Part shown: one piece after another, positions 1 through 64,000 of the stretch | How positions within the stretch are numbered: the first letter of the stretch is position 1 | How the letters are laid out: every line of letters begins with the position of its first letter | The notes under the pieces: generated by a model | Told to the model about the DNA's origin: nothing | The model's database searches: none | Seen by the model: only the letters and a program-made list of their open reading frames with translations | Program-made: the position numbers and the translations under genes | Assembly: GCF_002216685.1 (NCBI RefSeq) | Contig: NZ_CP022352.1 | Location: forward strand, 1,042,396-1,106,395 | Origin: Vibrio tarriae | GTDB taxonomy: Bacteria; Pseudomonadota; Gammaproteobacteria; Enterobacterales; Vibrionaceae | Length of the DNA stretch: 64,000 nt | Reading direction: 5' to 3'

Positions 1-27
1 CTCACTTGATGCATTTCGTTAAATACG

Positions 28-74
28 CCACAACATATAGTGTCAGTCGCAGAAAAATTAGCCCTATATAGTGT
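28..74 (+). promoter_or_regulatory. Tandem NrdR boxes upstream of nrdD
   Basis: Two AT-rich 16-base boxes begin at 28 (CCACAACATATAGTGT) and 59 (TAGCCCTATATAGTGT). Both share the TATAGTGT right half of the known NrdR box and they begin 31 bases apart, the usual three-turn spacing of NrdR box pairs. NrdR represses ribonucleotide reductase genes when dATP is high. Assignment rests on motif, spacing and the gene downstream. Confidence 0.75.
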
Positions 75-116
75 ATTTGTGGATAACTCTGTGAGTATGC
101 TGGGTAAGGAGAGAAG

Positions 117-2237
117 GTGAAACCTATCGTAATCAAACGTGATGGCTCAAAAGCGCCATTCAACAGGGATCGTATCCAAGCTGCTGTAGAAAGTGCTGCG
201 GAATATGCCGATCAGGAAATCGCTATCTACGCACTCAATGTGGCATTAGCCGTTGAACTCAAGCTGCGTGATTACGATGAGGTACACATCGCCGAGATTC
301 AAACCTTAGTAGAGAACGAGCTAATGCAAGGCCCGTACAAAGCATTAGCTCGTTCATACATTGAATATCGCCATGATCGCGATGTCGCGCGTGAGAAGCA
401 GAGCAAGCTGACCAAAGAAATCGAAGGTCTGATCCAAGAAAGCAATGCGGATCTGCTCAATGAAAACGCCAATAAAGATGGCAAAGTGATCCCGACTCAG
501 CGCGATTTGTTGGCGGGTATTGTCGCCAAGCATTATGCCAAAACGCGAATTTTGCCACGCGATGTGGTGCAAGCTCATGAATCGGGCGATATTCATTATC
601 ATGATCTGGATTACGCGCCTTTCTTCCCGATGTTTAACTGCATGTTGATTGACTTAAAAGGCATGCTGACTCATGGGTTTAAAATGGGTAATGCTGAAAT
701 TGACACGCCTAAGTCAATTTCAACCGCAACGGCAGTTACCGCGCAAATTATTGCTCAAGTCGCGAGCCATATTTATGGTGGCACTACCATCAACCGGATT
801 GATGAAGTACTGGCTCCTTATGTGACAGCAAGCTACGAAAAGCATTTAGAGATTGCCCGTGAATGGGATATTCACAGCCCTGAAGCGTTTGCTAAAGCGC
901 GCACGGAAAAAGAGTGCTATGACGCTTTCCAATCGTTGGAGTATGAAGTCAACACGCTGCATACCGCGAATGGGCAAACACCGTTTGTGACTTTTGGATT
1001 TGGTCTGGGCACAAGCTGGGAATCGCGCTTGATCCAGCAATCTATCCTGAAAAATCGCATCGCAGGTTTGGGTAAAAACCGTAAAACTGCGGTATTCCCG
1101 AAACTGGTGTTTGCTATTAAAGATGGACTCAACCATAAAGCAGAAGATCCTAATTACGACATTAAGCAGCTCGCGTTAGAGTGTGCTTCTAAACGCATGT
1201 ACCCAGATATTCTCAACTACGACAAAGTGGTTGAAGTGACGGGTTCATTCAAAACCCCGATGGGATGCCGCTCTTTCCTAAATCCTTATGAGGAAAATGG
1301 GGAGTTGATCCATGAAGGGCGTAATAATCTCGGCGTTGTAAGCTTGAACCTGCCACGCATTGCCTTGCAGGCGAAAGGCGATATAAACAAATTCTATGCT
1401 CTGTTGGATGACAAACTGAAACTTGCTCGCCGCGCATTAGATACTCGGATTAACCGCTTGGAAAATGTGAAAGCACGTGTTGCGCCAATCCTATATATGG
1501 AAGGTGCGTGTGGTGTACGTTTGAAAGCGAATGATTCGATTGCGGATATTTTCAAACATGGCCGTGCTTCTATTTCATTGGGTTATATCGGTGTACATGA
1601 AACCATCATGGCGCTGTTTGGCCAGCAAAAGCATGTTTATGATGATGTGCAACTGCGCGAAGAAGCCGTGAAAATCATTCAACATCTGCGCAACGCGGTT
1701 GAGCAGTGGAAAAAAGAGACCGGTTACGCGTTCAGTCTGTATGGCACGCCAAGTGAAAACCTGTGTAGCCGATTCTGCCGGATTGATGCCAAGCAATTTG
1801 GCGTGGTGGAAGGGGTGACGGATAAAGGTTACTACACCAACAGCTTCCATTTGGATGTTCAGAAGAAGGTGAATCCGTACGACAAGATCGATTTTGAAAT
1901 GCCGTATCCGGAAATTTCGAGCGGTGGATTTATCTGCTACGGCGAATTTCCGAACATGCAACGTAACGTAGAAGCGCTCGAAAACGTATGGGATTACAGT
2001 TATCACCGCGTGCCGTATTACGGGACCAATACGCCAATCGATGAATGTTATGAATGTGGATTTACGGGCGAATTTGACTGTACCAGTAAAGGGTTTGTTT
2101 GCCCGCGATGTGGCAATCATGAGCCGACCAAAGTCTCAGTGACGCGTCGAGTATGTGGCTATTTGGGCAGCCCAGATGCACGTCCATTTAATGTCGGTAA
2201 GCAAGAAGAAGTCAAACGTCGGGTAAAACACCTGTAA
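117..2237 (+). CDS. nrdD: Anaerobic ribonucleoside-triphosphate reductase
   Basis: Class III ribonucleotide reductase, which makes dNTPs from NTPs without oxygen, using formate as reductant and a glycyl radical. The 706 residues are the normal length. An ATP-cone fills roughly residues 3-95 and binds ATP or dATP for allosteric control. The C-terminal zinc site is visible as two CxxC pairs (CYEC and CPRC, about 643-665). The radical glycine lies in the RVCGYL motif, at about residue 681. The start is GTG at 117, chosen because AAGGAGAG lies just upstream at 106-113. It forms an operon with nrdG four bases downstream, and the NrdR boxes upstream indicate repression by NrdR. Confidence 0.97.
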   Translation: MKPIVIKRDGSKAPFNRDRIQAAVESAAEYADQEIAIYALNVALAVELKLRDYDEVHIAEIQTLVENELMQGPYKALARSYIEYRHDRDVAREKQSKLTKEIEGLIQESNADLLNENANKDGKVIPTQRDLLAGIVAKHYAKTRILPRDVVQAHESGDIHYHDLDYAPFFPMFNCMLIDLKGMLTHGFKMGNAEIDTPKSISTATAVTAQIIAQVASHIYGGTTINRIDEVLAPYVTASYEKHLEIAREWDIHSPEAFAKARTEKECYDAFQSLEYEVNTLHTANGQTPFVTFGFGLGTSWESRLIQQSILKNRIAGLGKNRKTAVFPKLVFAIKDGLNHKAEDPNYDIKQLALECASKRMYPDILNYDKVVEVTGSFKTPMGCRSFLNPYEENGELIHEGRNNLGVVSLNLPRIALQAKGDINKFYALLDDKLKLARRALDTRINRLENVKARVAPILYMEGACGVRLKANDSIADIFKHGRASISLGYIGVHETIMALFGQQKHVYDDVQLREEAVKIIQHLRNAVEQWKKETGYAFSLYGTPSENLCSRFCRIDAKQFGVVEGVTDKGYYTNSFHLDVQKKVNPYDKIDFEMPYPEISSGGFICYGEFPNMQRNVEALENVWDYSYHRVPYYGTNTPIDECYECGFTGEFDCTSKGFVCPRCGNHEPTKVSVTRRVCGYLGSPDARPFNVGKQEEVKRRVKHL

Positions 2238-2241
2238 CAGT

Positions 2242-2709
2242 ATGAATTACCATCAATATTATCCGATTGATGTGGTTAACGGGCCGGGGACACGCTGCAC
2301 GCTGTTTGTCTCCGGTTGCGTTCATCAATGTAAAGGATGTTATAACCAAAGCACGTGGTCACTGTCGTCTGGACATCGCTATACCCAAGAGATGGAAGAT
2401 AAAATCATTGCGGACTTGAAAGACACACGCATCAAACGCCGTGGACTATCGCTCTCGGGTGGCGACCCGATGCATCCTGCCAATTTATCAGCGGTGTTAC
2501 AGCTTGTGCAGCGGGTAAAAGCCGAGTGCCCAGATAAAGATATTTGGCTGTGGACGGGATATACCTTGGCGGAATTGGATGATAGCCAACAAGCTTTACT
2601 GCCATACATTGATGTGCTGGTGGATGGCAAATTTATCCAAGAGCAGGCTGATCCGGGGCTAGAGTGGCGGGGCAGTGCTAATCAAGTGATTCACCGTTTT
2701 ACCTTGTAA
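2242..2709 (+). CDS. nrdG: Anaerobic ribonucleotide reductase activating protein
   Basis: Radical SAM activase that installs the glycyl radical on NrdD. The CX3CX2C cluster motif is at residues 26-33 (CVHQCKGC), followed by a GGDPM-like SAM-binding stretch (SGGDPMHP). At 155 residues it has the family's usual size. It starts four bases after the nrdD stop with no strong ribosome binding site of its own, so translation is probably coupled to nrdD. Confidence 0.96.
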   Translation: MNYHQYYPIDVVNGPGTRCTLFVSGCVHQCKGCYNQSTWSLSSGHRYTQEMEDKIIADLKDTRIKRRGLSLSGGDPMHPANLSAVLQLVQRVKAECPDKDIWLWTGYTLAELDDSQQALLPYIDVLVDGKFIQEQADPGLEWRGSANQVIHRFTL

Positions 2710-2713
2710 ATTC

Positions 2714-2760
2714 TTGTTCTCAGCGCTCTAGTGTTTAAGGTGCGACTGAGAACAAAAAAT
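2714..2760 (+). terminator. Terminator after nrdDG
   Basis: A 10-base inverted repeat (TTGTTCTCAG at 2714 and CTGAGAACAA at 2746) closes the nrdDG operon. The run of A after the right arm gives T residues on the other strand, so it may be weak in the forward sense. Confidence 0.5.
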
Positions 2761-2830
2761 CCCTTTCGGTTTTCTCTTATCTGGTTTACTTTGTGAGTTG
2801 TTACCTGAATTTCAAAGGGTTGTGACTTTC

Positions 2831-4012
2831 ATGTTTACTCATTTACCAGCACCAGTTTTAGATCCAATACTTTCTCTCTCCGTCGCCTTTCGCAATGATC
2901 CTCGTCCACAAAAAGTGGATCTAGGAATCGGCGTTTATAAAAACAGTCTTGGCGAAACGCCCATCATGCGTGCCGTTGCGCTGGCGCAAGATAAAGTGGT
3001 GGCAAGCCAAAAAACCAAATCTTATGTCGGCCTTGCTGGTTGTGAAGAGTTCAACCAGAGCATGATGCAGCTCGTATTAGGTTCAACCTTGGATAAGGAG
3101 CGCACGATTGCAATCCAGACTCCGGGAGCCAGCGGCGCGCTGCGTATGCTGGGGGATTTAATGCGCGTGGCACAACCGGATACTACCGTGTGGATCACCG
3201 ATCCTAGTTATGTAAACCACAAGCCCGTGATGGAAGCGGCTGGTCTGAAAGTACGCTACTACCGTTATTTCAGTCGTGAAACCAAAATGGTGGATACCGA
3301 ACAAATGTTGGCTGATCTGGCACAAGCGGGAACAAAAGATGTGGTGTTACTGCATGGTTGTTGTCATAACCCGACAGGTGCCGATATTGATTTTTCTGCG
3401 TGGCAAGCGATCACTGAGTTGGCTCAGAAAAACGGCTTTATTCCTTTCGTCGACATCGCCTATCAAGGTTTTGGTGACGGCTTAGAGCAAGATGCACAGG
3501 GTTTGCGTTACATGGCTGAGCGCATGGAAGAGATGCTGATCACGACATCCTGCTCTAAGAATTTCGGCTTGTACCGTGAGCGTACGGGAGCGGCGATTGT
3601 GATCGGGAAAAATCAGCAAGAGGTGACCAATGCACGAGGCAAAATGCTGACCTTAGCGCGTTCCACTTACACTATGCCACCCGATCACGGTGCTGCTCTC
3701 GTCAAAACGGTGTTAAGAGATGAGCAGCTCACGGCAATTTGGAAACAAGAGTTGAGTGAAATGCAGCAACGTTTGTTAACTCTGCGCAAAAATTTGTGTA
3801 ATGAGTTGAGAAATCAACACAATACGCGACAATTCGACTTCATTGAGAGCCATAGAGGCATGTTTACTGTACTGGGATTCAGTGCAGAGCAGATGGGAAG
3901 GCTGCGTGAAGAGTTTGCGATTTATGGTGTCGCAGATGGACGAATTAATATCGCAGGGCTGACCGAAAAAGACATTCCTTATGTGGCCAATGCTATTATT
4001 CATGTGTCGTAA
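2831..4012 (+). CDS. Aspartate/aromatic aminotransferase (class I, AspC/TyrB group)
   Basis: PLP-dependent aminotransferase moving amino groups between aspartate or aromatic amino acids and 2-oxoglutarate. Numbered from the ATG at 2831 (393 residues) it shows CHNPTG at 178-183, the cofactor-binding DIAYQGFG at 208-215, and the PLP lysine in SCSKNFGLYRERTG (Lys243). The residue pattern fits the AspC/TyrB family, which is about 395 residues long. The ATG at 2831 is preferred to an in-frame TTG at 2798 because homologues begin at this point and AAAGGG lies upstream. Substrate preference cannot be told from the sequence. Confidence 0.9.
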   Translation: MFTHLPAPVLDPILSLSVAFRNDPRPQKVDLGIGVYKNSLGETPIMRAVALAQDKVVASQKTKSYVGLAGCEEFNQSMMQLVLGSTLDKERTIAIQTPGASGALRMLGDLMRVAQPDTTVWITDPSYVNHKPVMEAAGLKVRYYRYFSRETKMVDTEQMLADLAQAGTKDVVLLHGCCHNPTGADIDFSAWQAITELAQKNGFIPFVDIAYQGFGDGLEQDAQGLRYMAERMEEMLITTSCSKNFGLYRERTGAAIVIGKNQQEVTNARGKMLTLARSTYTMPPDHGAALVKTVLRDEQLTAIWKQELSEMQQRLLTLRKNLCNELRNQHNTRQFDFIESHRGMFTVLGFSAEQMGRLREEFAIYGVADGRINIAGLTEKDIPYVANAIIHVS

Positions 4013-4069
4013 ATGAAGATGACAGCAATATGCCCAATCAGGAAGGGTGGTATTTGATTAGGTGAAAGT

Positions 4070-4750
4070 ATGAGTCAACCACTGAAGTTGTTAGTACCGT
4101 TAATGTTAAGTAGTGGATTGGTGGCTTGCGCTACCAATCCTGTGTCTACACCCGTGCAAGTGCCTGAGGTGGTGGAGACACAAACTCAGCCAGCGGCAAC
4201 TGTGCCTGAAGAGATCGTCGATCCTAATGCTCCTCTGGTCGAGACTTTGCCCTTGCTTGAGCCTGCACACTCGTTTGAAGAGAAAGACGATTTCTCCACG
4301 GCGACCAAGAGCTCCGATGGCAAGATTGTGTTAGGCGATAAAGAGTGGGTCTATCTGCCAGGCTTAAAAGAGAGTTTTAAAGCGCGAATTGATACTGGCG
4401 CGACGACGTCATCGATCAGCGCAGTAGATATTGTGCCTTTTGAACGCGGTGGACAGGATTGGGTGAAATTTCGTATTGAGCACGACAACGTCCGTAGTGA
4501 GGAACTTAGTTTACCTGTCGAACGTTGGGTGAGAATTCGTCAATCGAGTGCCGAGGAAGCACAGCGTAGAGCCGTTGTGGTGGCATGGATCCAAATTGGT
4601 GATTTGAAAGAACAAACGGAGTTTACTTTGACCGACCGCACGCACTTAACTTATCCACTGCTACTGGGGCGTAGCTTCTTTAAAGATGTCGCGGTGGTGG
4701 ATGTCTCTCGTCACTATATTCAACCCAAACATCCAAGCCCTAAAAAATAG
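4070..4750 (+). CDS. Lipoprotein with retropepsin-like (putative zinc protease) domain
   Basis: 226 residues. A lipoprotein signal ends in the lipobox LVAC (Cys20). A proline-rich linker to about residue 75 follows, then the domain known as putative ATP-dependent zinc protease (Pfam Zn_protease), structurally a retropepsin fold. The aspartyl-protease-like DTGATTSS has its Asp at residue 108. The second conserved block, LLGRSFFKDVAVVDVS, is near the C terminus. It is probably anchored in an envelope membrane facing the periplasm. Its substrate is unknown. It follows the aminotransferase by 57 bases and may share its transcript. Confidence 0.8.
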   Translation: MSQPLKLLVPLMLSSGLVACATNPVSTPVQVPEVVETQTQPAATVPEEIVDPNAPLVETLPLLEPAHSFEEKDDFSTATKSSDGKIVLGDKEWVYLPGLKESFKARIDTGATTSSISAVDIVPFERGGQDWVKFRIEHDNVRSEELSLPVERWVRIRQSSAEEAQRRAVVVAWIQIGDLKEQTEFTLTDRTHLTYPLLLGRSFFKDVAVVDVSRHYIQPKHPSPKK

Positions 4751-4781
4751 TCCGAATGTTCTCGCCTAACTTGAGGCAGTT

Positions 4782-4835
4782 AAGGTGTTGGCTATGTTCC
4801 GCTCACCCATGCACATAGGGAATCTACGTTCATGG
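4782..4835 (-). repeat. Degenerate ERIC element core
   Basis: The stretch matches the central half of the ERIC copy at 39889-40014 (shared blocks GGTGTTGGCTA, GCTCA, CACATAG and TCATGG), but the conserved ends are lost. Confidence 0.5.
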
Positions 4836-4895
4836 AGAAGCCATTTTAGGTTCGCCATTCTAAGTCCTTTAGGAATAAAAATGCTCTTTAGGTAC

Positions 4896-4925
4896 AAAAA
4901 GCCAGTGGAATTCCACTGGCTTTTT
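4896..4925. terminator. Bidirectional terminator
   Basis: A perfect 30-base palindrome with AAAAAGCCAGTGGAA as its left arm, flanked by A and T runs. It separates the lipoprotein gene from the convergent fru operon and should work in both directions. Confidence 0.9.
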
Positions 4926-4977
4926 CATTTCACTGAGCATTTATGCCACTAAGTACGCCTTTCACCGCGCGCTCAGA

Positions 4978-6720
4978 TTAAGCCGCGACCGCTTTGGCTT
5001 GTGCCGACTTTTTCAGCATAGCGTAGCCAAAACCGGTAATAGCCGTACCGACAGCAATCGCGACCAAGTACAGCAGCACTGGGTTTATCGCATTCGGGAT
5101 CAAGAGCACAAACAGACCGCCGTGTGGCGCCATCAATTTCGCGCCAAATAGCATCGAGAGTGCGCCTGTCACGGCTCCACCCACCATACAGGCTGGGATC
5201 ACACGCATTGGATCTTTGGCGACAAAAGGAATCGCACCTTCAGAGATAAAGCATAGGCCCAGAACAAAAGAGGCTTTTCCTGCTTCGCGCTCTCCCGCTT
5301 CAAACTTGTCTTTCGCGATAAAGGTCGCTAAGCCCATACCCAATGCTGGCACCATGCCTGCCGCCATGATTGCGGCCATTGGCGCATAAGTTTGTGAGGC
5401 GAGTAAGCCGACGCCGAAGGTGTATGCGGCTTTGTTCACTGGGCCACCTAAGTCGAAACACATCATGGCACCAAGCACAATACCGAGCAAAATCGCGTTG
5501 GTTGATCCCATGTTGTTTAGGAAGCTGGTCATGCCGCTCATGATGCTCGACATAGGGCCACCCACGACGTAAATCATCACTAATCCGGTAAATAAGCTGG
5601 TAATAAACGGGATGATCAAAATCGGTTTTAGCGCGGCCATCGATTGAGGCAGTTGCACTTTATCGGCAATAAATTTGGCGCTGTAACCCGCGAGGAAACC
5701 TGCAACGATACCGCCAAGGAAACCGGCGCCCGTTGAGCTTGCGAGCATACCGCCAATCAACCCCGGAGCCAGTCCCGGACGATCGGCAATAGAAAATGCA
5801 ATGTAGCCAGCAAGCACCGGAATCATCAGCGCAAATGCTGAACCTCCGCCAATCTGCATTAAAGCAGCAGCTAAAGTGCCTTCTTCTTTGAACGCTTCAA
5901 TACCAAATACGAAAGAGAGCGCGATGATAAGACCGCCAGCGACCACGACAGGCAGCATGTGCGATACGCCCGTCATCAAGTGTTTATACACGCCTTTTTT
6001 CTCTTCTGCTTTCTCGTTAGTCGCGCTGTTGGCAGAGCCTGAGAAAGTTTTCGCTTGCGCAAAGGCATTACTGAGCTCCTGCGCGGTTTTCTTCAACGCG
6101 AGGCCAGTACTGGTTTTGTAGAGTTTTTTACCATTGAAGCGATCCAGAGGAACATCAATATCGGCCGCGATGATCACTAGATCGGCGGCAGCAATTTCTT
6201 GCTCCGTCAGTTGGTTTTTAGCACCGACTGAACCACGCGTTTCAACTTTGATCTGATGGCCTTGACGTGTTGCTTCCGCTTCTAATGCTTCCGCTGCCAT
6301 AAAGGTGTGTGCAACCCCCGTTGGGCAAGCAGTAATGGCGACGATTTTTTTGGCAGAAACAGGCGCTGTGGCGGGGGAGTGACAGCGTGTTGCCTGCTCG
6401 GAGCTGAGTTCAGTCGCTTGTTCTGCGGCTTGCTTAAGGTAACCGACGGGATCGGAAGTACAGGCAGTAATAGGGCTTTGGTAGACTTTTTTACCGACAA
6501 AACGCTGCATATCAATCTCGCCGTTAGCGGCCAGTATGACCAGATCGGCTTTATTGATTTCCTCTTCGCTTAAGGTGTGGCCTGCAATCACTGTTGAGTG
6601 ACATTCGATATAGGCTTCCCACCCTAACGTTTTACTGGCTTGCTGCAGTAAACCCGCTGCAATAATGCTATTGGCAACGCCACTTGGGCATGCGGTTACA
6701 ATGGCTATTTTCATCTTCAC
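4978..6720 (-). CDS. fruA: Fructose PTS permease, EIIB'BC
   Basis: Membrane permease that imports fructose and phosphorylates it to fructose-1-phosphate. It has 580 residues against about 563 in E. coli FruA. Two EIIB domains sit at the N terminus: the first carries ACPSGVANS (Cys11), the second ACPTGVAHTF (Cys132), the usual phospho-cysteine. The EIIC membrane domain runs from about residue 250 with many hydrophobic segments. It is the last gene of fruBKA, 12 bases after fruK. FruR operators lie upstream of fruB. Confidence 0.96.
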   Translation of the reverse strand: MKMKIAIVTACPSGVANSIIAAGLLQQASKTLGWEAYIECHSTVIAGHTLSEEEINKADLVILAANGEIDMQRFVGKKVYQSPITACTSDPVGYLKQAAEQATELSSEQATRCHSPATAPVSAKKIVAITACPTGVAHTFMAAEALEAEATRQGHQIKVETRGSVGAKNQLTEQEIAAADLVIIAADIDVPLDRFNGKKLYKTSTGLALKKTAQELSNAFAQAKTFSGSANSATNEKAEEKKGVYKHLMTGVSHMLPVVVAGGLIIALSFVFGIEAFKEEGTLAAALMQIGGGSAFALMIPVLAGYIAFSIADRPGLAPGLIGGMLASSTGAGFLGGIVAGFLAGYSAKFIADKVQLPQSMAALKPILIIPFITSLFTGLVMIYVVGGPMSSIMSGMTSFLNNMGSTNAILLGIVLGAMMCFDLGGPVNKAAYTFGVGLLASQTYAPMAAIMAAGMVPALGMGLATFIAKDKFEAGEREAGKASFVLGLCFISEGAIPFVAKDPMRVIPACMVGGAVTGALSMLFGAKLMAPHGGLFVLLIPNAINPVLLYLVAIAVGTAITGFGYAMLKKSAQAKAVAA

Positions 6721-6732
6721 GACCTTCTGTCC

Positions 6733-7686
6733 TTAGGCACCCATCGTAGGATGGAGTGCGGATACTTGAATTTGTTGTTGTAGGGTATTGAGTTGCTCCC
6801 AATCACCAAGACCAACGCCGACTTGGGTTACCGCAAGTGCAGACAAGGCCGTTGCGAAACGGAGCAAAGATTCTTTTTCCATACGTTGCATATGTCCCCA
6901 GCATAGACCAGCAACCAGCGTATCGCCTGCGCCGACTGTGCTCACCACCTGCATTTTGGGTGGTTTTGCATGCAACCATTGGTTTTCATGCAGCCACATC
7001 ACGCCTTCGGCCCCCATCGAAATAACAATGTTTTCAATCTGTTTTTGAGCAAGTTCGGCGGCGGCTTGCTGGCAGTCGGTTAGGGTAGTGAGCTCACGAC
7101 CACACCATTGAGAAAGCTCTTCATCATTGGGTTTAATCAGCCAAGGTTTGGCATCCAATCCTGCCAACAGCGCATCGCGGCTGCTGTCAAACAGCACCTT
7201 TTTATTCATGCTGCGCAGTTGGGCAATCCACCCAGCGCAGCGCTGTGGTGAGATACCTTGTGGCAAACTGCCCGCGAGCACGAAATAATCATGATCTTGT
7301 GCTAGACGCTGTAAGGTCGCTTCGAAAGCCTCAATATCCGCTTCCGTCACCTGAATACCGGGAAAATTGATGTCACTGACTGCGCCGTTTTGTTCAACCA
7401 GTTTGACGTTAATGCGCGTCGCTCCCGCGATGCGAATAAACGCATCCTGTACGCCCAACTGCTCAAACAGTTGGCAGAAGAGTTCTTGATTATCTCGGCC
7501 AAGAAAGCCCGTGACTGTCACTTGTGCGCCAAGTTCACTGAGTACTTTGGCAACGTTTACCCCTTTGCCCGCAGCATGCAGTGAACTTTGGCCAACTAAG
7601 CTGACTGAGCCAACGTTAAGCTGGTTTACACTGCCCGTTAAATCGAGCGCTGGATTTAAGGTGATGGTGACCACTTTTTTTGTCAT
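6733..7686 (-). CDS. fruK: 1-phosphofructokinase
   Basis: PfkB-family kinase that turns fructose-1-phosphate into fructose-1,6-bisphosphate in the cytoplasm. Its 317 residues fit the family. The N-terminal AGKGVNVAKVL motif binds the substrate phosphate, and the C-terminal GAGDTLVAG carries the catalytic aspartate and anion hole. It sits between fruB (10 bases upstream) and fruA (12 bases downstream), which is the standard order of the operon. Confidence 0.96.
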   Translation of the reverse strand: MTKKVVTITLNPALDLTGSVNQLNVGSVSLVGQSSLHAAGKGVNVAKVLSELGAQVTVTGFLGRDNQELFCQLFEQLGVQDAFIRIAGATRINVKLVEQNGAVSDINFPGIQVTEADIEAFEATLQRLAQDHDYFVLAGSLPQGISPQRCAGWIAQLRSMNKKVLFDSSRDALLAGLDAKPWLIKPNDEELSQWCGRELTTLTDCQQAAAELAQKQIENIVISMGAEGVMWLHENQWLHAKPPKMQVVSTVGAGDTLVAGLCWGHMQRMEKESLLRFATALSALAVTQVGVGLGDWEQLNTLQQQIQVSALHPTMGA

Positions 7687-7696
7687 GTGATGCCCC

Positions 7697-8884
7697 TTAA
7701 CCTTCGCCTAAGCCAGCATTGATCGCTGCGCCTAGCGCTTGCAGCGCGGCTTCTGCATCTGGGCCTTCTGCGGTGAACTGCAACTGATGATTGTGTTTTA
7801 CGCCCAGCGCAATCACTTTCATCAAGCTTTTGGCATTGACGACTTGACCATCGCCATCCAGGTTAGACACACGGATATTCGATTCAAACTTCTTGGCTTC
7901 GGCGACTAACATCGCACCGGGACGAGCGTGCAAACCATGGCTATTTTTAATGCGGAAAGTCGCCGTATGAGCGCGAGAAGAATCAGGCTCCTCCACCGTT
8001 TCTGCGGCTATCGTTTCCCCAGCTATTGTTTGCTGAGCGATGGTTTGGTCAGCATTGCCGCTAAACAGATTAAGCAGTTGCTGAACATCGGCCTGCAAGA
8101 GTTGATCTTGTTTTTGCTCAAACACGCACCGAGTAATGGTGTTAAGCAGAGGCTGGTGGACGTCATTACACACCGAAAACGCAATCAGCGCTTTCACCGG
8201 TTGTTGCTCATATTCACAATGGTTGGCCGTAGTGACAATCGACATCCCAGTCCGTTTTACTGCGCGATCGCTGGCTACTAACCACAAACCGCGTCCCAGA
8301 TGAGTCGGTGCTTTAGTGACTAGATCGGCAACAAATTCATTGTCTGCGCAGCCCGTGTTTTTCAACAACCCCCCCGCGACAGCGCTCATTTGCACCATAT
8401 CACTGGCTGGAAACTGCAATTGGATCAACGAAGCGTCAAAATCTGCGGTTAACTGGGCTTCACCTTTGATAATGGCAATGATTTGTTGCGCTGTTTTGGC
8501 TTGCTGGAGCGCTTGCTCAACGCCATCGGCAGACAGCACTTTGGTCAGCTGCTTTAGAATGCCCAAGTGTTCATCTGATTTCGCGGCGATACCGATGGCT
8601 ACATACACCAGATTACCGTCTCCCCAATCCAAACCTTGCGGGAAGTGCATGGCGGTGACACCTGTCTGTTTAACCAGTTCGCGGGTATCGGTTGTGCCAT
8701 GGGGAATCGCAATCCCATTACCGAGATAGGTGGAATGCTGTGCTTCGCGATTGAGCATACCTTGCGCATAGCCTTCTGCCACTAAGCCTTTCGCGGTTAA
8801 TGCGTGAGCCAGTCCTTGAATCGCAGCTTGCTTATTCGCAAAGTGTTGCTGCAATTGAATATCTTGTGTGGTGAGTTCTAACAT
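7697..8884 (-). CDS. fruB: Fructose PTS diphosphoryl transfer protein (EIIA-HPr)
   Basis: Phosphoryl carrier passing phosphate from Enzyme I to FruA. From the ATG at 8884 it has 395 residues. An EIIA-Fru domain comes first, with the active histidine in IAIPHGTTD (His62). A middle domain follows, then a C-terminal HPr domain with GLHARPGAM (His319). Reading is open for 47 more codons upstream, but the start at 8884 is chosen because homologues begin with a comparable MxxL stretch and AGGGG precedes it. It is the first gene of fruBKA and divergent from fruR. Confidence 0.94.
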   Translation of the reverse strand: MLELTTQDIQLQQHFANKQAAIQGLAHALTAKGLVAEGYAQGMLNREAQHSTYLGNGIAIPHGTTDTRELVKQTGVTAMHFPQGLDWGDGNLVYVAIGIAAKSDEHLGILKQLTKVLSADGVEQALQQAKTAQQIIAIIKGEAQLTADFDASLIQLQFPASDMVQMSAVAGGLLKNTGCADNEFVADLVTKAPTHLGRGLWLVASDRAVKRTGMSIVTTANHCEYEQQPVKALIAFSVCNDVHQPLLNTITRCVFEQKQDQLLQADVQQLLNLFSGNADQTIAQQTIAGETIAAETVEEPDSSRAHTATFRIKNSHGLHARPGAMLVAEAKKFESNIRVSNLDGDGQVVNAKSLMKVIALGVKHNHQLQFTAEGPDAEAALQALGAAINAGLGEG

Positions 8885-8985
8885 TCTTAACCCCTGTCTG
8901 CCTCTATAGGCGGGATGTGGTGTATCGCTGCAGGTTTTCAGTTGAAGCAATACCTTGTCATTCATCCCGTCTCGTTTTCCTTTGG

Positions 8986-9149
8986 GCTGAATCGGTTCAG
9001 CACAAAGGGCAAAAAAATTCAGCAAAACCTCGAATACTCACGATCTTGCTGCTGGATACTCGACACAATCTGGCCTGTGTAGTGGGTGAGATTGTGAATC
9101 AACAGTACTTTTGCTGAATCCTTTCAGCTTTAATACTGAATCGATTCAG
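8986..9149. promoter_or_regulatory. Three FruR/Cra-type operators in the fruB-fruR gap
   Basis: The 337-base divergent gap holds three near-palindromes of the Cra/FruR type (TGAATC..TTCA): GCTGAATCGGTTCAGC at 8986-9001, GCTGAATCCTTTCAGC at 9113-9128, and the perfect CTGAATCGATTCAG at 9136-9149. The first lies near the likely fruB promoter, the other two near that of fruR. FruR probably represses both directions and is relieved by fructose-1-phosphate. No further gene is seen in the gap. Confidence 0.85.
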
Positions 9150-9221
9150 CTTATAATTCAACACTAGGCTAGGATCAAAAATCGCGTTCTATGATCAGAC
9201 GCACATAAAAGAGACCCACTT

Positions 9222-10202
9222 ATGACACTGGATGAAATCGCGAAATTAGCTGGCGTATCGAAAACCACCGCCAGTTATGTGATCAACGGCAAGGCGCAGA
9301 AATATCGGATCAGTGAGAAAACGCAGCATAAAGTGATGGCTGTGGTGCAGCAGTATAATTTCCGGCCGGATCATGCCGCATCGGCATTGCGTGCAGGCAA
9401 TAGCCGCTCGTTTGGTTTAATCATTCCGGATCTGGAAAACACCAGTTATGCGCGTTTGGCAAAATTACTTGAACAGAACTCGCGGCAAGCTGGCTACCAA
9501 ATTTTGATCGCTTGTTCGGATGATGATCCACAAATTGAAATGGCAGCGGCTGAAGCGTTAGTCTCTCGCCGAATCGACGCTCTGTTTGTGGCGAGCGGTA
9601 TTCCGAATGCCAGTGAGTATTACCTCAAGTTGCAACAATCCGGAACGCCTGTAATTGCGATTGACCGTGCTTTGGATGATGAGTATTTCTCCTGCGTGAT
9701 CAGTGAAGACTTTGGCGCTGCATTTGAATTAACGTCTTCCGTGCTCACTCATGATGTACACAGTGTAGGCTTGGTGGGTGCGCTGCCCGAACTGAATGTG
9801 TCGCGTGAACGGGAACAAGGGTTTGCCATGGCGGTTAAGCAGCGCGGTTTACCAACCACGCTAGGTTATGGTGAGCATTTTAACCGTGAAGAGGGGCGTA
9901 AAGTATTTGCCAAGTGGGTGGCGAATGATCAGTTGCCTGATGCGGTGGTGGCGACATCTTATACGCTCCTTGAAGGCATTCTTGATGTTTTGCTTGAGCA
10001 GCCAGAATTGATGCAAAAAGTTCGCTTAGCGACCTTTGGTGATAACCGCTTACTCGACTTTTTACCCATCCGAGTGAATTCTCTGCCTCAGCAATTTGAA
10101 TTGATTGCCGATAGCGCATTAGCCTTGGCGCTGAACGCGTCGGCGAAACGTTATCAAACGGGGATCGAGCTCATTCCACGTCAGTTAAAGGTGCGCACTT
10201 AA
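9222..10202 (+). CDS. fruR: LacI-family fructose operon repressor
   Basis: 326-residue LacI/GalR regulator of the Cra/FruR type. The N-terminal helix-turn-helix (MTLDEIAKLAGVSKTTASYV) is followed by a hinge and a periplasmic-binding-like effector domain from about residue 60. It is divergent from fruBKA, and the operators between them match the known Cra recognition sequence. Fructose-1-phosphate is the expected inducer. It may also control distant genes, as E. coli Cra does, but nothing here shows that. Confidence 0.93.
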   Translation: MTLDEIAKLAGVSKTTASYVINGKAQKYRISEKTQHKVMAVVQQYNFRPDHAASALRAGNSRSFGLIIPDLENTSYARLAKLLEQNSRQAGYQILIACSDDDPQIEMAAAEALVSRRIDALFVASGIPNASEYYLKLQQSGTPVIAIDRALDDEYFSCVISEDFGAAFELTSSVLTHDVHSVGLVGALPELNVSREREQGFAMAVKQRGLPTTLGYGEHFNREEGRKVFAKWVANDQLPDAVVATSYTLLEGILDVLLEQPELMQKVRLATFGDNRLLDFLPIRVNSLPQQFELIADSALALALNASAKRYQTGIELIPRQLKVRT

Positions 10203-10255
10203 ACAAAATAAAGGTATGATATGCGCCAGTTTTCGTTTCCTCCCACAGGCAAGGC

Positions 10256-11395
10256 ATGAAGTTTCTACATACTTCGGATTGGCATCTTGGTCGCCAATTT
10301 CATCAAGTCTCATTATTAGATGATCAAAGCGCCGTTCTCGCACAACTGATCGACTTTCTGCGCGACAATCCGGTGGATGCCGTGATTGTCGCCGGTGATA
10401 TTTATGATCGGTCGATTCCACCCACGGCGGCGATTGATTTATTGGATGAAGTGGTCAGCGTGATCTGTGGCGAGTTGAAGACACCTTTATTGATGATCCC
10501 GGGCAATCACGATGGTGCGAAGCGTTTAGGCTTTGCCGCGAAGCAGATGAAAAATTCGGGCTTACATATCTTTGCTGATTTTGAACAGATGATGCAGCCA
10601 CTTGTGCTGCATTCACCGCAAGCGGGCGAGGTCGCTTTCTGGGGAATGCCGTATCACGACCCAGAGTTAGTGCGCCACTACTATCACAACGACATCACCA
10701 CGCATGACGCTGCACACCAATTTTTGTGCGAGAGTATTCTTGCTCAGCGCAATCCATCACAACGTCACGTATTAATCAGCCACTGTTTTGTCGATGGCGC
10801 GATGGAGTCGGAATCTGAGCGGCCGTTATCGATTGGTGGATCAGATCGTGTTGACCATCGCCATTTTTTGCCTTTTGACTACGTCGCACTCGGGCATTTA
10901 CACCAGCCGCAGATGAAAGGGGCGGAACACATTCGTTACTCTGGCTCATTGATGAAATACAGCTTCGGTGAGCAGCACCAAAGCAAAGGCGCTACCTTGG
11001 TAGAGCTGGGGCCGCAAGGTTTTATCAGCGCAACGCATATTCCTCTCACCGCGCCTCATCAAATGCGCATTATTGAGGGAGAGTTGGAGGCGATTCTTGC
11101 GGCGGGAGCCACCGATCCGCAGGCAGACGATTACCTGCTAGTACGTCTTTTGGATAAGCATGCCATTCTCGACCCGATGGAAAAGCTGCGTCAGGTTTAT
11201 CCGAATGTGCTGCATCTTGAAAAGCCGGGCATGTTGATTGGTGTGGACCAAGAGATGGGCAAGGCACGATTGGCACGAGGGGAATTGGATATGTTTCGTG
11301 ATTTTTTCCTTGAGGCGAAACGTGAACCTCTGAGTGAACAGCAAGAGAAAGTGGTGATTGAGGTGATTGCGCGCCTGAAAGCGGAGGGCATGTAA
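10256..11395 (+). CDS. sbcD: Exonuclease SbcCD, nuclease subunit
   Basis: Mre11-type manganese-dependent nuclease subunit that, with SbcC, cuts DNA hairpins and protein-blocked ends. The phosphoesterase motifs are all present: SDWHLGR (Asp8, His10), GDIYDR, PGNHD, and the late GHLHQPQ. Its 379 residues are close to the E. coli protein. The stop codon is one base before the sbcC start, so the two are translated together. Confidence 0.96.
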   Translation: MKFLHTSDWHLGRQFHQVSLLDDQSAVLAQLIDFLRDNPVDAVIVAGDIYDRSIPPTAAIDLLDEVVSVICGELKTPLLMIPGNHDGAKRLGFAAKQMKNSGLHIFADFEQMMQPLVLHSPQAGEVAFWGMPYHDPELVRHYYHNDITTHDAAHQFLCESILAQRNPSQRHVLISHCFVDGAMESESERPLSIGGSDRVDHRHFLPFDYVALGHLHQPQMKGAEHIRYSGSLMKYSFGEQHQSKGATLVELGPQGFISATHIPLTAPHQMRIIEGELEAILAAGATDPQADDYLLVRLLDKHAILDPMEKLRQVYPNVLHLEKPGMLIGVDQEMGKARLARGELDMFRDFFLEAKREPLSEQQEKVVIEVIARLKAEGM

Positions 11396-11396
11396 C

Positions 11397-14300
11397 ATGC
11401 GTCCGTTAAAACTTATTCTACAAGCTTTCGGCCCTTTTGCGGGACGAGAAGAGATTGACTTTACGAAGTTGGGTGATGCTCCACTGTTTTTGATCAATGG
11501 GGCAACCGGTGCAGGTAAAAGCTCGATTCTGGATGCGATTTGCTACGCCTTGTATGGCGAAACCACGGGCAGTGAGCGTACCGGCGACCAAATGCGCTGC
11601 GATTACGCGGATCCTGAGTGTCTCACCGAAGTCAGTTTTGAGTTTGAGCTGGCGGGGGCGCGTTACCAAATCACCCGTCAGCCCGATCAAGAGATCCCGA
11701 AAAAACGGGGGGACGGGATGACGAAGAAATCCCATTCCGCCACTTTGGTTGCACTGAAAGCGGATGGAAACGAGCTGATTGCCAACAAGCCCAATCCTGT
11801 CGCGAAGGCGGTGGTCGAATTGATGGGACTTGATGTTAAGCAATTTCGCCAAGTCATGGTGTTGCCTCAAGGCAAGTTTCGTGAGCTTTTAACCGCCAAT
11901 TCAAAAGAGCGTGAGCAGATTTTTGGTCAGCTTTTTCAAACCCAGCTCTACAGCCAAATTGAACGGGCGCTGTTTGAGCGAGCAGCGGGCATTCGTAAAG
12001 AGAAAGAAGAGTTTGATCAGCAGATCAAAGGTACGTTAAGTGTCGTCGGACTGGAAAGTGAAGAGCAGTTACAAACCGAGTTGACCGAACTGGCCCCAGT
12101 ATTAACCCATGCGCAATCACAACTCAAAGTTGAGCAACAGCAGTGGGATGAAACAAAAGCGCACTATCAAGCTGCGCTTGAGTTAGAACAGCAATTTATC
12201 CGCAAGCAGCAATTGGTGGTAGAAATCGCTACTCACCAAGAGCAGGCCACGCACATCGAAACACTGCGTCAGCAACGCCAGCAAGCCCAAAAAGCAGCGC
12301 GTTTAACCGCCGCCCATCAACAGTGGCACCAAGCTCAAAAAAACCTACAGCAAGCTAAGCTTAAGGTTGAGCAGCAGCAGACTCTGTTGCAACAGGCGAA
12401 AGCTCAGCAGCAACAGGCTCAACAGGCCAGTCAGCAAGCCAGTTTAGCCTGTGAAGAAGTACCCAAATTAAACGAGCAACGCATCACGTGGCAGCGTGCT
12501 GAGCAAAAATTGTTGGCACAAGAAAATGTTCAGCAAGCGGTGGCCAAGGCTGAGCGTGAACTGCAACTGGCGACACAAAATGCGCTTAATTTGCAGCAAG
12601 CGAGCGAAAAGCTAGAGCAAGAGCTACAAAACCAACGCCTCGAATGGGAACAGCAACAGCGCCAATTAACGCGCTTAGAAGTTCAAAAAGCGCGAATGAA
12701 TCAGTTGGTGCAGCAAGTTCAGGCTCGCGAGCGAGAACAATCGCTACTCAATGAATTACAAACCGCTCAACAAGCTGTGTTGCGCTTTGAACAGCAACAT
12801 CGCCACATCCAAACTCAGGCCGAACAAGCGAAACTGACCGCGGATAAACGGGAGTTCGCCTGGCATACCCAGAGGGCTGCGGAGCTTGCTCTCGCACTCA
12901 CACAAAATGAACCTTGTCCGGTGTGCGGCAGTTTAGAGCATCCCAATAAAGCGCAATATTCGGGTGACGTTGTCACCAAGGTTCAAGTTGAACAAGCCAG
13001 ACAGCAGCAACAAGATTGGGTGCAGCGTCAGCAAGAGGCATTCCATGTTTGGCAACAACAAGGGTTTAAAACCGAGCAGATAGCGCAAAATCTCACGACT
13101 TTATCGAGTGAGCTAGCTTTGCAGCAAGTGGCGTTATTGAACGAGCTAATTGAACAGCAACAGATACTTCACAGTGACATTGCTGCGCTACAACAGCTTA
13201 ACCCTGATTTGCTGAAACGGCAGATTGAAGAGGGGGAGCAGCGGTTAGCGCACACCAAAATGACACTCGAAAAACAGAATCAAAACCAGCAACAAGCTTG
13301 GCAGACTTTGGCTCAGTTACAGGCGGAATTGGCGAGTTTGCGCCAAGAAATCCCGCCGGAGCTTCCCGATCTTGATACTTTACGAAGCGCGATTGGGCGT
13401 GTGCAGAACCAAATAGAAATCTTACAAAAAGCGGAGCATACGGCTCGTGAACAGTGGGTGCAGGCGCAAAAGCAGTTTGCCAGTGTGCAGGCGGCTCATC
13501 AGGCGGCGATTGAAGCGCACCGTGAGTCTCAGAGTCAACAGGAGGAAACCACAAGCGCATGGCAGCAAGGGTTACTCCATTCTGGATTTAGCGATGAGTC
13601 AACCTATCTTGCCGCTCGTTTAACCGATGAGGCTATCGTCAATATTGAGCGCCAAATCGCCCAGTATGAAGAGCGCAGTGCGATGCTCAGTGGTGAGCAG
13701 CAAGCCTTATCACGTAAATTAGCAGAGAAAAGTCGCCCAGAGCTGGCCCCACTTATTGTCAAAGTAACTCAAGCTGAAGAATCAATGGCACTGGCGTTGC
13801 AGGTGTTTACGCAACATCAATCGCGTATGGACGGTTTGCAACGTGTCGCCAAGCAACTGGCTGATCTGTATCAGAAAAATCGTGCACTAGAAGCCGAATA
13901 TCAGGTTGTGGGTACCTTAAGTGATATTGCGAATGGCAAAACGGGCGCTAAAGTCAGCTTACACCGCTTTGTGCTTGGCGTTTTGCTGGATGATGTCTTG
14001 CTACAAGCTTCGCAACGACTGATGAAAATGAGCCGAGGCCGCTATTTACTCAAACGTAAAGAGGAACGCGCTAAAGGTAATGTAGGCTCAGGGCTGGATT
14101 TGATGGTCGAAGATAGCTACAGCGGTAAATGGCGCGATGTGGCAACCTTGTCCGGTGGTGAGTCGTTCATGGCCGCCTTATCGCTTGCGCTTGGTTTGTC
14201 CGATGTGGTGCAGTCTTACAGCGGCGGTATCCGTCTTGATACTCTGTTTATTGATGAAGGTTTTGGTAGTTTGGATCCGGAATCTTTAGATTTAGCGATC

Positions 14301-14438
14301 CAAACCCTGATCGATCTTCAGCAAGGTGGCCGGACGATAGGAATCATCTCTCATGTTACCGAGCTTAAAGAGCAGATCGGTCTAAGATTGGATGTGTTGG
14401 CGACAAGAATGGGTAGCACGCTGCGTTTAATCACATAA
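11397..14438 (+). CDS. sbcC: Exonuclease SbcCD, ATPase subunit
   Basis: Rad50-type ABC ATPase of 1,013 residues. Walker A is NGATGAGKSS (Lys41). Two very long glutamine-rich coiled coils span about 180-850, broken in the middle by the zinc hook CPVC (Cys507 and Cys510). The signature LSGGESFMA and Walker B TLFIDEGFGSLD are near the C terminus. Its partner SbcD lies one base upstream. The pair clears palindromes and hairpins, which is of interest next to a hairpin-forming phage element elsewhere in the window. Confidence 0.96.
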   Translation: MRPLKLILQAFGPFAGREEIDFTKLGDAPLFLINGATGAGKSSILDAICYALYGETTGSERTGDQMRCDYADPECLTEVSFEFELAGARYQITRQPDQEIPKKRGDGMTKKSHSATLVALKADGNELIANKPNPVAKAVVELMGLDVKQFRQVMVLPQGKFRELLTANSKEREQIFGQLFQTQLYSQIERALFERAAGIRKEKEEFDQQIKGTLSVVGLESEEQLQTELTELAPVLTHAQSQLKVEQQQWDETKAHYQAALELEQQFIRKQQLVVEIATHQEQATHIETLRQQRQQAQKAARLTAAHQQWHQAQKNLQQAKLKVEQQQTLLQQAKAQQQQAQQASQQASLACEEVPKLNEQRITWQRAEQKLLAQENVQQAVAKAERELQLATQNALNLQQASEKLEQELQNQRLEWEQQQRQLTRLEVQKARMNQLVQQVQAREREQSLLNELQTAQQAVLRFEQQHRHIQTQAEQAKLTADKREFAWHTQRAAELALALTQNEPCPVCGSLEHPNKAQYSGDVVTKVQVEQARQQQQDWVQRQQEAFHVWQQQGFKTEQIAQNLTTLSSELALQQVALLNELIEQQQILHSDIAALQQLNPDLLKRQIEEGEQRLAHTKMTLEKQNQNQQQAWQTLAQLQAELASLRQEIPPELPDLDTLRSAIGRVQNQIEILQKAEHTAREQWVQAQKQFASVQAAHQAAIEAHRESQSQQEETTSAWQQGLLHSGFSDESTYLAARLTDEAIVNIERQIAQYEERSAMLSGEQQALSRKLAEKSRPELAPLIVKVTQAEESMALALQVFTQHQSRMDGLQRVAKQLADLYQKNRALEAEYQVVGTLSDIANGKTGAKVSLHRFVLGVLLDDVLLQASQRLMKMSRGRYLLKRKEERAKGNVGSGLDLMVEDSYSGKWRDVATLSGGESFMAALSLALGLSDVVQSYSGGIRLDTLFIDEGFGSLDPESLDLAIQTLIDLQQGGRTIGIISHVTELKEQIGLRLDVLATRMGSTLRLIT

Positions 14439-14535
14439 GATAAAAGATAGGGGATTTGATGGTTATCACTGACCTCGAATTAGCGAAACGTTAAAGTATG
14501 CGCATGTTGATGATTAGCAAAAGAATGCACTGGTA

Positions 14536-16596
14536 GTGATAGTGAGCATGGATGTAATAAAGAGAGTGTATCAATACGCAGAACCCAATCTGTCCTTAGT
14601 TGGATGGATGGGCATGCTCGGCTTTCCTGCCTACTACTTCGTCTGGGAATATTGGTTTCCGCAACCTTACGAAAATTTAGGGTTGCGCTGTGCGGCGGCG
14701 GTGCTATTCGCTGGACTGGTGTTTCGTGATTCGCTGCCTAAAAAGTGGCAACGGTACATGCCGGATTACTTTTTATTCACCATAGGTTTCTGCTTACCTT
14801 TTTTCTTCTGTTTCATGATGTTGATGAACGACTGGTCGACAATTTGGGCGATGTCGTTTATGGCGTCCATTTTCCTTCATATTCTCTTAGTGCACGATAC
14901 GAGAGTGATGGCGTTACAAGCCCTATTCTCGGTGTTAATGGCTTATCTCGCGGTATATGGTTTGACAGATTTTCGTCCGACCACTTTGATTGAGTGGCAA
15001 TACGTACCGATTTTTTTGTTCACTTATGTGTTTGGGAATTTGTGTTTTTTCCGTAACCAGATTTCTCACGAAACCAAAGTCTCGATTGCTAAAACCTTTG
15101 GTGCTGGGATTGCTCATGAGATGCGTAATCCACTTAGTGCACTAAAAACGTCGATTGATGTTGTACGAACCATGATCCCTAAACCGCAAGTCGCGGCGCA
15201 TGCGGATTATTCCTTGGATGCGCAAGAGCTGGATCTGCTGCATCAAATTTTGAATGAAGCTGATGATGTCATCTACTCTGGCAATAACGCGATTGATTTA
15301 CTGCTCACCTCGATTGATGAAAACCGTGTCTCTCCGGCGAGTTTTAAAAAACACTCAGTGGTAGATGTGATTGAAAAAGCGGTGAAAACTTTTCCGTATA
15401 AAAATGCTGCGGATCAGCATTCGGTACAACTTGCAGTACACCAGCCGTTTGAGTTCTTTGGAAGTGATACTCTGCTTACTTATGCGCTATTTAACCTGTT
15501 GAAAAATGCCTTTTATTACCAAAAAGAGCATTTATCTGTCCGTATTGAAATCGGTCAAACTCGTGAACACAACTTCATTCGAGTCCGTGATAACGGAGTG
15601 GGTATTGCCCCTGAGATGTTGGAAGACATTTTCCGTGATTTCTATACCTTCGGTAAAAATGGCAGCTATGGGCTAGGCTTGCCATTTTGCCGCAAAGTGA
15701 TGACAGCATTTGGCGGCGCGATTCGCTGTGCGTCTCAACAAGGTCAATGGACAGAGTTTATATTGACCTTTCCTCGTTACGATTCCGACACAGTCGACGA
15801 GATAAAAACAGAACTGCTGAAAACCAAATCGCTTATTTATATCGGTTCAAACCAAACCATTGTTCGAGAGTTAAATCAGCTCGCAGTGGAAGATGAGTTT
15901 GGCTTTACCGCCATTTCTGCACAGCAAGCAGTAAGACGTCAAGACTATGAATTTGAGTTTGATCTTATTTTGCTCGATCTTGATGACGCGACAACACAGG
16001 GGGAAATACTGCCGAAATTGGAGGGGACATTGAGTTTTACACAAGGCTGCATCGGTTATGTGTATGACCCAGGTAAAACGTACGCGGTAAACATCAACCG
16101 TTATCTGCGCATTCAACCGATCAGTATTAACTCTATTCTGAGAAAGCCGCGGAAAATCATCGAACGCTTGTTGTTTGAGCAAGAGTCTTTAGCGATGAAT
16201 CGTAACGTGATTCCTCTGAAAAAGAGTCGACACGAACGTCGCATCTTGGTGGTTGATGATAATCAATCGATCCGAACTTTTACGGCTATTTTGCTTGAAC
16301 AGCAAGGTTATGAAGTAGTGCAAGCCAATGATGGCAGTGAAGTACTCAAGCATATGAATAGCCAAAACATCGACTTAGTGTTGATGGACATTGAAATGCC
16401 AAATGTGGGGGGATTGGAAGCGACTCGCTTAATTCGTGGTTCTGAGCATGATTACAAAAATATTCCGATTATTGGTTACACTGGTGATAACAGCCCTAAA
16501 ACCTTGGCTTTGGTACAAACTTCGGGCATGAATGATTTTATTGTGAAGCCTGCCGACCGAGATGTATTGCTAAATAAAGTGGCATCGTGGGTATAA
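14536..16596 (+). CDS. cqsS: CAI-1 quorum-sensing hybrid histidine kinase
   Basis: Membrane sensor for the autoinducer CAI-1 made by CqsA; it feeds the LuxU-LuxO phosphorelay. About six membrane helices fill residues 20-175. The histidine kinase domain has AHEMRNPLSAL (His194) and an ATPase N-box NLLKNAF. The C-terminal receiver carries Asp618 in LVLMDIEMP. Counting from the GTG at 14536 gives His194, Asp618 and the ligand-contact residues Ser107, Phe162 and Cys170, which agree with published V. cholerae numbering (VCA0522), so this start is kept over the ATG at 14548. It is convergent with cqsA. Confidence 0.97.
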   Translation: MIVSMDVIKRVYQYAEPNLSLVGWMGMLGFPAYYFVWEYWFPQPYENLGLRCAAAVLFAGLVFRDSLPKKWQRYMPDYFLFTIGFCLPFFFCFMMLMNDWSTIWAMSFMASIFLHILLVHDTRVMALQALFSVLMAYLAVYGLTDFRPTTLIEWQYVPIFLFTYVFGNLCFFRNQISHETKVSIAKTFGAGIAHEMRNPLSALKTSIDVVRTMIPKPQVAAHADYSLDAQELDLLHQILNEADDVIYSGNNAIDLLLTSIDENRVSPASFKKHSVVDVIEKAVKTFPYKNAADQHSVQLAVHQPFEFFGSDTLLTYALFNLLKNAFYYQKEHLSVRIEIGQTREHNFIRVRDNGVGIAPEMLEDIFRDFYTFGKNGSYGLGLPFCRKVMTAFGGAIRCASQQGQWTEFILTFPRYDSDTVDEIKTELLKTKSLIYIGSNQTIVRELNQLAVEDEFGFTAISAQQAVRRQDYEFEFDLILLDLDDATTQGEILPKLEGTLSFTQGCIGYVYDPGKTYAVNINRYLRIQPISINSILRKPRKIIERLLFEQESLAMNRNVIPLKKSRHERRILVVDDNQSIRTFTAILLEQQGYEVVQANDGSEVLKHMNSQNIDLVLMDIEMPNVGGLEATRLIRGSEHDYKNIPIIGYTGDNSPKTLALVQTSGMNDFIVKPADRDVLLNKVASWV

Positions 16597-16617
16597 AGTG
16601 GGAGTAAACCTCCCACT
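16597..16617. terminator. Hairpin between cqsS and cqsA
   Basis: AGTGGGAG and CTCCCACT form an 8-base stem with a 5-base loop in the 48-base convergent gap. T runs are short, so termination strength is uncertain. Confidence 0.6.
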
Positions 16618-16644
16618 GTAAAAATGAAATAGATTTTTTATTTA

Positions 16645-17814
16645 CTATCGAAAATAAAAATCACCACATTTGATCGCATTGGAGCAAACCTCAATTATTT
16701 TGGTGATTTGCTCATCATTCACATCACTATTGAGTGATAAACGAATAATATTTTTATTCTTTGAAGTCGCAGGGCGACAGAATACTGAGCCAAACAATCC
16801 ATTACTTTCTAAATAATCACGTACTTTTTCGGTATTCCGTTCATCTCCCGTTTCTAAACCAATAATTTGGCTTTCACTACGAATGGTTAATCCCAGTTGG
16901 GTTAATCCGATACGCAATTTTTTCGCCATACGATCTAAATGCTGACGTCGATTGTCCGCAGACTCAATAATTTCTAATGTAGTTTCCAATCCTGCCGCTT
17001 CATAAGGTAGCAAAGTAGAGCTAAAAATAGCCGGATAACTAATGAAAGGAACGCAACGATTCACTTCATTGTTACACCAAATGGCTCCTGCGCGATAAGC
17101 AAAGGTTTTGGCCAAACTTGCGGTCATAAAATGCACTTCACGAGTGAGGCCTAATTCTGACAATAAACCTGCACCATTAGGGCCATGTGTGCCCAAAGAG
17201 TGGGATTCATCGACTAATAAGGCGCAGCCAAACTCTTTGCTGATATTGACTAGTTCCGCTAGCGGTGCAATCGTACCTAAAGTGCTGTAAATCGAGTCTA
17301 CGACAATGATCCCAGGACCATGACGTTGAATCAGCATACGTAAATGGTCACAGTTATTATGCATAAAAGGATGCGCCTGAGCATTGGCGTAGCGTGCCCC
17401 TTCCCATAACGACATGTGCGCGAAAAAATCAATGTAAACATTGGTATTGGGCTGGCAGATGGTTTGTAACAAACCGACGTTTGCGTTCCAACCAGATTGA
17501 GATAATAGGCATTCATCAAAGCCAGTGAACTTGGCCAAACGTTTCTCAATCATGGGTTTGTCATAGTCATTTTGTAGAAATGAGGCTGACATAAATAAAC
17601 TTTGTTGATCTTCCAGTAATGATTTAGCTAAGCGAGCTTTAATCAATGGATGATTTGCTAGCGCCAAATAGTCATTACTTTGCAAAATAATGTCATCTGA
17701 GCTGGCTTGTTTGCCTAATACTAGATGTTTACCGTTTTTGTTTATATCGAAATAATTTTCAATATAGTGATTTATCTTATCCTGAATAAAATCAGGAAGT
17801 TGTGGTTTATTCAT
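16645..17814 (-). CDS. cqsA: CAI-1 autoinducer synthase
   Basis: PLP-dependent acyl transferase of the alpha-oxoamine synthase family. It joins an acyl-CoA (C10) to SAM or aminobutyrate to start synthesis of CAI-1, (S)-3-hydroxytridecan-4-one. The PLP lysine is Lys236 in [10 protein letters not shown], with [10 protein letters not shown] before it. At 389 residues it matches the known V. cholerae enzyme (VCA0523), with only scattered substitutions such as QDKINHY near the N terminus. It is convergent with its receptor gene cqsS. Confidence 0.97.
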
Positions 17815-17964
17815 CGCAATATGTCCTAATTCTTAATAATTTAACGCCAGCTGACGGGTGATATATTGCGTAATTAAAAAAATCTGTCATCTAGGAAAAA
17901 TCAATTTTATTAGTGGTATAGAAGAATTGATAATTATCGATGGTGAGAGGAGGGGAAATCATTA

Positions 17965-17983
17965 GGGGTAGGGACTCTACCCC
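17965..17983 (-). terminator. Hairpin after the TDT transporter gene
   Basis: GGGGTA and TACCCC form a short strong stem just past the end of the transporter gene and upstream of cqsA. There is no clear T run, so it may be a weak terminator or a leader structure for cqsA. Confidence 0.4.
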
Positions 17984-18010
17984 GAAGAATATTCTGATAT
18001 TAAAAATATT

Positions 18011-18973
18011 TTAAGTTCTAGCTGAATTATTTTTAAATAGCTCAGGCCAATACATTTTAATGTATCCCCAAGATACCCAGATAACCAAAATAGTCGCAAT
18101 AGTGATTTCTAAAAAGCCAAAATAATGTAACCAATACCAGTGTGGATGATCGGTGGCGAAAAACTCCGTTAAACGTTGCATGGCAACTGCACTGATCACC
18201 GATGGGAATGTGACCGCTGCAATGGAAGGTTGAAATTGCAGACGTAGTAAACGCAGATAACAGAGGTAGATAAGTAAGGTCATGGTGATGGCAATGCCCG
18301 CTAAAGCCCCTGTCAGAATCGGGTCTGGCTGCGCAAAATTGACCAGATAAGTTGCTAAGGTCAGATTAATGGGCGCGGCCATAATCGCCAGTGTTGGACG
18401 CGCTCTTTTCGGTAACGTGCCCGCAAACACCAACCGGTAAAGCACGAGAGGCAGCATGACGAAATAGATAGCGATACAGACGTTAACCATGGTTTCCGAA
18501 AACAGGGTGTGTCCAAATTGGGTGCCTGCAAGTGAACTGCTGATGACGCCGACCGGATACAAAAACCAGCTAGGCACAATGTTTGCGAGCTTGAATTGAC
18601 GTAGCTGAAAATAGAAGAACAGTGTCATCATGGTTAAATGCAGTAATAGGGCTGCCGCCCAGATCGGATAGGCAATGAAAGGGGATAGAATCGCGAGATA
18701 GTCGCATAGGATGAGTAAAGCCATACTCATCGGCGCCATTAAACTCCCTGATACGGGGTGCCTAAGATCGTTAATGAAAGTACGCCAATGAAGATATTTG
18801 AGCAGCACAGGGAGCAGTAGCAAGGCTCCGCTGAACGCTAAGTAGGGGCGAATCGCCATGCCAACGGCGGGATAATAGAGCACCCAAGCATGGCCGAGCC
18901 CAATCATGCCTAACGCTAATGCTGCTTGTGAAGGGGGCACGTTTTGTACTTGGGTAAATCTATGCCAATTCAA
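18011..18973 (-). CDS. TDT-family (TehA/SLAC1-like) membrane transporter
   Basis: 320 residues with about ten hydrophobic segments throughout and short polar loops. This is the layout of the tellurite-resistance/dicarboxylate transporter family, which includes E. coli TehA (330 residues) and the plant anion channel SLAC1. Such proteins pass anions or dicarboxylates across the inner membrane. The ion moved here cannot be read from the sequence. It lies upstream of cqsA on the same strand, with about 196 bases between. Confidence 0.7.
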   Translation of the reverse strand: MNWHRFTQVQNVPPSQAALALGMIGLGHAWVLYYPAVGMAIRPYLAFSGALLLLPVLLKYLHWRTFINDLRHPVSGSLMAPMSMALLILCDYLAILSPFIAYPIWAAALLLHLTMMTLFFYFQLRQFKLANIVPSWFLYPVGVISSSLAGTQFGHTLFSETMVNVCIAIYFVMLPLVLYRLVFAGTLPKRARPTLAIMAAPINLTLATYLVNFAQPDPILTGALAGIAITMTLLIYLCYLRLLRLQFQPSIAAVTFPSVISAVAMQRLTEFFATDHPHWYWLHYFGFLEITIATILVIWVSWGYIKMYWPELFKNNSART

Positions 18974-18987
18974 TTGCTACTCCTTAG

Positions 18988-19033
18988 TATCCCCTTCCTA
19001 CTTGATGCTGCAACGCCAAGTCGTTTAGGTATA
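18988..19033. repeat. Internally deleted ERIC element
   Basis: The 46 bases consist of the left end (TATCCCCTTCCTACTTGA) and right end (CGTTTAGGTATA type) of the ERIC repeat found whole at 39889-40014, with the middle missing. Confidence 0.65.
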
Positions 19034-19055
19034 AAAATCCTGATTTTAAAATGAT

Positions 19056-19084
19056 AAAAAGCCGCTTGTTTTGCGAGCGGCTAT
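19056..19084 (-). terminator. Terminator of clcA
   Basis: AGCCGCT and AGCGGCT form a stem with a loop of about 9 bases. Read on the minus strand it ends in TTTTTAT, a standard intrinsic terminator just past clcA. Confidence 0.85.
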
Positions 19085-19119
19085 TATCTGGGTTCCCTTT
19101 ACTTTAGGCAAATTGACTT

Positions 19120-20526
19120 TTATGAGTTGGGGCTCTGCGGTGGTAAATCTTGTTGCTGTAATTTTTGGTTTTTCAGAGTGCGATGTAATAGTTGGCTATA
19201 GATGGGTTGTCCACCCAGTAATTGGGCAAAAATTACCGCGCCTAAGCTGGTAATAATCAGTGGGAGGATCAGGTGATAGTTATTGGTCATTTCGATCACC
19301 AATAAAATACCCGTGATAGGTGCCCGCACGGTTGCGGCGAATAACGCACCCATACCAGCAATTGCAAACATCCCAGGTTCAATATTCAGTTCTGGGAACC
19401 ACACTTTAGCGATCAAGCCGAAGGCATAACCAAACAGGGTACCTAGTGCGAGCATAGGAGCAAAAATCCCCCCGGGCGCACCTGAGCCAAAGCAAAGTAA
19501 AGTGGTAAAAATTCGGCCAACAAACAGCAGCAATAAAATACCCGCTCCGTAGCCGCCATTCGTGATAGTGGGAATTAAGCTGATACCGCCACCCGTTAAC
19601 TCTGGCACATAGAGCAGCAATAACCCGAAACAGCCACCGATCATTGAACCCGTTAATAAATAGCGTTTACGGTCATTGCGATGAAATTTAACGAACAGAT
19701 CTTGGGCAAGGGTAATTAAATAGTTAAACAGCACGCCAAATACGCCAAATAGTGCACCAAGAAGTAAGAATAACCCTAGCGTCGACAATTCCGGCGCATC
19801 GTATTGTGGCATCGTGATCACCGCATCTTGTCCGTTGATCACGCGAAACACAATGTTGGCCGCTACTGCAGAGATAATCACCGCACGTACCGAGATCAGG
19901 GTATAGCGAAACTGCGGTCGCATCTCTTCGATCACAAACATAATGCCAGCAAGAGGCGCGTTAAATGCGGCAGCAAGACCTCCTGCCGCACCCGCGGCCA
20001 GCAATGAGTGGCGCGTATCTTCATTTTTGACACGGAAAATATCGGAGATCATCCGCCCAACGGCGCCGCCCATTTGTACTGTAGGACCTTCGCGGCCGAG
20101 CACCATACCTGAGCCCAACGCGCCCATGCCGCCAAAAAATTTCACCGGTAATACTCGCCACCAACGCACGGGGCGCATGCCATCCATCGCCCCTTCAATT
20201 TCTGGAATACCAGATCCCGCAGCTTCAGGAGCAAAGCGGTGGACAAGAAAATAACCGATGAAAGCGAGAAATGCGCTGATCAGAAAAGCAGCCAACCAGA
20301 GTGGTAAAAAGCTACCAATTTCACTTTTTAGCCAATCGGTACGAGTTTCTGAGACTAAATGTACCGCCTGTTCAAAATAGGTGGCGACCAAGCCAGCCAA
20401 AATGCCAACCAGCAATGATAAAAACAAAACTGAGAAGGGCGCCTTATCTTTTGAGAGAAATTGATTAATCACATCTTTAGGCATTTTGGCCAGCAAACTG
20501 ATCTTAAACGTCTCTCTTGTTGACAT
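19120..20526 (-). CDS. clcA: H+/Cl- exchange transporter
   Basis: CLC-family antiporter moving two chloride ions against one proton, used in acid resistance. It has 468 residues against 473 in E. coli ClcA. The selectivity motifs are present: GSGIPEIE, GREGPTVQMG with the gating glutamate, and GSGAPGGIFAP. The short cytoplasmic tail without CBS domains fits the bacterial type. In V. cholerae this position corresponds to VCA0526, where clcA is described as acid-tolerance related. It is transcribed alone with its own terminator. Confidence 0.95.
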   Translation of the reverse strand: MSTRETFKISLLAKMPKDVINQFLSKDKAPFSVLFLSLLVGILAGLVATYFEQAVHLVSETRTDWLKSEIGSFLPLWLAAFLISAFLAFIGYFLVHRFAPEAAGSGIPEIEGAMDGMRPVRWWRVLPVKFFGGMGALGSGMVLGREGPTVQMGGAVGRMISDIFRVKNEDTRHSLLAAGAAGGLAAAFNAPLAGIMFVIEEMRPQFRYTLISVRAVIISAVAANIVFRVINGQDAVITMPQYDAPELSTLGLFLLLGALFGVFGVLFNYLITLAQDLFVKFHRNDRKRYLLTGSMIGGCFGLLLLYVPELTGGGISLIPTITNGGYGAGILLLLFVGRIFTTLLCFGSGAPGGIFAPMLALGTLFGYAFGLIAKVWFPELNIEPGMFAIAGMGALFAATVRAPITGILLVIEMTNNYHLILPLIITSLGAVIFAQLLGGQPIYSQLLHRTLKNQKLQQQDLPPQSPNS

Positions 20527-20877
20527 ACGAATGACACCTACTGATGAATTGGAGGAAAAGATGTGCCGGAATTATACGCTGCATAAGGTTCAACTATAGC
20601 GACAAAGTTGAAATATTGATTTCCATATATAATTGATTTAATGGATCATTCTGAAAAAATTGAGATCTATACCAAAAAATGAGTAACTTTTCTGGAAAAT
20701 CCAGCGTTATGTACCATAGTTAAAGCGTAAGGTTAGTGAGAACATTTCTGATGGAGGATATGGAACCTTACAGACAATTTGGATGGAATCAAAACGTTCA
20801 TATCAGTACCTCGGCTAAGAGACGCTTGCATATATAGCCAAGCGAATTCGCAAAAACTCACGATTGAGTCTACGAGG
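20527..20877 (+). other. Gene-free gap with possible short transcript
   Basis: The gap holds the clcA promoter region and ends in a good forward terminator, although no long gene lies upstream of that terminator on this strand. A possible reading frame of 25 codons (20760-20837) begins at an ATG after GGAGG (about 20755) and ends TAG. It may be a small protein or a small RNA transcript. The protein resembles nothing I know. Confidence 0.3.
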
Positions 20878-20906
20878 AAAAAGGCGCGCTTTTCAGTGCG
20901 CCTTTT
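20878..20906 (+). terminator. Orphan intrinsic terminator
   Basis: AAAAGGCGC and GCGCCTTTT form a stem with a T tail. It lies 87 bases before the CobW-type gene and ends no annotated gene. Confidence 0.75.
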
Positions 20907-20992
20907 GCATTTAAGCTTTTACGCTGTCCATGAAAATTGAAACTGCTTCTTTAAAAGCTTTTGGATATACTGCGGCCAAAAGGAGAATCAGC

Positions 20993-21981
20993 ATGATCAA
21001 TCGAGTTCCGACCAATATTATTACGGGTTTTCTGGGCGTTGGAAAAACCACCGCGATTTTGCACCTGCTAGCCACGAAACCTGCGCATGAAAAATGGGCT
21101 GTGCTCGTTAATGAGTTTGGTGAGATTGGCATTGATGGTGCCATCATGAGCGAGCAGGGTGCGATGATCAAAGAAGTACCGGGGGATGTCTGTGCTGCAC
21201 GGCTGGGGTTCCAATGTCCGTTGGCATTAACGCCTTGTTGCGTCAAAAGCCCGATCGTTTAATCATCGAACCCACAGGATTAGGGCATCCTAAGCAAGTA
21301 GTCGCCACGTTAATTTCTGAGCAGTATCAGCCTTATGTGGATTTAAAAGCCACGATTGCGTTGATGGATCCACGCCACTTGAGCATGGATAAATACCGCA
21401 GTAACCAAAATTTCAATGACCAACTGGCGAGCGCGGATATTGTTTTGGGTAACAAAGTCGATCAGTGCAGCAGTAGTGACATTGATACCTTTAATGCTTG
21501 GATCACTGACCAGATGCCAGCAAAAACGTTTAGTCAGCTCATCAAGCAAGGGCAATTCCCTATTGAGTTACTGGATATGCCGCGTTTAGTCGGCCATGCC
21601 TCGACTCATATTCATTCCCATCACCATCATCACGCTGCTAAAGAGCCGCAATTCCAGCTTGCACCACAGCAGTCGTTTTTGCGTAAAGAAAATCGTGGCC
21701 AAGGTTATTTTAGCTGTGGTTGGCTGTTTGGCGCGGAGTATCAATTCAACTTTGATTTGTTGTTTCAGCTGCTCAATGATTTAACCGCCGAGCGAGTGAA
21801 AGGGGTGCTAAACACTGATCGTGGCTGTTACGCCTTCAACGTGGCGAATGGCGTGGTTTCTGTGACTGAAATGAGCCTAGAAGGTTTTGAATCACGCTTA
21901 GAAGTGATTGATTCACAACTGATGCCTTGGAGTGATTTAGAAAGCATACTGCTTAAGATTGCGGGCATTCCACAAGCGTAA
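20993..21981 (+). pseudogene. CobW/YeiR-type metallochaperone GTPase, frameshifted
   Basis: G3E-family P-loop GTPase that would deliver zinc or a similar metal. The first part (from ATG 20993, after AGGAG at 20981) has the P-loop GFLGVGKTT. The second part resumes in another frame with IEPTGLGHP and NKVDQ, followed by a histidine-rich loop HIHSHHHHH. The break is at the five Gs of 21181-21185: one more G would restore EVPGGCLCCTAGVP, the conserved metal-binding CxCC. The repaired protein would be about 329 residues, the usual length. It is either a recent inactivation or a sequencing error in a G run. Confidence 0.88.
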
Positions 21982-22007
21982 ATCACAGGCGTTTATTTGT
22001 ATTCATG

Positions 22008-22034
22008 AAAAAGGCGAGTAAAACTCGCCTTTCT
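22008..22034. terminator. Bidirectional terminator
   Basis: AAAAAGGCGAGT and ACTCGCCTTTCT form a strong stem with A and T flanks between the CobW-type gene and the convergent rbgA-like gene. Confidence 0.85.
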
Positions 22035-22050
22035 GTTATGAGCGGAAATA

Positions 22051-22995
22051 TTAGCGTTTATTACGCAGATAACGCTTACGGCGCTCTTCTTTGCGTTTGG
22101 CTTTCTCTTCCGCTTTCATCGCTTCATCAATTTCAACTTGTTGTAACTCTTCGGTGATCATTTCTGGACGCTCTAAGGTTATTTGTCCAAGTACACCTTG
22201 GCGCAGCTCATGCAGTAGGATTTCAGAAGCTTTATGCAGATCCACTCGCGCGCCCGCACGTAGTGCGCCACGCTTACGACCGATTTCTTCCATCAATTCA
22301 ACATCGGTTTCTGGAAGTTCATCGATTTGGTAACGTTCTTTCAATCTTTCTGGGTAGTGCTTAGCCAGATACTCGACGGTGTAAAACGCGACTTCATCGT
22401 ATTCCATTGCGGTGTCTTTTACTGCACCGGTTGCCGCTAAACGAAAACCGCTATGAGGGTTTTCCACTTTTGGCCACAAAATTCCCGGAGTATCAGAGAG
22501 CACTATTCCGTTTTGCAGATTGATCCGCTGTTGACGACGAGTCACTGCGGGTTGGTTTCCGGTTTGAGCAATCGCACGACCCGCTAATGTATTGATAATG
22601 GTGGATTTTCCTACGTTAGGAATGCCCATGATCATGGTGCGAATGTTTTTGCCGATCTCTTCACGCTGTGGAGCGAGCTTGCGGCACAGTTCTAAGATCT
22701 TATGCACTTCTTGCGGATTGGATGTGGTGATCGCCATCGCTTTCACCCCTTTTTCTTGCTCAAGATGAGCAATCCACAGCTCGGTTAACTCAGGATCCGC
22801 AAGATCGCGCTTATTCAGTACCTTCACACAAGGTTTTTCCCCACGGATATGCGAAATCAGCGGGTTTTCGCTACTGAAAGGAATACGCGCATCAAGCACT
22901 TCGATAATCACATCGACTTGCGGAATCGCTTCTTCGATTTCCTTGCGTGCTTTGTGCATGTGTCCCGGAAACCATTGGATTGAGTTGTTAACCAT
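22051..22995 (-). CDS. Ribosome biogenesis GTPase YlqF/RbgA family
   Basis: Circularly permuted GTPase of 314 residues. The motifs come in permuted order: NKRDLAD (G4) near residue 60, then GIPNVGKSTIIN (G1) near 128, then SDTPG (G3) near 173. The family binds the large ribosomal subunit late in its assembly. The C terminus is strongly basic, as expected for RNA contact. It begins FPGHMHKA after a short leader, as in the family. It is convergent with the CobW-type gene and shares its terminator. Confidence 0.93.
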   Translation of the reverse strand: MVNNSIQWFPGHMHKARKEIEEAIPQVDVIIEVLDARIPFSSENPLISHIRGEKPCVKVLNKRDLADPELTELWIAHLEQEKGVKAMAITTSNPQEVHKILELCRKLAPQREEIGKNIRTMIMGIPNVGKSTIINTLAGRAIAQTGNQPAVTRRQQRINLQNGIVLSDTPGILWPKVENPHSGFRLAATGAVKDTAMEYDEVAFYTVEYLAKHYPERLKERYQIDELPETDVELMEEIGRKRGALRAGARVDLHKASEILLHELRQGVLGQITLERPEMITEELQQVEIDEAMKAEEKAKRKEERRKRYLRNKR

Positions 22996-23348
22996 TTGAA
23001 AAATTAGCCTTTTAATACAGTCTTAAATGAGTTGAGTGATAAGAATGGCGCTTAACATGGTGTAAGCAGGAGCCACCTCGCTCTCAACTCTGTGACGCTA
23101 TGGTCATTAGAATGCGCCAATGCTAACACTTTACGCAGGATGCGGGAATCTTACCTTATAGATTTGATACCTTACTGTAAGCGCACTGAATCAGAATGTT
23201 TATTTCTTTCCGTTGTGGGAAAAATGAACGTTTGGGTTGAAATTGCCCCAAATAACATGAGTTATCAGTACAAATTATTGCATACATCAAAGAATTTCTA
23301 GATTCTCTTTTAGAGAATGACATTCTATCTTTTATCTTGGGAATGATG
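22996..23348. other. Promoter gap between rbgA-like and chemoreceptor genes
   Basis: AT-rich divergent gap that must hold both promoters. An open frame of 69 codons inside it has no ribosome binding site and no recognisable composition, so I see no gene here. Confidence 0.5.
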
Positions 23349-24971
23349 ATGAAAATTCAATACAAACTCACTATACCTGTTGTCGCAATTTTAATTACTT
23401 TTCTCGCAGTTTCGTTGGTGAATCTTTCTCAATCACGTAAGCAAAGTGAAATTGCAGATGCACTCAATCACAAAATCTACCCAGTCATGATGAGTCTTGA
23501 AGATGCTTATCGAGATTTGTATCAAACAAGTGATGCGGCGCAAGGGCTGCTTCTGGCTAGGTCGGCAGATAAAGTTGAGTATCTTAAGAACGAATTTAAG
23601 ATCAATACAGAAAAAACTGTACAACGCCTAGCAAAAGTCAAAACGTTGCTTGATAGTGGTTTGTTAGCAAAAGAGCAAAGTTATTCTTTTAACCAGTTAT
23701 TAGACAAAACAGAAAATTGGATCGAACTTTATCGACCTATGTTCGAAAAGCCTGAACAGGCTGAAGCTTATTACCGTGCTCACCAACAAAGAATCCATGA
23801 CGAATTTGTTGTTATTCGCGCATTGCTCAAAGAGTTCAGCGTATCTATTGATGAATTGCTTGAGGAATTGAATAGCGAATATAAAACGATTGAAGCTTTT
23901 AATGATAAAGTTTTATTTGTTGGCCTTCTTGCTGTTTTGCTCAGTGCAACGATTGCTTTTTGGGGTATCCAACGTTTTGTTGTTAAGCCAATTAAAAGCA
24001 TTGAAGGTGCTATGGCGGACATTGCTCAAGGAGATGGTGACTTAACTCGTCGCCTCGATATGTCAAGTAATGATGAACTGGGGCAACTCTCTGCAGAATT
24101 CAATCATTTTGTGTCCCGCATTCACAATACCATCAGTGAAGTGGTTGGAGTGACAGTTCACTTACGACATGAGATGCAACATATTCTCAAGTCCACCCAA
24201 CAGATAAATTCATTTGCATCAGGCCAACAACAAGAGAGTGATGCTGTTGCTGCAGCTGTGAATGAAATGCAAGCAACGAGTCAGTCGGTCAGTGATAGTG
24301 CCAGCCAAGCGGCTCAATCTAGCCAGATGGCTGATCAACAAGTTGAGCAAACGCAACAAACGGTTCGTCATACAGTGGCGTCTATCGAGCATTTATCAAC
24401 AGAAATTCAAAGTGCCACCACGGTCATTCACCAATTAGATCATGAAGTAAATAATATTGCGTCTGTTTTGGATGTGATCCGTGGCATTGCAGAGCAAACC
24501 AATTTATTGGCATTGAATGCGGCAATTGAAGCTGCCCGAGCAGGAGAGCAAGGGCGGGGGTTTGCAGTCGTAGCAGATGAAGTTCGTTCTTTGGCGAGTC
24601 GAACCCAAGATAGTACTGGTGAAATCCAAACTATGATCGAAAAATTGCAACAAGGAGCGAGACAAGCGGTTGATGTTATGTCGCGTAGTGCCGAAAGTCG
24701 TAATAAAACTCTAGAAAATGCTGATAAAGCACAGCAATCACTGCAGCAAATTGAAACGTCTATTACTCACATGAATGATATGAATATCCAAATTGCGTCT
24801 GCTTCAGAGCAACAAAGCGTGGTGAGTGCCGAAGTAAATCTGAATATTCAAAATATAGCGGACAGCTCAAAACAGATGGTGGATATGGTTCGACAGGCTA
24901 GGTCAGCTTGCGAAAGTTTGAGTAATCAGTGTGAGCATCTCGATCAACTAGTAGGAAAATTTAAGGTTTAG
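23349..24971 (+). CDS. Methyl-accepting chemotaxis protein
   Basis: Membrane chemoreceptor of about 540 residues. TM1 is at about 5-25. A helical periplasmic sensing region of roughly 160 residues follows, then TM2 at about 190-210 and a HAMP domain. The signalling domain carries the hairpin tip [20 protein letters not shown]. It lacks the C-terminal pentapeptide that tethers CheR in some receptors. The start may be any of three consecutive ATGs (23343, 23346, 23349); the last gives the common MKIQYKL opening. The ligand is unknown. Confidence 0.93.
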
Positions 24972-24993
24972 TCAGTTTGATGTTAAAGTGAAT

Positions 24994-25016
24994 AAAGGGA
25001 GATGTTTTCTCCCTTT
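24994..25016. terminator. Bidirectional terminator
   Basis: AAAGGGAGA and TCTCCCTTT form a 9-base stem between the convergent chemoreceptor and EAL genes. Confidence 0.85.
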
Positions 25017-25043
25017 ATCATATTGATTAATAACTAAAAATTA

Positions 25044-25841
25044 CTAATTTGAATTGACAACTTTAACGGCTTGAGCAATGCCTTCTGGGAGCGCTAGGTA
25101 GTAACCTTGATACATATTGATATCGAGTTTTTGCATCGCGGCGAGTTGTTCCGCTGTTTCAATACCCTCTATAACCGTATGTGCGCCTGTTTTCTGTGCC
25201 AGCTTTACTCCAGCCAGCAATCCACAACAATCACCCGCCATAAAATCGAGCAGTAATTGTCTATCCAGCTTGATGATGTTGGGACGCAGCATCGCTACTC
25301 GTTCTGGAGTGGAGGCTTTACAACCAAAATCATCGATCGCGATTTGAAAGCCGCTTGCAACAAGTTGTTGTGTGGCGAGTTGTAGCGTCTTTTCATCGCC
25401 AGATTCAATTTCAACTAATTCCATCACCACTTTCTGATGAGGAATATTTAATTCGGCAAGCCTGTGAGCAAGTAAAGTAGTGCTGATGTTGCAATTGGCA
25501 AACTGTTCACCAGCAACGGGTAATACATTAAGAAACAAGCGTGTATCGCGATAAGGCGAAAGGCTGAAATTGCGGATATGAATAGCTCTGCTTAAGCGCT
25601 CAACATTTAGTTTGTCATCATCAGCAAAAATCTCAGAATGAAAAAACAGATCAGGTCGGATTTGTGTGTGATGCTGTGTAAAAATCCTAACCAGTGCTTC
25701 AGCGCCCACAACCTGATGTTGCTTATCAAAAATGGGTTGAAAGACACTGCGCAAGGTTAATCCATTATATCTCGCGTAATACTCGCCATCTTCATCGTAA
25801 TGGATGCAGTCGAGAAATTGTTTTTTATCAGTCAGAACCAT
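25044..25841 (-). CDS. EAL-domain protein (probable cyclic-di-GMP phosphodiesterase)
   Basis: 265 residues, nearly all of it an EAL domain with no membrane segment or GGDEF partner. The key motifs are EALVR near residue 48, a variant ELVEIES, DDFGCK, IKLDRQLL, IEGIET and QGYYLA. The metal-binding glutamates and aspartates appear intact, so phosphodiesterase activity is likely. The VIEGIET block replaces the usual AEGVET. No clear ribosome binding site precedes the ATG. It is convergent with the chemoreceptor gene. Confidence 0.85.
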   Translation of the reverse strand: MVLTDKKQFLDCIHYDEDGEYYARYNGLTLRSVFQPIFDKQHQVVGAEALVRIFTQHHTQIRPDLFFHSEIFADDDKLNVERLSRAIHIRNFSLSPYRDTRLFLNVLPVAGEQFANCNISTTLLAHRLAELNIPHQKVVMELVEIESGDEKTLQLATQQLVASGFQIAIDDFGCKASTPERVAMLRPNIIKLDRQLLLDFMAGDCCGLLAGVKLAQKTGAHTVIEGIETAEQLAAMQKLDINMYQGYYLALPEGIAQAVKVVNSN

Positions 25842-26235
25842 ACAAATTGAGCATCCTTAGGCAAATACAGCGTGATGTTTCCCTGAAGTAAGACTTTTGA
25901 CGCACGCCATGTTATTGGCGAAACGTTCATACTGTCAATCTTGCTGTAGCACGATAGCATGAGTCATAAAAATGAATTTTTGAGCTAAATTAAGCTTTAT
26001 GCAGTCTCAATCAAAAGTAGGCATTGCTTAAGTAACACCTTAAATTACATTGTGTTAGGCATGGATGATGGGGTTCACATAAATATGCATAAAAAATACA
26101 TCAATCCGTCATATTGCGGTGCTCAATAAATAAGGTTGTAGATTGTGCGCAAAAAGGTTTTACAAATATCGACGTAGCTCACTTTTTGTGGCGATAGAAG
26201 TAGGGTGAAATCTAAATAATCAGCGGAGCAAACGA
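25842..26235. other. Gene-free gap
   Basis: 394 bases, AT-rich. It should hold the promoter of the EAL gene. I see no RNA gene, strong hairpin or convincing small reading frame. Confidence 0.4.
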
Positions 26236-26871
26236 TTAGCCCCACTGTAAAACGGCATAAAGTTGTACATATTTTCGAACCAGTTGTTGATTCTTAGAGC
26301 GTTTCAGTGGGTGCCCAAATTTTATGAAACAAGGGCTGATCTGGTAATAATGTTCTAACGTTTGGGTTAATTGAGAGTCACTTTCTTGTAGCCCTATGCC
26401 TTGAGCATGGTATTCCTCCATTTCATCTGGCAACTGCCCAGTCCACCAATGGAGCAGCTCACGGCTTTTTTGGCTGCGTCCCATCCAGTGATCGCTCAGT
26501 AGCAGCAGTAAATCATTAGGCTGAATCACATAAGCATATTCTTGTTTCCACTGGCTAATGTCTCGCATCAACTTGGCTCGGCAAGCTTTACCCGCGCTCA
26601 TTAGATGATGAGTTAAGATCCACACCGTACCTGCGTCACTGGATACTCGGAAGTGGTGAGGTAAATCGCGTTGATATGTCGACTCGATGGGGGCGTATTC
26701 ACAAGGATGGCCAAATTCACTTAGGGTTCTGGCAAGACGTCTTGCAAACGCTAAACCTAAGTGGTGTTCACTCATTCCTTGATTATGAATGGTTGGATAA
26801 TGCTTCTCACATAATCTGAGGCAGTCCACCTGAAACTCATTGACACTTTGCGTGACGATATCCAGTAGCAA
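26236..26871 (-). CDS. Conserved hypothetical protein
   Basis: 211 residues, soluble, with no signal peptide. I do not recognise the family. It is rich in His, Leu and Trp, with a central hydrophobic stretch PNDLLLLLSDHWMG and a pattern HHL...HHF...HHL that could bind metal, though no known motif fits. The opening codon would be TTG at 26871, with AAGGGAG 13 bases before it; the first in-frame ATG would shorten it by about 32 residues. It is transcribed alone. Confidence 0.55.
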   Translation of the reverse strand: MLLDIVTQSVNEFQVDCLRLCEKHYPTIHNQGMSEHHLGLAFARRLARTLSEFGHPCEYAPIESTYQRDLPHHFRVSSDAGTVWILTHHLMSAGKACRAKLMRDISQWKQEYAYVIQPNDLLLLLSDHWMGRSQKSRELLHWWTGQLPDEMEEYHAQGIGLQESDSQLTQTLEHYYQISPCFIKFGHPLKRSKNQQLVRKYVQLYAVLQWG

Positions 26872-27257
26872 GATGTTGTTCTCCCTTACAAAAGCAATGC
26901 AAGATTATCACAGTTACACTTTGTCACTAGCAAGAAAGGGGGACTTCTTGATCTCTAGCGCTTTTCTGTTGAATAAATCTTGTTCGGTTTTTATTTCTCT
27001 ATGCTTTAGCTAATTTATATTTTGTTACAAGTCAGTGATGAAACATCATTTGTGCCAATGAGTCTTTAAATGGTGTTGAAAGCCAGATTTGGTGGGTGTT
27101 GTCTATATTCGGCAAAAGTTCGTTCTAATTTTTTGATGTACTTCTTCAACTCGGTTGGCTATGCGCAACGTAAAAAATGGTAAATACTCTTTCGTGAATA
27201 ATTGTTAACCAATAAGCTACAACCCTGTAACTGAAACACGATAAGAGCAATGACGTA
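26872..27257. other. Gene-free gap upstream of cytochrome b561
   Basis: 386 AT-rich bases between divergent genes. They must contain both promoters. No stable hairpin, RNA gene or small coding frame stands out. Confidence 0.4.
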
Positions 27258-27803
27258 ATGAAAAATTCAGACAGCCAACACTATAACTTGGTCACTCGCA
27301 GTATCCATTGGATTTCTGCTTTGGTCGTTATCGGTATGTTTGCCGTTGGCACTTGGATGATGGATCTCTCTTACTACAGTGAATGGTACCGCACAGCACC
27401 ACACTGGCATAAGTCGGTAGGTTTGTTACTGGCAGGTTTGACGTTATTTCGTCTGATTTGGAAAGCGCTTTCTTCATCTCCGAAAATTGAAGGCGCACGC
27501 TGGGAAATCGTAGCGGCTAAAAGTGCTCATCACTTGATGTACGTTGGATTGTTTGTTCTTTTTGTCTCTGGGTATCTCATCTCAACGGAAGATGGTCGAG
27601 GTATTGAGGTGTTCAACTGGTTTACGGTACCTGGGGCGGGGGCTCTATTTGAAAACCAAGCGGATATCGCAGGCAACATCCATTTTTATACTGCTTGGGG
27701 CTTAATCATACTGGCGGGGCTGCATGCCGTCGCCGCACTTAAACACCACTTTATTAACCGTGATAACACGTTACGTAAAATGCTGACAGGAGCATCAAAA
27801 TGA
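27258..27803 (+). CDS. Cytochrome b561 family protein
   Basis: 181-residue inner-membrane di-heme b-type cytochrome with four membrane helices. The opening TRSIHWISALVVIGMF gives one heme-binding histidine and helices near 50, 95 and 145 carry others (HWHKSVG, HHLMYVG, HFYTAWGLIILAGLHA). The family passes electrons to the quinone pool, and CybB-type members oxidise superoxide. The stop overlaps the start of the YceI gene by four bases, and this pairing is common. Confidence 0.9.
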   Translation: MKNSDSQHYNLVTRSIHWISALVVIGMFAVGTWMMDLSYYSEWYRTAPHWHKSVGLLLAGLTLFRLIWKALSSSPKIEGARWEIVAAKSAHHLMYVGLFVLFVSGYLISTEDGRGIEVFNWFTVPGAGALFENQADIAGNIHFYTAWGLIILAGLHAVAALKHHFINRDNTLRKMLTGASK

Positions 27804-28369
27804 AAAAAACACTAATGGCAGTTGGTCTTGCTGCAGTCATGTCCATCCCATTTGCAGCTAATGCCGCTGACTATGTGATTGATACAAAAGGCGCGCATGC
27901 TTCAATCAACTTCAAAGTGAATCATTTGGGTTATAGCTACATTAAGGGACGTTTCAATAAATTTGATGGTGAGTTTTCTTACGACCCTGCCAACATTGCT
28001 GCTTCGAGTGTTGTGGTGAATGTGGATACACGCAGCCTAGATTCAAACCATGCGGAGCGTGACAAGCACATTCGCAGCGCAGATTTTATCGATGCTTCGA
28101 AATATTCGACCGCGACCTTCAAGAGCGCCGAAGTAGTTGATAAAGGCAATGGTCAGCTTGAAGTGAAAGGTGATTTGACTCTGCATGGTCAAACTAAACC
28201 CATCGTGATCAATGCTGAGTTTATCGGCGCTGGGCAAGATCCATGGGGTGGTCAGCGTGCTGGTTTTGTGGGTACTACCCGTCTTGAACTGAAAGATTTC
28301 GGCATTCAAGTTATGGGGGCTTCTAGTTATGTCGATATGGAACTGCATGTGGAAGGCGTTCAAAAATAA
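27800..28369 (+). CDS. YceI-family periplasmic protein
   Basis: 189 residues with a signal peptide cut after FAANA (about residue 22). The rest is one YceI domain, a lipocalin-like barrel that holds an isoprenoid such as a quinone. Conserved blocks are INFKVNHLGYSYIKGRF, ERDKHIRS and LTLHGQTKP. It overlaps the cytochrome b561 gene by four bases, so the two likely work on the same quinone-linked redox step in the periplasm. Confidence 0.93.
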   Translation: MKKTLMAVGLAAVMSIPFAANAADYVIDTKGAHASINFKVNHLGYSYIKGRFNKFDGEFSYDPANIAASSVVVNVDTRSLDSNHAERDKHIRSADFIDASKYSTATFKSAEVVDKGNGQLEVKGDLTLHGQTKPIVINAEFIGAGQDPWGGQRAGFVGTTRLELKDFGIQVMGASSYVDMELHVEGVQK

Positions 28370-28411
28370 TCGATGTTAATTCCTTACTCATTCATGGCTT
28401 AGATGAGTAGA

Positions 28412-28438
28412 AAAAGCCCCCAAAATTTGGGGGCTTGC
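28412..28438. terminator. Terminator after the YceI gene
   Basis: AAGCCCCC and GGGGGCTT enclose an AAAATTT loop, with A and T residues on the flanks. It separates convergent genes. Confidence 0.85.
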
Positions 28439-28476
28439 TTTTGGTTAAGCGACTTATTTCCTAACCAAAACGAGAG

Positions 28477-29928
28477 CTAAGCGCGAGCCAACGCTTTATC
28501 TTTGACAATTCTTACCCGTTCACCATAAATCGGGCGCAGTGCTTCAAGCACATCATTACGCTCCAGTACTCCCACTAACTGACCATTGTGTAGAACAGGC
28601 AGCATATGTGGTTTGTTTACCTTCATACTTTTCGCGCGTTCTTCTAATGACAGAGCGTTGAAGCGAGTGGCAATGCCCATGCTTGTAGTTGGGAATAGCT
28701 GTTCTTTATCAATACAGAAGAACTCAGCCACATCCACCAGCTTGTCATTGATGTCAATCGCAATCACATCGCGGGTCATCAGATCTACCACTTTTTGGTC
28801 TTGGCTTGGCAAGTAGTCTTGGCACCACAGATCCACCATTACATCATGGCAAGAAAGTACGCCAACCAAGCGACCTTGCATATCGACAACTGGAGCGGAG
28901 GACAAATGATGGTCGAGCAGGGTGTCGATCGCGGCTGGAGTAGTCATATCAACGCTGAGAGTAACAGGTTGAGTGTTCATCATATCTTTTACTGTAATTG
29001 TGCTTTTCATAAGAGTTTCCTTGACTGACGTAAGTGCTTGAGTTTCCGTAATCGTGACAACATTGGCGGCTTTTAATTGAGGGCGGCGGTAAATGCTCCA
29101 GTTGGCGAGGCCAACCAGCACGGCACCACCCACAATGTTGCCGAGAGTGACGGGTATTAAGTTCGCCGTAATAAATTGAGTGACATTCAAATCGCTGTAT
29201 TGGCTGGCTGTCACACCGACCTGTTGCCAGAAACTGTCTGGTGCGAAGTTTTGAATGACAATACCTAGTGGAACCATGAACATATTGGCCACACAGTGCT
29301 CAAAACCGCTAGAGACAAACATGGCGACAGGCATGATGGTCATGGCCGCTTTAGTCATGGCATTCGCTGAACTGAACGTCAGCCAAATAGCCAAACAAAC
29401 CAGTAGGTTACATAGAATTCCCAAGGCAAAAGCTTGTACTGTGGTGTGATGAAGTTTGTGCTGCGCGATATTGAGGGCATTTAAACCCCATTGGCCGTCA
29501 TCAAGCTGGTAAAGGCCAGCCGCCGTCACCAACAGCAATAGAAAAATGGCACCGATAAAGTTACCGACGTACACCTTGCCCCAGATAGAGAGCATTTTTC
29601 CAAAACTGATCTCGCGATTTGCCCATGAGATGCTAGATAGCACAGAACTTGTGAACAACTCTCCACCGCAGATGACGATCAAAATCAGCCCCATACTGAA
29701 CGCTACACCACCCGCCAGTCGGCTCAATCCCCAGCCGGCAGAAGCGCTGCCCGTGGTGACGGTAATGTAGAACAGAAAAGCCAAACCGATAAAAGCGCCC
29801 GCCATGACCGAAAGACCTAAGATCATACCGCTGGTTTTTTTTGCTTTACTCAGCGCGAACTTTTCTGCTTCCGCCATCATTTCAGTGGGTGAAAAGCAGT
29901 TTTGATTTTTAGAGTAGGCTGCAGACAT
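28477..29928 (-). CDS. Formate/nitrite transporter with C-terminal CBS pair
   Basis: 483 residues. Residues 1-285 are an FNT channel (FocA/NirC type) with six membrane helices and the family blocks GGELFTSSVL and ANMFMVPLG. Residues 310-475 hold two CBS domains, read as VKDMMNTQPVTLSVDM and VVDLMTRDVIAIDIND. Plain FocA is about 285 residues, so the CBS pair is an added cytoplasmic module that would bind adenine nucleotides and could gate formate or nitrite flow by energy state. GGGGAG precedes the ATG. It is divergent from a LysR gene that may control it. Confidence 0.88.
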   Translation of the reverse strand: MSAAYSKNQNCFSPTEMMAEAEKFALSKAKKTSGMILGLSVMAGAFIGLAFLFYITVTTGSASAGWGLSRLAGGVAFSMGLILIVICGGELFTSSVLSSISWANREISFGKMLSIWGKVYVGNFIGAIFLLLLVTAAGLYQLDDGQWGLNALNIAQHKLHHTTVQAFALGILCNLLVCLAIWLTFSSANAMTKAAMTIMPVAMFVSSGFEHCVANMFMVPLGIVIQNFAPDSFWQQVGVTASQYSDLNVTQFITANLIPVTLGNIVGGAVLVGLANWSIYRRPQLKAANVVTITETQALTSVKETLMKSTITVKDMMNTQPVTLSVDMTTPAAIDTLLDHHLSSAPVVDMQGRLVGVLSCHDVMVDLWCQDYLPSQDQKVVDLMTRDVIAIDINDKLVDVAEFFCIDKEQLFPTTSMGIATRFNALSLEERAKSMKVNKPHMLPVLHNGQLVGVLERNDVLEALRPIYGERVRIVKDKALARA

Positions 29929-30144
29929 ATTCGCTCCCCAAACTCAATTTCATGTTTACCTCCGTTTAGTACACAACACCTTATGCGTTGCTACGCCATC
30001 AGATTAGGGGGGCAAAGGAGTAAAGGTAAAATTGATAATTTTTAAAAACCTCATCAATTCTATTGATATGGCAAGGATGAAGCGTAAAATGAAACCGCTT
30101 GCTCATATGGAGCAAAACAATGAATGAAAAGAATAGGATAGGCA

Positions 30145-31050
30145 GTGCGGTATTCATTAAAGCAATTAGCGGTATTTGATGCAGTTGCCGATTGTGGCAG
30201 TGTCAGCCAGGCTGCGGATAAACTGGCGCTCACTCAATCAGCAACGAGCATGTCTTTAGCTCAGTTGGAAAAAATGCTCGGACGTCCTCTGTTTGAAAGA
30301 CAAGGTAAACAGATGGCATTAACGCATTGGGGCATGTGGTTACGCCCTAAAGCAAAACGTTTACTGCAAGATGCCCAGCAGATCGAAATGGGCTTTTATG
30401 ACCAACATCTTTTAAGTGGTGAGATTCGCTTAGGAGCGAGTCAAACCCCTGCGGAACACTTGGTGCCTGATCTCATCAGCATTATTGATAGTGACTTTCC
30501 TGAGATTCGCATCTCATTGGGCGTGAAAAGTACCAAGGGGGTGATCGAAGGTGTTCTCGACTATAAATACGATCTTGGCATTATCGAAGGGCGTTGTGAT
30601 GACAACCGCATCTATCAAGAGGTGTGGTGTCGCGATCACTTAACCATTGTTGCTTCGGCACATCATCCATTTGCGAAACGTGAATCGGTCAGCCTCGCTC
30701 AGCTTGAACAGGCGAAATGGGTTCTGCGCGAGCAAGGCGCAGGAACTCGCAATATTTTTGATAGTGTGATCCATCCGTTAATCCCAGACTTAGATGTTTG
30801 GCGCGAATATGAACATGTTCCTGTGTTACGCACGCTGGTGGCCAACGGTCCTTATTTGACTTGCCTACCGTATTTGGATGTAGAACGCTTTATCGAAAGT
30901 GGATTACTGGTTGCGCTCAATGTACCGGAACTTAATATGGAACGTACTCTCTCTTTTATTTGGCGTGCGGATATGGAGGAGAACCCACTGGCAGAGTGCA
31001 TTAAGCGTGAAGGATTACGCATGATGAAAGGGAAACCGAGCATCTTATAA
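30145..31050 (+). CDS. LysR-family transcriptional regulator
   Basis: 301 residues. The N-terminal winged helix shows LKQLAVFDAVADCGSVSQAA, and the effector domain starts near residue 90. The start is GTG at 30145. It is divergent from the FNT-CBS gene with 216 bases between, the typical arrangement of a LysR regulator with its target. The co-inducer is unknown. Confidence 0.9.
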   Translation: MRYSLKQLAVFDAVADCGSVSQAADKLALTQSATSMSLAQLEKMLGRPLFERQGKQMALTHWGMWLRPKAKRLLQDAQQIEMGFYDQHLLSGEIRLGASQTPAEHLVPDLISIIDSDFPEIRISLGVKSTKGVIEGVLDYKYDLGIIEGRCDDNRIYQEVWCRDHLTIVASAHHPFAKRESVSLAQLEQAKWVLREQGAGTRNIFDSVIHPLIPDLDVWREYEHVPVLRTLVANGPYLTCLPYLDVERFIESGLLVALNVPELNMERTLSFIWRADMEENPLAECIKREGLRMMKGKPSIL

Positions 31051-31226
31051 GGGGTATCATTTTTCCTGAACCTGTTGATTTATCGGTTGCGTCACCAAAT
31101 GAATGTAATAAAGTATTTCACTATCATTTCATTGTGACTTTTATCACTAATATTCCTATTCTCTTAGGTTAGCATGTCGCCTTAATTCACCAAAGCTGAA
31201 AACTTTTCAGCATGTATGAGGCGGGT

Positions 31227-31724
31227 ATGAGCACTCTGTTTGCTATTGCGTTAACCACAGGAATTCTCTCTGGTGTTTGGGGATGGATTGCGGTTTCACT
31301 CGGCTTGCTCTCATGGGCTGGTTTTCTTGGCTGTACGAGCTACTTTGCGTCCCCTAAAGATGGCTTGAAAGGGCTAGGTCAGAGCTTATTAACCAACCTA
31401 ACGGGTGTTTTCTGGGCAATGGTGATCATTCATGCCAGTCAATGGGTTGGCATTGAGATTATCGGTTACGTTGTGACGGCTTTAGTGGCTTTTATCATGT
31501 GTATCCAAGCGCAAAAATCCTGGTTGGCTTATATCCCAGGTACCTTTATCGGTTGCTGCGCAACCTTTGCTGCTGCGGGAAACTGGCAATTGGTGATCCC
31601 GTCTTTAATGCTCGGTGGTGTGTTTGGTTATCTGATGAAAGCCAGCGGTCTTTGGTTACATCACAAGCTCAAGCAACCTCGCGCTGAACAAACGCACATC
31701 GTGAGCGAAATGACTTCTCGCTAA
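31227..31724 (+). CDS. DUF1097 membrane protein
   Basis: About 165 residues with five or so hydrophobic helices filling the protein, ending in a basic tail. The pattern GVWGWIAVSLGLLSWAGFLG and the FASPKDGLKG loop match DUF1097 (E. coli YcdZ type), whose function is unknown. The ATG at 31227 is favoured over one at 31212 because GAGGCGGG lies five bases before it. A T-rich terminator follows at 31870. Confidence 0.75.
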   Translation: MSTLFAIALTTGILSGVWGWIAVSLGLLSWAGFLGCTSYFASPKDGLKGLGQSLLTNLTGVFWAMVIIHASQWVGIEIIGYVVTALVAFIMCIQAQKSWLAYIPGTFIGCCATFAAAGNWQLVIPSLMLGGVFGYLMKASGLWLHHKLKQPRAEQTHIVSEMTSR

Positions 31725-31757
31725 GCGTGAAGGTCAGTGTGAAACTATTCTCAGAAT

Positions 31758-31832
31758 CGATTGGTGTCAAAGCTATAGGTGAAAGAACCTATTGGTGAAA
31801 AAACCTATTAGTAAAAAACGATTGGTAAAGAG
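31758..31832 (+). repeat. Degenerate 15-16 base tandem repeat
   Basis: Five imperfect units in a row, such as CTATAGGTGAAAGAAC, CTATTGGTGAAAAAAC and CTATTAGTAAAAAAC, in the tail of the DUF1097 transcript. Confidence 0.7.
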
Positions 31833-31869
31833 TACCCCTGATAATTCGTATCGAAAGAATTTAGATACC

Positions 31870-31895
31870 GCCACACAATTTTGTGTGGCTTTTTT
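31870..31895 (+). terminator. Terminator after the DUF1097 gene
   Basis: GCCACACAA and TTGTGTGGC form a perfect stem followed by six T residues. Confidence 0.92.
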
Positions 31896-31958
31896 GTACG
31901 AGCCCCTAGCTAGGTTGGGGGGATTCAATCCGTGTGTAGATGAAAACCTTTACCAATC

Positions 31959-33590
31959 CTAGGTATTGCCGTTTGCCATTGTGATGACTCGTTTTAACGT
32001 CCAGCGTAGGAGTACAGGAATACACTCTGTCCCGTTGCTTTCACAATGTGAAACGATCGCCAAAGCCAAATCCGGTTTCGCGTGTTTTTTCAGAACTTTA
32101 GAGACCACTTTTTTGGCGGGGATCGGGTGGTCATGAGGAATTTTAACCAGCTCTTTGAAGAAGTATTCAAATCCGTTTGAGTAGAGGAAGTGTTCAATAT
32201 CTCGATCGGGCAATTCGGTTAAGCGATGCCGCTCTTGATCATGTCCCAATAATCCCCGCACGGTCGACGAGTATTTTTTTCCCGCAGGATCGCCATCGGT
32301 CACCACATGCCAGTCAATGCCAAACGCCCGCGCAACCTTGATTAAGGATTTTAGCCCTGATTGAGCAAATTCGATGATATGCACACCTTCTGCAGCTAAG
32401 TTGTATCCGCATTGATGGGCGAGCTCGTTAAATAGCCACACTTCCGTTTCACCTTCAACCAGCAGCCAGCAGCGAGCAAAGAGCGCTCCCGAGCGGTGAA
32501 AACGGATATGGAAACCAATGCGGCGCAACTCATCTCGACTTAAACTGCGCTGCGAAACGGAGGTCGCAATGGTGCGATCGGATTTTCTCACCAAACGACG
32601 AATCGAATGCAAAGGCACTGCCCCCAGTAAATCACTGCTGTTGGTGGTGAGAATTTTCTGCATGGGGAGCAAATCTAAAAAGCTCCAAGCTCGGGCAAGG
32701 TGCGTAGGGTGTAAACGACCTTCCGGATCTTCAATGATCAAAATCGGCCGAGCACAGCGGCGCAGCTCTTTGGGCCCTTTGCCTTGTAAATACGCGTTGA
32801 GTAAACCAAGAAGTAGCAGCTTAGTCTGCTTATTTTTGGTTTCATGAATGATTTGGCTGAGGCTTTTTTCACTCGGAGAGACGGCATACAGTAAGCTGTC
32901 GCGTTCGCGGCGCGGATTTTTCCGGCTTTGACTTTTGAACGAAAAGTAGTGCTCAACCAGAGAGTTCATCGCACTCAAACTGCTGCGGATCTCGCCTTTA
33001 TTAACGTGTCCGGGCGTCGCCATTAAACGTCGCCACGTATTGCTGATCCGTTTCTCGACACGAGCATTCTTGCCGTTGCCATTGGCGAGCGATTTTTCAA
33101 AACGTCGAGAATCTTTTAAGCGGATCACTGGATGTAAACTCATCAACTCTTGCGCCAATTTTTCTGAGTGATGCAGAGTGAGTGAGTTGCCCTCTAAATC
33201 TAGAAAAGCGTATTGAGTGCTGATGTCATATTTGACCCTTGAGGCGCTGATCCGATAAATGATTTTTTGCGCCCCTTGTTCATCGGTTTGCCAGAGCGGT
33301 TTGAGTTTGCGATAGCGCCCAGCCTTGGGCTCATGAAGGTCGCTGGCGGCGAAAACAAGGATGATCTGCAAATTTTGCGTCTGCGTATCGGCAATGGAGT
33401 AATCAACGTGGAAATCTTGCAGGGTGAATGGGTACAGAGTGCCATCCGCCGGCAATACCACAGATAGGGCATCCAGCAGGGACGATTTACCCCAAGTGTT
33501 TTCTCCAATCAGTGTGGTGATTTCATCAAAGGTCAGTGATAGGCGGCGGATGCCACGGAAACCAGCGATTTCAATTCGCTCTAAATGCAT
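31959..33590 (-). CDS. OLD-family ATP-dependent nuclease (YbjD type)
   Basis: About 543 residues from the ATG at 33590, which follows AAGGAG. The N-terminal ABC-type ATPase has the P-loop GENTWGKSS and opens with MHLERIEIAGFRGIR, as in E. coli YbjD. The C-terminal TOPRIM nuclease domain shows LVEGETEVW and DGDPAGKKY with its acidic metal ligands. OLD proteins cut DNA and some act in phage defence, but the YbjD class is chromosomal and of unclear role. No defence partner gene lies beside it. Confidence 0.85.
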   Translation of the reverse strand: MHLERIEIAGFRGIRRLSLTFDEITTLIGENTWGKSSLLDALSVVLPADGTLYPFTLQDFHVDYSIADTQTQNLQIILVFAASDLHEPKAGRYRKLKPLWQTDEQGAQKIIYRISASRVKYDISTQYAFLDLEGNSLTLHHSEKLAQELMSLHPVIRLKDSRRFEKSLANGNGKNARVEKRISNTWRRLMATPGHVNKGEIRSSLSAMNSLVEHYFSFKSQSRKNPRRERDSLLYAVSPSEKSLSQIIHETKNKQTKLLLLGLLNAYLQGKGPKELRRCARPILIIEDPEGRLHPTHLARAWSFLDLLPMQKILTTNSSDLLGAVPLHSIRRLVRKSDRTIATSVSQRSLSRDELRRIGFHIRFHRSGALFARCWLLVEGETEVWLFNELAHQCGYNLAAEGVHIIEFAQSGLKSLIKVARAFGIDWHVVTDGDPAGKKYSSTVRGLLGHDQERHRLTELPDRDIEHFLYSNGFEYFFKELVKIPHDHPIPAKKVVSKVLKKHAKPDLALAIVSHCESNGTECIPVLLRWTLKRVITMANGNT

Positions 33591-33842
33591 AGGCTGCTCC
33601 TTAGATTCCTCACCAGAGCCCATATCTTATGAGGTTTTCTTTAAGAATAAAGGAAAAAACCAATATAAGCAGGGTGTTAAGCTTGGTTTTTCAAACCAGA
33701 GTTCACATTTTTGTAATGAATAAGGCCAAGAAAATGTGACATAAGTTATTTAGCGTCACTAAAATTTCAGAGAGGTTTCATAAAAGTCACGATTCTGTCA
33801 TGATCGGCGGGCTAGGATAGGAGTGGAAAAGAGAGAAGACGT

Positions 33843-35585
33843 ATGCCTATGAGAAGAAAAAATCAGCCAGCGTCGATCACGCTGGCACACATTAATGACA
33901 CCCATTCCTACTTTGAACCTACCTCGTTACAACTGACGCTGGAACATGATGCGGACATTTTAAAACCCTTTGTCAGTGCTGGGGGCTTTGCTCGAATTGC
34001 AACCCGTATTGCTCAATTACGCGATGATGCGCAGCGCATGCAGCGCGAATTTCTGTTTTTACATGCGGGGGACTGTTTCCAAGGAACACTCTACTTTTCG
34101 CTGTTCAAAGGTAAAGCGAATGCCGACATGCTCAATGCACTCAAGTTAGACGCGATGGCCATCGGTAATCATGAATTGGATATGGGAAATTATCCCGTTG
34201 CTCAATTCGCGCAGCGCATTCAGTTTCCTTTGCTGGCAGGCAACTGGGATTTATCACAAGAACGAGACAGCAAATCACTGCGTTTGGGGAGCAACCCTAA
34301 AATTTACAGTTATGATGCGCTTCAGGGCCATGCACGCTGGATTGAGAAAAAGGCGCAGGGTGAAAGAATTGCTATCTTTGGCCTGTCGATTGATAAGATG
34401 GCCGATATTGCCAACCCAGACAGTGATACTCCGTTTGTGAACGCCATCGAGACGGCTAAAAAGACGATTGCGGCAATCTACCAACACGGTATCAATAAGA
34501 TCATTTTGCTGAGTCACTTAGGCTATGACGGTGACATTGCATTAGCGGAACAAGTGTCTGGGATCAGTGTGATTGTGGGAGGGCATAGCCATGTACTACA
34601 AGGTGATTTCTCAGCCCTTGGCCTCGGCAGTCAAGATGAATATGGCTTAAAAATCAATCACACCTATATCGTTCAAGCTGGATTTTACGCGCTTACTCTT
34701 GGCCATTGTCAGATTGATTTTGCCGCCAATGGTGAGGTGACCCGATTTGAAGGGCGGAATGAGCTACTGCTCGGGCGTCGGATGTTTGTTGATGCCAGCA
34801 TGAGCCAAGAGCAGATCAGTGAGCGTTATAGCCAAGCGCGTGATGAAGTGGATAACCATCCGAATGTGGTGGTGTGTAAAAAAGATCCTGTGGTGCAAAG
34901 TCTATTGCAGGAGAAATACATCCCCCAAGTGCGTCAATTGCAACAACAAATTATCGCTCACGCGGATCGCACTTTACGCCATTTGCGCATACCGGATGCT
35001 GAAGGTGGCAGTGAGATTGCCCCTTTGGTCGCGAAAGCATTTGTGTATGCATTGAATAAGCGTGGCTTAGACGTTCAGTTTTCCATCCATAATGCGGGTG
35101 GTGTCCGTACGTCAATTTTGCCGGGTAGCATCTCGGTTGCCGATGTGGCAGGAAAGCTTTTGCCATTTGCCGTGCCGATCGGCGTTTACCAAGTGAAAGG
35201 TGAAGTGATCGCACGCGCTCTTGAAGGGGCGATCAATAACGCGCTCAGTAATGGCGTGCAAGGAACAGGCTCAGGTAGCTATCCATATTGCCATCACCTG
35301 CGTTATCAATACTTAGCGGATAAGCCCATAGGTCAACGCATTACACAACTGCAGATCCAATTAGATGGTGAGTGGCAAGCGGTGGATTCTGAAGCCTTGT
35401 ACTGGGGAACCTCTTCCGCTTATACCATGAAAGGCAAAGAAGGGTATGATGCGCTGCTTGATATGGAAGGTGAGGGTATGGTGACACAGATTTCTATGGC
35501 CGATGCCTTTATTGAGCTGCTGTCGGACTGCCCGTCCTTGCTCTCTTTTGATACGCATGATGCTTGTGAATGCCACCATCATTAA
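33843..35585 (+). CDS. 5'-nucleotidase/UshA-type metallophosphoesterase
   Basis: 580 residues. The metallophosphatase domain has HINDTHSYF, HAGDCFQGT, IGNHELDMG and VGGHSHVLQ. The C-terminal 5'-nucleotidase domain has IHNAGGVRTS and GTSSAYTMKG. The family removes phosphate from nucleotides or splits UDP-sugars. Unlike UshA it has no signal peptide and so may be cytoplasmic. The protein ends in CECHHH, a metal-binding-like tail. GAGAGAAG precedes the start. Confidence 0.88.
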   Translation: MPMRRKNQPASITLAHINDTHSYFEPTSLQLTLEHDADILKPFVSAGGFARIATRIAQLRDDAQRMQREFLFLHAGDCFQGTLYFSLFKGKANADMLNALKLDAMAIGNHELDMGNYPVAQFAQRIQFPLLAGNWDLSQERDSKSLRLGSNPKIYSYDALQGHARWIEKKAQGERIAIFGLSIDKMADIANPDSDTPFVNAIETAKKTIAAIYQHGINKIILLSHLGYDGDIALAEQVSGISVIVGGHSHVLQGDFSALGLGSQDEYGLKINHTYIVQAGFYALTLGHCQIDFAANGEVTRFEGRNELLLGRRMFVDASMSQEQISERYSQARDEVDNHPNVVVCKKDPVVQSLLQEKYIPQVRQLQQQIIAHADRTLRHLRIPDAEGGSEIAPLVAKAFVYALNKRGLDVQFSIHNAGGVRTSILPGSISVADVAGKLLPFAVPIGVYQVKGEVIARALEGAINNALSNGVQGTGSGSYPYCHHLRYQYLADKPIGQRITQLQIQLDGEWQAVDSEALYWGTSSAYTMKGKEGYDALLDMEGEGMVTQISMADAFIELLSDCPSLLSFDTHDACECHHH

Positions 35586-35734
35586 AACTGATATCCCTTT
35601 GCCTTGCTACCTATCTGTGACTCCAAGTGGTTTGGATGTTACGTCAACACCAAGTTGATCAAGTAGGTTGGCATACAGCTTGCTTTGTTTTGCCTAGTTT
35701 TTGCTCAATATTGCTGAGCAAGGGGAGGGAGAAC

Positions 35735-35830
35735 ATGTTAAGCCGAGATTGGTTCGATACATTAGTGGTAGTGGCTTGGGTGGGGATATGGTCCGCCCTT
35801 ATCTATCTATTGCCGTTTGCGGGAGTGTAA
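35735..35830 (+). CDS. Small single-helix membrane protein
   Basis: 31 residues, beginning MLSRDWFDTLVVVAWVG and continuing as one hydrophobic helix to the end. The ribosome binding site AAGGGGAGGGAG is strong and correctly spaced. A hairpin (TTGCTCA/TGAGCAA, 35700-35720) lies just upstream and a T-rich terminator follows at 35873, so it appears to be its own transcript. The function is unknown. Small proteins of this kind often modulate a membrane partner. Confidence 0.6.
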   Translation: MLSRDWFDTLVVVAWVGIWSALIYLLPFAGV

Positions 35831-35872
35831 TCATCACGCAATGGTGTATAGAAAAATGGTAAGCCGAACGTG

Positions 35873-35902
35873 AAGGAGTCATTGAATATGGCTCCTTTTT
35901 TT
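35873..35902 (+). terminator. Terminator after the small membrane protein
   Basis: AAGGAGTC and GGCTCCTT form an imperfect stem followed by a run of seven or eight T residues. Confidence 0.85.
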
Positions 35903-35939
35903 GTACTAGACACTGTCAAACCACAGGCATAGAATGGCG

Positions 35940-36051
35940 GCGTTTTGGGGAGTAGTCGCCTTAGGTTTATTTGTCGTCATCACGTTGAGTTTGACTCAAC
36001 CGGCAGATATAAGCTTTGAATCCAAGTTCAACGCTTCGACGAGACCAACGC
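35940..36051 (+). ncRNA. yybP-ykoY manganese riboswitch aptamer
   Basis: The conserved pieces appear in order: GGGGAGTAG at 35947-35955, GTCGTCA at 35973-35979, a perfect hairpin GTTGAGT/ACTCAAC at 35984-36000, and CGACGAGACC at 36037-36046. P1 closes by pairing of GCGTT (35940) with AACGC (36047). This is the signature of the Mn2+-sensing family RF00080, which is known upstream of alx and mntP in E. coli. The gene downstream is an Alx homologue, in agreement. Confidence 0.93.
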
Positions 36052-36088
36052 ATTCAATACTGCATTTGTTGCAGTAATTATTGGTATG

Positions 36089-36138
36089 CGGAAGGTCTTG
36101 AGGTCTAGCGACGGAGCAAGATCTTCCGTTTTCGGAGG
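36089..36138 (+). promoter_or_regulatory. Riboswitch expression platform over the alx ribosome binding site
   Basis: CGGAAGGTCTT (36089-36099) can pair with AAGATCTTCCG (36118-36128). Alternatively CTTCCG (36123-36128) can pair with CGGAGG (36133-36138), which is the ribosome binding site of the gene starting at 36144. The two pairings exclude each other, which suggests control of translation. Confidence 0.65.
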
Positions 36139-36143
36139 AAAAT

Positions 36144-37100
36144 ATGTCCCCAATCACTTATCTTGGCTTTGGCCTACTTACCTTAACTCTTGTGGCTATC
36201 GATCTCTGGCAAACCCGTGGTGGGAATGTCACGATCAAAAAAGCGGCCATCTGGAGTCTCTTCTGGTTTCTTCTCGCGTTTGTATTTGCGCTTAGCCTTT
36301 ACTACGGCTGGCAATGGTACGCTCCTGATAGTAGCTACAGTGCAGAGAAAGCCACCCTCTCTTTTATCACCGGCTATTTGCTCGAAAAATCGTTAAGTGT
36401 CGATAACTTATTCGTGTTTGCGATTATTTTTCATCAATACTCAGTGCCAGAATACTTGCGCCCTCGCGCACTGCTTTGGGGAGTAATCGGTGCGTTGGTT
36501 CTACGTGCGATCATGATTGCCGTGGGTGCGCAACTGCTCAGTCAATATCACTGGATCTTATATGTGTTTGCTCTGTTTCTTATTTGGACAGGGATCCAAT
36601 TGGCGCGTGATAAAGGTGAAGATTCGATTAACCCGCTACCTGAACGTTTGATTCGTCGATGTTTTAAAGTGACTGACGATTATCAAGGTAATGCGCTCAT
36701 TACCAAACAAAATGGGCAGTGGTGGGTAACCCCGATGTTTATTGTGATTGGCGTCATTGCATTTATGGATGTGATGTTTGCCCTAGATTCGATTCCTGCG
36801 ATTTTTGCTGTGACCCAAGAGCCATTTTTAGTGTTGGCGGCGAACGTGTTTGCATTATTAGGATTGCGTTCTTTGTACTTTGTGCTTCAGGGGATGATGG
36901 ATAAATTTTTCTATCTTAAACCGGCTTTGGCTTTCATTATGGTGTTCATCGGGGTGAAGATGATGTTAGTCGATTCAGCTTGGGCAATTCCAACGCCGAT
37001 CTCACTCTGTGTATTGCTTGTCACTATGAGTATTGCGGTGATCGCTTCTATGATCCGTGAGCGCTCTCAGTCCAAACCGATCACTGGAAAAGTCTCTTAA
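36144..37100 (+). CDS. alx: TerC-family membrane protein, Alx homologue
   Basis: 318 residues with eight or nine membrane helices. Acidic residues within helices (FITGYLLEKSLSVDNLFVF and MDVMFALDSIPAIFAVT) are the metal-binding hallmarks of TerC. The alignment to E. coli Alx (321 residues) is clear along its whole length. Alx-type proteins export or balance manganese, which agrees with the Mn2+ riboswitch immediately upstream. The start is set by CGGAGG six bases before ATG. Confidence 0.92.
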   Translation: MSPITYLGFGLLTLTLVAIDLWQTRGGNVTIKKAAIWSLFWFLLAFVFALSLYYGWQWYAPDSSYSAEKATLSFITGYLLEKSLSVDNLFVFAIIFHQYSVPEYLRPRALLWGVIGALVLRAIMIAVGAQLLSQYHWILYVFALFLIWTGIQLARDKGEDSINPLPERLIRRCFKVTDDYQGNALITKQNGQWWVTPMFIVIGVIAFMDVMFALDSIPAIFAVTQEPFLVLAANVFALLGLRSLYFVLQGMMDKFFYLKPALAFIMVFIGVKMMLVDSAWAIPTPISLCVLLVTMSIAVIASMIRERSQSKPITGKVS

Positions 37101-37391
37101 ATATCGAAAGTTATCTCCCTATGTTGGGTCACGGGGAGATAAAAAATATTTTTGGTAAATAAATTGTTAAAAAATTTTGCATTATAAAATTCGATGTAAT
37201 ACTTATGCTGGAAAGTTGCTTAAAATTTGAACTTTGGAATGTCTTGCTGAATATCTAAATGGTGGCATGTTAATGCTTTGTTTTATTAGTTTTTGTAATC
37301 TGAATCGTCAAAATTAGTCATTTTCTAACCAGATATTCATTGTCTAATATTCACCTCAACAAAGTAAGTTACCGATTCAAGAGAGGCTACC
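37101..37391 (+). other. AT-rich promoter gap
   Basis: 291 very AT-rich bases between alx and the next small gene. They must hold the promoter of the 62-residue protein. No other element is seen. Confidence 0.4.
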
Positions 37392-37580
37392 ATGGCTCAT
37401 GCAATGCAAATGGGAACAATGACAGTCCCAACCTCTAAGGATAAAAAAACCTACACGGTTAACTTCAAAGGATTGATTGCTCATCTGCTCGATATTCTGT
37501 TTGTAGATAATGCGCCACGTCATTACTACGCGACTGAAATGTCAGCACACATCCAAAAAGATGTGGGTTTATACCGTTAA
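37392..37580 (+). CDS. Small conserved protein of unknown function
   Basis: 62 residues, soluble. The ending HIQKDVGLYR loosely recalls the LxDIGLxR ending of DUF1127 proteins, but the rest does not give a firm match. GAGAGG lies upstream of the ATG, and a strong terminator follows within 20 bases, so it is a real single-gene transcript. Its long AT-rich leader suggests tight regulation. Confidence 0.65.
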   Translation: MAHAMQMGTMTVPTSKDKKTYTVNFKGLIAHLLDILFVDNAPRHYYATEMSAHIQKDVGLYR

Positions 37581-37597
37581 GCGTAAAAATAGAATTT

Positions 37598-37624
37598 AAA
37601 AAGTCGGCATTTGCCGACTTTTTT
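37598..37624 (+). terminator. Terminator after the 62-residue gene
   Basis: AAAAAGTCGGC and GCCGACTTTTT form a perfect stem with a T tail. Confidence 0.92.
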
Positions 37625-37664
37625 GTTTCTTGAAGAGAGTGTTTGCTACGAATATGCTTCAAAT

Positions 37665-37693
37665 AAGAAAAAGCGCCTAAAGCGCTTTTTCTT
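37665..37693 (-). terminator. Terminator of the phnA gene
   Basis: AAGAAAAAGCGC and GCGCTTTTTCTT form a near-perfect palindrome ending both the small gene's flank and the convergent phnA gene. Confidence 0.85.
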
Positions 37694-37730
37694 ATTATCT
37701 TAATCAAGCTTTCACTCGCTCAATCATCGA

Positions 37731-38297
37731 TTATTTTTTACGGCAATACTCAGCAATGATGTACATGGTTTGGCCGTTCACCTTACCTTGAATGTGCTTT
37801 GGATCTTCGGTTAACGCGATACCGCGTACCGCAGTACCTTGTTTGATGACCATGCTTGAGCCTTTCACTGGTAGATCTTTGATGACGGTGACATCGTCAC
37901 CTTTTTTCAGCTCGACACCATTTACATCGCGTGGCTTTTCCGCATCATCGTCCATGCCAATTTCTGCCCACTTAGCGGTCTCTTCATCGAGATACATCAT
38001 ATCCAGCAGATCACGAGCCCAGCCTTCCGTTTCAGAAATACGTTTCAGTTGGCGCCATGCGAGAACCTGAACAGGTTGAACTTGGCTCCACATACTGTCA
38101 TTCAAACAACGCCAATGGTTCATATCCACCGTTTCTGGGTTTTCGATTTGCCCTTTACAGGTGTCACACAGCATCACAGCATGATCGACAGTGACGAGGG
38201 CATGCGGAGCAACCACAAAAGGAGAAAGAGGAGCAGAGGCCGCGCATAGCTCGCATTGTGATTGACAGCGTTCAAGTAAAGTTGCTTCAGTAGACAT
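37731..38297 (-). CDS. PhnA (YjdM) family zinc-ribbon protein
   Basis: About 188 residues from ATG 38297. The N-terminal zinc ribbon has CELC and CDTC pairs. The C-terminal PhnA domain has the KKGDDVTVIKDLPVKGSS and IKQGT blocks. It is named after the phosphonate locus, but the E. coli relative is not needed for phosphonate use and its role is unclear. GGTGGG precedes the start. It is longer than the 111-residue E. coli YjdM, with an insertion between ribbon and domain. Confidence 0.85.
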   Translation of the reverse strand: MSTEATLLERCQSQCELCAASAPLSPFVVAPHALVTVDHAVMLCDTCKGQIENPETVDMNHWRCLNDSMWSQVQPVQVLAWRQLKRISETEGWARDLLDMMYLDEETAKWAEIGMDDDAEKPRDVNGVELKKGDDVTVIKDLPVKGSSMVIKQGTAVRGIALTEDPKHIQGKVNGQTMYIIAEYCRKK

Positions 38298-38489
38298 AGT
38301 ACCCACCTTGTAAATAAATGTAAGCGCGTATTATCCATTTTAAACTCAGAATTTAAAGGGATATTCGGTAATTTCCGGCAAAACACCGCTTTTCTGCGCC
38401 AATCACTTGGATCAAAAAGAGTAAATTTCTGCCTCTTTTCAAGGCATTCGGTATAATGAGCATCATTTTTTTGACGACTGGATTAAAAC

Positions 38490-39572
38490 TTGGAACTGCT
38501 TTGCATTGATTACTTAGGTAAACCACTACGACTTGAAGGAACGATGGCGGGTTGGCAGCAGCTGTTTTGGAACAACATTCTGGTTGCTCAACGCCCAGCA
38601 CAAGAACAGTATGAAGGCGATATTCAACATCATTTTCAACTGACTCAAGGGGATAAAGTGTTGGATTGTGGTCTAGAGATCGCACTAACTTGGCAGCCGT
38701 TTCAGTTAAAATACCAAACCAAACTCAACGGTGAACTTGTGACACAAGGCGTTCGTAGTGAAAAGGATATTGAACGCCAAATGCCACATGAAGCCCCTAA
38801 GGTAGAACGTCAATTCAGTGTTATCGGCCTTGTTTCTTTAGCGATGAAAGCACTCAAAAGTGCCAAAATGATCAAAGTGGTCATGGCATCGGCCAGTTTG
38901 GCCGCCTACTCTTGGCTTTTTTCGTTTCAATTTGCGCTTGCCCTGATCGGTTGTTTGGTTTTCCATGAGTATGGCCATGTAAGAGCCATGAAATATTTTG
39001 GCATGAAAACCAAAGGCATCTATCTAGTGCCATTCCTTGGCGGACTCGCCCTCAGCGATGAAAAGATCAATACCCGTTGGCAAGACGTGGTGATTTCGAT
39101 CATGGGACCGTGTTTTGGTTTCCTATTGTCCTTGTTGCTCGTTGGGGTGTACTGGGTGACGGATTCCCCTTTCTGGGCGGCATTAGCAGTATTTAATGCG
39201 TTTCTTAATTTGTTTAATTTATTGCCTGTTTTACCGCTGGATGGCGGGCACATTCTCAAAAGCGTGAGCTTTTCGATGAACAGTAAAATGGGGGTAATCC
39301 TCTGCGTGCTCGCGATTATTGGTGGGATTGCGTTAAGTTACAGCTTGGGCTTAACCCTGTTTGGTTTCTTACTTTTGATGGGCGCACTAGATATTGTTTT
39401 TGAGTGGCGTCAGCGCCATCACAGCCATTTGTTACCCCTGAATCGTTATGCACAAATGGTGTCCACCGTCTGGTACTTTGCCTTAGTCAGTGGATTGATT
39501 GCCATCATCATAGGTTTTGCTTCGACAGGAGATACGTTGCTAAGCCTGCCGCTGTTGATTCTGGGCACATAA
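38490..39572 (+). CDS. Site-2 protease-like M50 membrane peptidase
   Basis: 360 residues. A soluble N-terminal part of about 110 residues comes first, then at least six membrane helices. The zinc site is HEYGH (about 157-161), and the third ligand is in PLDGGHILKS. Members cut within membranes to release regulators or remove leftover signal peptides. No PDZ domain is seen. The start is TTG at 38490 with a weak ribosome binding site, so the real start could lie a little downstream. Confidence 0.8.
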   Translation: MELLCIDYLGKPLRLEGTMAGWQQLFWNNILVAQRPAQEQYEGDIQHHFQLTQGDKVLDCGLEIALTWQPFQLKYQTKLNGELVTQGVRSEKDIERQMPHEAPKVERQFSVIGLVSLAMKALKSAKMIKVVMASASLAAYSWLFSFQFALALIGCLVFHEYGHVRAMKYFGMKTKGIYLVPFLGGLALSDEKINTRWQDVVISIMGPCFGFLLSLLLVGVYWVTDSPFWAALAVFNAFLNLFNLLPVLPLDGGHILKSVSFSMNSKMGVILCVLAIIGGIALSYSLGLTLFGFLLLMGALDIVFEWRQRHHSHLLPLNRYAQMVSTVWYFALVSGLIAIIIGFASTGDTLLSLPLLILGT

Positions 39573-39576
39573 TTAA

Positions 39577-39609
39577 AAGGAAGCCGAATGATTCACGTTC
39601 GGCCTCCTT
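39577..39609. terminator. Hairpin between M50 protease and a small gene
   Basis: AGGAAGCCGAA and TTCGGCCTCCT pair in the gap between the convergent genes. T runs are short. Confidence 0.6.
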
Positions 39610-39625
39610 AACTGTCTATTAGGCA

Positions 39626-39811
39626 TCAACGCCAGTCACTATCCCAGTAATCTCGTCCTTCAGGAGCGTAAGGCTCATCAGACCAAGGCTGCGCTTTACC
39701 GCGTAGCTGCTCCAATTGCTGTTCGAGTAAGTTGACCGTTGACAAATCTCCTTCTGAGCAAGCCACATAAATTTCTTGCTCAATGGCTTCGATGCGATCA
39801 CGAATGTTCAT
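39626..39811 (-). CDS. Small acidic protein of unknown function
   Basis: 61 residues from ATG 39811, placed by the strong AGGAGG seven bases before it. The first two thirds form one amphipathic helix (RDRIEAIEQEIYVACSEG), then an acidic, aromatic tail DYWDSDWR. I do not recognise a family. Confidence 0.6.
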   Translation of the reverse strand: MNIRDRIEAIEQEIYVACSEGDLSTVNLLEQQLEQLRGKAQPWSDEPYAPEGRDYWDSDWR

Positions 39812-39888
39812 CCAATACCTCCTGTGATGGCTCTCTGCATAGTGCATGTCAGTGATTAGGACTATGCGAAGATGGTTTTTCTCCCATC

Positions 39889-40014
39889 TATACCCTTCCT
39901 ACTTCAAGCTGTAGCGGTGTTGGCTACATTCGCTCATCCCAATCACATAGTGTATCTATGCTCATGGGGATTCACTATTTGCCGCCACCTGCAACGTCAA
40001 GTTGTTTGGGTATA
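39889..40014 (-). repeat. ERIC element, full length
   Basis: 126 bases with terminal TATACCC and GGGTATA and the ERIC core GTGTTGGCTACATTCGCTCA. This fits the 127-base Enterobacterial Repetitive Intergenic Consensus, also known in V. cholerae. It fills most of the 335-base gap between the small acidic gene and cti. The rest of the gap shows nothing else but the cti terminator. Confidence 0.85.
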
Positions 40015-40104
40015 GTGCAAGTGTAGTTCACCAGACATTGCACAGCATGCGGATATAATGAGAAAAAGAAGTTGTGTTGCTTGATACGAGGCTGGGTGTG
40101 AAAA

Positions 40105-40140
40105 AGTTTCCCCTCAAGTCTGATTTTCTTGAGGGGAAAA
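40105..40140 (-). terminator. Terminator of cti
   Basis: TTTCCCCTCAAG and CTTGAGGGGAAA form a 12-base stem. Read on the minus strand it is followed by CTTTTTC. Confidence 0.85.
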
Positions 40141-40146
40141 GAAGGG

Positions 40147-42504
40147 TTAGCGGTTTTCGAAACGGTTGTAATCGAGCAAACCAAACTCAATGGGTTGATC
40201 TTGGCGATACCATTGATGCACAAGATCGCTAAATGCCCAAAACTCGGGTGAGCTGCGGCGTACTGCAAAACGATCCAATAGGGCAACATAGTCTTGCTCT
40301 GACTTCATCGCCGCAAGGCGTTGATACAGCTCCGGGATCTGGTTTTCTTTCAGTGTTAAGTACGCCGATGGATAACTGCCGACCACTCCGCGCACTAAAG
40401 TCAAATTATCATTCTTGGGGTCGCGATTGTTCTGTTCATCAAACAAGCTCGAGATATTGGTGTGGGCATTGTTGTGGATGAGCGTAAACAGTTGCGGTTT
40501 ACCTTGTTCACTTTCAATCATCAACATCATCAATTGCGGAATGGGCAGCAAACCTTCACCACGCAGATGATCTATCTGGCGCAAAGCAAACTCATGTTCG
40601 GCTTTGAATCCCGTTTGAGTTATCACGTATCGATCACTCAATACCGGCTGTACTTGCTTGCGGAGTTTAGCAAACAGCTCCGGTTTCGGGTTATCAGTCA
40701 CATAGTTAACGCTGGTTGGCTGATCAAAGGGTTTTACGTTACGTTGCAAGAAATCGGAAAACTGTACACTTTGATTTTGGTACCAACTAGATAACTCCTG
40801 ATGGCGCATATCGCGTGGTAGCAGGGCAACAAAATTACTCTCACCCTCCATGCGCAGAAAATCCATGAACATACGGGTAATCAACTGATGACCGAAATTA
40901 CCATACACATCAAAACCAGCAACAAGCAGATAATGAATGCGCTCAAGCAGCGCATAATCCATTATCCAAGCGGTTTTGGGAGGCTCACCCACCAATCCTT
41001 GCACGACAGATGCACTATCGAAATGGCGGAAAATCGTTAATGCGGCATTAGGGTTTGTGCCCGCTCCATCCCAAATGATGTCCGTGGTAAGGTGCGTACC
41101 ATTTTTAAACCATTGATTAATAAATTCAGATTTTGCTTCGAGATAACGGCTTTGTTGTAGCGAATAACGTACCCAGTTACTCAGCGGCAGTGCCGTATTC
41201 TCTTGTTCTGCAGGTAGCTTCAAATTGTCGACTTGTGAGCGATAGAATTCGTTTACTTCTGGAAGATCGGCTTTCTCCGGATCGAGGAAGAAGACCCAGA
41301 ATCTATCGTTAATCACATTCAGCGCCAACTGGCCTCGACACACTGGGCCTTTGATAAAGGCCATCACCGTATTTTGCGCATTATCGAGCAAGAACTTAAA
41401 GCGCGCTTTAACGGGAAGGTCGATGAACGCGGACATCGGGTTTGCGGCAATATCCGGACGATAACTTGGAAGCTCGGCAACCTCATAATCCGCATCAATA
41501 AACCAGAGTTTCCAGTTGGCAATTCGTTGCTTGTGGAGTGCGAAAGGCATGTGGGTTTTATCGACAATCGTCTCTTGTTCTGGCACAAGGCGATAATAGA
41601 CTCGCTCAACGCTCGGGTCATCGTACGGACGACGCGTCACGATTCGTTTTACAGGCTCACCCGGCGGAGTACTGGACCGGATGAGTTTAAAGAAACGAGG
41701 CCGCTCCTGCGCTATTTCTGAAAAGTACAGATGTGAGAGGAATAGATGCTCGTAGATATAGCGTGCTGCGAGCTGATTTTTACGCGAGCTGTGATTCAAC
41801 AAGGCTTCGTATTCCGTAACCAAAGCTTGTTCTTGCGCACTCAGCGGGAGCGCTTGATTCATCACAGCTCCCTCTTGTAGCCAAGAGAGCAGGGTAGCGT
41901 ACTCCTTGGGTGATAAATTCGGCATACCAAAGGGCATTCCCCAATTAGGATTCACTTGTTCGAAGTGATCCATTTCGTTGATCGTTGGGCAGGTTTGCTC
42001 ACGATCAATAGAAAAATCAAATCCTTGTAACTGATCTTGCTGTGGCAGTGGATGACGCTCTTTCTGCATCAGCAAACGTGCCATCACCCCAGCATCAAGA
42101 TTGGCTTGCGCGGTTTGATCTCGTTCATTCAGCACGGGATGAAAACCAGCAGCTCGCCACTCTTGGGTTAACTGAGCATCTTCGTAGAGACGAGTTGGAG
42201 TGGCTGCCGTCAGCCGGGTTCCCTGATAAACCAACGCTTTGCTCGCCCCGCGATTAATGCCTTCAGCCGAGGTCATTTTGAGCTGACAGGGGGCATCGTA
42301 ACAGGCGTGACAGACTACACAGCGGTTATCTAAGATGGGTTTTACTTCGTTTAAAAAATGCTGAGCTTGGCTAGAGTGCAAGGGCAATTGTCGCTCTCGT
42401 ACCTGCTCTGTTCCAAAGAGCTGATCATAGTTGATGCCTGCGTACATGGCGCAACCAGAGAAAATCGTAGCCAGCAGCAACAGAATCGAAGATTTGAAAT
42501 TCAT
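40147..42504 (-). CDS. cti: Fatty acid cis/trans isomerase
   Basis: About 785 residues from ATG 42504. A lipoprotein-like signal (LLLLATIFSGC) leads to the periplasm. Next comes the heme-binding CVVCH near residue 65, as in Pseudomonas and Vibrio Cti. The enzyme turns cis into trans double bonds in membrane fatty acids, stiffening the membrane under heat or solvents. The full-length match includes the PNWGMPFGMPNLS block. Reading stays open 22 codons upstream, but those add no signal-like sequence. It is transcribed alone. Confidence 0.9.
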   Translation of the reverse strand: MNFKSSILLLLATIFSGCAMYAGINYDQLFGTEQVRERQLPLHSSQAQHFLNEVKPILDNRCVVCHACYDAPCQLKMTSAEGINRGASKALVYQGTRLTAATPTRLYEDAQLTQEWRAAGFHPVLNERDQTAQANLDAGVMARLLMQKERHPLPQQDQLQGFDFSIDREQTCPTINEMDHFEQVNPNWGMPFGMPNLSPKEYATLLSWLQEGAVMNQALPLSAQEQALVTEYEALLNHSSRKNQLAARYIYEHLFLSHLYFSEIAQERPRFFKLIRSSTPPGEPVKRIVTRRPYDDPSVERVYYRLVPEQETIVDKTHMPFALHKQRIANWKLWFIDADYEVAELPSYRPDIAANPMSAFIDLPVKARFKFLLDNAQNTVMAFIKGPVCRGQLALNVINDRFWVFFLDPEKADLPEVNEFYRSQVDNLKLPAEQENTALPLSNWVRYSLQQSRYLEAKSEFINQWFKNGTHLTTDIIWDGAGTNPNAALTIFRHFDSASVVQGLVGEPPKTAWIMDYALLERIHYLLVAGFDVYGNFGHQLITRMFMDFLRMEGESNFVALLPRDMRHQELSSWYQNQSVQFSDFLQRNVKPFDQPTSVNYVTDNPKPELFAKLRKQVQPVLSDRYVITQTGFKAEHEFALRQIDHLRGEGLLPIPQLMMLMIESEQGKPQLFTLIHNNAHTNISSLFDEQNNRDPKNDNLTLVRGVVGSYPSAYLTLKENQIPELYQRLAAMKSEQDYVALLDRFAVRRSSPEFWAFSDLVHQWYRQDQPIEFGLLDYNRFENR

Positions 42505-42608
42505 AATGACAAAGTTCAAGAAGAGAATGGGTGAATTAAAGCAAAGGAAGAGGGGAGATGTCCAACTCACGGTGCACTTTCATTCCGCTTGCTTTAAAGA
42601 AACAAGTG

Positions 42609-42804
42609 TATACCCAAACCACTTGGAGTTGCAGGTAGCTGCAAGTGAGTGACAAATTTGTCTGGAACAAATTTGCACAGCCATCGGCTGGCCTTTGGTG
42701 AGAGCCAAGGATGGCTCTCATAATCCCCATGAGCATAGGCAAACTATGTGATTGGGGTGAACGAACGTAGCCAACACCGCTGCGCTTCAAGTCGGAAGGG
42801 GATA
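42609..42804 (+). repeat. ERIC element with internal insertion
   Basis: 196 bases. The ends (TATACCC and GGGGATA) and the core GGGGTGAACGAACGTAGCCAAC match the ERIC copy at 39889 in the other orientation. An extra block of about 70 bases, with its own inverted repeats, sits after the left third. Long ERIC variants with inserts near 70 bases are known in other genera. Confidence 0.8.
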
Positions 42805-42811
42805 GAAATGC

Positions 42812-42838
42812 AAATAGCCTGACTGGGTCAGGCTATTT
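42812..42838 (-). terminator. Terminator of the MFS transporter gene
   Basis: AAATAGCCTGAC and TCAGGCTATTT form a strong stem just past the transporter stop codon. Confidence 0.85.
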
Positions 42839-42857
42839 ATATAAAAGCTAACGCTGC

Positions 42858-44090
42858 TTAGGCGGTTTGCAACTGAGCCACTTTCTCCGCTGAAATAGGC
42901 TTGGTGATCAGAGCAAGAAGGATACACACGGCCATCATTGCTGCGGAAATGGTGTATGCCAAGTTGTAGCCGCCACCATGAGTCATTGAGTAACCCACGA
43001 CTGCCGCACCAATCGCGCCACCAATGCCCCATGAAGTGTAGAGTACGCCATAGTTGGTGCCGTAATTTTTCAAACCATAGAATTCTGCCGTGATCGATGG
43101 GAACACCGCCAGTAGCGTACCGTAACCAACCGCGGCAATCGCCGTGCCGATGATTAAGGTGAATTCTGAGTCAAATGTGGCGAACAACACCATGTTTCCA
43201 CCTTGCAGCAAAAATGCCAGCAGCAAAGTACGCACGCCACCAATTTTATCTGACAAGATACCCGCAGCAACGCGGCCGCCTGAGTTGAAAATCGCCAAGA
43301 TTGAAGCAAGGTATACCGCGTTCGGTAGGTTTGCTTGCACGCTAGCGATGTTCGTGATGTTACCGATGATCATCAAACCAACAGAAGCGGCAAGAGCATA
43401 CATCAGCCACAATGCATAAAACTGAGGTGTTTTCAGCATGGCTTTCCAGCTTAAGTTGGCGACTTTGGCAACTACTTTTGCTTCTTGACCGGCTTTCAGT
43501 TTCGGCTCAGCCGGCACATAACCCGCTGAAGGGTTGTTAATCGTACAGGCGAGCGGTACCGCAATTACCAGTACACCCGCGCCCAGAATCATAAAGCTGG
43601 TTTGAATGCCTAAGTGAGTAATCAAGGCTGATGTCAGTGGTGCAAGATAAATCGCTGCCAGACCAAAACCCGCTGCAATCAGGCCATTTACCATGCCTTT
43701 TTTACTTGGGTGGAACCACTTCATAGCGGATGGGGAGAGGCAAGCATAGCCAAAACCGATACCTGCCCCCGTCATCACGCCGAAGGTGAGATTGAGCATC
43801 AAAACAGAAGAAGCAAAACCTGAGGCAATCATGCCTAAACCCGTTAAGGTGGTACCTAAAATCAGGATATTACGTGGACCCATGCGGTCTTGCAGAATGC
43901 CAGCAACTAAAAGACAGACAGAAAAAGCGATGGTTGCAATAGCATAAGGGGAAGAGGCATCCGCTGCACTCCAGCCAAAGTCGGTGACTAGGGCTTTATT
44001 AAAAACGCTCCAGGCATAAAGAATGCCAAGACAAAGGTTGATACAGAAACCCGCCAGCAGAATGCGCATAGCTTTATCAATCTTGCTCAT
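42858..44090 (-). CDS. MFS transporter, oxalate/formate antiporter type
   Basis: 410 residues and twelve membrane helices. The N-terminal half opens with GFCINLCLGILYAWSVF, typical of the OFA family (oxalate/formate antiporter and E. coli YhjX), and the loop DRMGPRN is the MFS loop 2-3 signature. Members carry small carboxylates such as oxalate, formate, lactate or pyruvate. The substrate here is not determined. It stands alone with a long promoter gap upstream. Confidence 0.85.
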   Translation of the reverse strand: MSKIDKAMRILLAGFCINLCLGILYAWSVFNKALVTDFGWSAADASSPYAIATIAFSVCLLVAGILQDRMGPRNILILGTTLTGLGMIASGFASSVLMLNLTFGVMTGAGIGFGYACLSPSAMKWFHPSKKGMVNGLIAAGFGLAAIYLAPLTSALITHLGIQTSFMILGAGVLVIAVPLACTINNPSAGYVPAEPKLKAGQEAKVVAKVANLSWKAMLKTPQFYALWLMYALAASVGLMIIGNITNIASVQANLPNAVYLASILAIFNSGGRVAAGILSDKIGGVRTLLLAFLLQGGNMVLFATFDSEFTLIIGTAIAAVGYGTLLAVFPSITAEFYGLKNYGTNYGVLYTSWGIGGAIGAAVVGYSMTHGGGYNLAYTISAAMMAVCILLALITKPISAEKVAQLQTA

Positions 44091-44511
44091 TATTTGTGAT
44101 ACTCAGTAAAAATTAGGATAGACAACCCCGTTATCTGGGGTATTTGTTCAAAATAACTTTGCAAAATTCAACAATTCTGGCAAAGCGCGCGGATTATAAC
44201 CAATAGCCTTGTGATTGGAATCACTTTTTAAGTGCAGATAAAAAATAAATTTTACTTGTTTCGCCACTGTTGTATTTGTGAATAAACATGGTGGTTTTTG
44301 GTGAGTCACCGAGTCATTCAACATAATGAATCATCGATTAATATTAAGCGGGATTGATGTTAGCTGTTTGTTTATAACTATATGTTTATTAAATGGTTTA
44401 ACCAAAAAATAAAGTACTCAGTCAAAATAGAGTTAATTCTCTTTTTGCCCCCTTCAAAATCGGGAAAAAGCCTCTACTATCGCCCACCATTTCAAATGAG
44501 TGGAGATTAAT
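44091..44511. other. AT-rich divergent promoter gap
   Basis: 421 bases between the transporter gene and the DUF3332 gene. An imperfect palindrome around GTCATTCAACATAATGAATC (near 44310-44330) could be an operator. No gene or RNA is seen. Confidence 0.4.
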
Positions 44512-45054
44512 ATGAATCAGAAAGCATTAAAGATGGCGCTTATCGCCGGATTGGGCGTAACTTCCCTAACAGGATGCATGGGGCAAATGGCTGCGACTGG
44601 ACTGGTCAATAAATTCAATTTAGAAGTGGTGGATAACCGCTACGCGCGTGAAGGCCTGTTTTTACTACTTTCACCGGTATATGGTTTAACCAGCACAGCA
44701 GATCTGTTTATTTTTAACTCAATTGAGTTCTGGACCGGTAAAAACCCAATTTCAGGAAAATCGCCAGCGGTTGTTGATATTCCTGCTAAAGCGATTATCA
44801 AAGTCAATGATCAGTTGGATCGTTCTTTGACAGAAGCACCACTGCAAACTCAAGTGCGCCCGATCGAAAAAGCGACGCTACAGCAACTGGATTCGCATAC
44901 GTTGCAGATGGAAGTGACCTATGTCGATGGTACTCATAAAGTATTGCGTGGCGAAAAAGGTCTGGATGAGGTCACTTTTTATCTTGATGGTGAACTCTTT
45001 ACCGTAGTTAGCCAACAAGAGTTGAATGCTTATATCGAGGCAAGTCAAATCTAA
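44512..45054 (+). CDS. DUF3332 lipoprotein
   Basis: 180 residues from ATG 44512, preceded by GTGGAGA. The signal ends in the lipobox LTGC. The body has the FLLLSPVYGLTSTADLFIFN block that marks DUF3332, followed by a hydrophilic C-terminal half. The family is of unknown function, found in vibrios and other bacteria. It is probably membrane-anchored in the envelope. Confidence 0.75.
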   Translation: MNQKALKMALIAGLGVTSLTGCMGQMAATGLVNKFNLEVVDNRYAREGLFLLLSPVYGLTSTADLFIFNSIEFWTGKNPISGKSPAVVDIPAKAIIKVNDQLDRSLTEAPLQTQVRPIEKATLQQLDSHTLQMEVTYVDGTHKVLRGEKGLDEVTFYLDGELFTVVSQQELNAYIEASQI

Positions 45055-45367
45055 TCATTTGATTAGTAAATTTGATTAGTAAATGGTTTGGAGCAAGTTA
45101 TACGTGAAGCCAAAGCGCGCGCAGTATATCTGCTGCAATAAATGATGACTAAGAGCCAAGGAAGGTTCATATCCAGTGGATGTGCGAGAAAAAAGATCAC
45201 CCATAATCAAAAGGTTGCTTTTTACGTTGCAATAAAATCTTTCATTTAGTCGATACTGATCGTTTGTATTCCCCTGCTGTCAGCGCCATACTTTCTATTC
45301 ACCTGCTTTCATTCAATACTGGCCACCGTCATCGCCCAATAATGTGACTTACAAAGGATATGAGCGA
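45055..45367 (+). other. Gap with a 13-base tandem duplication
   Basis: 313 bases. Directly after the DUF3332 stop, TTTGATTAGTAAA occurs twice in a row (45058-45083). The remainder should contain the promoter of the diguanylate cyclase gene. Nothing else is clear. Confidence 0.5.
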
Positions 45368-46753
45368 ATGGATCATCGCTTTTCGACCAAACTGTTTCTG
45401 TTTCTCATGATTGCTTGGCCGCTTTTATTTGGATCAATGAGTGAGGCTGTAGAGCGCCAAACCTTGACTATTGCCAACTCAAAAGCATGGAACCCCTATT
45501 CTTATTTAGATGAACAGGGGCAGCCTTCTGGCATATTGATTGATTTTTGGTTGGCTTTTGGTGAAGCGAATCATGTCGATATTGAATTCCAACTGATGGA
45601 TTGGAATGATTCCCTAGAAGCGGTGAAGCTTGGCAAAGCCGATATTCAAGCTGGTTTGATCCGTTCTCCTTCGAGGTTGGTGTATCTCGATTTTGCAGAA
45701 CCTTTACTGAAAATCGATACACAACTCTACGTACACCGCAAACTCTTGGGTGATGAACTGGATACGCTTCTAACGGGAACCGCCGAGGTCTCATTTGGTG
45801 TAGTAAAAGGGGGATTCGAACAAGAGTTTATGCAACGAGAATATCCTCAGCTCAAATTGATTGAGTACGCCAACAATGAACTGATGATGTCTGCTGCAAA
45901 ACGTGAGGAATTAGACGGGTTTGTCGCGGATACTCAGGTAGCCAATTTCTACATAGTGATTTCCAATGGAACAAAAGATTTTACACCAGTGAAATTTCTT
46001 TATTCAGAGGAATTACGTCCTGCTGTGGCCAAAGGTAATGCTGATTTATTAGAGCAAGTGGAGCAGGGGTTTGCACAATTAAGTAGTAATGAGAAAAACC
46101 GTATTTTAAGCCGCTGGGTTCATATTGAAACCATTTATCCACGCTACTTAATGCCAATTTTGGTTTCTGGTATCTTGCTCAGCGTCATCATCTATACTTT
46201 TCAATTAAGACGTACTGTTCGATTACGAACGAAGCAACTCGAAGAAGCCAACCAAAAACTCTCCTATTTAGCGAAAACGGATAGCTTGACGGATATTGCT
46301 AACCGCCGTTCGTTTTTTGAATATCTTGAAGCAGAACAAGCGCGAGCAGGCAGCTTAACACTGATGGTCTTTGATATTGATGATTTCAAAACGGTTAACG
46401 ATCAGTTTGGCCATGGCGAGGGAGATAACGCCATCTGTTTCGTCGTTGGGTGTGTGCGACAAGCTTTAGCATCGGATACCTACTTTGCAAGGATTGGTGG
46501 TGAAGAGTTTGCTATTGTAGCGCGTGGTAAAAATGCCGAAGAGTCGCAACACTTAGCTGAGCGAATTTGCCAACGAGTAGCAGAAAACAAGTGGGTTGTG
46601 AATGCCCAACACTCTCTTTCGCTCACCATCAGCCTTGGTTGTGCATTTTACCTACACCCAACTCAACCATTCAGTTTGCATGATGCTGATAGCTTGATGT
46701 ATGAAAGTAAGCGCAATGGAAAGAACCAAGTTATCTTTCGCACATGGTCATAA
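45368..46753 (+). CDS. Diguanylate cyclase with periplasmic solute-binding sensor domain
   Basis: 461 residues from ATG 45368, preceded by AAAGGA. A signal peptide or first helix at 8-25 is followed by a SBP_bac_3-type domain (about 30-255), which binds an amino acid or similar ligand in the periplasm. A membrane helix lies near 262-282, then a short coiled coil and a GGDEF domain with the active-site RIGGEEF. The inhibitory RxxD site five residues before is LASD here, so product inhibition is probably lost. It would turn a periplasmic signal into c-di-GMP. Confidence 0.9.
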   Translation: MDHRFSTKLFLFLMIAWPLLFGSMSEAVERQTLTIANSKAWNPYSYLDEQGQPSGILIDFWLAFGEANHVDIEFQLMDWNDSLEAVKLGKADIQAGLIRSPSRLVYLDFAEPLLKIDTQLYVHRKLLGDELDTLLTGTAEVSFGVVKGGFEQEFMQREYPQLKLIEYANNELMMSAAKREELDGFVADTQVANFYIVISNGTKDFTPVKFLYSEELRPAVAKGNADLLEQVEQGFAQLSSNEKNRILSRWVHIETIYPRYLMPILVSGILLSVIIYTFQLRRTVRLRTKQLEEANQKLSYLAKTDSLTDIANRRSFFEYLEAEQARAGSLTLMVFDIDDFKTVNDQFGHGEGDNAICFVVGCVRQALASDTYFARIGGEEFAIVARGKNAEESQHLAERICQRVAENKWVVNAQHSLSLTISLGCAFYLHPTQPFSLHDADSLMYESKRNGKNQVIFRTWS

Positions 46754-46875
46754 CTGCACTCTTTTTAGTCGAAAATTGGATGATTTGTGCAACTCATAAT
46801 CAAACGGCATGCAAATGATTAAAAAGGGGTTTTCTTTTCGTAAGAGTGTGGCATAGTAGCGACGTCTCTTCGATG

Positions 46876-46951
<76 letters not shown>

Positions 46952-47047
46952 ATATCCTGCACGTTACCTCATATCTACCAACGTACAATAGCCTGAATAA
47001 ATCAAAAAGCTTAAGTTAACTTCGTGCATTTTGTTACGAGGTAAATT

Positions 47048-48616
47048 ATGGCTCGAATTGCCTTTACGGCTCCCCATCACAAAGCAAGTGAAACAGGTTT
47101 AGATATCCTTTGCCAAGGAGGAACGGCTTGTGAGGCTATGGTCGCAGCAGCGGCGATGATCGCAGTACAATACCCACACATGAATAGTATTGGAGGGGAT
47201 GGCTTTTGGCTTATTGCCGCTAAAGATAAGCCTCCTGTAGCTATCGATGCGTGTGGGGCTTCTGCGCAGAGTGTTGCTCTGACGGATTATGACCCAACCC
47301 AAGGGTTACCAGAGCAAGGTGGTGCCGCAGCACTGACGATGGCGGGAACCATTTCGGGCTGGCAAACGGCGTTGCAGCTCTTTTCATCAGGGATTTCTCT
47401 CTCAACCCTGCTTAATCCTGCAATTCAAGCGGCAGAGCAGGGAATTCTTACCACTTCGAGTCTGGCCGCGGCAAGTCAGAAAACGTGGAACCGATTGGCT
47501 AAGTTAGAGCATTTTGCGCAGGTCTATTTGAACCCTTCCCTAGGAAAGCTCAATTCCGGTGACGTTGTCACTCAAGCGGCGCTAGCTAATACTTTAACTC
47601 ATTTATCCCAGTTTGGGCTTGATGCCTTTTACCAAGGCGAGTTAGCTCAACAAATGGCTAAAGAGTTGGAAGAGGCGGGAAGCCCCCTACGTTTAGCTGA
47701 CTTTATCCAGCATCAAGCTAGCATAGTTACCCCGCTCACTCATAATACGTCCCACGGTCAGTTCTATAATCTGGGGGCTCCGACTCAAGGATTAGCCTCG
47801 TTATTGATTCTGGGAATTTATGATCGACTGGTGCATCAAGCGAGATCGCAAGCCGATCATGTCCATCTGCTCATTGAAGCAACCAAAATTGCGTTTGATA
47901 TCCGTAATCGAGCGATTACTGATGAAAAATATATTCCGATCGCGCTGCAAGATTACCTCATTGCCGATCGAGTCGATAAACTTGCAGAGAAGGTAAATCT
48001 CTCTCAAGCTGCAGCTTGGCCGCAAAAAACGCAACTTGGAGATACTGTCTGGATGGGCGCAGTAGATCGATATGGCACTATGGTAAGTTTTATTCAAAGT
48101 ATTTACTGGGAGTTTGGTAGCGGTGTCGTTCTACCTTCTAGTGGAGTGCTCTGGAACATCCGTAGTCAAAGTTTTTCTTTGGATCCCGAACACATCAATT
48201 GTCTGGCCCCCCGTAAAAAGCCTTTTCATACCTTGAATCCTGCTTATGCCGAGCTTAAAGATGGCCGAAGAATGGTTTATGGAACGATGGGAGGAGATGG
48301 CCAACCACAAACTCAAGCGTGTTTGATCAGTCGTTACCTATATCAAGGCGATTCACTGGAGCAGTCGATCGCAAAACCACGTTGGTTATTGGGGAGAACG
48401 TGGGGAGATAGCACCACAAAGTTGCAAATGGAGTCGTCTTTGATTGGGCAACTTGGTACTGAGTTATCTGCACGTGGCCATCAACTCAATTCGGTTCCCG
48501 ATGGCGTTGAGCTGATGGGACATGCAGGGGCGATTATTGTTGGCACTGATGCAAGCCTGGAAGTCGCAAGCGATCCTCGCAGTGATGGCGAAGCATTGCA
48601 ACTGTGGCTGGAATAA
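47048..48616 (+). CDS. Gamma-glutamyltransferase family protein, oxamate amidohydrolase (HpxW) like
   Basis: 522 residues, Ntn-hydrolase fold. It has no signal peptide, so unlike periplasmic GGT it is probably cytoplasmic. The conserved start of the small subunit is GDTVWMGAVD, where the Thr becomes the nucleophile after self-cleavage (near residue 330). The GDTVWxG form rather than the TTHxS form of true GGT places it nearer to HpxW and YwrD. Other blocks are NSIGGDGFW and GTMGGDGQPQTQ. The real substrate is not known. GAGGT precedes the start. Confidence 0.8.
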   Translation: MARIAFTAPHHKASETGLDILCQGGTACEAMVAAAAMIAVQYPHMNSIGGDGFWLIAAKDKPPVAIDACGASAQSVALTDYDPTQGLPEQGGAAALTMAGTISGWQTALQLFSSGISLSTLLNPAIQAAEQGILTTSSLAAASQKTWNRLAKLEHFAQVYLNPSLGKLNSGDVVTQAALANTLTHLSQFGLDAFYQGELAQQMAKELEEAGSPLRLADFIQHQASIVTPLTHNTSHGQFYNLGAPTQGLASLLILGIYDRLVHQARSQADHVHLLIEATKIAFDIRNRAITDEKYIPIALQDYLIADRVDKLAEKVNLSQAAAWPQKTQLGDTVWMGAVDRYGTMVSFIQSIYWEFGSGVVLPSSGVLWNIRSQSFSLDPEHINCLAPRKKPFHTLNPAYAELKDGRRMVYGTMGGDGQPQTQACLISRYLYQGDSLEQSIAKPRWLLGRTWGDSTTKLQMESSLIGQLGTELSARGHQLNSVPDGVELMGHAGAIIVGTDASLEVASDPRSDGEALQLWLE

Positions 48617-48693
48617 TTCCTTTAAACAGTACATTATATCGGTTAAGTCGATTATTATTTACAGCCCGACAGTAACATGAGAACCAAGATTTG

Positions 48694-49674
48694 ATGAAGT
48701 TACCATTACGCCTAAGCTGCGGATGTTTGCTTATGATGTCGTTTTCTGCAACGGCAAAAAGCTATGATTTTATTCAAGAACATCTTGAGCAAGCTTTTTC
48801 ATCAAGTGTGGTTTTGTCGGATAGTGATGTTTTTACTGCGGGGTTCAACAATTTTGACCCTAACGAGTGGTTTAACACCGACAATGACAACTTGGGTACG
48901 ACAGAATCAATTGAAAACCGCAAGAAATATCAATCAAGTACATTGCCATTCTCGATTTCTTTAAGTGATGAAGAAGAGTATCACCAGCACCAGCTTTTAT
49001 TACGCCTTTCCGCTTCTGTGATAGATGATGAATTGCGTATTGCTAATATACCCGGAGAAACGGAGCGCTATCGTCAATCGGTGTTAGGTGGGGCGATGTT
49101 TTATCGTTATCAATATCGATTGACCGATCACTGGACTCTGACACCGGGCATCGGAACTCATCTGCTCTATTACCGTAACACTCTGACCGATAACAACCCT
49201 ATATATAAGCAAATCCTATCTCCGTGGGATGGGTTACTGGTTAACACTTATGCTTGGGCAAGCTTAGTTGAGGCGAATCTTAAAATTCAGTACGAAGAAG
49301 AAAAAAGCTGGGGTCATTGGAAAGCTTCATCGGCATGGCACTATTTTGGTGGCTACGGTTGGGGCAAAGCCAATAATGGTGAAGTTGGTAATCCAGAAGG
49401 ATGGTATATCGCCAATACATTAACGGGGGTTTATGACTTCACTCAGCTTGGCCGTTCCGTTCAATCAATTTATGGCAGTATTAAGCGAGTTGATGTGGGT
49501 AGTACACCACAAGAGCCGTTAGGGACATCCAATTATTATGAGGCGAGTTTTGGTTGGTTAATGACACCGCCTTTTGAGATGGAACTCGTTGACAATATTG
49601 GCTTAGGACTGACGTTTAACTATGGTAGTGCATTCAAGGGCGGGAGCATTGTGCTGTTTTTCAACCAAGATTAA
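48694..49674 (+). CDS. Solitary autotransporter-like outer-membrane barrel protein
   Basis: 326 residues from ATG 48694. A signal peptide ends at about ATAKS. The rest alternates polar and hydrophobic residues with many aromatic ends, and closes with a strand ending in LFFNQD. I believe it belongs to Omp_AT, a Vibrio family of lone autotransporter beta-barrels without a passenger domain. The role is unknown. Its stop overlaps the stop of the convergent GGDEF gene by four bases. Confidence 0.7.
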   Translation: MKLPLRLSCGCLLMMSFSATAKSYDFIQEHLEQAFSSSVVLSDSDVFTAGFNNFDPNEWFNTDNDNLGTTESIENRKKYQSSTLPFSISLSDEEEYHQHQLLLRLSASVIDDELRIANIPGETERYRQSVLGGAMFYRYQYRLTDHWTLTPGIGTHLLYYRNTLTDNNPIYKQILSPWDGLLVNTYAWASLVEANLKIQYEEEKSWGHWKASSAWHYFGGYGWGKANNGEVGNPEGWYIANTLTGVYDFTQLGRSVQSIYGSIKRVDVGSTPQEPLGTSNYYEASFGWLMTPPFEMELVDNIGLGLTFNYGSAFKGGSIVLFFNQD

Positions 49675-50909
49675 CTAGCGACTTTGACACAATTGCGCCC
49701 AGCTTGCTTCGCTTTATAAAGTGCCCCATCCGCTGCTTTGAGTGCCTCAATGGGATGACGGTACAGCTCAGAATCACACACGCCAATGCTGATGGTAATG
49801 GTGACAATGTCATTATTACTTTTTCGGCTGCGTTTTTTCGCACCTTCAGCATGACTTTTCGGGCGCTGATTGGTGTCACGAATCACCAACTCGTAGGACT
49901 CAATATCCTGCCGTAAGGCTTCGATGAAAGGCAAAACGTCCTTTGCCAATTTTCCTTTGTAAATAATCGAAAACTCCTCACCACCATAGCGGTAAACCCG
50001 TGCTTTACCGTTGATTTCACGTAATCGAGAGGCAACCAGTTTTAATACATCGTCCCCCGTATCATGCCCGTAAGTATCGTTAAACTTCTTGAAATGGTCG
50101 ACATCGAGCATAGCGAGGGTAAATTTTCGACCTATATGTTTTAAATCCTGATCAAGCGCTTGCCGACCAGGAATTTGGGTGAGTGGGTCGTTAAATGCCA
50201 TCTCATAGCCCGCGGAAATGAGGTAAACCAGAATAAGCAGCCCAGATAAGGTAAACATGATGGTGGAAATATAAGGCACATGAAACAGCACAAACGCATT
50301 CATGCTCAACACAATCGAACTATAAACCACAACGTCAAGAATTTGATTGCGCGTTAATACCGAGATAGCAGCAATACCTGCGAGTGCGACAAGATAGGCA
50401 ACAACCACCAAGGGTAATCGAGAAATTTGCGGAACAACGAAAAATATTCCCTCGGTCATGCTGGAATGGTCTGTTTCACCTATGTGTAGCTGAGTCAGCC
50501 AAGCCCAAAAGATGAACAACAACAAAATAGCCAAGTAACTGAGGAAGGATTTACTGAATAATCCAGCATTCTTGTAGGCGTAAGGTAAAAAACAGGCCAC
50601 AGGCAAAAGCAGGCTCAGCATAATGAGTTCAAGCATGGTGGAATTGACGGTTAAAGGCGTTTGAAGTCGAATTTGGATCAACCAGTAAGCCAGTAACATC
50701 GTCATCGCTACCATGGCGATTCTGCTTTGTTTAAAAATGTGAGCAACGGTTAGCGCAATCAAAAATAGAATGTAGGGGAGGTTGACCGCCATGCCTAAGT
50801 TAGACTTTATCACCAGTACCACATTGCTCAGGCCTAGCCATATGGCGATCAGCAGCAATAGAGGAAAACCGAAACGGAACCAAGGTGAAGTAACAAAGCT
50901 AGAAGACAT
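49671..50909 (-). CDS. Membrane-bound diguanylate cyclase
   Basis: 412 residues. The first 230 contain about seven membrane helices with no recognised sensor domain, and the last 160 form a GGDEF domain with RYGGEEF. The substrate-binding DPLTQIPGR and DVDHFKKFND are intact, so it should make c-di-GMP. The GGDEF domain carries a basic insert near RPKSHAEGAKKRSRK. It lacks a clear RxxD inhibitory site. The C-terminal end overlaps the convergent barrel gene. Confidence 0.9.
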   Translation of the reverse strand: MSSSFVTSPWFRFGFPLLLLIAIWLGLSNVVLVIKSNLGMAVNLPYILFLIALTVAHIFKQSRIAMVAMTMLLAYWLIQIRLQTPLTVNSTMLELIMLSLLLPVACFLPYAYKNAGLFSKSFLSYLAILLLFIFWAWLTQLHIGETDHSSMTEGIFFVVPQISRLPLVVVAYLVALAGIAAISVLTRNQILDVVVYSSIVLSMNAFVLFHVPYISTIMFTLSGLLILVYLISAGYEMAFNDPLTQIPGRQALDQDLKHIGRKFTLAMLDVDHFKKFNDTYGHDTGDDVLKLVASRLREINGKARVYRYGGEEFSIIYKGKLAKDVLPFIEALRQDIESYELVIRDTNQRPKSHAEGAKKRSRKSNNDIVTITISIGVCDSELYRHPIEALKAADGALYKAKQAGRNCVKVAS

Positions 50910-51239
50910 GAATTCCTGAGGTGCTACATTGAATTAATGATAATTCTACAATTAAAAATTGTAACCAAGGATACTTTGATTTCGTGAATTTCCAAGCTTT
51001 TTACTCGAGTTCAGTGATGAAAACTATGCTTATTGCGTAAGTATATTGTGACAAGTATAGGCTTGATTAAAGATAAAGTTTGGTAGATTCGGCTACAGTG
51101 ATCTCATGGCGTCGTGCAGAATCTACAATCTATACACAAGCTACTTGCCGTTGCAGCTTGCCGACACTGGTGCAACTTCAAGTAATAAGGTCACTATCGA
51201 TGAAAAGTGCTGTTTTGACGGTTTAGCAGGAGAAACAAG
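50910..51239. other. Divergent promoter gap
   Basis: 330 bases between the cyclase and comFB-like genes. An imperfect inverted repeat (CTACTTG near 51140 and CAAGTAA near 51178) resembles worn ERIC ends, but the match is weak. The ribosome binding site AGGAG of the next gene is at its end. Confidence 0.4.
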
Positions 51240-51614
51240 ATGCAATTGAGCGAAGATGTTCATAATTATATGGAAACTCTGGTTGGCCAAGTGCTTGGGC
51301 AACCTGAATACTCAGAGACTTACGACCAAGATCAGCTCGCTGATTTGGCCTGCTTGGCTTTGTGCCAATTACGACCTATCTATATTCGCCATGACATCGA
51401 TTTTCTTTCTGCATTGCCAGAGGCCAAACTGGTTATTCTTAAAGATCATGCTCTGATCGCTGTTCAAGCTGCTGAATCCATGATAGTTAATGATCGGCGT
51501 CGTAATCGAGACAGTGATGTGCCCGTGATTTTCACACATGCGCGTTTTGATGATGATGCCGAATTGGAGTGGTTTGAAACTCCGATCGTCAATCAAGTTC
51601 AGCACCATAAGTAA
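51240..51614 (+). CDS. ComFB-family protein
   Basis: 124 residues. The opening EDVHNYMETLV and the central CLALCQLRPIYIRHDIDF match the ComFB family, first named from the Bacillus competence operon. Related ComFB-domain proteins in cyanobacteria have been reported to bind c-di-GMP. Here it lies beside a diguanylate cyclase gene, which makes a role as c-di-GMP receptor attractive but unproven. The next gene starts nine bases later. Confidence 0.8.
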   Translation: MQLSEDVHNYMETLVGQVLGQPEYSETYDQDQLADLACLALCQLRPIYIRHDIDFLSALPEAKLVILKDHALIAVQAAESMIVNDRRRNRDSDVPVIFTHARFDDDAELEWFETPIVNQVQHHK

Positions 51615-51623
51615 GGAATCAAA

Positions 51624-51902
51624 GTGGGATTATTTTCGCGCCTTTTTGGTAAGTCAAAGCAGCAAGAGCAGGTTCAGGTAGAACCCATCGAATATAAAGG
51701 TTTTATGATCTATCAAGAGCCCATTTCTGAAAACGGACAGTTTCGGGTTGCGGGTCGAATCACACAAGAAATCAATGGTGAGTTGAAAACCCATCGTTTT
51801 ATTCGCTCTGATTTGGTTTCTAATAAAGCGGATGCGGAAGAGTTGATGCTCAAGAAAGCGCAGCTATTTATCGACCAAATGTCCGGCCAAATCTTTTCCT
51901 AA
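51624..51902 (+). CDS. HlyU-domain family small protein
   Basis: 92 residues. An amphipathic MGLFSRLFGK opening is followed by EYKGFMIYQEP, GQFRVAGRI and THRFIRSDL. This is the pattern of the Pfam family called transcriptional activator HlyU, common in alphaproteobacteria. It is not related to the ArsR-type HlyU of V. cholerae haemolysin control. The start is GTG after AAGGA. It forms a two-gene unit with the ComFB gene. Confidence 0.7.
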   Translation: MGLFSRLFGKSKQQEQVQVEPIEYKGFMIYQEPISENGQFRVAGRITQEINGELKTHRFIRSDLVSNKADAEELMLKKAQLFIDQMSGQIFS

Positions 51903-51988
51903 CACACCCAGATATTGATAAATATCATGAATATCACTTATGCCAGAGGCTATGCTTAGGCTCTTTTCAATACTGGCATAATCTAACT

Positions 51989-52164
51989 ATCTGTTTTTAT
52001 AAAAGATAATTACAACTGGTTTGACCTCTGCTTTGTGTGAAATCCGTTGTAATTATCTAACAGACTTCACACAATCAGTCTCAACTTGACATTAAAAGTA
52101 ACCAAGCTTCGTAATTGAATTACAAACAGCTTGCAGTTCATGTCATCGTCCGATAAAAACAGAT
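51989..52164. repeat. Nested inverted repeats upstream of pntA
   Basis: An outer pair, ATCTGTTTTTAT (51989-52000) and ATAAAAACAGAT (52153-52164), encloses an inner pair, AGATAATTACAAC (52004-52016) and GTTGTAATTATCT (52046-52058). Both are perfect. They fill the 292-base gap between the HlyU-domain gene and pntA. Confidence 0.8.
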
Positions 52165-52194
52165 AATCATTGTGCCAATAGTCAAGGAACCGCT

Positions 52195-53733
52195 ATGCAA
52201 ATTGGTGTACCAAGAGAACAACTCACTGGTGAAACACGAGTCGCTGCTTCTCCCTCATCGGTAGAACAGCTTATTAAATTAGGATTTGAGGTTTGTATCG
52301 AATCAAAAGCCGGAGCGCTTGCCAGTTTCGATGATGCCGCTTATACCGCAGCCGGCGCTACGATCGGCTCACATGAAGAGATTTGGGCTTGCTCACTTAT
52401 CCTCAAAGTCAATGCTCCTTCAGATGACGAAATTGCTCTTCTTAAGGAAGGCGCGACACTCGTAAGTTTTATTTGGCCAGCCCAAAATCCTGCTTTGATG
52501 GAAAAACTCTCAAGTAAAAACATCAACGTGCTGGCGATGGATGCAGTGCCTCGTATCTCTCGTGCGCAAGCATTGGATGCACTCTCGTCGATGGCGAACA
52601 TTGCGGGTTACCGTGCAGTAGTAGAAGCCGCTCATGAGTTTGGTCGTTTCTTTACTGGTCAAATTACTGCAGCAGGTAAAGTACCGCCCGCGAAAGTCTT
52701 TGTTGCTGGTGCTGGCGTTGCTGGCTTAGCGGCAATCGGTGCTGCGGGTAGTTTAGGCGCTATCATCCGCGCGTTTGACGTTCGTCCCGAAGTAAAAGAG
52801 CAAGTGCAGTCTATGGGGGCTGAGTTTTTGGAAGTTAACTTCCAAGAGACTGCAGGCTCAGGCGATGGTTATGCTAAAGAGATGTCGGATGAATTCAACC
52901 GTAAAGCGGCTGAACTTTACGCCGCTCAAGCGAAAGATGTCGATATCATTATTACTACCGCGCTGATTCCAGGAAAACCTGCACCAAAGCTGATTACCAA
53001 AGAGATGGTAGATAGCATGAAAGCGGGAAGTGTGATTGTCGATCTGGCGGCAGCCAATGGCGGTAACTGTGAATACACAGTCAAAGATCAGGTTATTACC
53101 ACAGACAATGGCGTTAAAGTGATCGGTTATACCGATATGGTAGGGCGTCTGCCGACCCAATCATCGCAACTGTATGCAACAAATCTAGTTAACTTGCTTA
53201 AACTACTCTGCAAAGAAAAAGATGGCAATATCGACATCAACTTCGAAGATGTTGTGCTGCGTGGCGTCACCGTAGTTAAAGCCGGCGAGATTACTTGGCC
53301 AGCGCCGCCCATTCAGGTATCCGCACAGCCTCAGCAAAAAGCCAAAGTACAACCGACCAAAGCGCAGAAGAAAGAGCCAGAACCGACTTCTCCTGTTAAA
53401 AAACTGGTTGGTTTAGCCGTGGGTGTCGGTCTGTTTGCGTGGGTAGCTTCTGTCGCACCTGCCGCATTCTTAGGACACTTTACTGTGTTTGTACTGGCCT
53501 GCGTCGTGGGTTACTACGTGGTATGGAATGTAACTCATGCTCTTCACACACCTTTAATGTCAGTGACTAACGCGATTTCTGGCATCATTGTAGTAGGGGC
53601 ATTATTACAAATTGGTCAAGGCAGCGGTATTGTGACTTTCTTGGCTTTCATCGCTGTCTTAATTGCAAGCATCAACATCTTTGGTGGCTTTACCGTTACC
53701 AAACGTATGCTTGAAATGTTCCGTAAAAACTAA
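52195..53733 (+). CDS. pntA: NAD(P) transhydrogenase subunit alpha
   Basis: Alpha subunit of the proton-pumping transhydrogenase, which moves hydride between NADH and NADP+ using the proton gradient. The 512 residues comprise an NAD-binding domain I, with [20 protein letters not shown] near 168-187, a linker of charged residues near 380-400, and four membrane helices at the C terminus. This matches E. coli PntA (510). pntB starts 11 bases later after AAAGGAG. Confidence 0.96.
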
Positions 53734-53744
53734 AGGAGTACGCA

Positions 53745-55121
53745 ATGTCTGCAGGATTGGTACAAGCAGCGTACATTGTTGCTGCTGTGTTTTTCATCAT
53801 GAGTTTGGCGGGTTTATCAAAACAAGAGTCAGCTCGTATGGGTAACTACTATGGTATTGCTGGTATGGCAATGGCCTTACTGGCAACCATTTTTAGCCCA
53901 AATGCTGAAGGTCTCGCATGGGTTTTATTGGCTATGGTGATCGGTGGCGGTATTGGTATCCATTACGCAAAGAAAGTGGAAATGACGGAAATGCCAGAGC
54001 TGGTTGCAATACTGCACAGCTTTGTGGGTATGGCCGCGGTACTGGTAGGTTTTAACAGCTACATTGATGCCCCTGAGGCCGCTACCCACGCGGAACATGT
54101 GATCCACTTGGTTGAAGTATTTCTCGGTATTTTTATCGGTGCCGTGACCTTTACTGGTTCTATTGTTGCGTTTGGTAAACTGCGTGGCATCATCAAGTCC
54201 ACACCACTTAATCTTCCTCACAAACACAAACTCAATCTGGCGGCATTAGTCGTTTCAGGCTTATTGCTGATCCACTTTGTGAATGTCGATGGTAGTGTGT
54301 TTGCGCTGATTGTGATGACGTTAATCGCTTTTGCTTTTGGTTATCACTTGGTAGCTTCGATCGGTGGCGCAGATATGCCAGTGGTCGTGTCTATGCTTAA
54401 CTCCTATTCTGGTTGGGCAGCGGCAGCGGCGGGTTTCATGTTAGCCAATGATCTATTGATTGTGACTGGTGCGTTGGTTGGTTCATCGGGTGCAATTCTG
54501 TCTTACATCATGTGTAAGGCGATGAACCGCTCATTCATTAGTGTGATTGCTGGCGGTTTTGGCCAAGAAGTCGTGATCAGTAGCGATGAAGAGCAGGGCG
54601 AGCATCGTGAAACCAGCGCTGAAGAAGTGGCTGAAATGCTGAAAAACTCGAAGTCAGTCATCATCACACCGGGATACGGTATGGCTGTCGCGCAAGCGCA
54701 ATATCCCGTCTATGAAATTACTGAAAAACTTAGAGCTCAAGGTGTTACGGTACGATTTGGTATTCACCCAGTCGCTGGGCGTTTGCCAGGTCATATGAAC
54801 GTACTCCTCGCTGAAGCGAAAGTACCTTATGACATCGTATTGGAGATGGATGAAATCAACGATGATTTCTCTGATACCGATACTGTACTGGTTATTGGCG
54901 CTAACGATACCGTAAACCCTGCGGCACTTGAGGACCCCAATAGTCCAATTGCGGGGATGCCAGTGTTAGAGGTATGGAACGCGAAAAACGTTATCGTCTT
55001 TAAGCGTTCAATGAATACAGGCTACGCAGGCGTGCAGAACCCCTTATTCTTTAAAGAGAACACCATGATGTTGTTTGGTGATGCAAAAGAGAGTGTCGAC
55101 TCGATAGCCAAAGCTCTATAA
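53745..55121 (+). CDS. pntB: NAD(P) transhydrogenase subunit beta
   Basis: Beta subunit of the same membrane enzyme. The 458 residues hold about nine membrane helices to residue 265 and the NADP-binding domain III at the C terminus, with [13 protein letters not shown] and [12 protein letters not shown]. Length and motifs equal E. coli PntB (462). It is translated with pntA and followed by a terminator. Confidence 0.96.
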
Positions 55122-55135
55122 AATCGACGCCGTTA

Positions 55136-55163
55136 AGGAGCCAGCATTATGCTGGCTTCTTTG
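55136..55163 (+). terminator. Terminator after pntAB
   Basis: AGCCAGCAT and ATGCTGGCT form a perfect stem followed by TCTTTGTTTT. Confidence 0.88.
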
Positions 55164-55221
55164 TTTTGTGGACTGTCATTATTGACATCAATATAACACT
55201 CGAATATCTCTTTACCGGATA

Positions 55222-56721
55222 ATGCGTTATAGTTTTTGCATGTTAGAAAAAACCAATATTCCCTTGATAAGAGCGCTTAATCTCACCTTGGTAAGCTTAT
55301 GTTTTGCCATGTTACCGAATCCAGTTCACGCCGATTCGCTTCCTGAGCGCATCGACTTGTTTGTTTCGCTCTTTGATTATAATTCTGCGACGACGTCTTA
55401 CGATATCCGATCGATTCAAACCGATTTCCCCACGCGCTTATTAACGCCAGATAGCATGTTGCCGCAAACGTCTGAATATCCGCTTAAAGATATTCAACTG
55501 CTTTATAAATTGGCGCAGAGTTGTACAGGTAAGTTGCCGTTAAGCCCATTGATCACTGAACCTCTGGTGTTTACTCGTTCACTCTGTAAAGGCTCCAGCT
55601 TGTCACCACGCTGGTTTGCCCGCAGTGGTTTGATTCATCCTGGCGGTGGAACTTACGCATTTCGCTATGCGGAAAAATACCCAGCCCAGTTTGCGAACTT
55701 GCTGCCTTACATGCACATCCAAGAGCGTCCCAATGCCGCAGAGGGAACCTTGCTGTACCACTTACAAAATATGGGTGAAGATGCGATCAATGCTTTGGTG
55801 TCTGGTGCATCCATGTTTGGCTCCGGTAGTGATTTATGGTTAAGAAAAGGGGATATCTACTACCTTTTTAATGAAGAAACGTGGTTAACCAATGCCAATA
55901 AAGCTGGGTTAAGCTATAGCTTGCTATCAGCAGATAACACCTGCTTTATTCAGCGTGGCAACATCTGTTGGGATGTGGAAGATCATTCAGATCTTTTACG
56001 AACTAGCATGATCATTCTTGTTATTGCCAATATCTTCCTTGTGCTTGGTTGGTCTGGGTATCGTTGGAATTCAAAACGACAAGAAATGCGCAGCCGGATG
56101 CTCATTTTGCAAATTCTCACCCATGAGCTGCGAACCCCAATCGCGAGCTTGTCACTCACCGTTGAAGGCTTTCGACGTGAGTTTGAGCATTTGCCCGAAT
56201 CTCTGTACGATGAGTTTCGTCGATTGTGTGAAGATTCCCGACGATTGCGCCAACTCGCCGAAGCGAGTAAAGACTATTTGCAGTCTGACAGTAAACCACT
56301 CGCGTCAGATTGGGTTCCTTCGGTGGAGGAGTGGCTACAATATAAAGTCGAAGAAGAATTTAGTGGTAATGTGACTCTGAAACTTAATCAAGATATCGCT
56401 GCCAAACTCAATGTTTATTGGCTAGGAACTTGTGTGGATAATTTATTGCGTAACGCTGTCAAATACGGCGTTGCACCTGTCACTCTCGAAGTGATAACAC
56501 AAACTAACTTAGTCACTTTCAAAGTGACCGACCAAGGCTCGTTGACTCACCGTGATTGGCGTCATTTACGCAAACCATTTGTGAGCAAAAGCGGTTTAGG
56601 CCTTGGATTGACCATTGTCGAATCAATGGTGGGACGAATGGGCGGAAAAATGTCACTCGAAGGCCCACCGACAACTTTTATTTTGGAGATACCTTGTGAA
56701 ACAGACACTGCTTCTCGTTGA
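55222..56721 (+). CDS. vxrA: Envelope-stress sensor histidine kinase
   Basis: 499 residues. A signal or first helix lies at about 15-37 and a periplasmic sensing domain at about 40-255. A second membrane helix sits near 262-280. The kinase core has LTHELRTPIASLSL (phospho-histidine), NLLRNAVKYG and GLGLGLTIVES. In V. cholerae this is VxrA (VCA0565, also called WigK), first gene of vxrABCDE, which controls cell-wall synthesis, type VI secretion and biofilm. The reading frame runs 26 bases into vxrB. Confidence 0.93.
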   Translation: MRYSFCMLEKTNIPLIRALNLTLVSLCFAMLPNPVHADSLPERIDLFVSLFDYNSATTSYDIRSIQTDFPTRLLTPDSMLPQTSEYPLKDIQLLYKLAQSCTGKLPLSPLITEPLVFTRSLCKGSSLSPRWFARSGLIHPGGGTYAFRYAEKYPAQFANLLPYMHIQERPNAAEGTLLYHLQNMGEDAINALVSGASMFGSGSDLWLRKGDIYYLFNEETWLTNANKAGLSYSLLSADNTCFIQRGNICWDVEDHSDLLRTSMIILVIANIFLVLGWSGYRWNSKRQEMRSRMLILQILTHELRTPIASLSLTVEGFRREFEHLPESLYDEFRRLCEDSRRLRQLAEASKDYLQSDSKPLASDWVPSVEEWLQYKVEEEFSGNVTLKLNQDIAAKLNVYWLGTCVDNLLRNAVKYGVAPVTLEVITQTNLVTFKVTDQGSLTHRDWRHLRKPFVSKSGLGLGLTIVESMVGRMGGKMSLEGPPTTFILEIPCETDTASR

Positions 56722-57352
56722 AGATGATAAAAACCTCGCTGACGGTCTACTCGTCAGTTTAGAGCAAGCCGGTTATGACTGTTTACATGCAGAAACGATC
56801 GCAGATGTGAAACAGCATTGGGACAAGGCGGATCTCGTTATCCTCGATCGCCAACTGCCTGATGGTGATTCTGTACAGCATCTAATGGATTGGAAAAAAA
56901 TTAAAGATATCCCAGTGATTCTTTTAACTGCATTGGTCACAGTAAAAGACAAAGTGACTGGCCTTGATGCAGGCGCAAACGACTATCTCACCAAACCTTT
57001 TGCAGAAGCTGAGCTGTTTGCACGTATCCGCGCACAGCTGCGCTCACCAGATAGTGGGCAAGATGACAGTAAAGTGGTGACGTCTAACTTAACAATTGAT
57101 AAAGCGACTCGTGAAGTTTTCTTCAATGGCGAATCGATCACCCTAACTCGAACCGAGTTTGATTTACTGCTCTTTTTAGCGAGTAATTTAGGCCGAGTAT
57201 TTACTCGCGATGAATTACTGGATCATGTATGGGGATATAACCATTTCCCGACGACGCGTACCGTAGATACTCACGTTTTGCAGCTGCGCCAAAAGTTGCC
57301 TGGGCTTGAAATTGAGACGCTACGCGGTGTTGGTTACAAAATGAAAGCGTGA
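56696..57352 (+). CDS. vxrB: OmpR-type response regulator
   Basis: 218 residues from GTG 56696, placed by GGAGAT upstream and by the standard KQTLLLVEDD opening; the longer open frame upstream lies inside vxrA. The receiver has its phospho-aspartate in VILDRQLPDG and the LTKPF lysine. The winged helix holds LTRTEFDLLLFL and TVDTHVLQLRQKL. It is the partner of VxrA and is known as a positive regulator of peptidoglycan, T6SS and biofilm genes. Confidence 0.95.
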   Translation: MKQTLLLVEDDKNLADGLLVSLEQAGYDCLHAETIADVKQHWDKADLVILDRQLPDGDSVQHLMDWKKIKDIPVILLTALVTVKDKVTGLDAGANDYLTKPFAEAELFARIRAQLRSPDSGQDDSKVVTSNLTIDKATREVFFNGESITLTRTEFDLLLFLASNLGRVFTRDELLDHVWGYNHFPTTRTVDTHVLQLRQKLPGLEIETLRGVGYKMKA

Positions 57353-57354
57353 TC

Positions 57355-58239
57355 ATGGTTAAGCCAAATCCTCTTTTATGGTTAACAGGCATGCTACTCA
57401 GCACGCCTGCTTTTGCTGATCCAACGGGGTGGTTTGAAAAGAACACCCCGTTAACTCAAGCTCATCAACATCTCTTAAACAATGATTTAGAAAGTATGTT
57501 CAGCTCATTGGTGGAAGTGTGGCAGCTTGAAAAAAATAAAAACCTGAAAACACATCTGAACAATTTATTGATTCAGTCTTTAAGCGTGGATTGCGGTCGA
57601 GGGCTAGATAACAAGCCATTTCCAGATTGGATTCAGGGAGTGACCATTCGACGAGTTGATGTGCAAAGCCCTGGACGAGATGCTTATCAAGTTGCGATTG
57701 ATACCAAAACCAAAGTTCCTATTACCGATATTCGTCTGACCAAATGGGTGGACAAAGTCGTCTCTACCGACAGTTCACTTACCAATAGAAGCGACAGTGT
57801 CACAACAAACATTTATACCTATGCTCAACGCTATAATTTGACGAACCCATTGAGTGCAGGGTTGTATCGCATCGATATTACCGCCGCAGATCAGGAATCA
57901 TGGAGTGCATGGGTCATTTTTGGCGACACGATAGCCAAGCAAGTAGTGCGTTGGACATCAAAAGATGAGTGGCAGATTCAGAAGACCGAATTGCTTAATT
58001 CACACTGTCCGTTACCGAAATTATCTATTTCAGTCTTTGATCATATTGATGGTAACTATAAACAGATTTGGAGTGAGAGTTATGAATCGGATTACCCAAC
58101 CACGTTAGATAACGTTTCGTTACCGTCAGATCGTTACATTGTCACAGTTTCTATGATTCACCAACGTTGGCAAGGACCGCTAGCTATTGAACAATCTCAA
58201 GTTATTAGCAAAACCTATGATGTTAATGTAGAGGAATAG
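57355..58239 (+). CDS. vxrC: VxrC, DUF2861 protein
   Basis: About 294 residues from ATG 57355; a GTG at 57349 would overlap the vxrB stop. A signal peptide ends near TPAFAD, so it is periplasmic. It belongs, I believe, to DUF2861, confined to vibrios and relatives. Two cysteines (near 80 and 222) may form a disulfide. It is the third gene of the vxr operon with no known activity. Its position suggests a role in sensing or envelope repair. Confidence 0.82.
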   Translation: MVKPNPLLWLTGMLLSTPAFADPTGWFEKNTPLTQAHQHLLNNDLESMFSSLVEVWQLEKNKNLKTHLNNLLIQSLSVDCGRGLDNKPFPDWIQGVTIRRVDVQSPGRDAYQVAIDTKTKVPITDIRLTKWVDKVVSTDSSLTNRSDSVTTNIYTYAQRYNLTNPLSAGLYRIDITAADQESWSAWVIFGDTIAKQVVRWTSKDEWQIQKTELLNSHCPLPKLSISVFDHIDGNYKQIWSESYESDYPTTLDNVSLPSDRYIVTVSMIHQRWQGPLAIEQSQVISKTYDVNVEE

Positions 58240-58299
58240 CTGAAGATATTGGACAATATGCCGCTATAGAATAAAAAGGACGAATAGGCTTATATCATT

Positions 58300-59466
58300 A
58301 TGAAAAGAATTTCTCTTTCTGTTGGTTTTTCATTAGTTCTCACATCTCCGCTCGCCTTCAGTGCAAATTATGCAGTTGAAGCACGCGGAGATGCTATGGG
58401 CGGTGTCGGGGTTGTATCAGGTAACTTTCTCACGGGCCCCTTTTACAACCCTGCTCTGGTAGCCATTTATCGCCGTAATGATGACGCAGGTATGATTTTA
58501 CCGAGTATTGGTTTGTCTTATAACGATCCCAATGACCTCATTACTGATTTGGATAAGGTGTCTGACATCATCAACCAAAGCTCTAAAGGTGATTACAGCA
58601 ATATTGGCGAATTAAATAAGAGCCTAACCGCAATGCAAGGGGACGTACTGAATGCCGAACTCGGCGGTGTAGTAGCTTTTGCCATTCCTAACCAATTTAT
58701 TTCTGCTAACGTTTTTGGTAAAGCCTACACTGAATCCTTTGTTTCACCGATTATTGATAGCCGTGTCTGTACGGATGATCTTTGCGAGCTAGAGCGCGCA
58801 AAAGCGAGTTCGGTAAATGCCGTTTCTGTGGGAGTTACTGAGCTCGGTATTACTTTAGCCAAATACCAAACTTTCCTTGGGCAGCATATCGCTTTTGGTA
58901 TCACGCCGAAGTTGCAACGTGTGTATACCTATGTCTACGAAGCAAGCCTAAATAGCTATGATATAAAGGACCTCCGTGATAATGGAAACGGAGAAACCAT
59001 TTTCAACATGGATGCTGGTGCATTATGGTTCTACGGCCCAATCCGCATTGGTTTTGCTGCAAACAACCTAATTTCTCGCGAAATCAAAACTAAAACGATC
59101 ACTTCTGCCGTCTCAGGCAATCCTATCTCATACTCATACGATATGAAACCGCAGTACACGGTGGGTGCTGGGATTGTTGCTGATTACTTCACACTAAGCG
59201 TGGACTACGACCTTAATGAAGAAGAGCGCTACAAAGACTTCAAAGACAACACACAAATGATCCGTGTCGGTGGCGAGATCGATATCATGCGTCAGTTAAA
59301 ATTGAGGGCAGGGTACAACAAAAACCTCGCGTACGATAATACTGAAGGAACGCTTACGGCTGGTATTGGCTTGTCGCCATTGAATCTCTTCCAATTGGAT
59401 CTCGGTGCAAGTTATACCAATGAAAATGCTATGGGTGCCTATATCAACTTTCTTGCGAGTTATTAA
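58300..59466 (+). CDS. vxrD: VxrD, TraF-like barrel protein
   Basis: 388 residues with a signal peptide ending near AFSANY. After it comes EARGDAMGGVGVVSGNFL, typical of the TraF_2 family named after conjugation protein TraF but widespread on vibrio chromosomes. Repeated amphipathic strands and a terminal aromatic strand (AYINFLASY) point to an outer-membrane beta-barrel. It is the fourth vxr gene, 60 bases after vxrC. Confidence 0.82.
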   Translation: MKRISLSVGFSLVLTSPLAFSANYAVEARGDAMGGVGVVSGNFLTGPFYNPALVAIYRRNDDAGMILPSIGLSYNDPNDLITDLDKVSDIINQSSKGDYSNIGELNKSLTAMQGDVLNAELGGVVAFAIPNQFISANVFGKAYTESFVSPIIDSRVCTDDLCELERAKASSVNAVSVGVTELGITLAKYQTFLGQHIAFGITPKLQRVYTYVYEASLNSYDIKDLRDNGNGETIFNMDAGALWFYGPIRIGFAANNLISREIKTKTITSAVSGNPISYSYDMKPQYTVGAGIVADYFTLSVDYDLNEEERYKDFKDNTQMIRVGGEIDIMRQLKLRAGYNKNLAYDNTEGTLTAGIGLSPLNLFQLDLGASYTNENAMGAYINFLASY

Positions 59467-59483
59467 GCATCTCTTTATAGTGT

Positions 59484-59500
59484 GGCTCCTTTAAGGAGCC
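59484..59500 (+). promoter_or_regulatory. Palindrome sequestering the vxrE ribosome binding site
   Basis: GGCTCCTTTAAGGAGCC is a perfect palindrome. Its right arm contains AAGGAG, the ribosome binding site for the ATG at 59507. Confidence 0.75.
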
Positions 59501-59506
59501 TTATTA

Positions 59507-59668
59507 ATGTTTGATGATCTACCCACATTAACTCACGCTGAACAGCAAGTCGCCGTAGAGAAAATTCAAAAACTGATGGCAGAAGGCATCAGTACCGGAG
59601 AGGCAATCAAGATTGTTGCCCAGCAAATCCGAGAGGATAAAAAAGCGCAAAACCAAGGCACTCATTGA
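59507..59668 (+). CDS. vxrE: VxrE, UPF0181 (YoaH) family small protein
   Basis: 53 residues, beginning [20 protein letters not shown]. The match with E. coli YoaH (UPF0181: LPSLTHEQQQ, AVERIQELM, GMSSGQAI) is clear over the first 40 residues. It is a helical small protein of unknown function and the last gene of the vxr operon. Its ribosome binding site lies in a perfect hairpin 41 bases after vxrD. A terminator overlaps its final codons. Confidence 0.88.
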
Positions 59669-59679
59669 GTGCCTTTTTT
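59655..59679 (+). terminator. Terminator of the vxr operon
   Basis: AAGGCACTCA and TGAGTGCCTT form a 10-base perfect stem followed by T residues. It overlaps the vxrE stop codon. Confidence 0.92.
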
Positions 59680-59939
59680 ATTATCCGCTTTAACGGTGGT
59701 AATAATCGTAGCCAGTTTTTTCATAGTTCAAACCAGTTAAAAATACACCACCACTCGTTCATTTTTGATTTTTAATCATTAAAACAACAGGTTGCAAAAG
59801 AACATTACGCTGCCTGCTTTCGGTTTTCTTATGGAGAAATGATCTGTGTGTAATTAAATTACACCAAATAAATACCACATTGAAACGCCAGCATAATCAA
59901 CTGATAAGGTTGCAACGTCACGAAATGCTACGGTCATTA
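59680..59939. other. AT-rich flank up to the phage junction
   Basis: 260 bases of low GC without a gene. They lead to the dif-like site at 59940. In V. cholerae chromosome 2 the replication terminus recombination site dif is expected near vxrE, so this is probably the chromosomal side of that locus. Confidence 0.5.
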
Positions 59940-59973
59940 AGTGCGTATTATGTGGCCCGTCATTATGTTGAGG
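59940..59973 (+). other. attP1-type dif-like site
   Basis: XerC arm AGTGCGTATTA, a 12-base centre TGTGGCCCGTCA, and XerD-like arm TTATGTTGAGG. The V. cholerae dif1 consensus, from memory, is AGTGCGCATTA, TGTATG, TTATGTTAAAT. The longer centre is a feature of CTX-type attP sites. The same site recurs at 63874. Confidence 0.85.
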
Positions 59974-59977
59974 GGCA

Positions 59978-60055
59978 GTCGTCAGTACCATTGCGCAAGC
60001 ACTGGCGACTTCATTTGCAGCAGAACGTGGGCAGCTTGCTGCATCGTTCTGCAAA
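59978..60055 (+). other. Two hairpins between the att sites
   Basis: GTCGTCAGT pairs with ACTGGCGAC (59978-60009). TTTGCAG...AACG pairs with CGTTCTGCAAA around an inner GCAGCTTGCTGC (60014-60055). Confidence 0.6.
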
Positions 60056-60061
60056 AATGAA

Positions 60062-60091
60062 CCCGTAACATAATGTCGAGTAATACGAATT
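60062..60091 (-). other. attP2-type inverted dif-like site
   Basis: Read on the minus strand: AATTCGTATTA, then CTCGACA, then TTATGTTACGG. It faces the site at 59940 with 88 bases between, the arrangement by which single-stranded CTX phage DNA folds into a hairpin attP for XerC. Confidence 0.75.
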
Positions 60092-60117
60092 AAGGTGTTG
60101 CCCGTTTTTAAATCACG

Positions 60118-60282
60118 GCTCGATTTTCTCTGCTATACGCTCGCGTGTAGAGAGAAAATGAGCAGCCAAGCGGAAAGAACGCCAAGCACTTCCCATCATG
60201 CCGACACCGCGCGGCAGTTTCCCTCACCGTATTTTTGGACTATCTCGCGCCTCTGTGCGCGACCCTCACGTTACTGCGTGAC
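60118..60282 (+). other. Hairpin-rich probable phage origin/packaging region
   Basis: A 46-base imperfect palindrome (60118-60163, arms GCTCGATTTTCTCT and AGAGAAAATGAGC) is followed by smaller stems at 60245-60262 (TCGCGC/GCGCGA) and 60266-60281 (TCACG/CGTGA). Filamentous phages place replication origins and the packaging signal in such gene-free hairpin clusters. Which stem does what cannot be told. Confidence 0.55.
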
Positions 60283-60449
60283 CACAATGACGACCAAACG
60301 ACGGAATGACGACGACGAGAACTGAGGAGGAGGATTGGAGGAGAGCTGGGAGTAGCTTAGTGCGAATGGATGTGGATGCGGGCTTCATCCTGAAGACCGC
60401 GCCGCACCATCGCACAAGCATTCACGTAATCGGCCAAACTGACCACAGG

Positions 60450-60494
60450 GTACACTATCTTTAATAGTGTACTCTTGTCTCATTTTGAGACAAG
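60450..60494 (-). terminator. Twin hairpins ending the repressor transcript
   Basis: CTTGTCTCA/TGAGACAAG (60474-60494) and GTACACTAT/ATAGTGTAC (60450-60472) lie just past the stop of the minus-strand repressor gene. Confidence 0.7.
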
Positions 60495-60504
60495 TTTGGA
60501 TGAA

Positions 60505-60903
60505 TCACCGCTTCTTCGTTCTGGGATAAAGCAACTCGCTTGCGTGCATCTCGTCCATCTCGTCATGGTTAAGTTGCTGATACTTTAAGCTATTTATAAA
60601 ACTTTCGTGATCCTTGATATGTTGCCATGTTCTTAGCGTGATCACATCTGTTGGTGCTTGGCTAATGTGTTGCTCAATTATGAAATCATCAAGTGTGTAA
60701 CGACCATAAAGGTATCCGTTGCAAATTTCGTCTGCGGTTATACCCAAGTTTTCAGCCAACAACTTGATCTGGCTGGCTTTAGGCTCAGTATCTCCATTTT
60801 CCCACTTTAGATAAGTCTGCTTCGCAACTTTGACCCTCTTAGCGATTTCTTCTTGTGTGAATCCACATCGAGAGCGTGATTCCCTAAGTACGTCTTTAAT
60901 CAT
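60505..60903 (-). CDS. Cro/CI-type phage repressor (RstR/TlcR-like position)
   Basis: 132 residues from ATG 60903, placed by GGAGGA just upstream. The N-terminal XRE helix-turn-helix is clear: CGFTQEEIAKRVKVAKQTYL. The rest is not recognised. It is divergent from the replication gene, the place of rstR in CTX and RS1 and tlcR in TLC, and should repress that gene to keep the prophage quiet. It is not a close match to the El Tor RstR I can recall, so it would define another immunity type. Confidence 0.82.
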   Translation of the reverse strand: MIKDVLRESRSRCGFTQEEIAKRVKVAKQTYLKWENGDTEPKASQIKLLAENLGITADEICNGYLYGRYTLDDFIIEQHISQAPTDVITLRTWQHIKDHESFINSLKYQQLNHDEMDEMHASELLYPRTKKR

Positions 60904-60919
60904 TGTATCCTCCATATAG

Positions 60920-61007
60920 GTACGCTTTTTTATTAGTTTAACACCACCTTTTTACACCAATCGCTTGAAATACGCATTATTAGACTGTAACTTATAAAAA
61001 AACGTAC
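60920..61007. promoter_or_regulatory. Repressor operators and divergent promoters
   Basis: In the 121-base gap, TACGC half-sites recur: GTACGCTTTTTTATTA at 60920, TACGCATTATTAG at 60971, and inverted as TTATAAAAAAACGTAC at 60992-61007. TATAAA at 60994 is a candidate -10 box for the replication gene. Confidence 0.55.
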
Positions 61008-61024
61008 TTGACAGGGTTTTTGGC

Positions 61025-62320
61025 GTGATAGATAAGCTTAAAATATCAATACCGTTCAAAGCTGAATTTACCTTCTCGACGCATCAAGCGAAGTCGGGCG
61101 AGGCTGTGTCTTATGTTGATATTAAAGAGTGTTCACGCCGTGGCATTGGTCTTGAAGCTAAGACCATCTTCTTTACTGGTGAGGTTGGGGCAGAGCAGTA
61201 CGAAGTCGCAGACCTCCGTCATCCGTTCGAATCATTGCCAACACACTTCACTGGAATGGCATTCAAAATTTATCAGGGTACGTATCTCCGCTCCCCATGT
61301 GTTGAGTTGAAAGCGTCACCAGCCAAAATCCTCCAAGGCCATAACGTCTACGGCCCAACATCTATCGAGGTTGGAGCCATCGAAATGTTGATGGCGTTCT
61401 ACAACAATTATTCTGACGTCTACGAAATGCTAGATGTTCACTTGGCAACGCTGGATGCCATTGATGCCACTTACTCAGCGCGTGTGAAAACTGAGCTTCA
61501 AGCTAGACAAGTTATCCAGCAACTGAAAAACGTATCCAATAAGCAGATGAGAACCGCCGTACGCAATGAGCATGAAACCACTGTGTACTTCAATAAAGGC
61601 TCTCGCCACTGCGATCGTAAAGCCTATCTAAAAGGCCCCGAATTTAACCATCAATTAAATCATTTTCGGTCACTTCAAGAAAAAGGTGATACGTCGTATG
61701 ACCGTGTTATTGACGTTATGTCTGACCCAAGATTGATTAACTACGCTCGGCATCTTGTTCGCCTCGAAGCCGGAGCACATCGCAGATACCTAGACGACTT
61801 AGACATACCAAAGAACCTGTTCGACGCAATTAACTACCAGAAACAATACGAATCTACGGGACGCAACTTAATCGCTGACATCTGGACAAAAGCGTTCACA
61901 CCGTTACTAGAAGCACTGGAGGGGCAACACATGAACATCTTTAACGACGAAGAAGTGCACAACAAACTCAAGCAAACTTACTTCCGGTATACACCTAAAG
62001 GTAATGTGTCATACGCTAGAGCTGACAAGCTTTTCAGGTTCTATCGTCAGTTAGTATCTGATGGATATCATGCTACTTATCAATCGTTCACATCTCGACA
62101 AACTTTCGCTCGTCACCTAAACGACTTGCTTGCAATCGGCTTCTCCAAAGCTCAACTCCAAAACCTTCAAGGCAATGGCAACGACAATGTTGTTCCGTTG
62201 CTTCAGGTTATCGAAATCAATTTCTCACAGCAGCATCCGGCTGACTATGTAGAGCCTATCGTCGGCCATATCTCTCGCATGTATGGGTATGGTGACAACG
62301 TTATCCGTTTAACCGCTTAG
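61025..62320 (+). CDS. Phage replication initiator, gene II/X (Cri) family
   Basis: 431 residues. The central TTVYFNKGSRHCDRKAYLKG is the signature of the phage/plasmid gene II/X replication family. The C-terminal TYFRYTPKGNVSYARADKLF fits the Phage X domain. Such proteins nick the plus strand at the origin and start rolling-circle replication. TLC's Cri protein belongs to this group, while CTX and RS1 use a different one (RstA, about 360 residues). The start is GTG 61025. It is divergent from the repressor. Confidence 0.88.
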   Translation: MIDKLKISIPFKAEFTFSTHQAKSGEAVSYVDIKECSRRGIGLEAKTIFFTGEVGAEQYEVADLRHPFESLPTHFTGMAFKIYQGTYLRSPCVELKASPAKILQGHNVYGPTSIEVGAIEMLMAFYNNYSDVYEMLDVHLATLDAIDATYSARVKTELQARQVIQQLKNVSNKQMRTAVRNEHETTVYFNKGSRHCDRKAYLKGPEFNHQLNHFRSLQEKGDTSYDRVIDVMSDPRLINYARHLVRLEAGAHRRYLDDLDIPKNLFDAINYQKQYESTGRNLIADIWTKAFTPLLEALEGQHMNIFNDEEVHNKLKQTYFRYTPKGNVSYARADKLFRFYRQLVSDGYHATYQSFTSRQTFARHLNDLLAIGFSKAQLQNLQGNGNDNVVPLLQVIEINFSQQHPADYVEPIVGHISRMYGYGDNVIRLTA

Positions 62321-62396
62321 TTCAGGGGTGTGTACTCATAGGAATAGGAGCGGGTACATACCATAGAACGGCACCAACACACATAAGGACTCATTA

Positions 62397-62675
62397 ATGC
62401 TTAAAATCGAAATCTTCCCAGAAAATGCACATATCGAAACCCGCACTATCCCAAGCAAGGATGACCAGCCTGGTCGTGAGATATATGAGCAAATAGCTTA
62501 TGCACACCTCGGTGGTAAGTTCCCCGTAGAAATGAAGCTTCAACTGGAAAAAGGACAACCAGCGTATGTTGCAGGACAGTATGCAATACATCCCTCTAGC
62601 TTTGCTGTTAATAAGTACGGCTCTCTGGAGTTGAAGCGCTTCGGCTTCCTGATAGAACCCATAAACCAAAAATAA
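62397..62675 (+). CDS. Single-stranded DNA binding protein, gene V family
   Basis: 92 residues. The block KGQPAYVAGQYAIHPSSFAV aligns with EGQPAYAPGLYTVHLSSFKV of Ff phage gene V protein, and KYGSLEL with QFGSLMI. Gene V proteins coat new plus-strand DNA and stop its conversion to double strand. It follows the replication gene by 76 bases, with AAGGA near its start. With the initiator it forms an Ff-type replication module. Confidence 0.87.
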   Translation: MLKIEIFPENAHIETRTIPSKDDQPGREIYEQIAYAHLGGKFPVEMKLQLEKGQPAYVAGQYAIHPSSFAVNKYGSLELKRFGFLIEPINQK

Positions 62676-62691
62676 AGGCTAGGTTAATGTT

Positions 62692-63351
62692 ATGGAAAAC
62701 GTCAGTTCAATTTTACCGGAGCAAGACTTCTCTTGCTCCTTTGCAGACCTTTTAAAACGTCCACGCCACGCGCAAGAGCCACAAAAACTAGAGCCAAAAC
62801 GCACGATTATTCGATGGACAGAAGAGGAGAAAACACAGCTTACCGCCTTGTTTAAGCAGGGCACTAATATTGAAATCATTGCATCTCAACTCAATCGTCC
62901 GGTCGATGGCGTTCTAGGTCAAATCCGCAAGCTCGGCTTAAGACGTTGCAAGACGCTAACGCTTGAGCAAGAGCAATTCTTAAAACGTGACTTCTGGCTT
63001 TTGGGTGTCGAGGGTTGCGCTAAAAAGCTCTGTCGTAACCGTAGCACCATAGCTTATTACGCCAAGCTACTTAACCTCAAAAAACCCACTCGAGACGAAG
63101 TTGACCCACCAATCCCACGCTGTTTATTACCTTATGACATGGTTAAACGGGTAGCGATTCTACAGCGCAAATCACCGACATCGAGAAACCAAGTTGAAGA
63201 TGCGGTGGTTATCTTTTACGACAAGAACGGCCCATCAACCGCAATGATGGCCATGCACTTAGACGAACTCTGTGCAGCATTGGACACACACTTTAGACGT
63301 AAGTCTGGCGTCACCGCATCAGCTTTGATGTATGGGTATAAGGCGGTGTGA
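62692..63351 (+). CDS. Unknown phage protein with Myb/HTH-like region
   Basis: 219 residues. No named family is certain. Residues 41-85 (IRWTEEEKTQLTALFKQG, then IASQLNRPVDGVLGQIRKLG) look like a Myb/SANT or GcrA-like DNA-binding helix bundle. Residues 90-125 look like a second helix-turn-helix (GCAKKLCRNRSTIAYYAKLL). So it may bind DNA, for example as activator, antirepressor or assembly/packaging factor. It starts 16 bases after the gene V homologue. Confidence 0.7.
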   Translation: MENVSSILPEQDFSCSFADLLKRPRHAQEPQKLEPKRTIIRWTEEEKTQLTALFKQGTNIEIIASQLNRPVDGVLGQIRKLGLRRCKTLTLEQEQFLKRDFWLLGVEGCAKKLCRNRSTIAYYAKLLNLKKPTRDEVDPPIPRCLLPYDMVKRVAILQRKSPTSRNQVEDAVVIFYDKNGPSTAMMAMHLDELCAALDTHFRRKSGVTASALMYGYKAV

Positions 63352-63352
63352 T

Positions 63353-63607
63353 ATGAGCACTCGTTATAGAACTCACCGGTTTAAACGCCGTGATCATTGT
63401 CCCCAATGTGGGGATATCGACTTCCTATGCACCGAGTACATTATGGATAATCAGGTTTACATGTACGAGGAGCAGTGTCCTAGGTGTTACGACTTCTGGC
63501 AAATAGGCCTTGAAGACTCACTCAACGATTACCGTAAATTCAACAACATCACATCTGGAGGCAAGTGTGAAAAAGATCTTCTACAAGGGCGGCGTCAGCA
63601 TGGTTAA
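63353..63607 (+). CDS. Small zinc-ribbon protein A
   Basis: 84 residues from ATG 63353, whose start overlaps the TGA of the previous gene (TGATATG). CPQC and CPRC pairs (about 16-19 and 42-45) give a four-cysteine zinc ribbon, with basic residues before it. It overlaps the next gene by about 40 bases, a compact phage arrangement. The function is unknown. Confidence 0.65.
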   Translation: MSTRYRTHRFKRRDHCPQCGDIDFLCTEYIMDNQVYMYEEQCPRCYDFWQIGLEDSLNDYRKFNNITSGGKCEKDLLQGRRQHG

Positions 63608-63764
63608 TCGCCAAGATGACCCAACATATCAATGCACATCTTGTTATAAACCGTGGTTCCAAGATGAAATTTTTACAGGCTTAGTCATTATGCAGCCGCA
63701 ATGTCCATCCTGTGGGGCTGTCATTCGCAAGCTCACCAAAGACCAACCATTAATCACCAAATGA
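63567..63764 (+). CDS. Small zinc-ribbon protein B
   Basis: 65 residues from GTG 63567, which follows GGAGG; an ATG at 63600 would give 54. CTSC and CPSC pairs form another zinc ribbon. It lies in a different frame over the end of protein A. The two ribbons are not obvious copies of each other. The function is unknown. Confidence 0.6.
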   Translation: MKKIFYKGGVSMVNRQDDPTYQCTSCYKPWFQDEIFTGLVIMQPQCPSCGAVIRKLTKDQPLITK

Positions 63765-63773
63765 CAGGGAGCT

Positions 63774-63805
63774 AACTGCCATAAGGCTTAAGCTTTGTGG
63801 CAGTT
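63774..63805 (+). terminator. Hairpin ending the phage operon
   Basis: AACTGCCA and TGGCAGTT form the outer stem, with further partial pairing in the loop. No long T run follows, so it could serve as an RNA or DNA structure signal. Confidence 0.55.
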
Positions 63806-63873
63806 GAAACCTGTAACACTAATCAAGCCGCTTGAAATCTGTTACAAAAATCATCCATAAACTAAAACACCTT

Positions 63874-64000
63874 AGTGCGTATTATGTGGCCCGTCATTAT
63901 GTTGAGGGGCAGTCGTCAGTACCATTGCGCAAGCACTGGCGACTTCATTTGCAGCAGAACGTGGGCAGCTTGCTGCATCGTTCTGCAAAAATGAACCCGT
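63874..64000 (+). repeat. Second copy of the phage left end
   Basis: All 127 bases are identical to 59940-60066. The preceding bases CCTT plus the site give CCTTAGTGCGTATTATGT, which resembles the end repeat of CTX/RS1. The copy is cut by the window edge, so the next unit is unseen. Confidence 0.95.

What the first reader, a model, noticed from the sequence alone, without database searches (positions are those of the whole stretch)
59940..63873. Compact satellite-like filamentous phage at the expected dif2 locus
A 3,934 bp unit has attachment, origin, repressor and replication genes but no virion genes. It sits next to vxrE, near where chromosome 2 dif is expected, and its left end recurs after one unit. 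It would depend on a helper phage, as RS1 and TLC do, yet its gene set matches neither. It may be an undescribed member of the group.
Basis: partly seen in the sequence, partly recalled or inferred. Interest (0 to 1): 0.85.

Follow-up and report, generated by a model that had tools for sequence, protein, structure and literature searches.

The report
Capsidless satellite of filamentous vibriophages
Two head-to-tail copies of a 3.9-kilobase element at the terminus of a Vibrio's second chromosome look able to copy and insert themselves but carry no coat genes, so they probably travel in particles made by other thread-like phages; compact elements of similar plan sit at the same kind of site in other vibrios.

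Summary
[quoted passage not shown] Beyond it come a dif site and chromosome, no virion genes. The genome has no Zot gene, the marker used for a filamentous helper; 74 of 227 genus genomes do. The unit is a mosaic: CTX-type attP, M13/IKe-type viral-strand origin with a gpII-type Rep, gV-type SSB, RstR-like repressor, and an accessory block (Orf219-Orf84-Orf54); Orf219 has no match in 50,697 phage records. Compact units of this plan, often tandem and ending at dif, occur in other Vibrionaceae; Rep changes between two Pfam families while Orf219 persists; 14 virion queries gave 0 hits in 15 units. A motif in the unit lies 27-1135 bp downstream of Zot in 41 of 69 matching IMG/VR stretches: a packaging-signal candidate. 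Best reading: a satellite of Zot-type filamentous phages, distinct from RS1 and, as far as tested, from TLC. Replication and integration modules are well supported; packaging by a helper is inferred. New variant of a known kind.

The parts
59940..63873 (+). Satellite unit, copy 1 (3,934 bp)
59940..60099 (+). CTX-type attP(+): XerC arm at 59940-59950, inverted partner near 60080-60099; folds as a single-strand hairpin
60118..60163 (+). Conserved hairpin; candidate complementary (minus) strand initiation site
60313..60330 (+). Motif CGACGANNACTGAGGAGG, found downstream of Zot in many filamentous phages; candidate packaging signal
60447..60493 (+). Viral-strand (plus) origin of M13/IKe type, two stem-loops
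60505..60915 (-). HTH_3 repressor, RstR-like but below the RstR family cut-off (136 aa)
61025..62320 (+). Rep, gpII/X family (PF05144 + PF05155, 431 aa)
62397..62675 (+). gV-type single-strand DNA-binding protein (PF02303, 92 aa)
62692..63351 (+). Orf219, probable DNA-binding regulator with two predicted HTH units
63353..63607 (+). Orf84, zinc-ribbon-like small protein with two conserved CPxC pairs
63600..63764 (+). Orf54, second small CxxC protein
63874..64000 (+). First 127 bases of copy 2, which continues at G000:C1:1-3812

Best explanation
A temperate satellite of Zot-type filamentous vibriophages, present as a tandem dimer at the dif site of chromosome 2. Proposed cycle: (1) single-stranded DNA arrives in a helper-made particle; (2) the hairpin at 60118-60163 starts the complementary strand; (3) the folded attP(+) is joined to dif by host XerC/XerD as for CTXphi, at a dif whose centre begins TGT like the attP; (4) the RstR-like repressor keeps it quiet; (5) when derepressed, Rep nicks the M13/IKe-type origin, and the tandem copies let rolling-circle replication release single-stranded units, coated by the SSB; (6) helper coat and Zot/pI proteins package it through a shared signal, best candidate the motif at 60313-60330; (7) Orf219/Orf84/Orf54 regulate its own or the helper's genes, as the RS1 antirepressor does. 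Supported by sequence: module identities behind 3, 4 and 5, tandem copies, absence of virion genes. Inferred: 1, 2, 6, 7, and every step as a process.
For: attP similarity to CTX end repeat and hairpin fold; plus-origin profile finds the annotated IKe viral-strand origin (34.1 bits) and M13 (28.1 bits), best of 200 shuffles 6.3; gpII-type Rep; 0 hits of 14 virion proteins in 15 units against 32 in three complete phages; purifying selection, dN/dS 0.03-0.15; motif downstream of Zot in 41 of 69 stretches; same plan in other Vibrionaceae with dif at the array end in 11 other loci from 8 sources; pZY5 shows that a close Rep (86.6%) drives a free 3.5-kb circle.
Against: No helper is resident, and only 3 of 12 Orf219-positive genomes carry Zot against 74 of 227 overall. 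The motif is absent from several satellites (L011-L014, L016, L017, L020, L021, L054, L057, L061) and from the PE002 phages. The motif of the pZY5/L014 class was found in 0 IMG/VR stretches. Copy 2 as deposited has broken repressor and Rep frames. No particle or induction data.
Confidence: 0.72

Rival explanations
1. An integrative rolling-circle plasmid of phage ancestry (like pZY5) that uses XerCD and spreads by transformation or conjugative co-transfer and is never packaged.
For: pZY5 is a free circular plasmid with an 86.6% identical Rep; no resident helper; helper packaging is not shown.
Against: It keeps a single-strand attP of a phage and a motif otherwise found downstream of Zot. pZY5 itself could be a packaged satellite.
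Confidence: 0.17
2. A decayed or deleted filamentous prophage that lost its virion genes recently.
For: Copy 2 has frame breaks as deposited; gene order repressor-Rep-SSB is that of phages.
Against: Orf219/Orf84 stand where phages have coat genes and are conserved across species; genes of copy 1 are intact and under purifying selection.
Confidence: 0.06
3. A divergent RS1 or TLC element.
For: CTX-type attP and RstR-like repressor as in RS1; the Pfam name Phage_CRI recalls the TLC gene cri (recalled).
Against: Rep is PF05144, while the RstA-like proteins tested are PF02486; DNA similarity to CTX records is confined to the attachment region and flank; no XafT-family protein (NF040522 20.8 bits against a cut-off of 70); attP is not the single 28-bp TLC type of PMC4246890.
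Confidence: 0.03

Closest known systems
RS1 satellite of CTXphi
   Same: CTX-type attP, dif integration, repressor-Rep-SSB order, no virion genes (RS1 traits from passages of PMC4246890, PMC7567579, PMC11389934)
   Different: Rep of another Pfam family with an M13/IKe-type origin; Orf219-Orf84-Orf54 in place of the antirepressor gene; repressor only 41.7% identical over 60 aa to an RstR-like protein
TLCphi satellite
   Same: Autonomous replication module without morphogenesis genes, at dif (passages of PMC4246890)
   Different: TLC attP is a 28-bp site used as double strand; here a CTX-type folded attP. No XafT-family protein. No TLC sequence was compared
pZY5, V. parahaemolyticus plasmid NC_012859.1 (3,504 bp)
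   Same: Repressor, Rep (86.6%), SSB (77%), the same plus-origin and hairpin
   Different: No Orf219/Orf84; annotated as a plasmid; not described as a satellite in the record
Zot-type filamentous phages VAI1/VAI2 and IMG/VR L023
   Same: Share the motif (both), and L023 also the hairpin, plus-origin core and a 67% Rep
   Different: They carry coat, receptor-binding and Zot genes
[quoted passage not shown] 2024)
   Same: By its title, a small replicon acting as an inovirus satellite
   Different: Only the title was seen, in the reference list of PMC11389934; the paper is not held, so nothing was compared

Membership tests
Filamentous-phage satellite | Own replication genes and origin | tested here: met
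Filamentous-phage satellite | No virion genes | tested here: met
Filamentous-phage satellite | Packaged in particles of a helper | not testable with these tools
   only a shared candidate signal
CTX-type integrative element (IMEX) | Folded single-strand attP of about 150 nt, integration at dif | tested here: met
   function itself not tested
RS1 | RstA-type replication initiator | tested here: not met
   PF05144 here; RstA-like proteins tested are PF02486
RS1 | RstR-family repressor | tested here: not met
   NF041951 42.8 bits, cut-off 80; distant similarity only
TLCphi | XafT (VC1465 family) Xer activation factor (recalled) | tested here: not met
   NF040522 best 20.8 bits, cut-off 70
TLCphi | 28-bp dif-like attP | tested here: not met
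   attP is CTX-type; feature from PMC4246890
TLCphi | DNA or Rep identity to a TLC genome | not tested
   no TLC record was found in the collections used
Ff/IKe-type replicon | gpII-type Rep with matching viral-strand origin | tested here: met
Autonomous inovirus | Zot/pI and coat genes | tested here: not met

The most novel reading that the evidence does not exclude
A Vibrionaceae-wide class of filamentous-phage satellites built from a constant regulatory cassette (Orf219, usually with Orf84), placed where phages keep their coat genes, onto which different replication modules (gpII-type or Rep_trans-type, with their SSBs) are swapped. The cassette would be the helper-exploiting module, and the motif downstream of Zot would be the packaging signal that decides which phage can carry a given satellite.
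Probability: 0.4. Interest if true: 0.78.

Novelty: new variant of a known kind. Interest (0 to 1): 0.62.

Why it matters
RS1 and TLC are the satellites of filamentous vibriophages named in the passages read here, and both affect how CTX-type phages move. A wider set of such elements at dif sites across vibrios would make helper-dependent passengers a regular part of filamentous phage biology. The motif downstream of Zot is a concrete, testable candidate for the packaging signal of Zot-type phages. Rep swapping with a constant cassette points to the genes that may make an element a satellite.

Tried and rejected
Hairpin 60118-60163 as packaging signal: first favoured because complete phages carry it. 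Dropped because its apical pattern also occurs in Vibrio genomes outside phage-like settings and because VAI2 lacks the hairpin although its Zot is 98% identical to that of L023, which has it. The minus-origin reading leans on recalled facts about extended -10 and primosome sites.

Motif 60313-60330 as the plus origin: rejected because it occurs with two Rep families and an M13/IKe-type origin lies at 60447-60493.

A clean pairing of one origin type with one Rep type: not upheld. Rep386-type units carry another conserved element in this place, but L050/L051, L071, L084 and L160 carry both.

A motif of the pZY5/L014 class expected in some Zot phage: 0 stretches in IMG/VR, a failed prediction.

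Defence role of the accessory genes: no PADLOC match for Orf219, Orf84 or Orf54. Fold of Orf219: no PDB match at E <= 0.001. Rfam: none at E <= 1 in 59500-64000. sigma-70 and terminator scans: no excess over shuffles; one terminator-like site is the plus origin. The first nhmmer run printed no hits; a trimmed profile was used.

Prior description: full-text searches. No listed title describes this element, but the library lacks most subscription papers and preprints, and supplements could not be searched. Passages were seen of PMC4246890, PMC11630473, PMC7412436, PMC2533119, PMC4177673, PMC11389934 and PMC7567579; of the other papers only listings.
Full report
What was checked. The unit 59940-63873 and its recurrence are real: a 127-nt exact repeat at spacing 3934. 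The window is the right end of contig G000:C1 (1,106,395 bp). The first 3,826 bases of that contig align to the unit from exactly where the window stops, with no substitution and five single-base gaps. The contig is best read as a circular chromosome 2 cut inside the second copy. The five length differences all lie in the first 1.5 kb of the contig and break repressor and Rep frames of copy 2; sequencing indels or real decay are both possible. After copy 2 come a 28-bp dif-like site at L003:3813 and chromosomal genes. The adjoining unit is therefore the same element and not a phage with virion genes.

Protein content. Repressor: HTH_3, RstR-like but under the NF041951 cut-off; 41.7% identical over 60 aa to an RstR-like protein of a CTX record. 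Rep: PF05144 plus PF05155, 41.5% to IKe gene II. SSB: PF02303. Orf219, Orf84 and Orf54 reached no Pfam or NCBIfam cut-off. Orf219 matches phrog_21605 over its full length (1.7e-151) and Orf84 matches phrog_21994 (4.6e-62), both of unknown function. Orf219 gave no match in 50,697 phage records, none in 72,556 plasmid records and 3 loci in IMG/VR; the tools warn that records near the window's genome may be left out. Among about 5.8 billion clustered proteins, 28 homologues passed E <= 0.001 of 153 candidates, and every taxon named in that list is Vibrio; Salinivibrio appears. The AlphaFold model is of moderate confidence (pLDDT 71, pTM 0.35) and shows two helical HTH-like stretches followed by an alpha/beta part; PDB matches are weak, none at E <= 0.001. 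Orf219 is called a probable DNA-binding regulator, no more.

Cis anatomy. (a) attP: similarity to CTX records covers the attachment region (160 bp at 92.3% in H16-H18) and in ten records also the flank left of the unit (88.0-88.4%). It folds as a hairpin. (b) Hairpin 60118-60163: profile hits in this unit, L014, L018, L021, L023, L024, L049-L051, L053, L058 and L059, and none in the other loci searched, VAI2 and several satellites among them. Ten examples, some identical, fold alike. On nine aligned sequences (8 distinct) 96.9% of cells pair; 5 of 20 pairs show changes on both sides (3 of 500 shuffles reach that); the covariation score is reached by 0 of 500 shuffles; the number of pair types is not exceptional (263 of 500). 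The apical pattern occurs in 19 of 227 genus genomes, with 0 reversed-pattern matches in the rows. Of 16 such loci inspected, L079, L087 and L094 have a resolvase-like ORF (named by recall) 99 bp away, while L073, L084 and L085 look phage-like. A single-strand initiation site fits better than a packaging signal. (c) Motif 60313-60330: exact in 69 IMG/VR stretches; 46 of 69 have a Zot ORF; 42 sites in 41 stretches lie 27-1135 bp (median 485.5) downstream of Zot on the same strand. Eight other sites in Zot stretches do not. 23 stretches have no Zot hit, 21 of these no hit to any of the filamentous queries. Many of the 41 are near-identical, so they are not 41 independent cases. (d) Plus origin 60447-60493: a profile from the window, L014, L021 and L023 finds the annotated viral-strand origin of IKe and the M13 origin at 34.1 and 28.1 bits; the best of 200 order-1 shuffles scores 6.3. 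Rep386-type units carry another conserved element in this place, but L050/L051, L071, L084 and L160 carry both, so the pairing of origin and Rep type is not clean.

The family. tblastn over 24 loci and period analysis show compact units with Rep, mostly repressor and SSB. With Orf219: Salinivibrio sp. ES.052 (3649-bp tandem), V. renipiscarius (three loci), V. sonorensis (4188-bp contig), V. mytili (4391-bp contig), G207 (4682-bp tandem), IMG/VR L018 (3740 bp, beside a complete filamentous prophage), L019 (46-bp terminal repeat on 4453 bp, so a 4407-bp circle) and L020. Without a strong Orf219: G006 (3371-bp tandem, three copies), G007 (about 3429, two copies), G172 (3604, three copies on one contig and one on the other), G059 (about 3115, four copies, RstA frames split), G070 (cut by a contig end), G132 (3894-bp contig) and pZY5. 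A canonical dif sits at the end of the array in 11 other loci from 8 sources (L011, L013, L016, L020, L053, L055, L056, L057, L058, L059, L060). In five genomes (G007, G059, G070, G132, G172) weak Orf219-like matches fall downstream of SSB or Rep (coordinates), where phages have coat genes; the G007 match contains stop codons. The weak matches in G063 and G134 have no Rep or SSB nearby and may be chance. The genus search found 12 of 227 genomes with A1 matches, 5 of them strong, and Orf84 in 4 of 227, all among those 5. G019, G154 and G169 have contigs of the same lengths as the V. mytili, V. renipiscarius and V. sonorensis records and are counted once.

Rep swapping. Rep is PF05144 in the window, pZY5 (86.6% identical), L014 (87%), L053 and, more divergent, the L018 unit; it is PF02486 in L015 and L020 and of the L020 type by tblastn in L019 and L060. 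Orf219 stays in the window, L014, L018, L015, L019, L020 and L060; Orf84 in the same except L014, where it was not detected. dN/dS is 0.049 (Rep) and 0.106 (SSB) against pZY5, and 0.153, 0.03 and 0.095 for Orf219, Orf84 and Orf54 against L018; synonymous distance to pZY5 exceeds 1.3, so those two ratios are rough.

No virion genes. 14 virion proteins of three phages against 971 ORF segments from 15 units: 0 hits at E <= 0.01; the same queries gave 32 hits in three complete phages, some of them the source proteins themselves. Some unit borders in that test are contig ends or approximate. Zot (PF05707) is absent from this genome and present in 74 of 227 genus genomes. Of the 12 A1-positive genomes 3 have Zot (G059, G063, G132), so these elements are not enriched beside a resident Zot phage; a helper would have to arrive from outside.

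Site choice. This genome's chromosome-2 dif has centre TGTATG and its chromosome-1 dif CGTGCA. PMC2533119 (passages) gives dif1 as the consensus with two changes, which makes its centre TGTATG, and dif2 as differing in four centre bases. The types therefore look exchanged between the chromosomes. PMC4246890 (passages) says CTX specificity depends on the bases beside the XerC site; the unit's attP continues TGT after the XerC arm, which fits chromosome 2 here and not chromosome 1. That this explains the location is inference.

Verdict. Module identities, tandem arrangement, dif location and lack of virion genes are strong. Helper packaging is inferred from anatomy, from analogy with RS1 and TLC, and from the shared motif. 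The element is not RS1 (Rep family, accessory genes) and, as far as tested, not TLC. It is a new variant of a known kind. Close sequences are already deposited (Rep 99% identical, named V. cholerae; Orf219 96%). Species: Rep names and the neighbourhood point to V. cholerae or a close relative; no call establishes it.

Noticed in passing
G000:C1:3816-3840 and G000:C2:1302714-1302738: The dif centres of the two chromosomes (TGTATG on chromosome 2, CGTGCA on chromosome 1) look exchanged compared with what PMC2533119 reports for N16961.
   Followed up: partly
L003:3815-3971 and L169:1500-1655: About 150 bp to the right of dif is 85% identical (133/157, dif included) between the two chromosomes, and parts recur beside dif in L011, L013, L016, L020, L053, L055, L056, L058, L059; PMC2533119 reported no conserved motif beside dif.
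   Followed up: partly
L075, L076, L079, L080, L081, L087, L088, L090, L094, L100, L101, L102: The apical hairpin pattern of the unit also occurs in Vibrio genomes with a different lower stem, in three cases 99 bp from a resolvase-like ORF. Its role there is unknown.
   Followed up: partly
L050 (PQ189298.1) 1-3330 compared with L049 (PQ189297.1): This phage record holds about 3.3 kb more than its sister record, with a homeodomain-like ORF and a second copy of the hairpin; it may be a phage plus a satellite in one record.
   Followed up: no
L020:1-11965: An Orf219-bearing unit ending at dif lies next to ORFs that look like a tailless phage (by recall), with the same sui1-like gene beyond dif as in this genome.
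   Followed up: no
G000:C1:1-1500: The second copy differs from the first only by five one-base length differences near the record start, with no substitutions.
   Followed up: no
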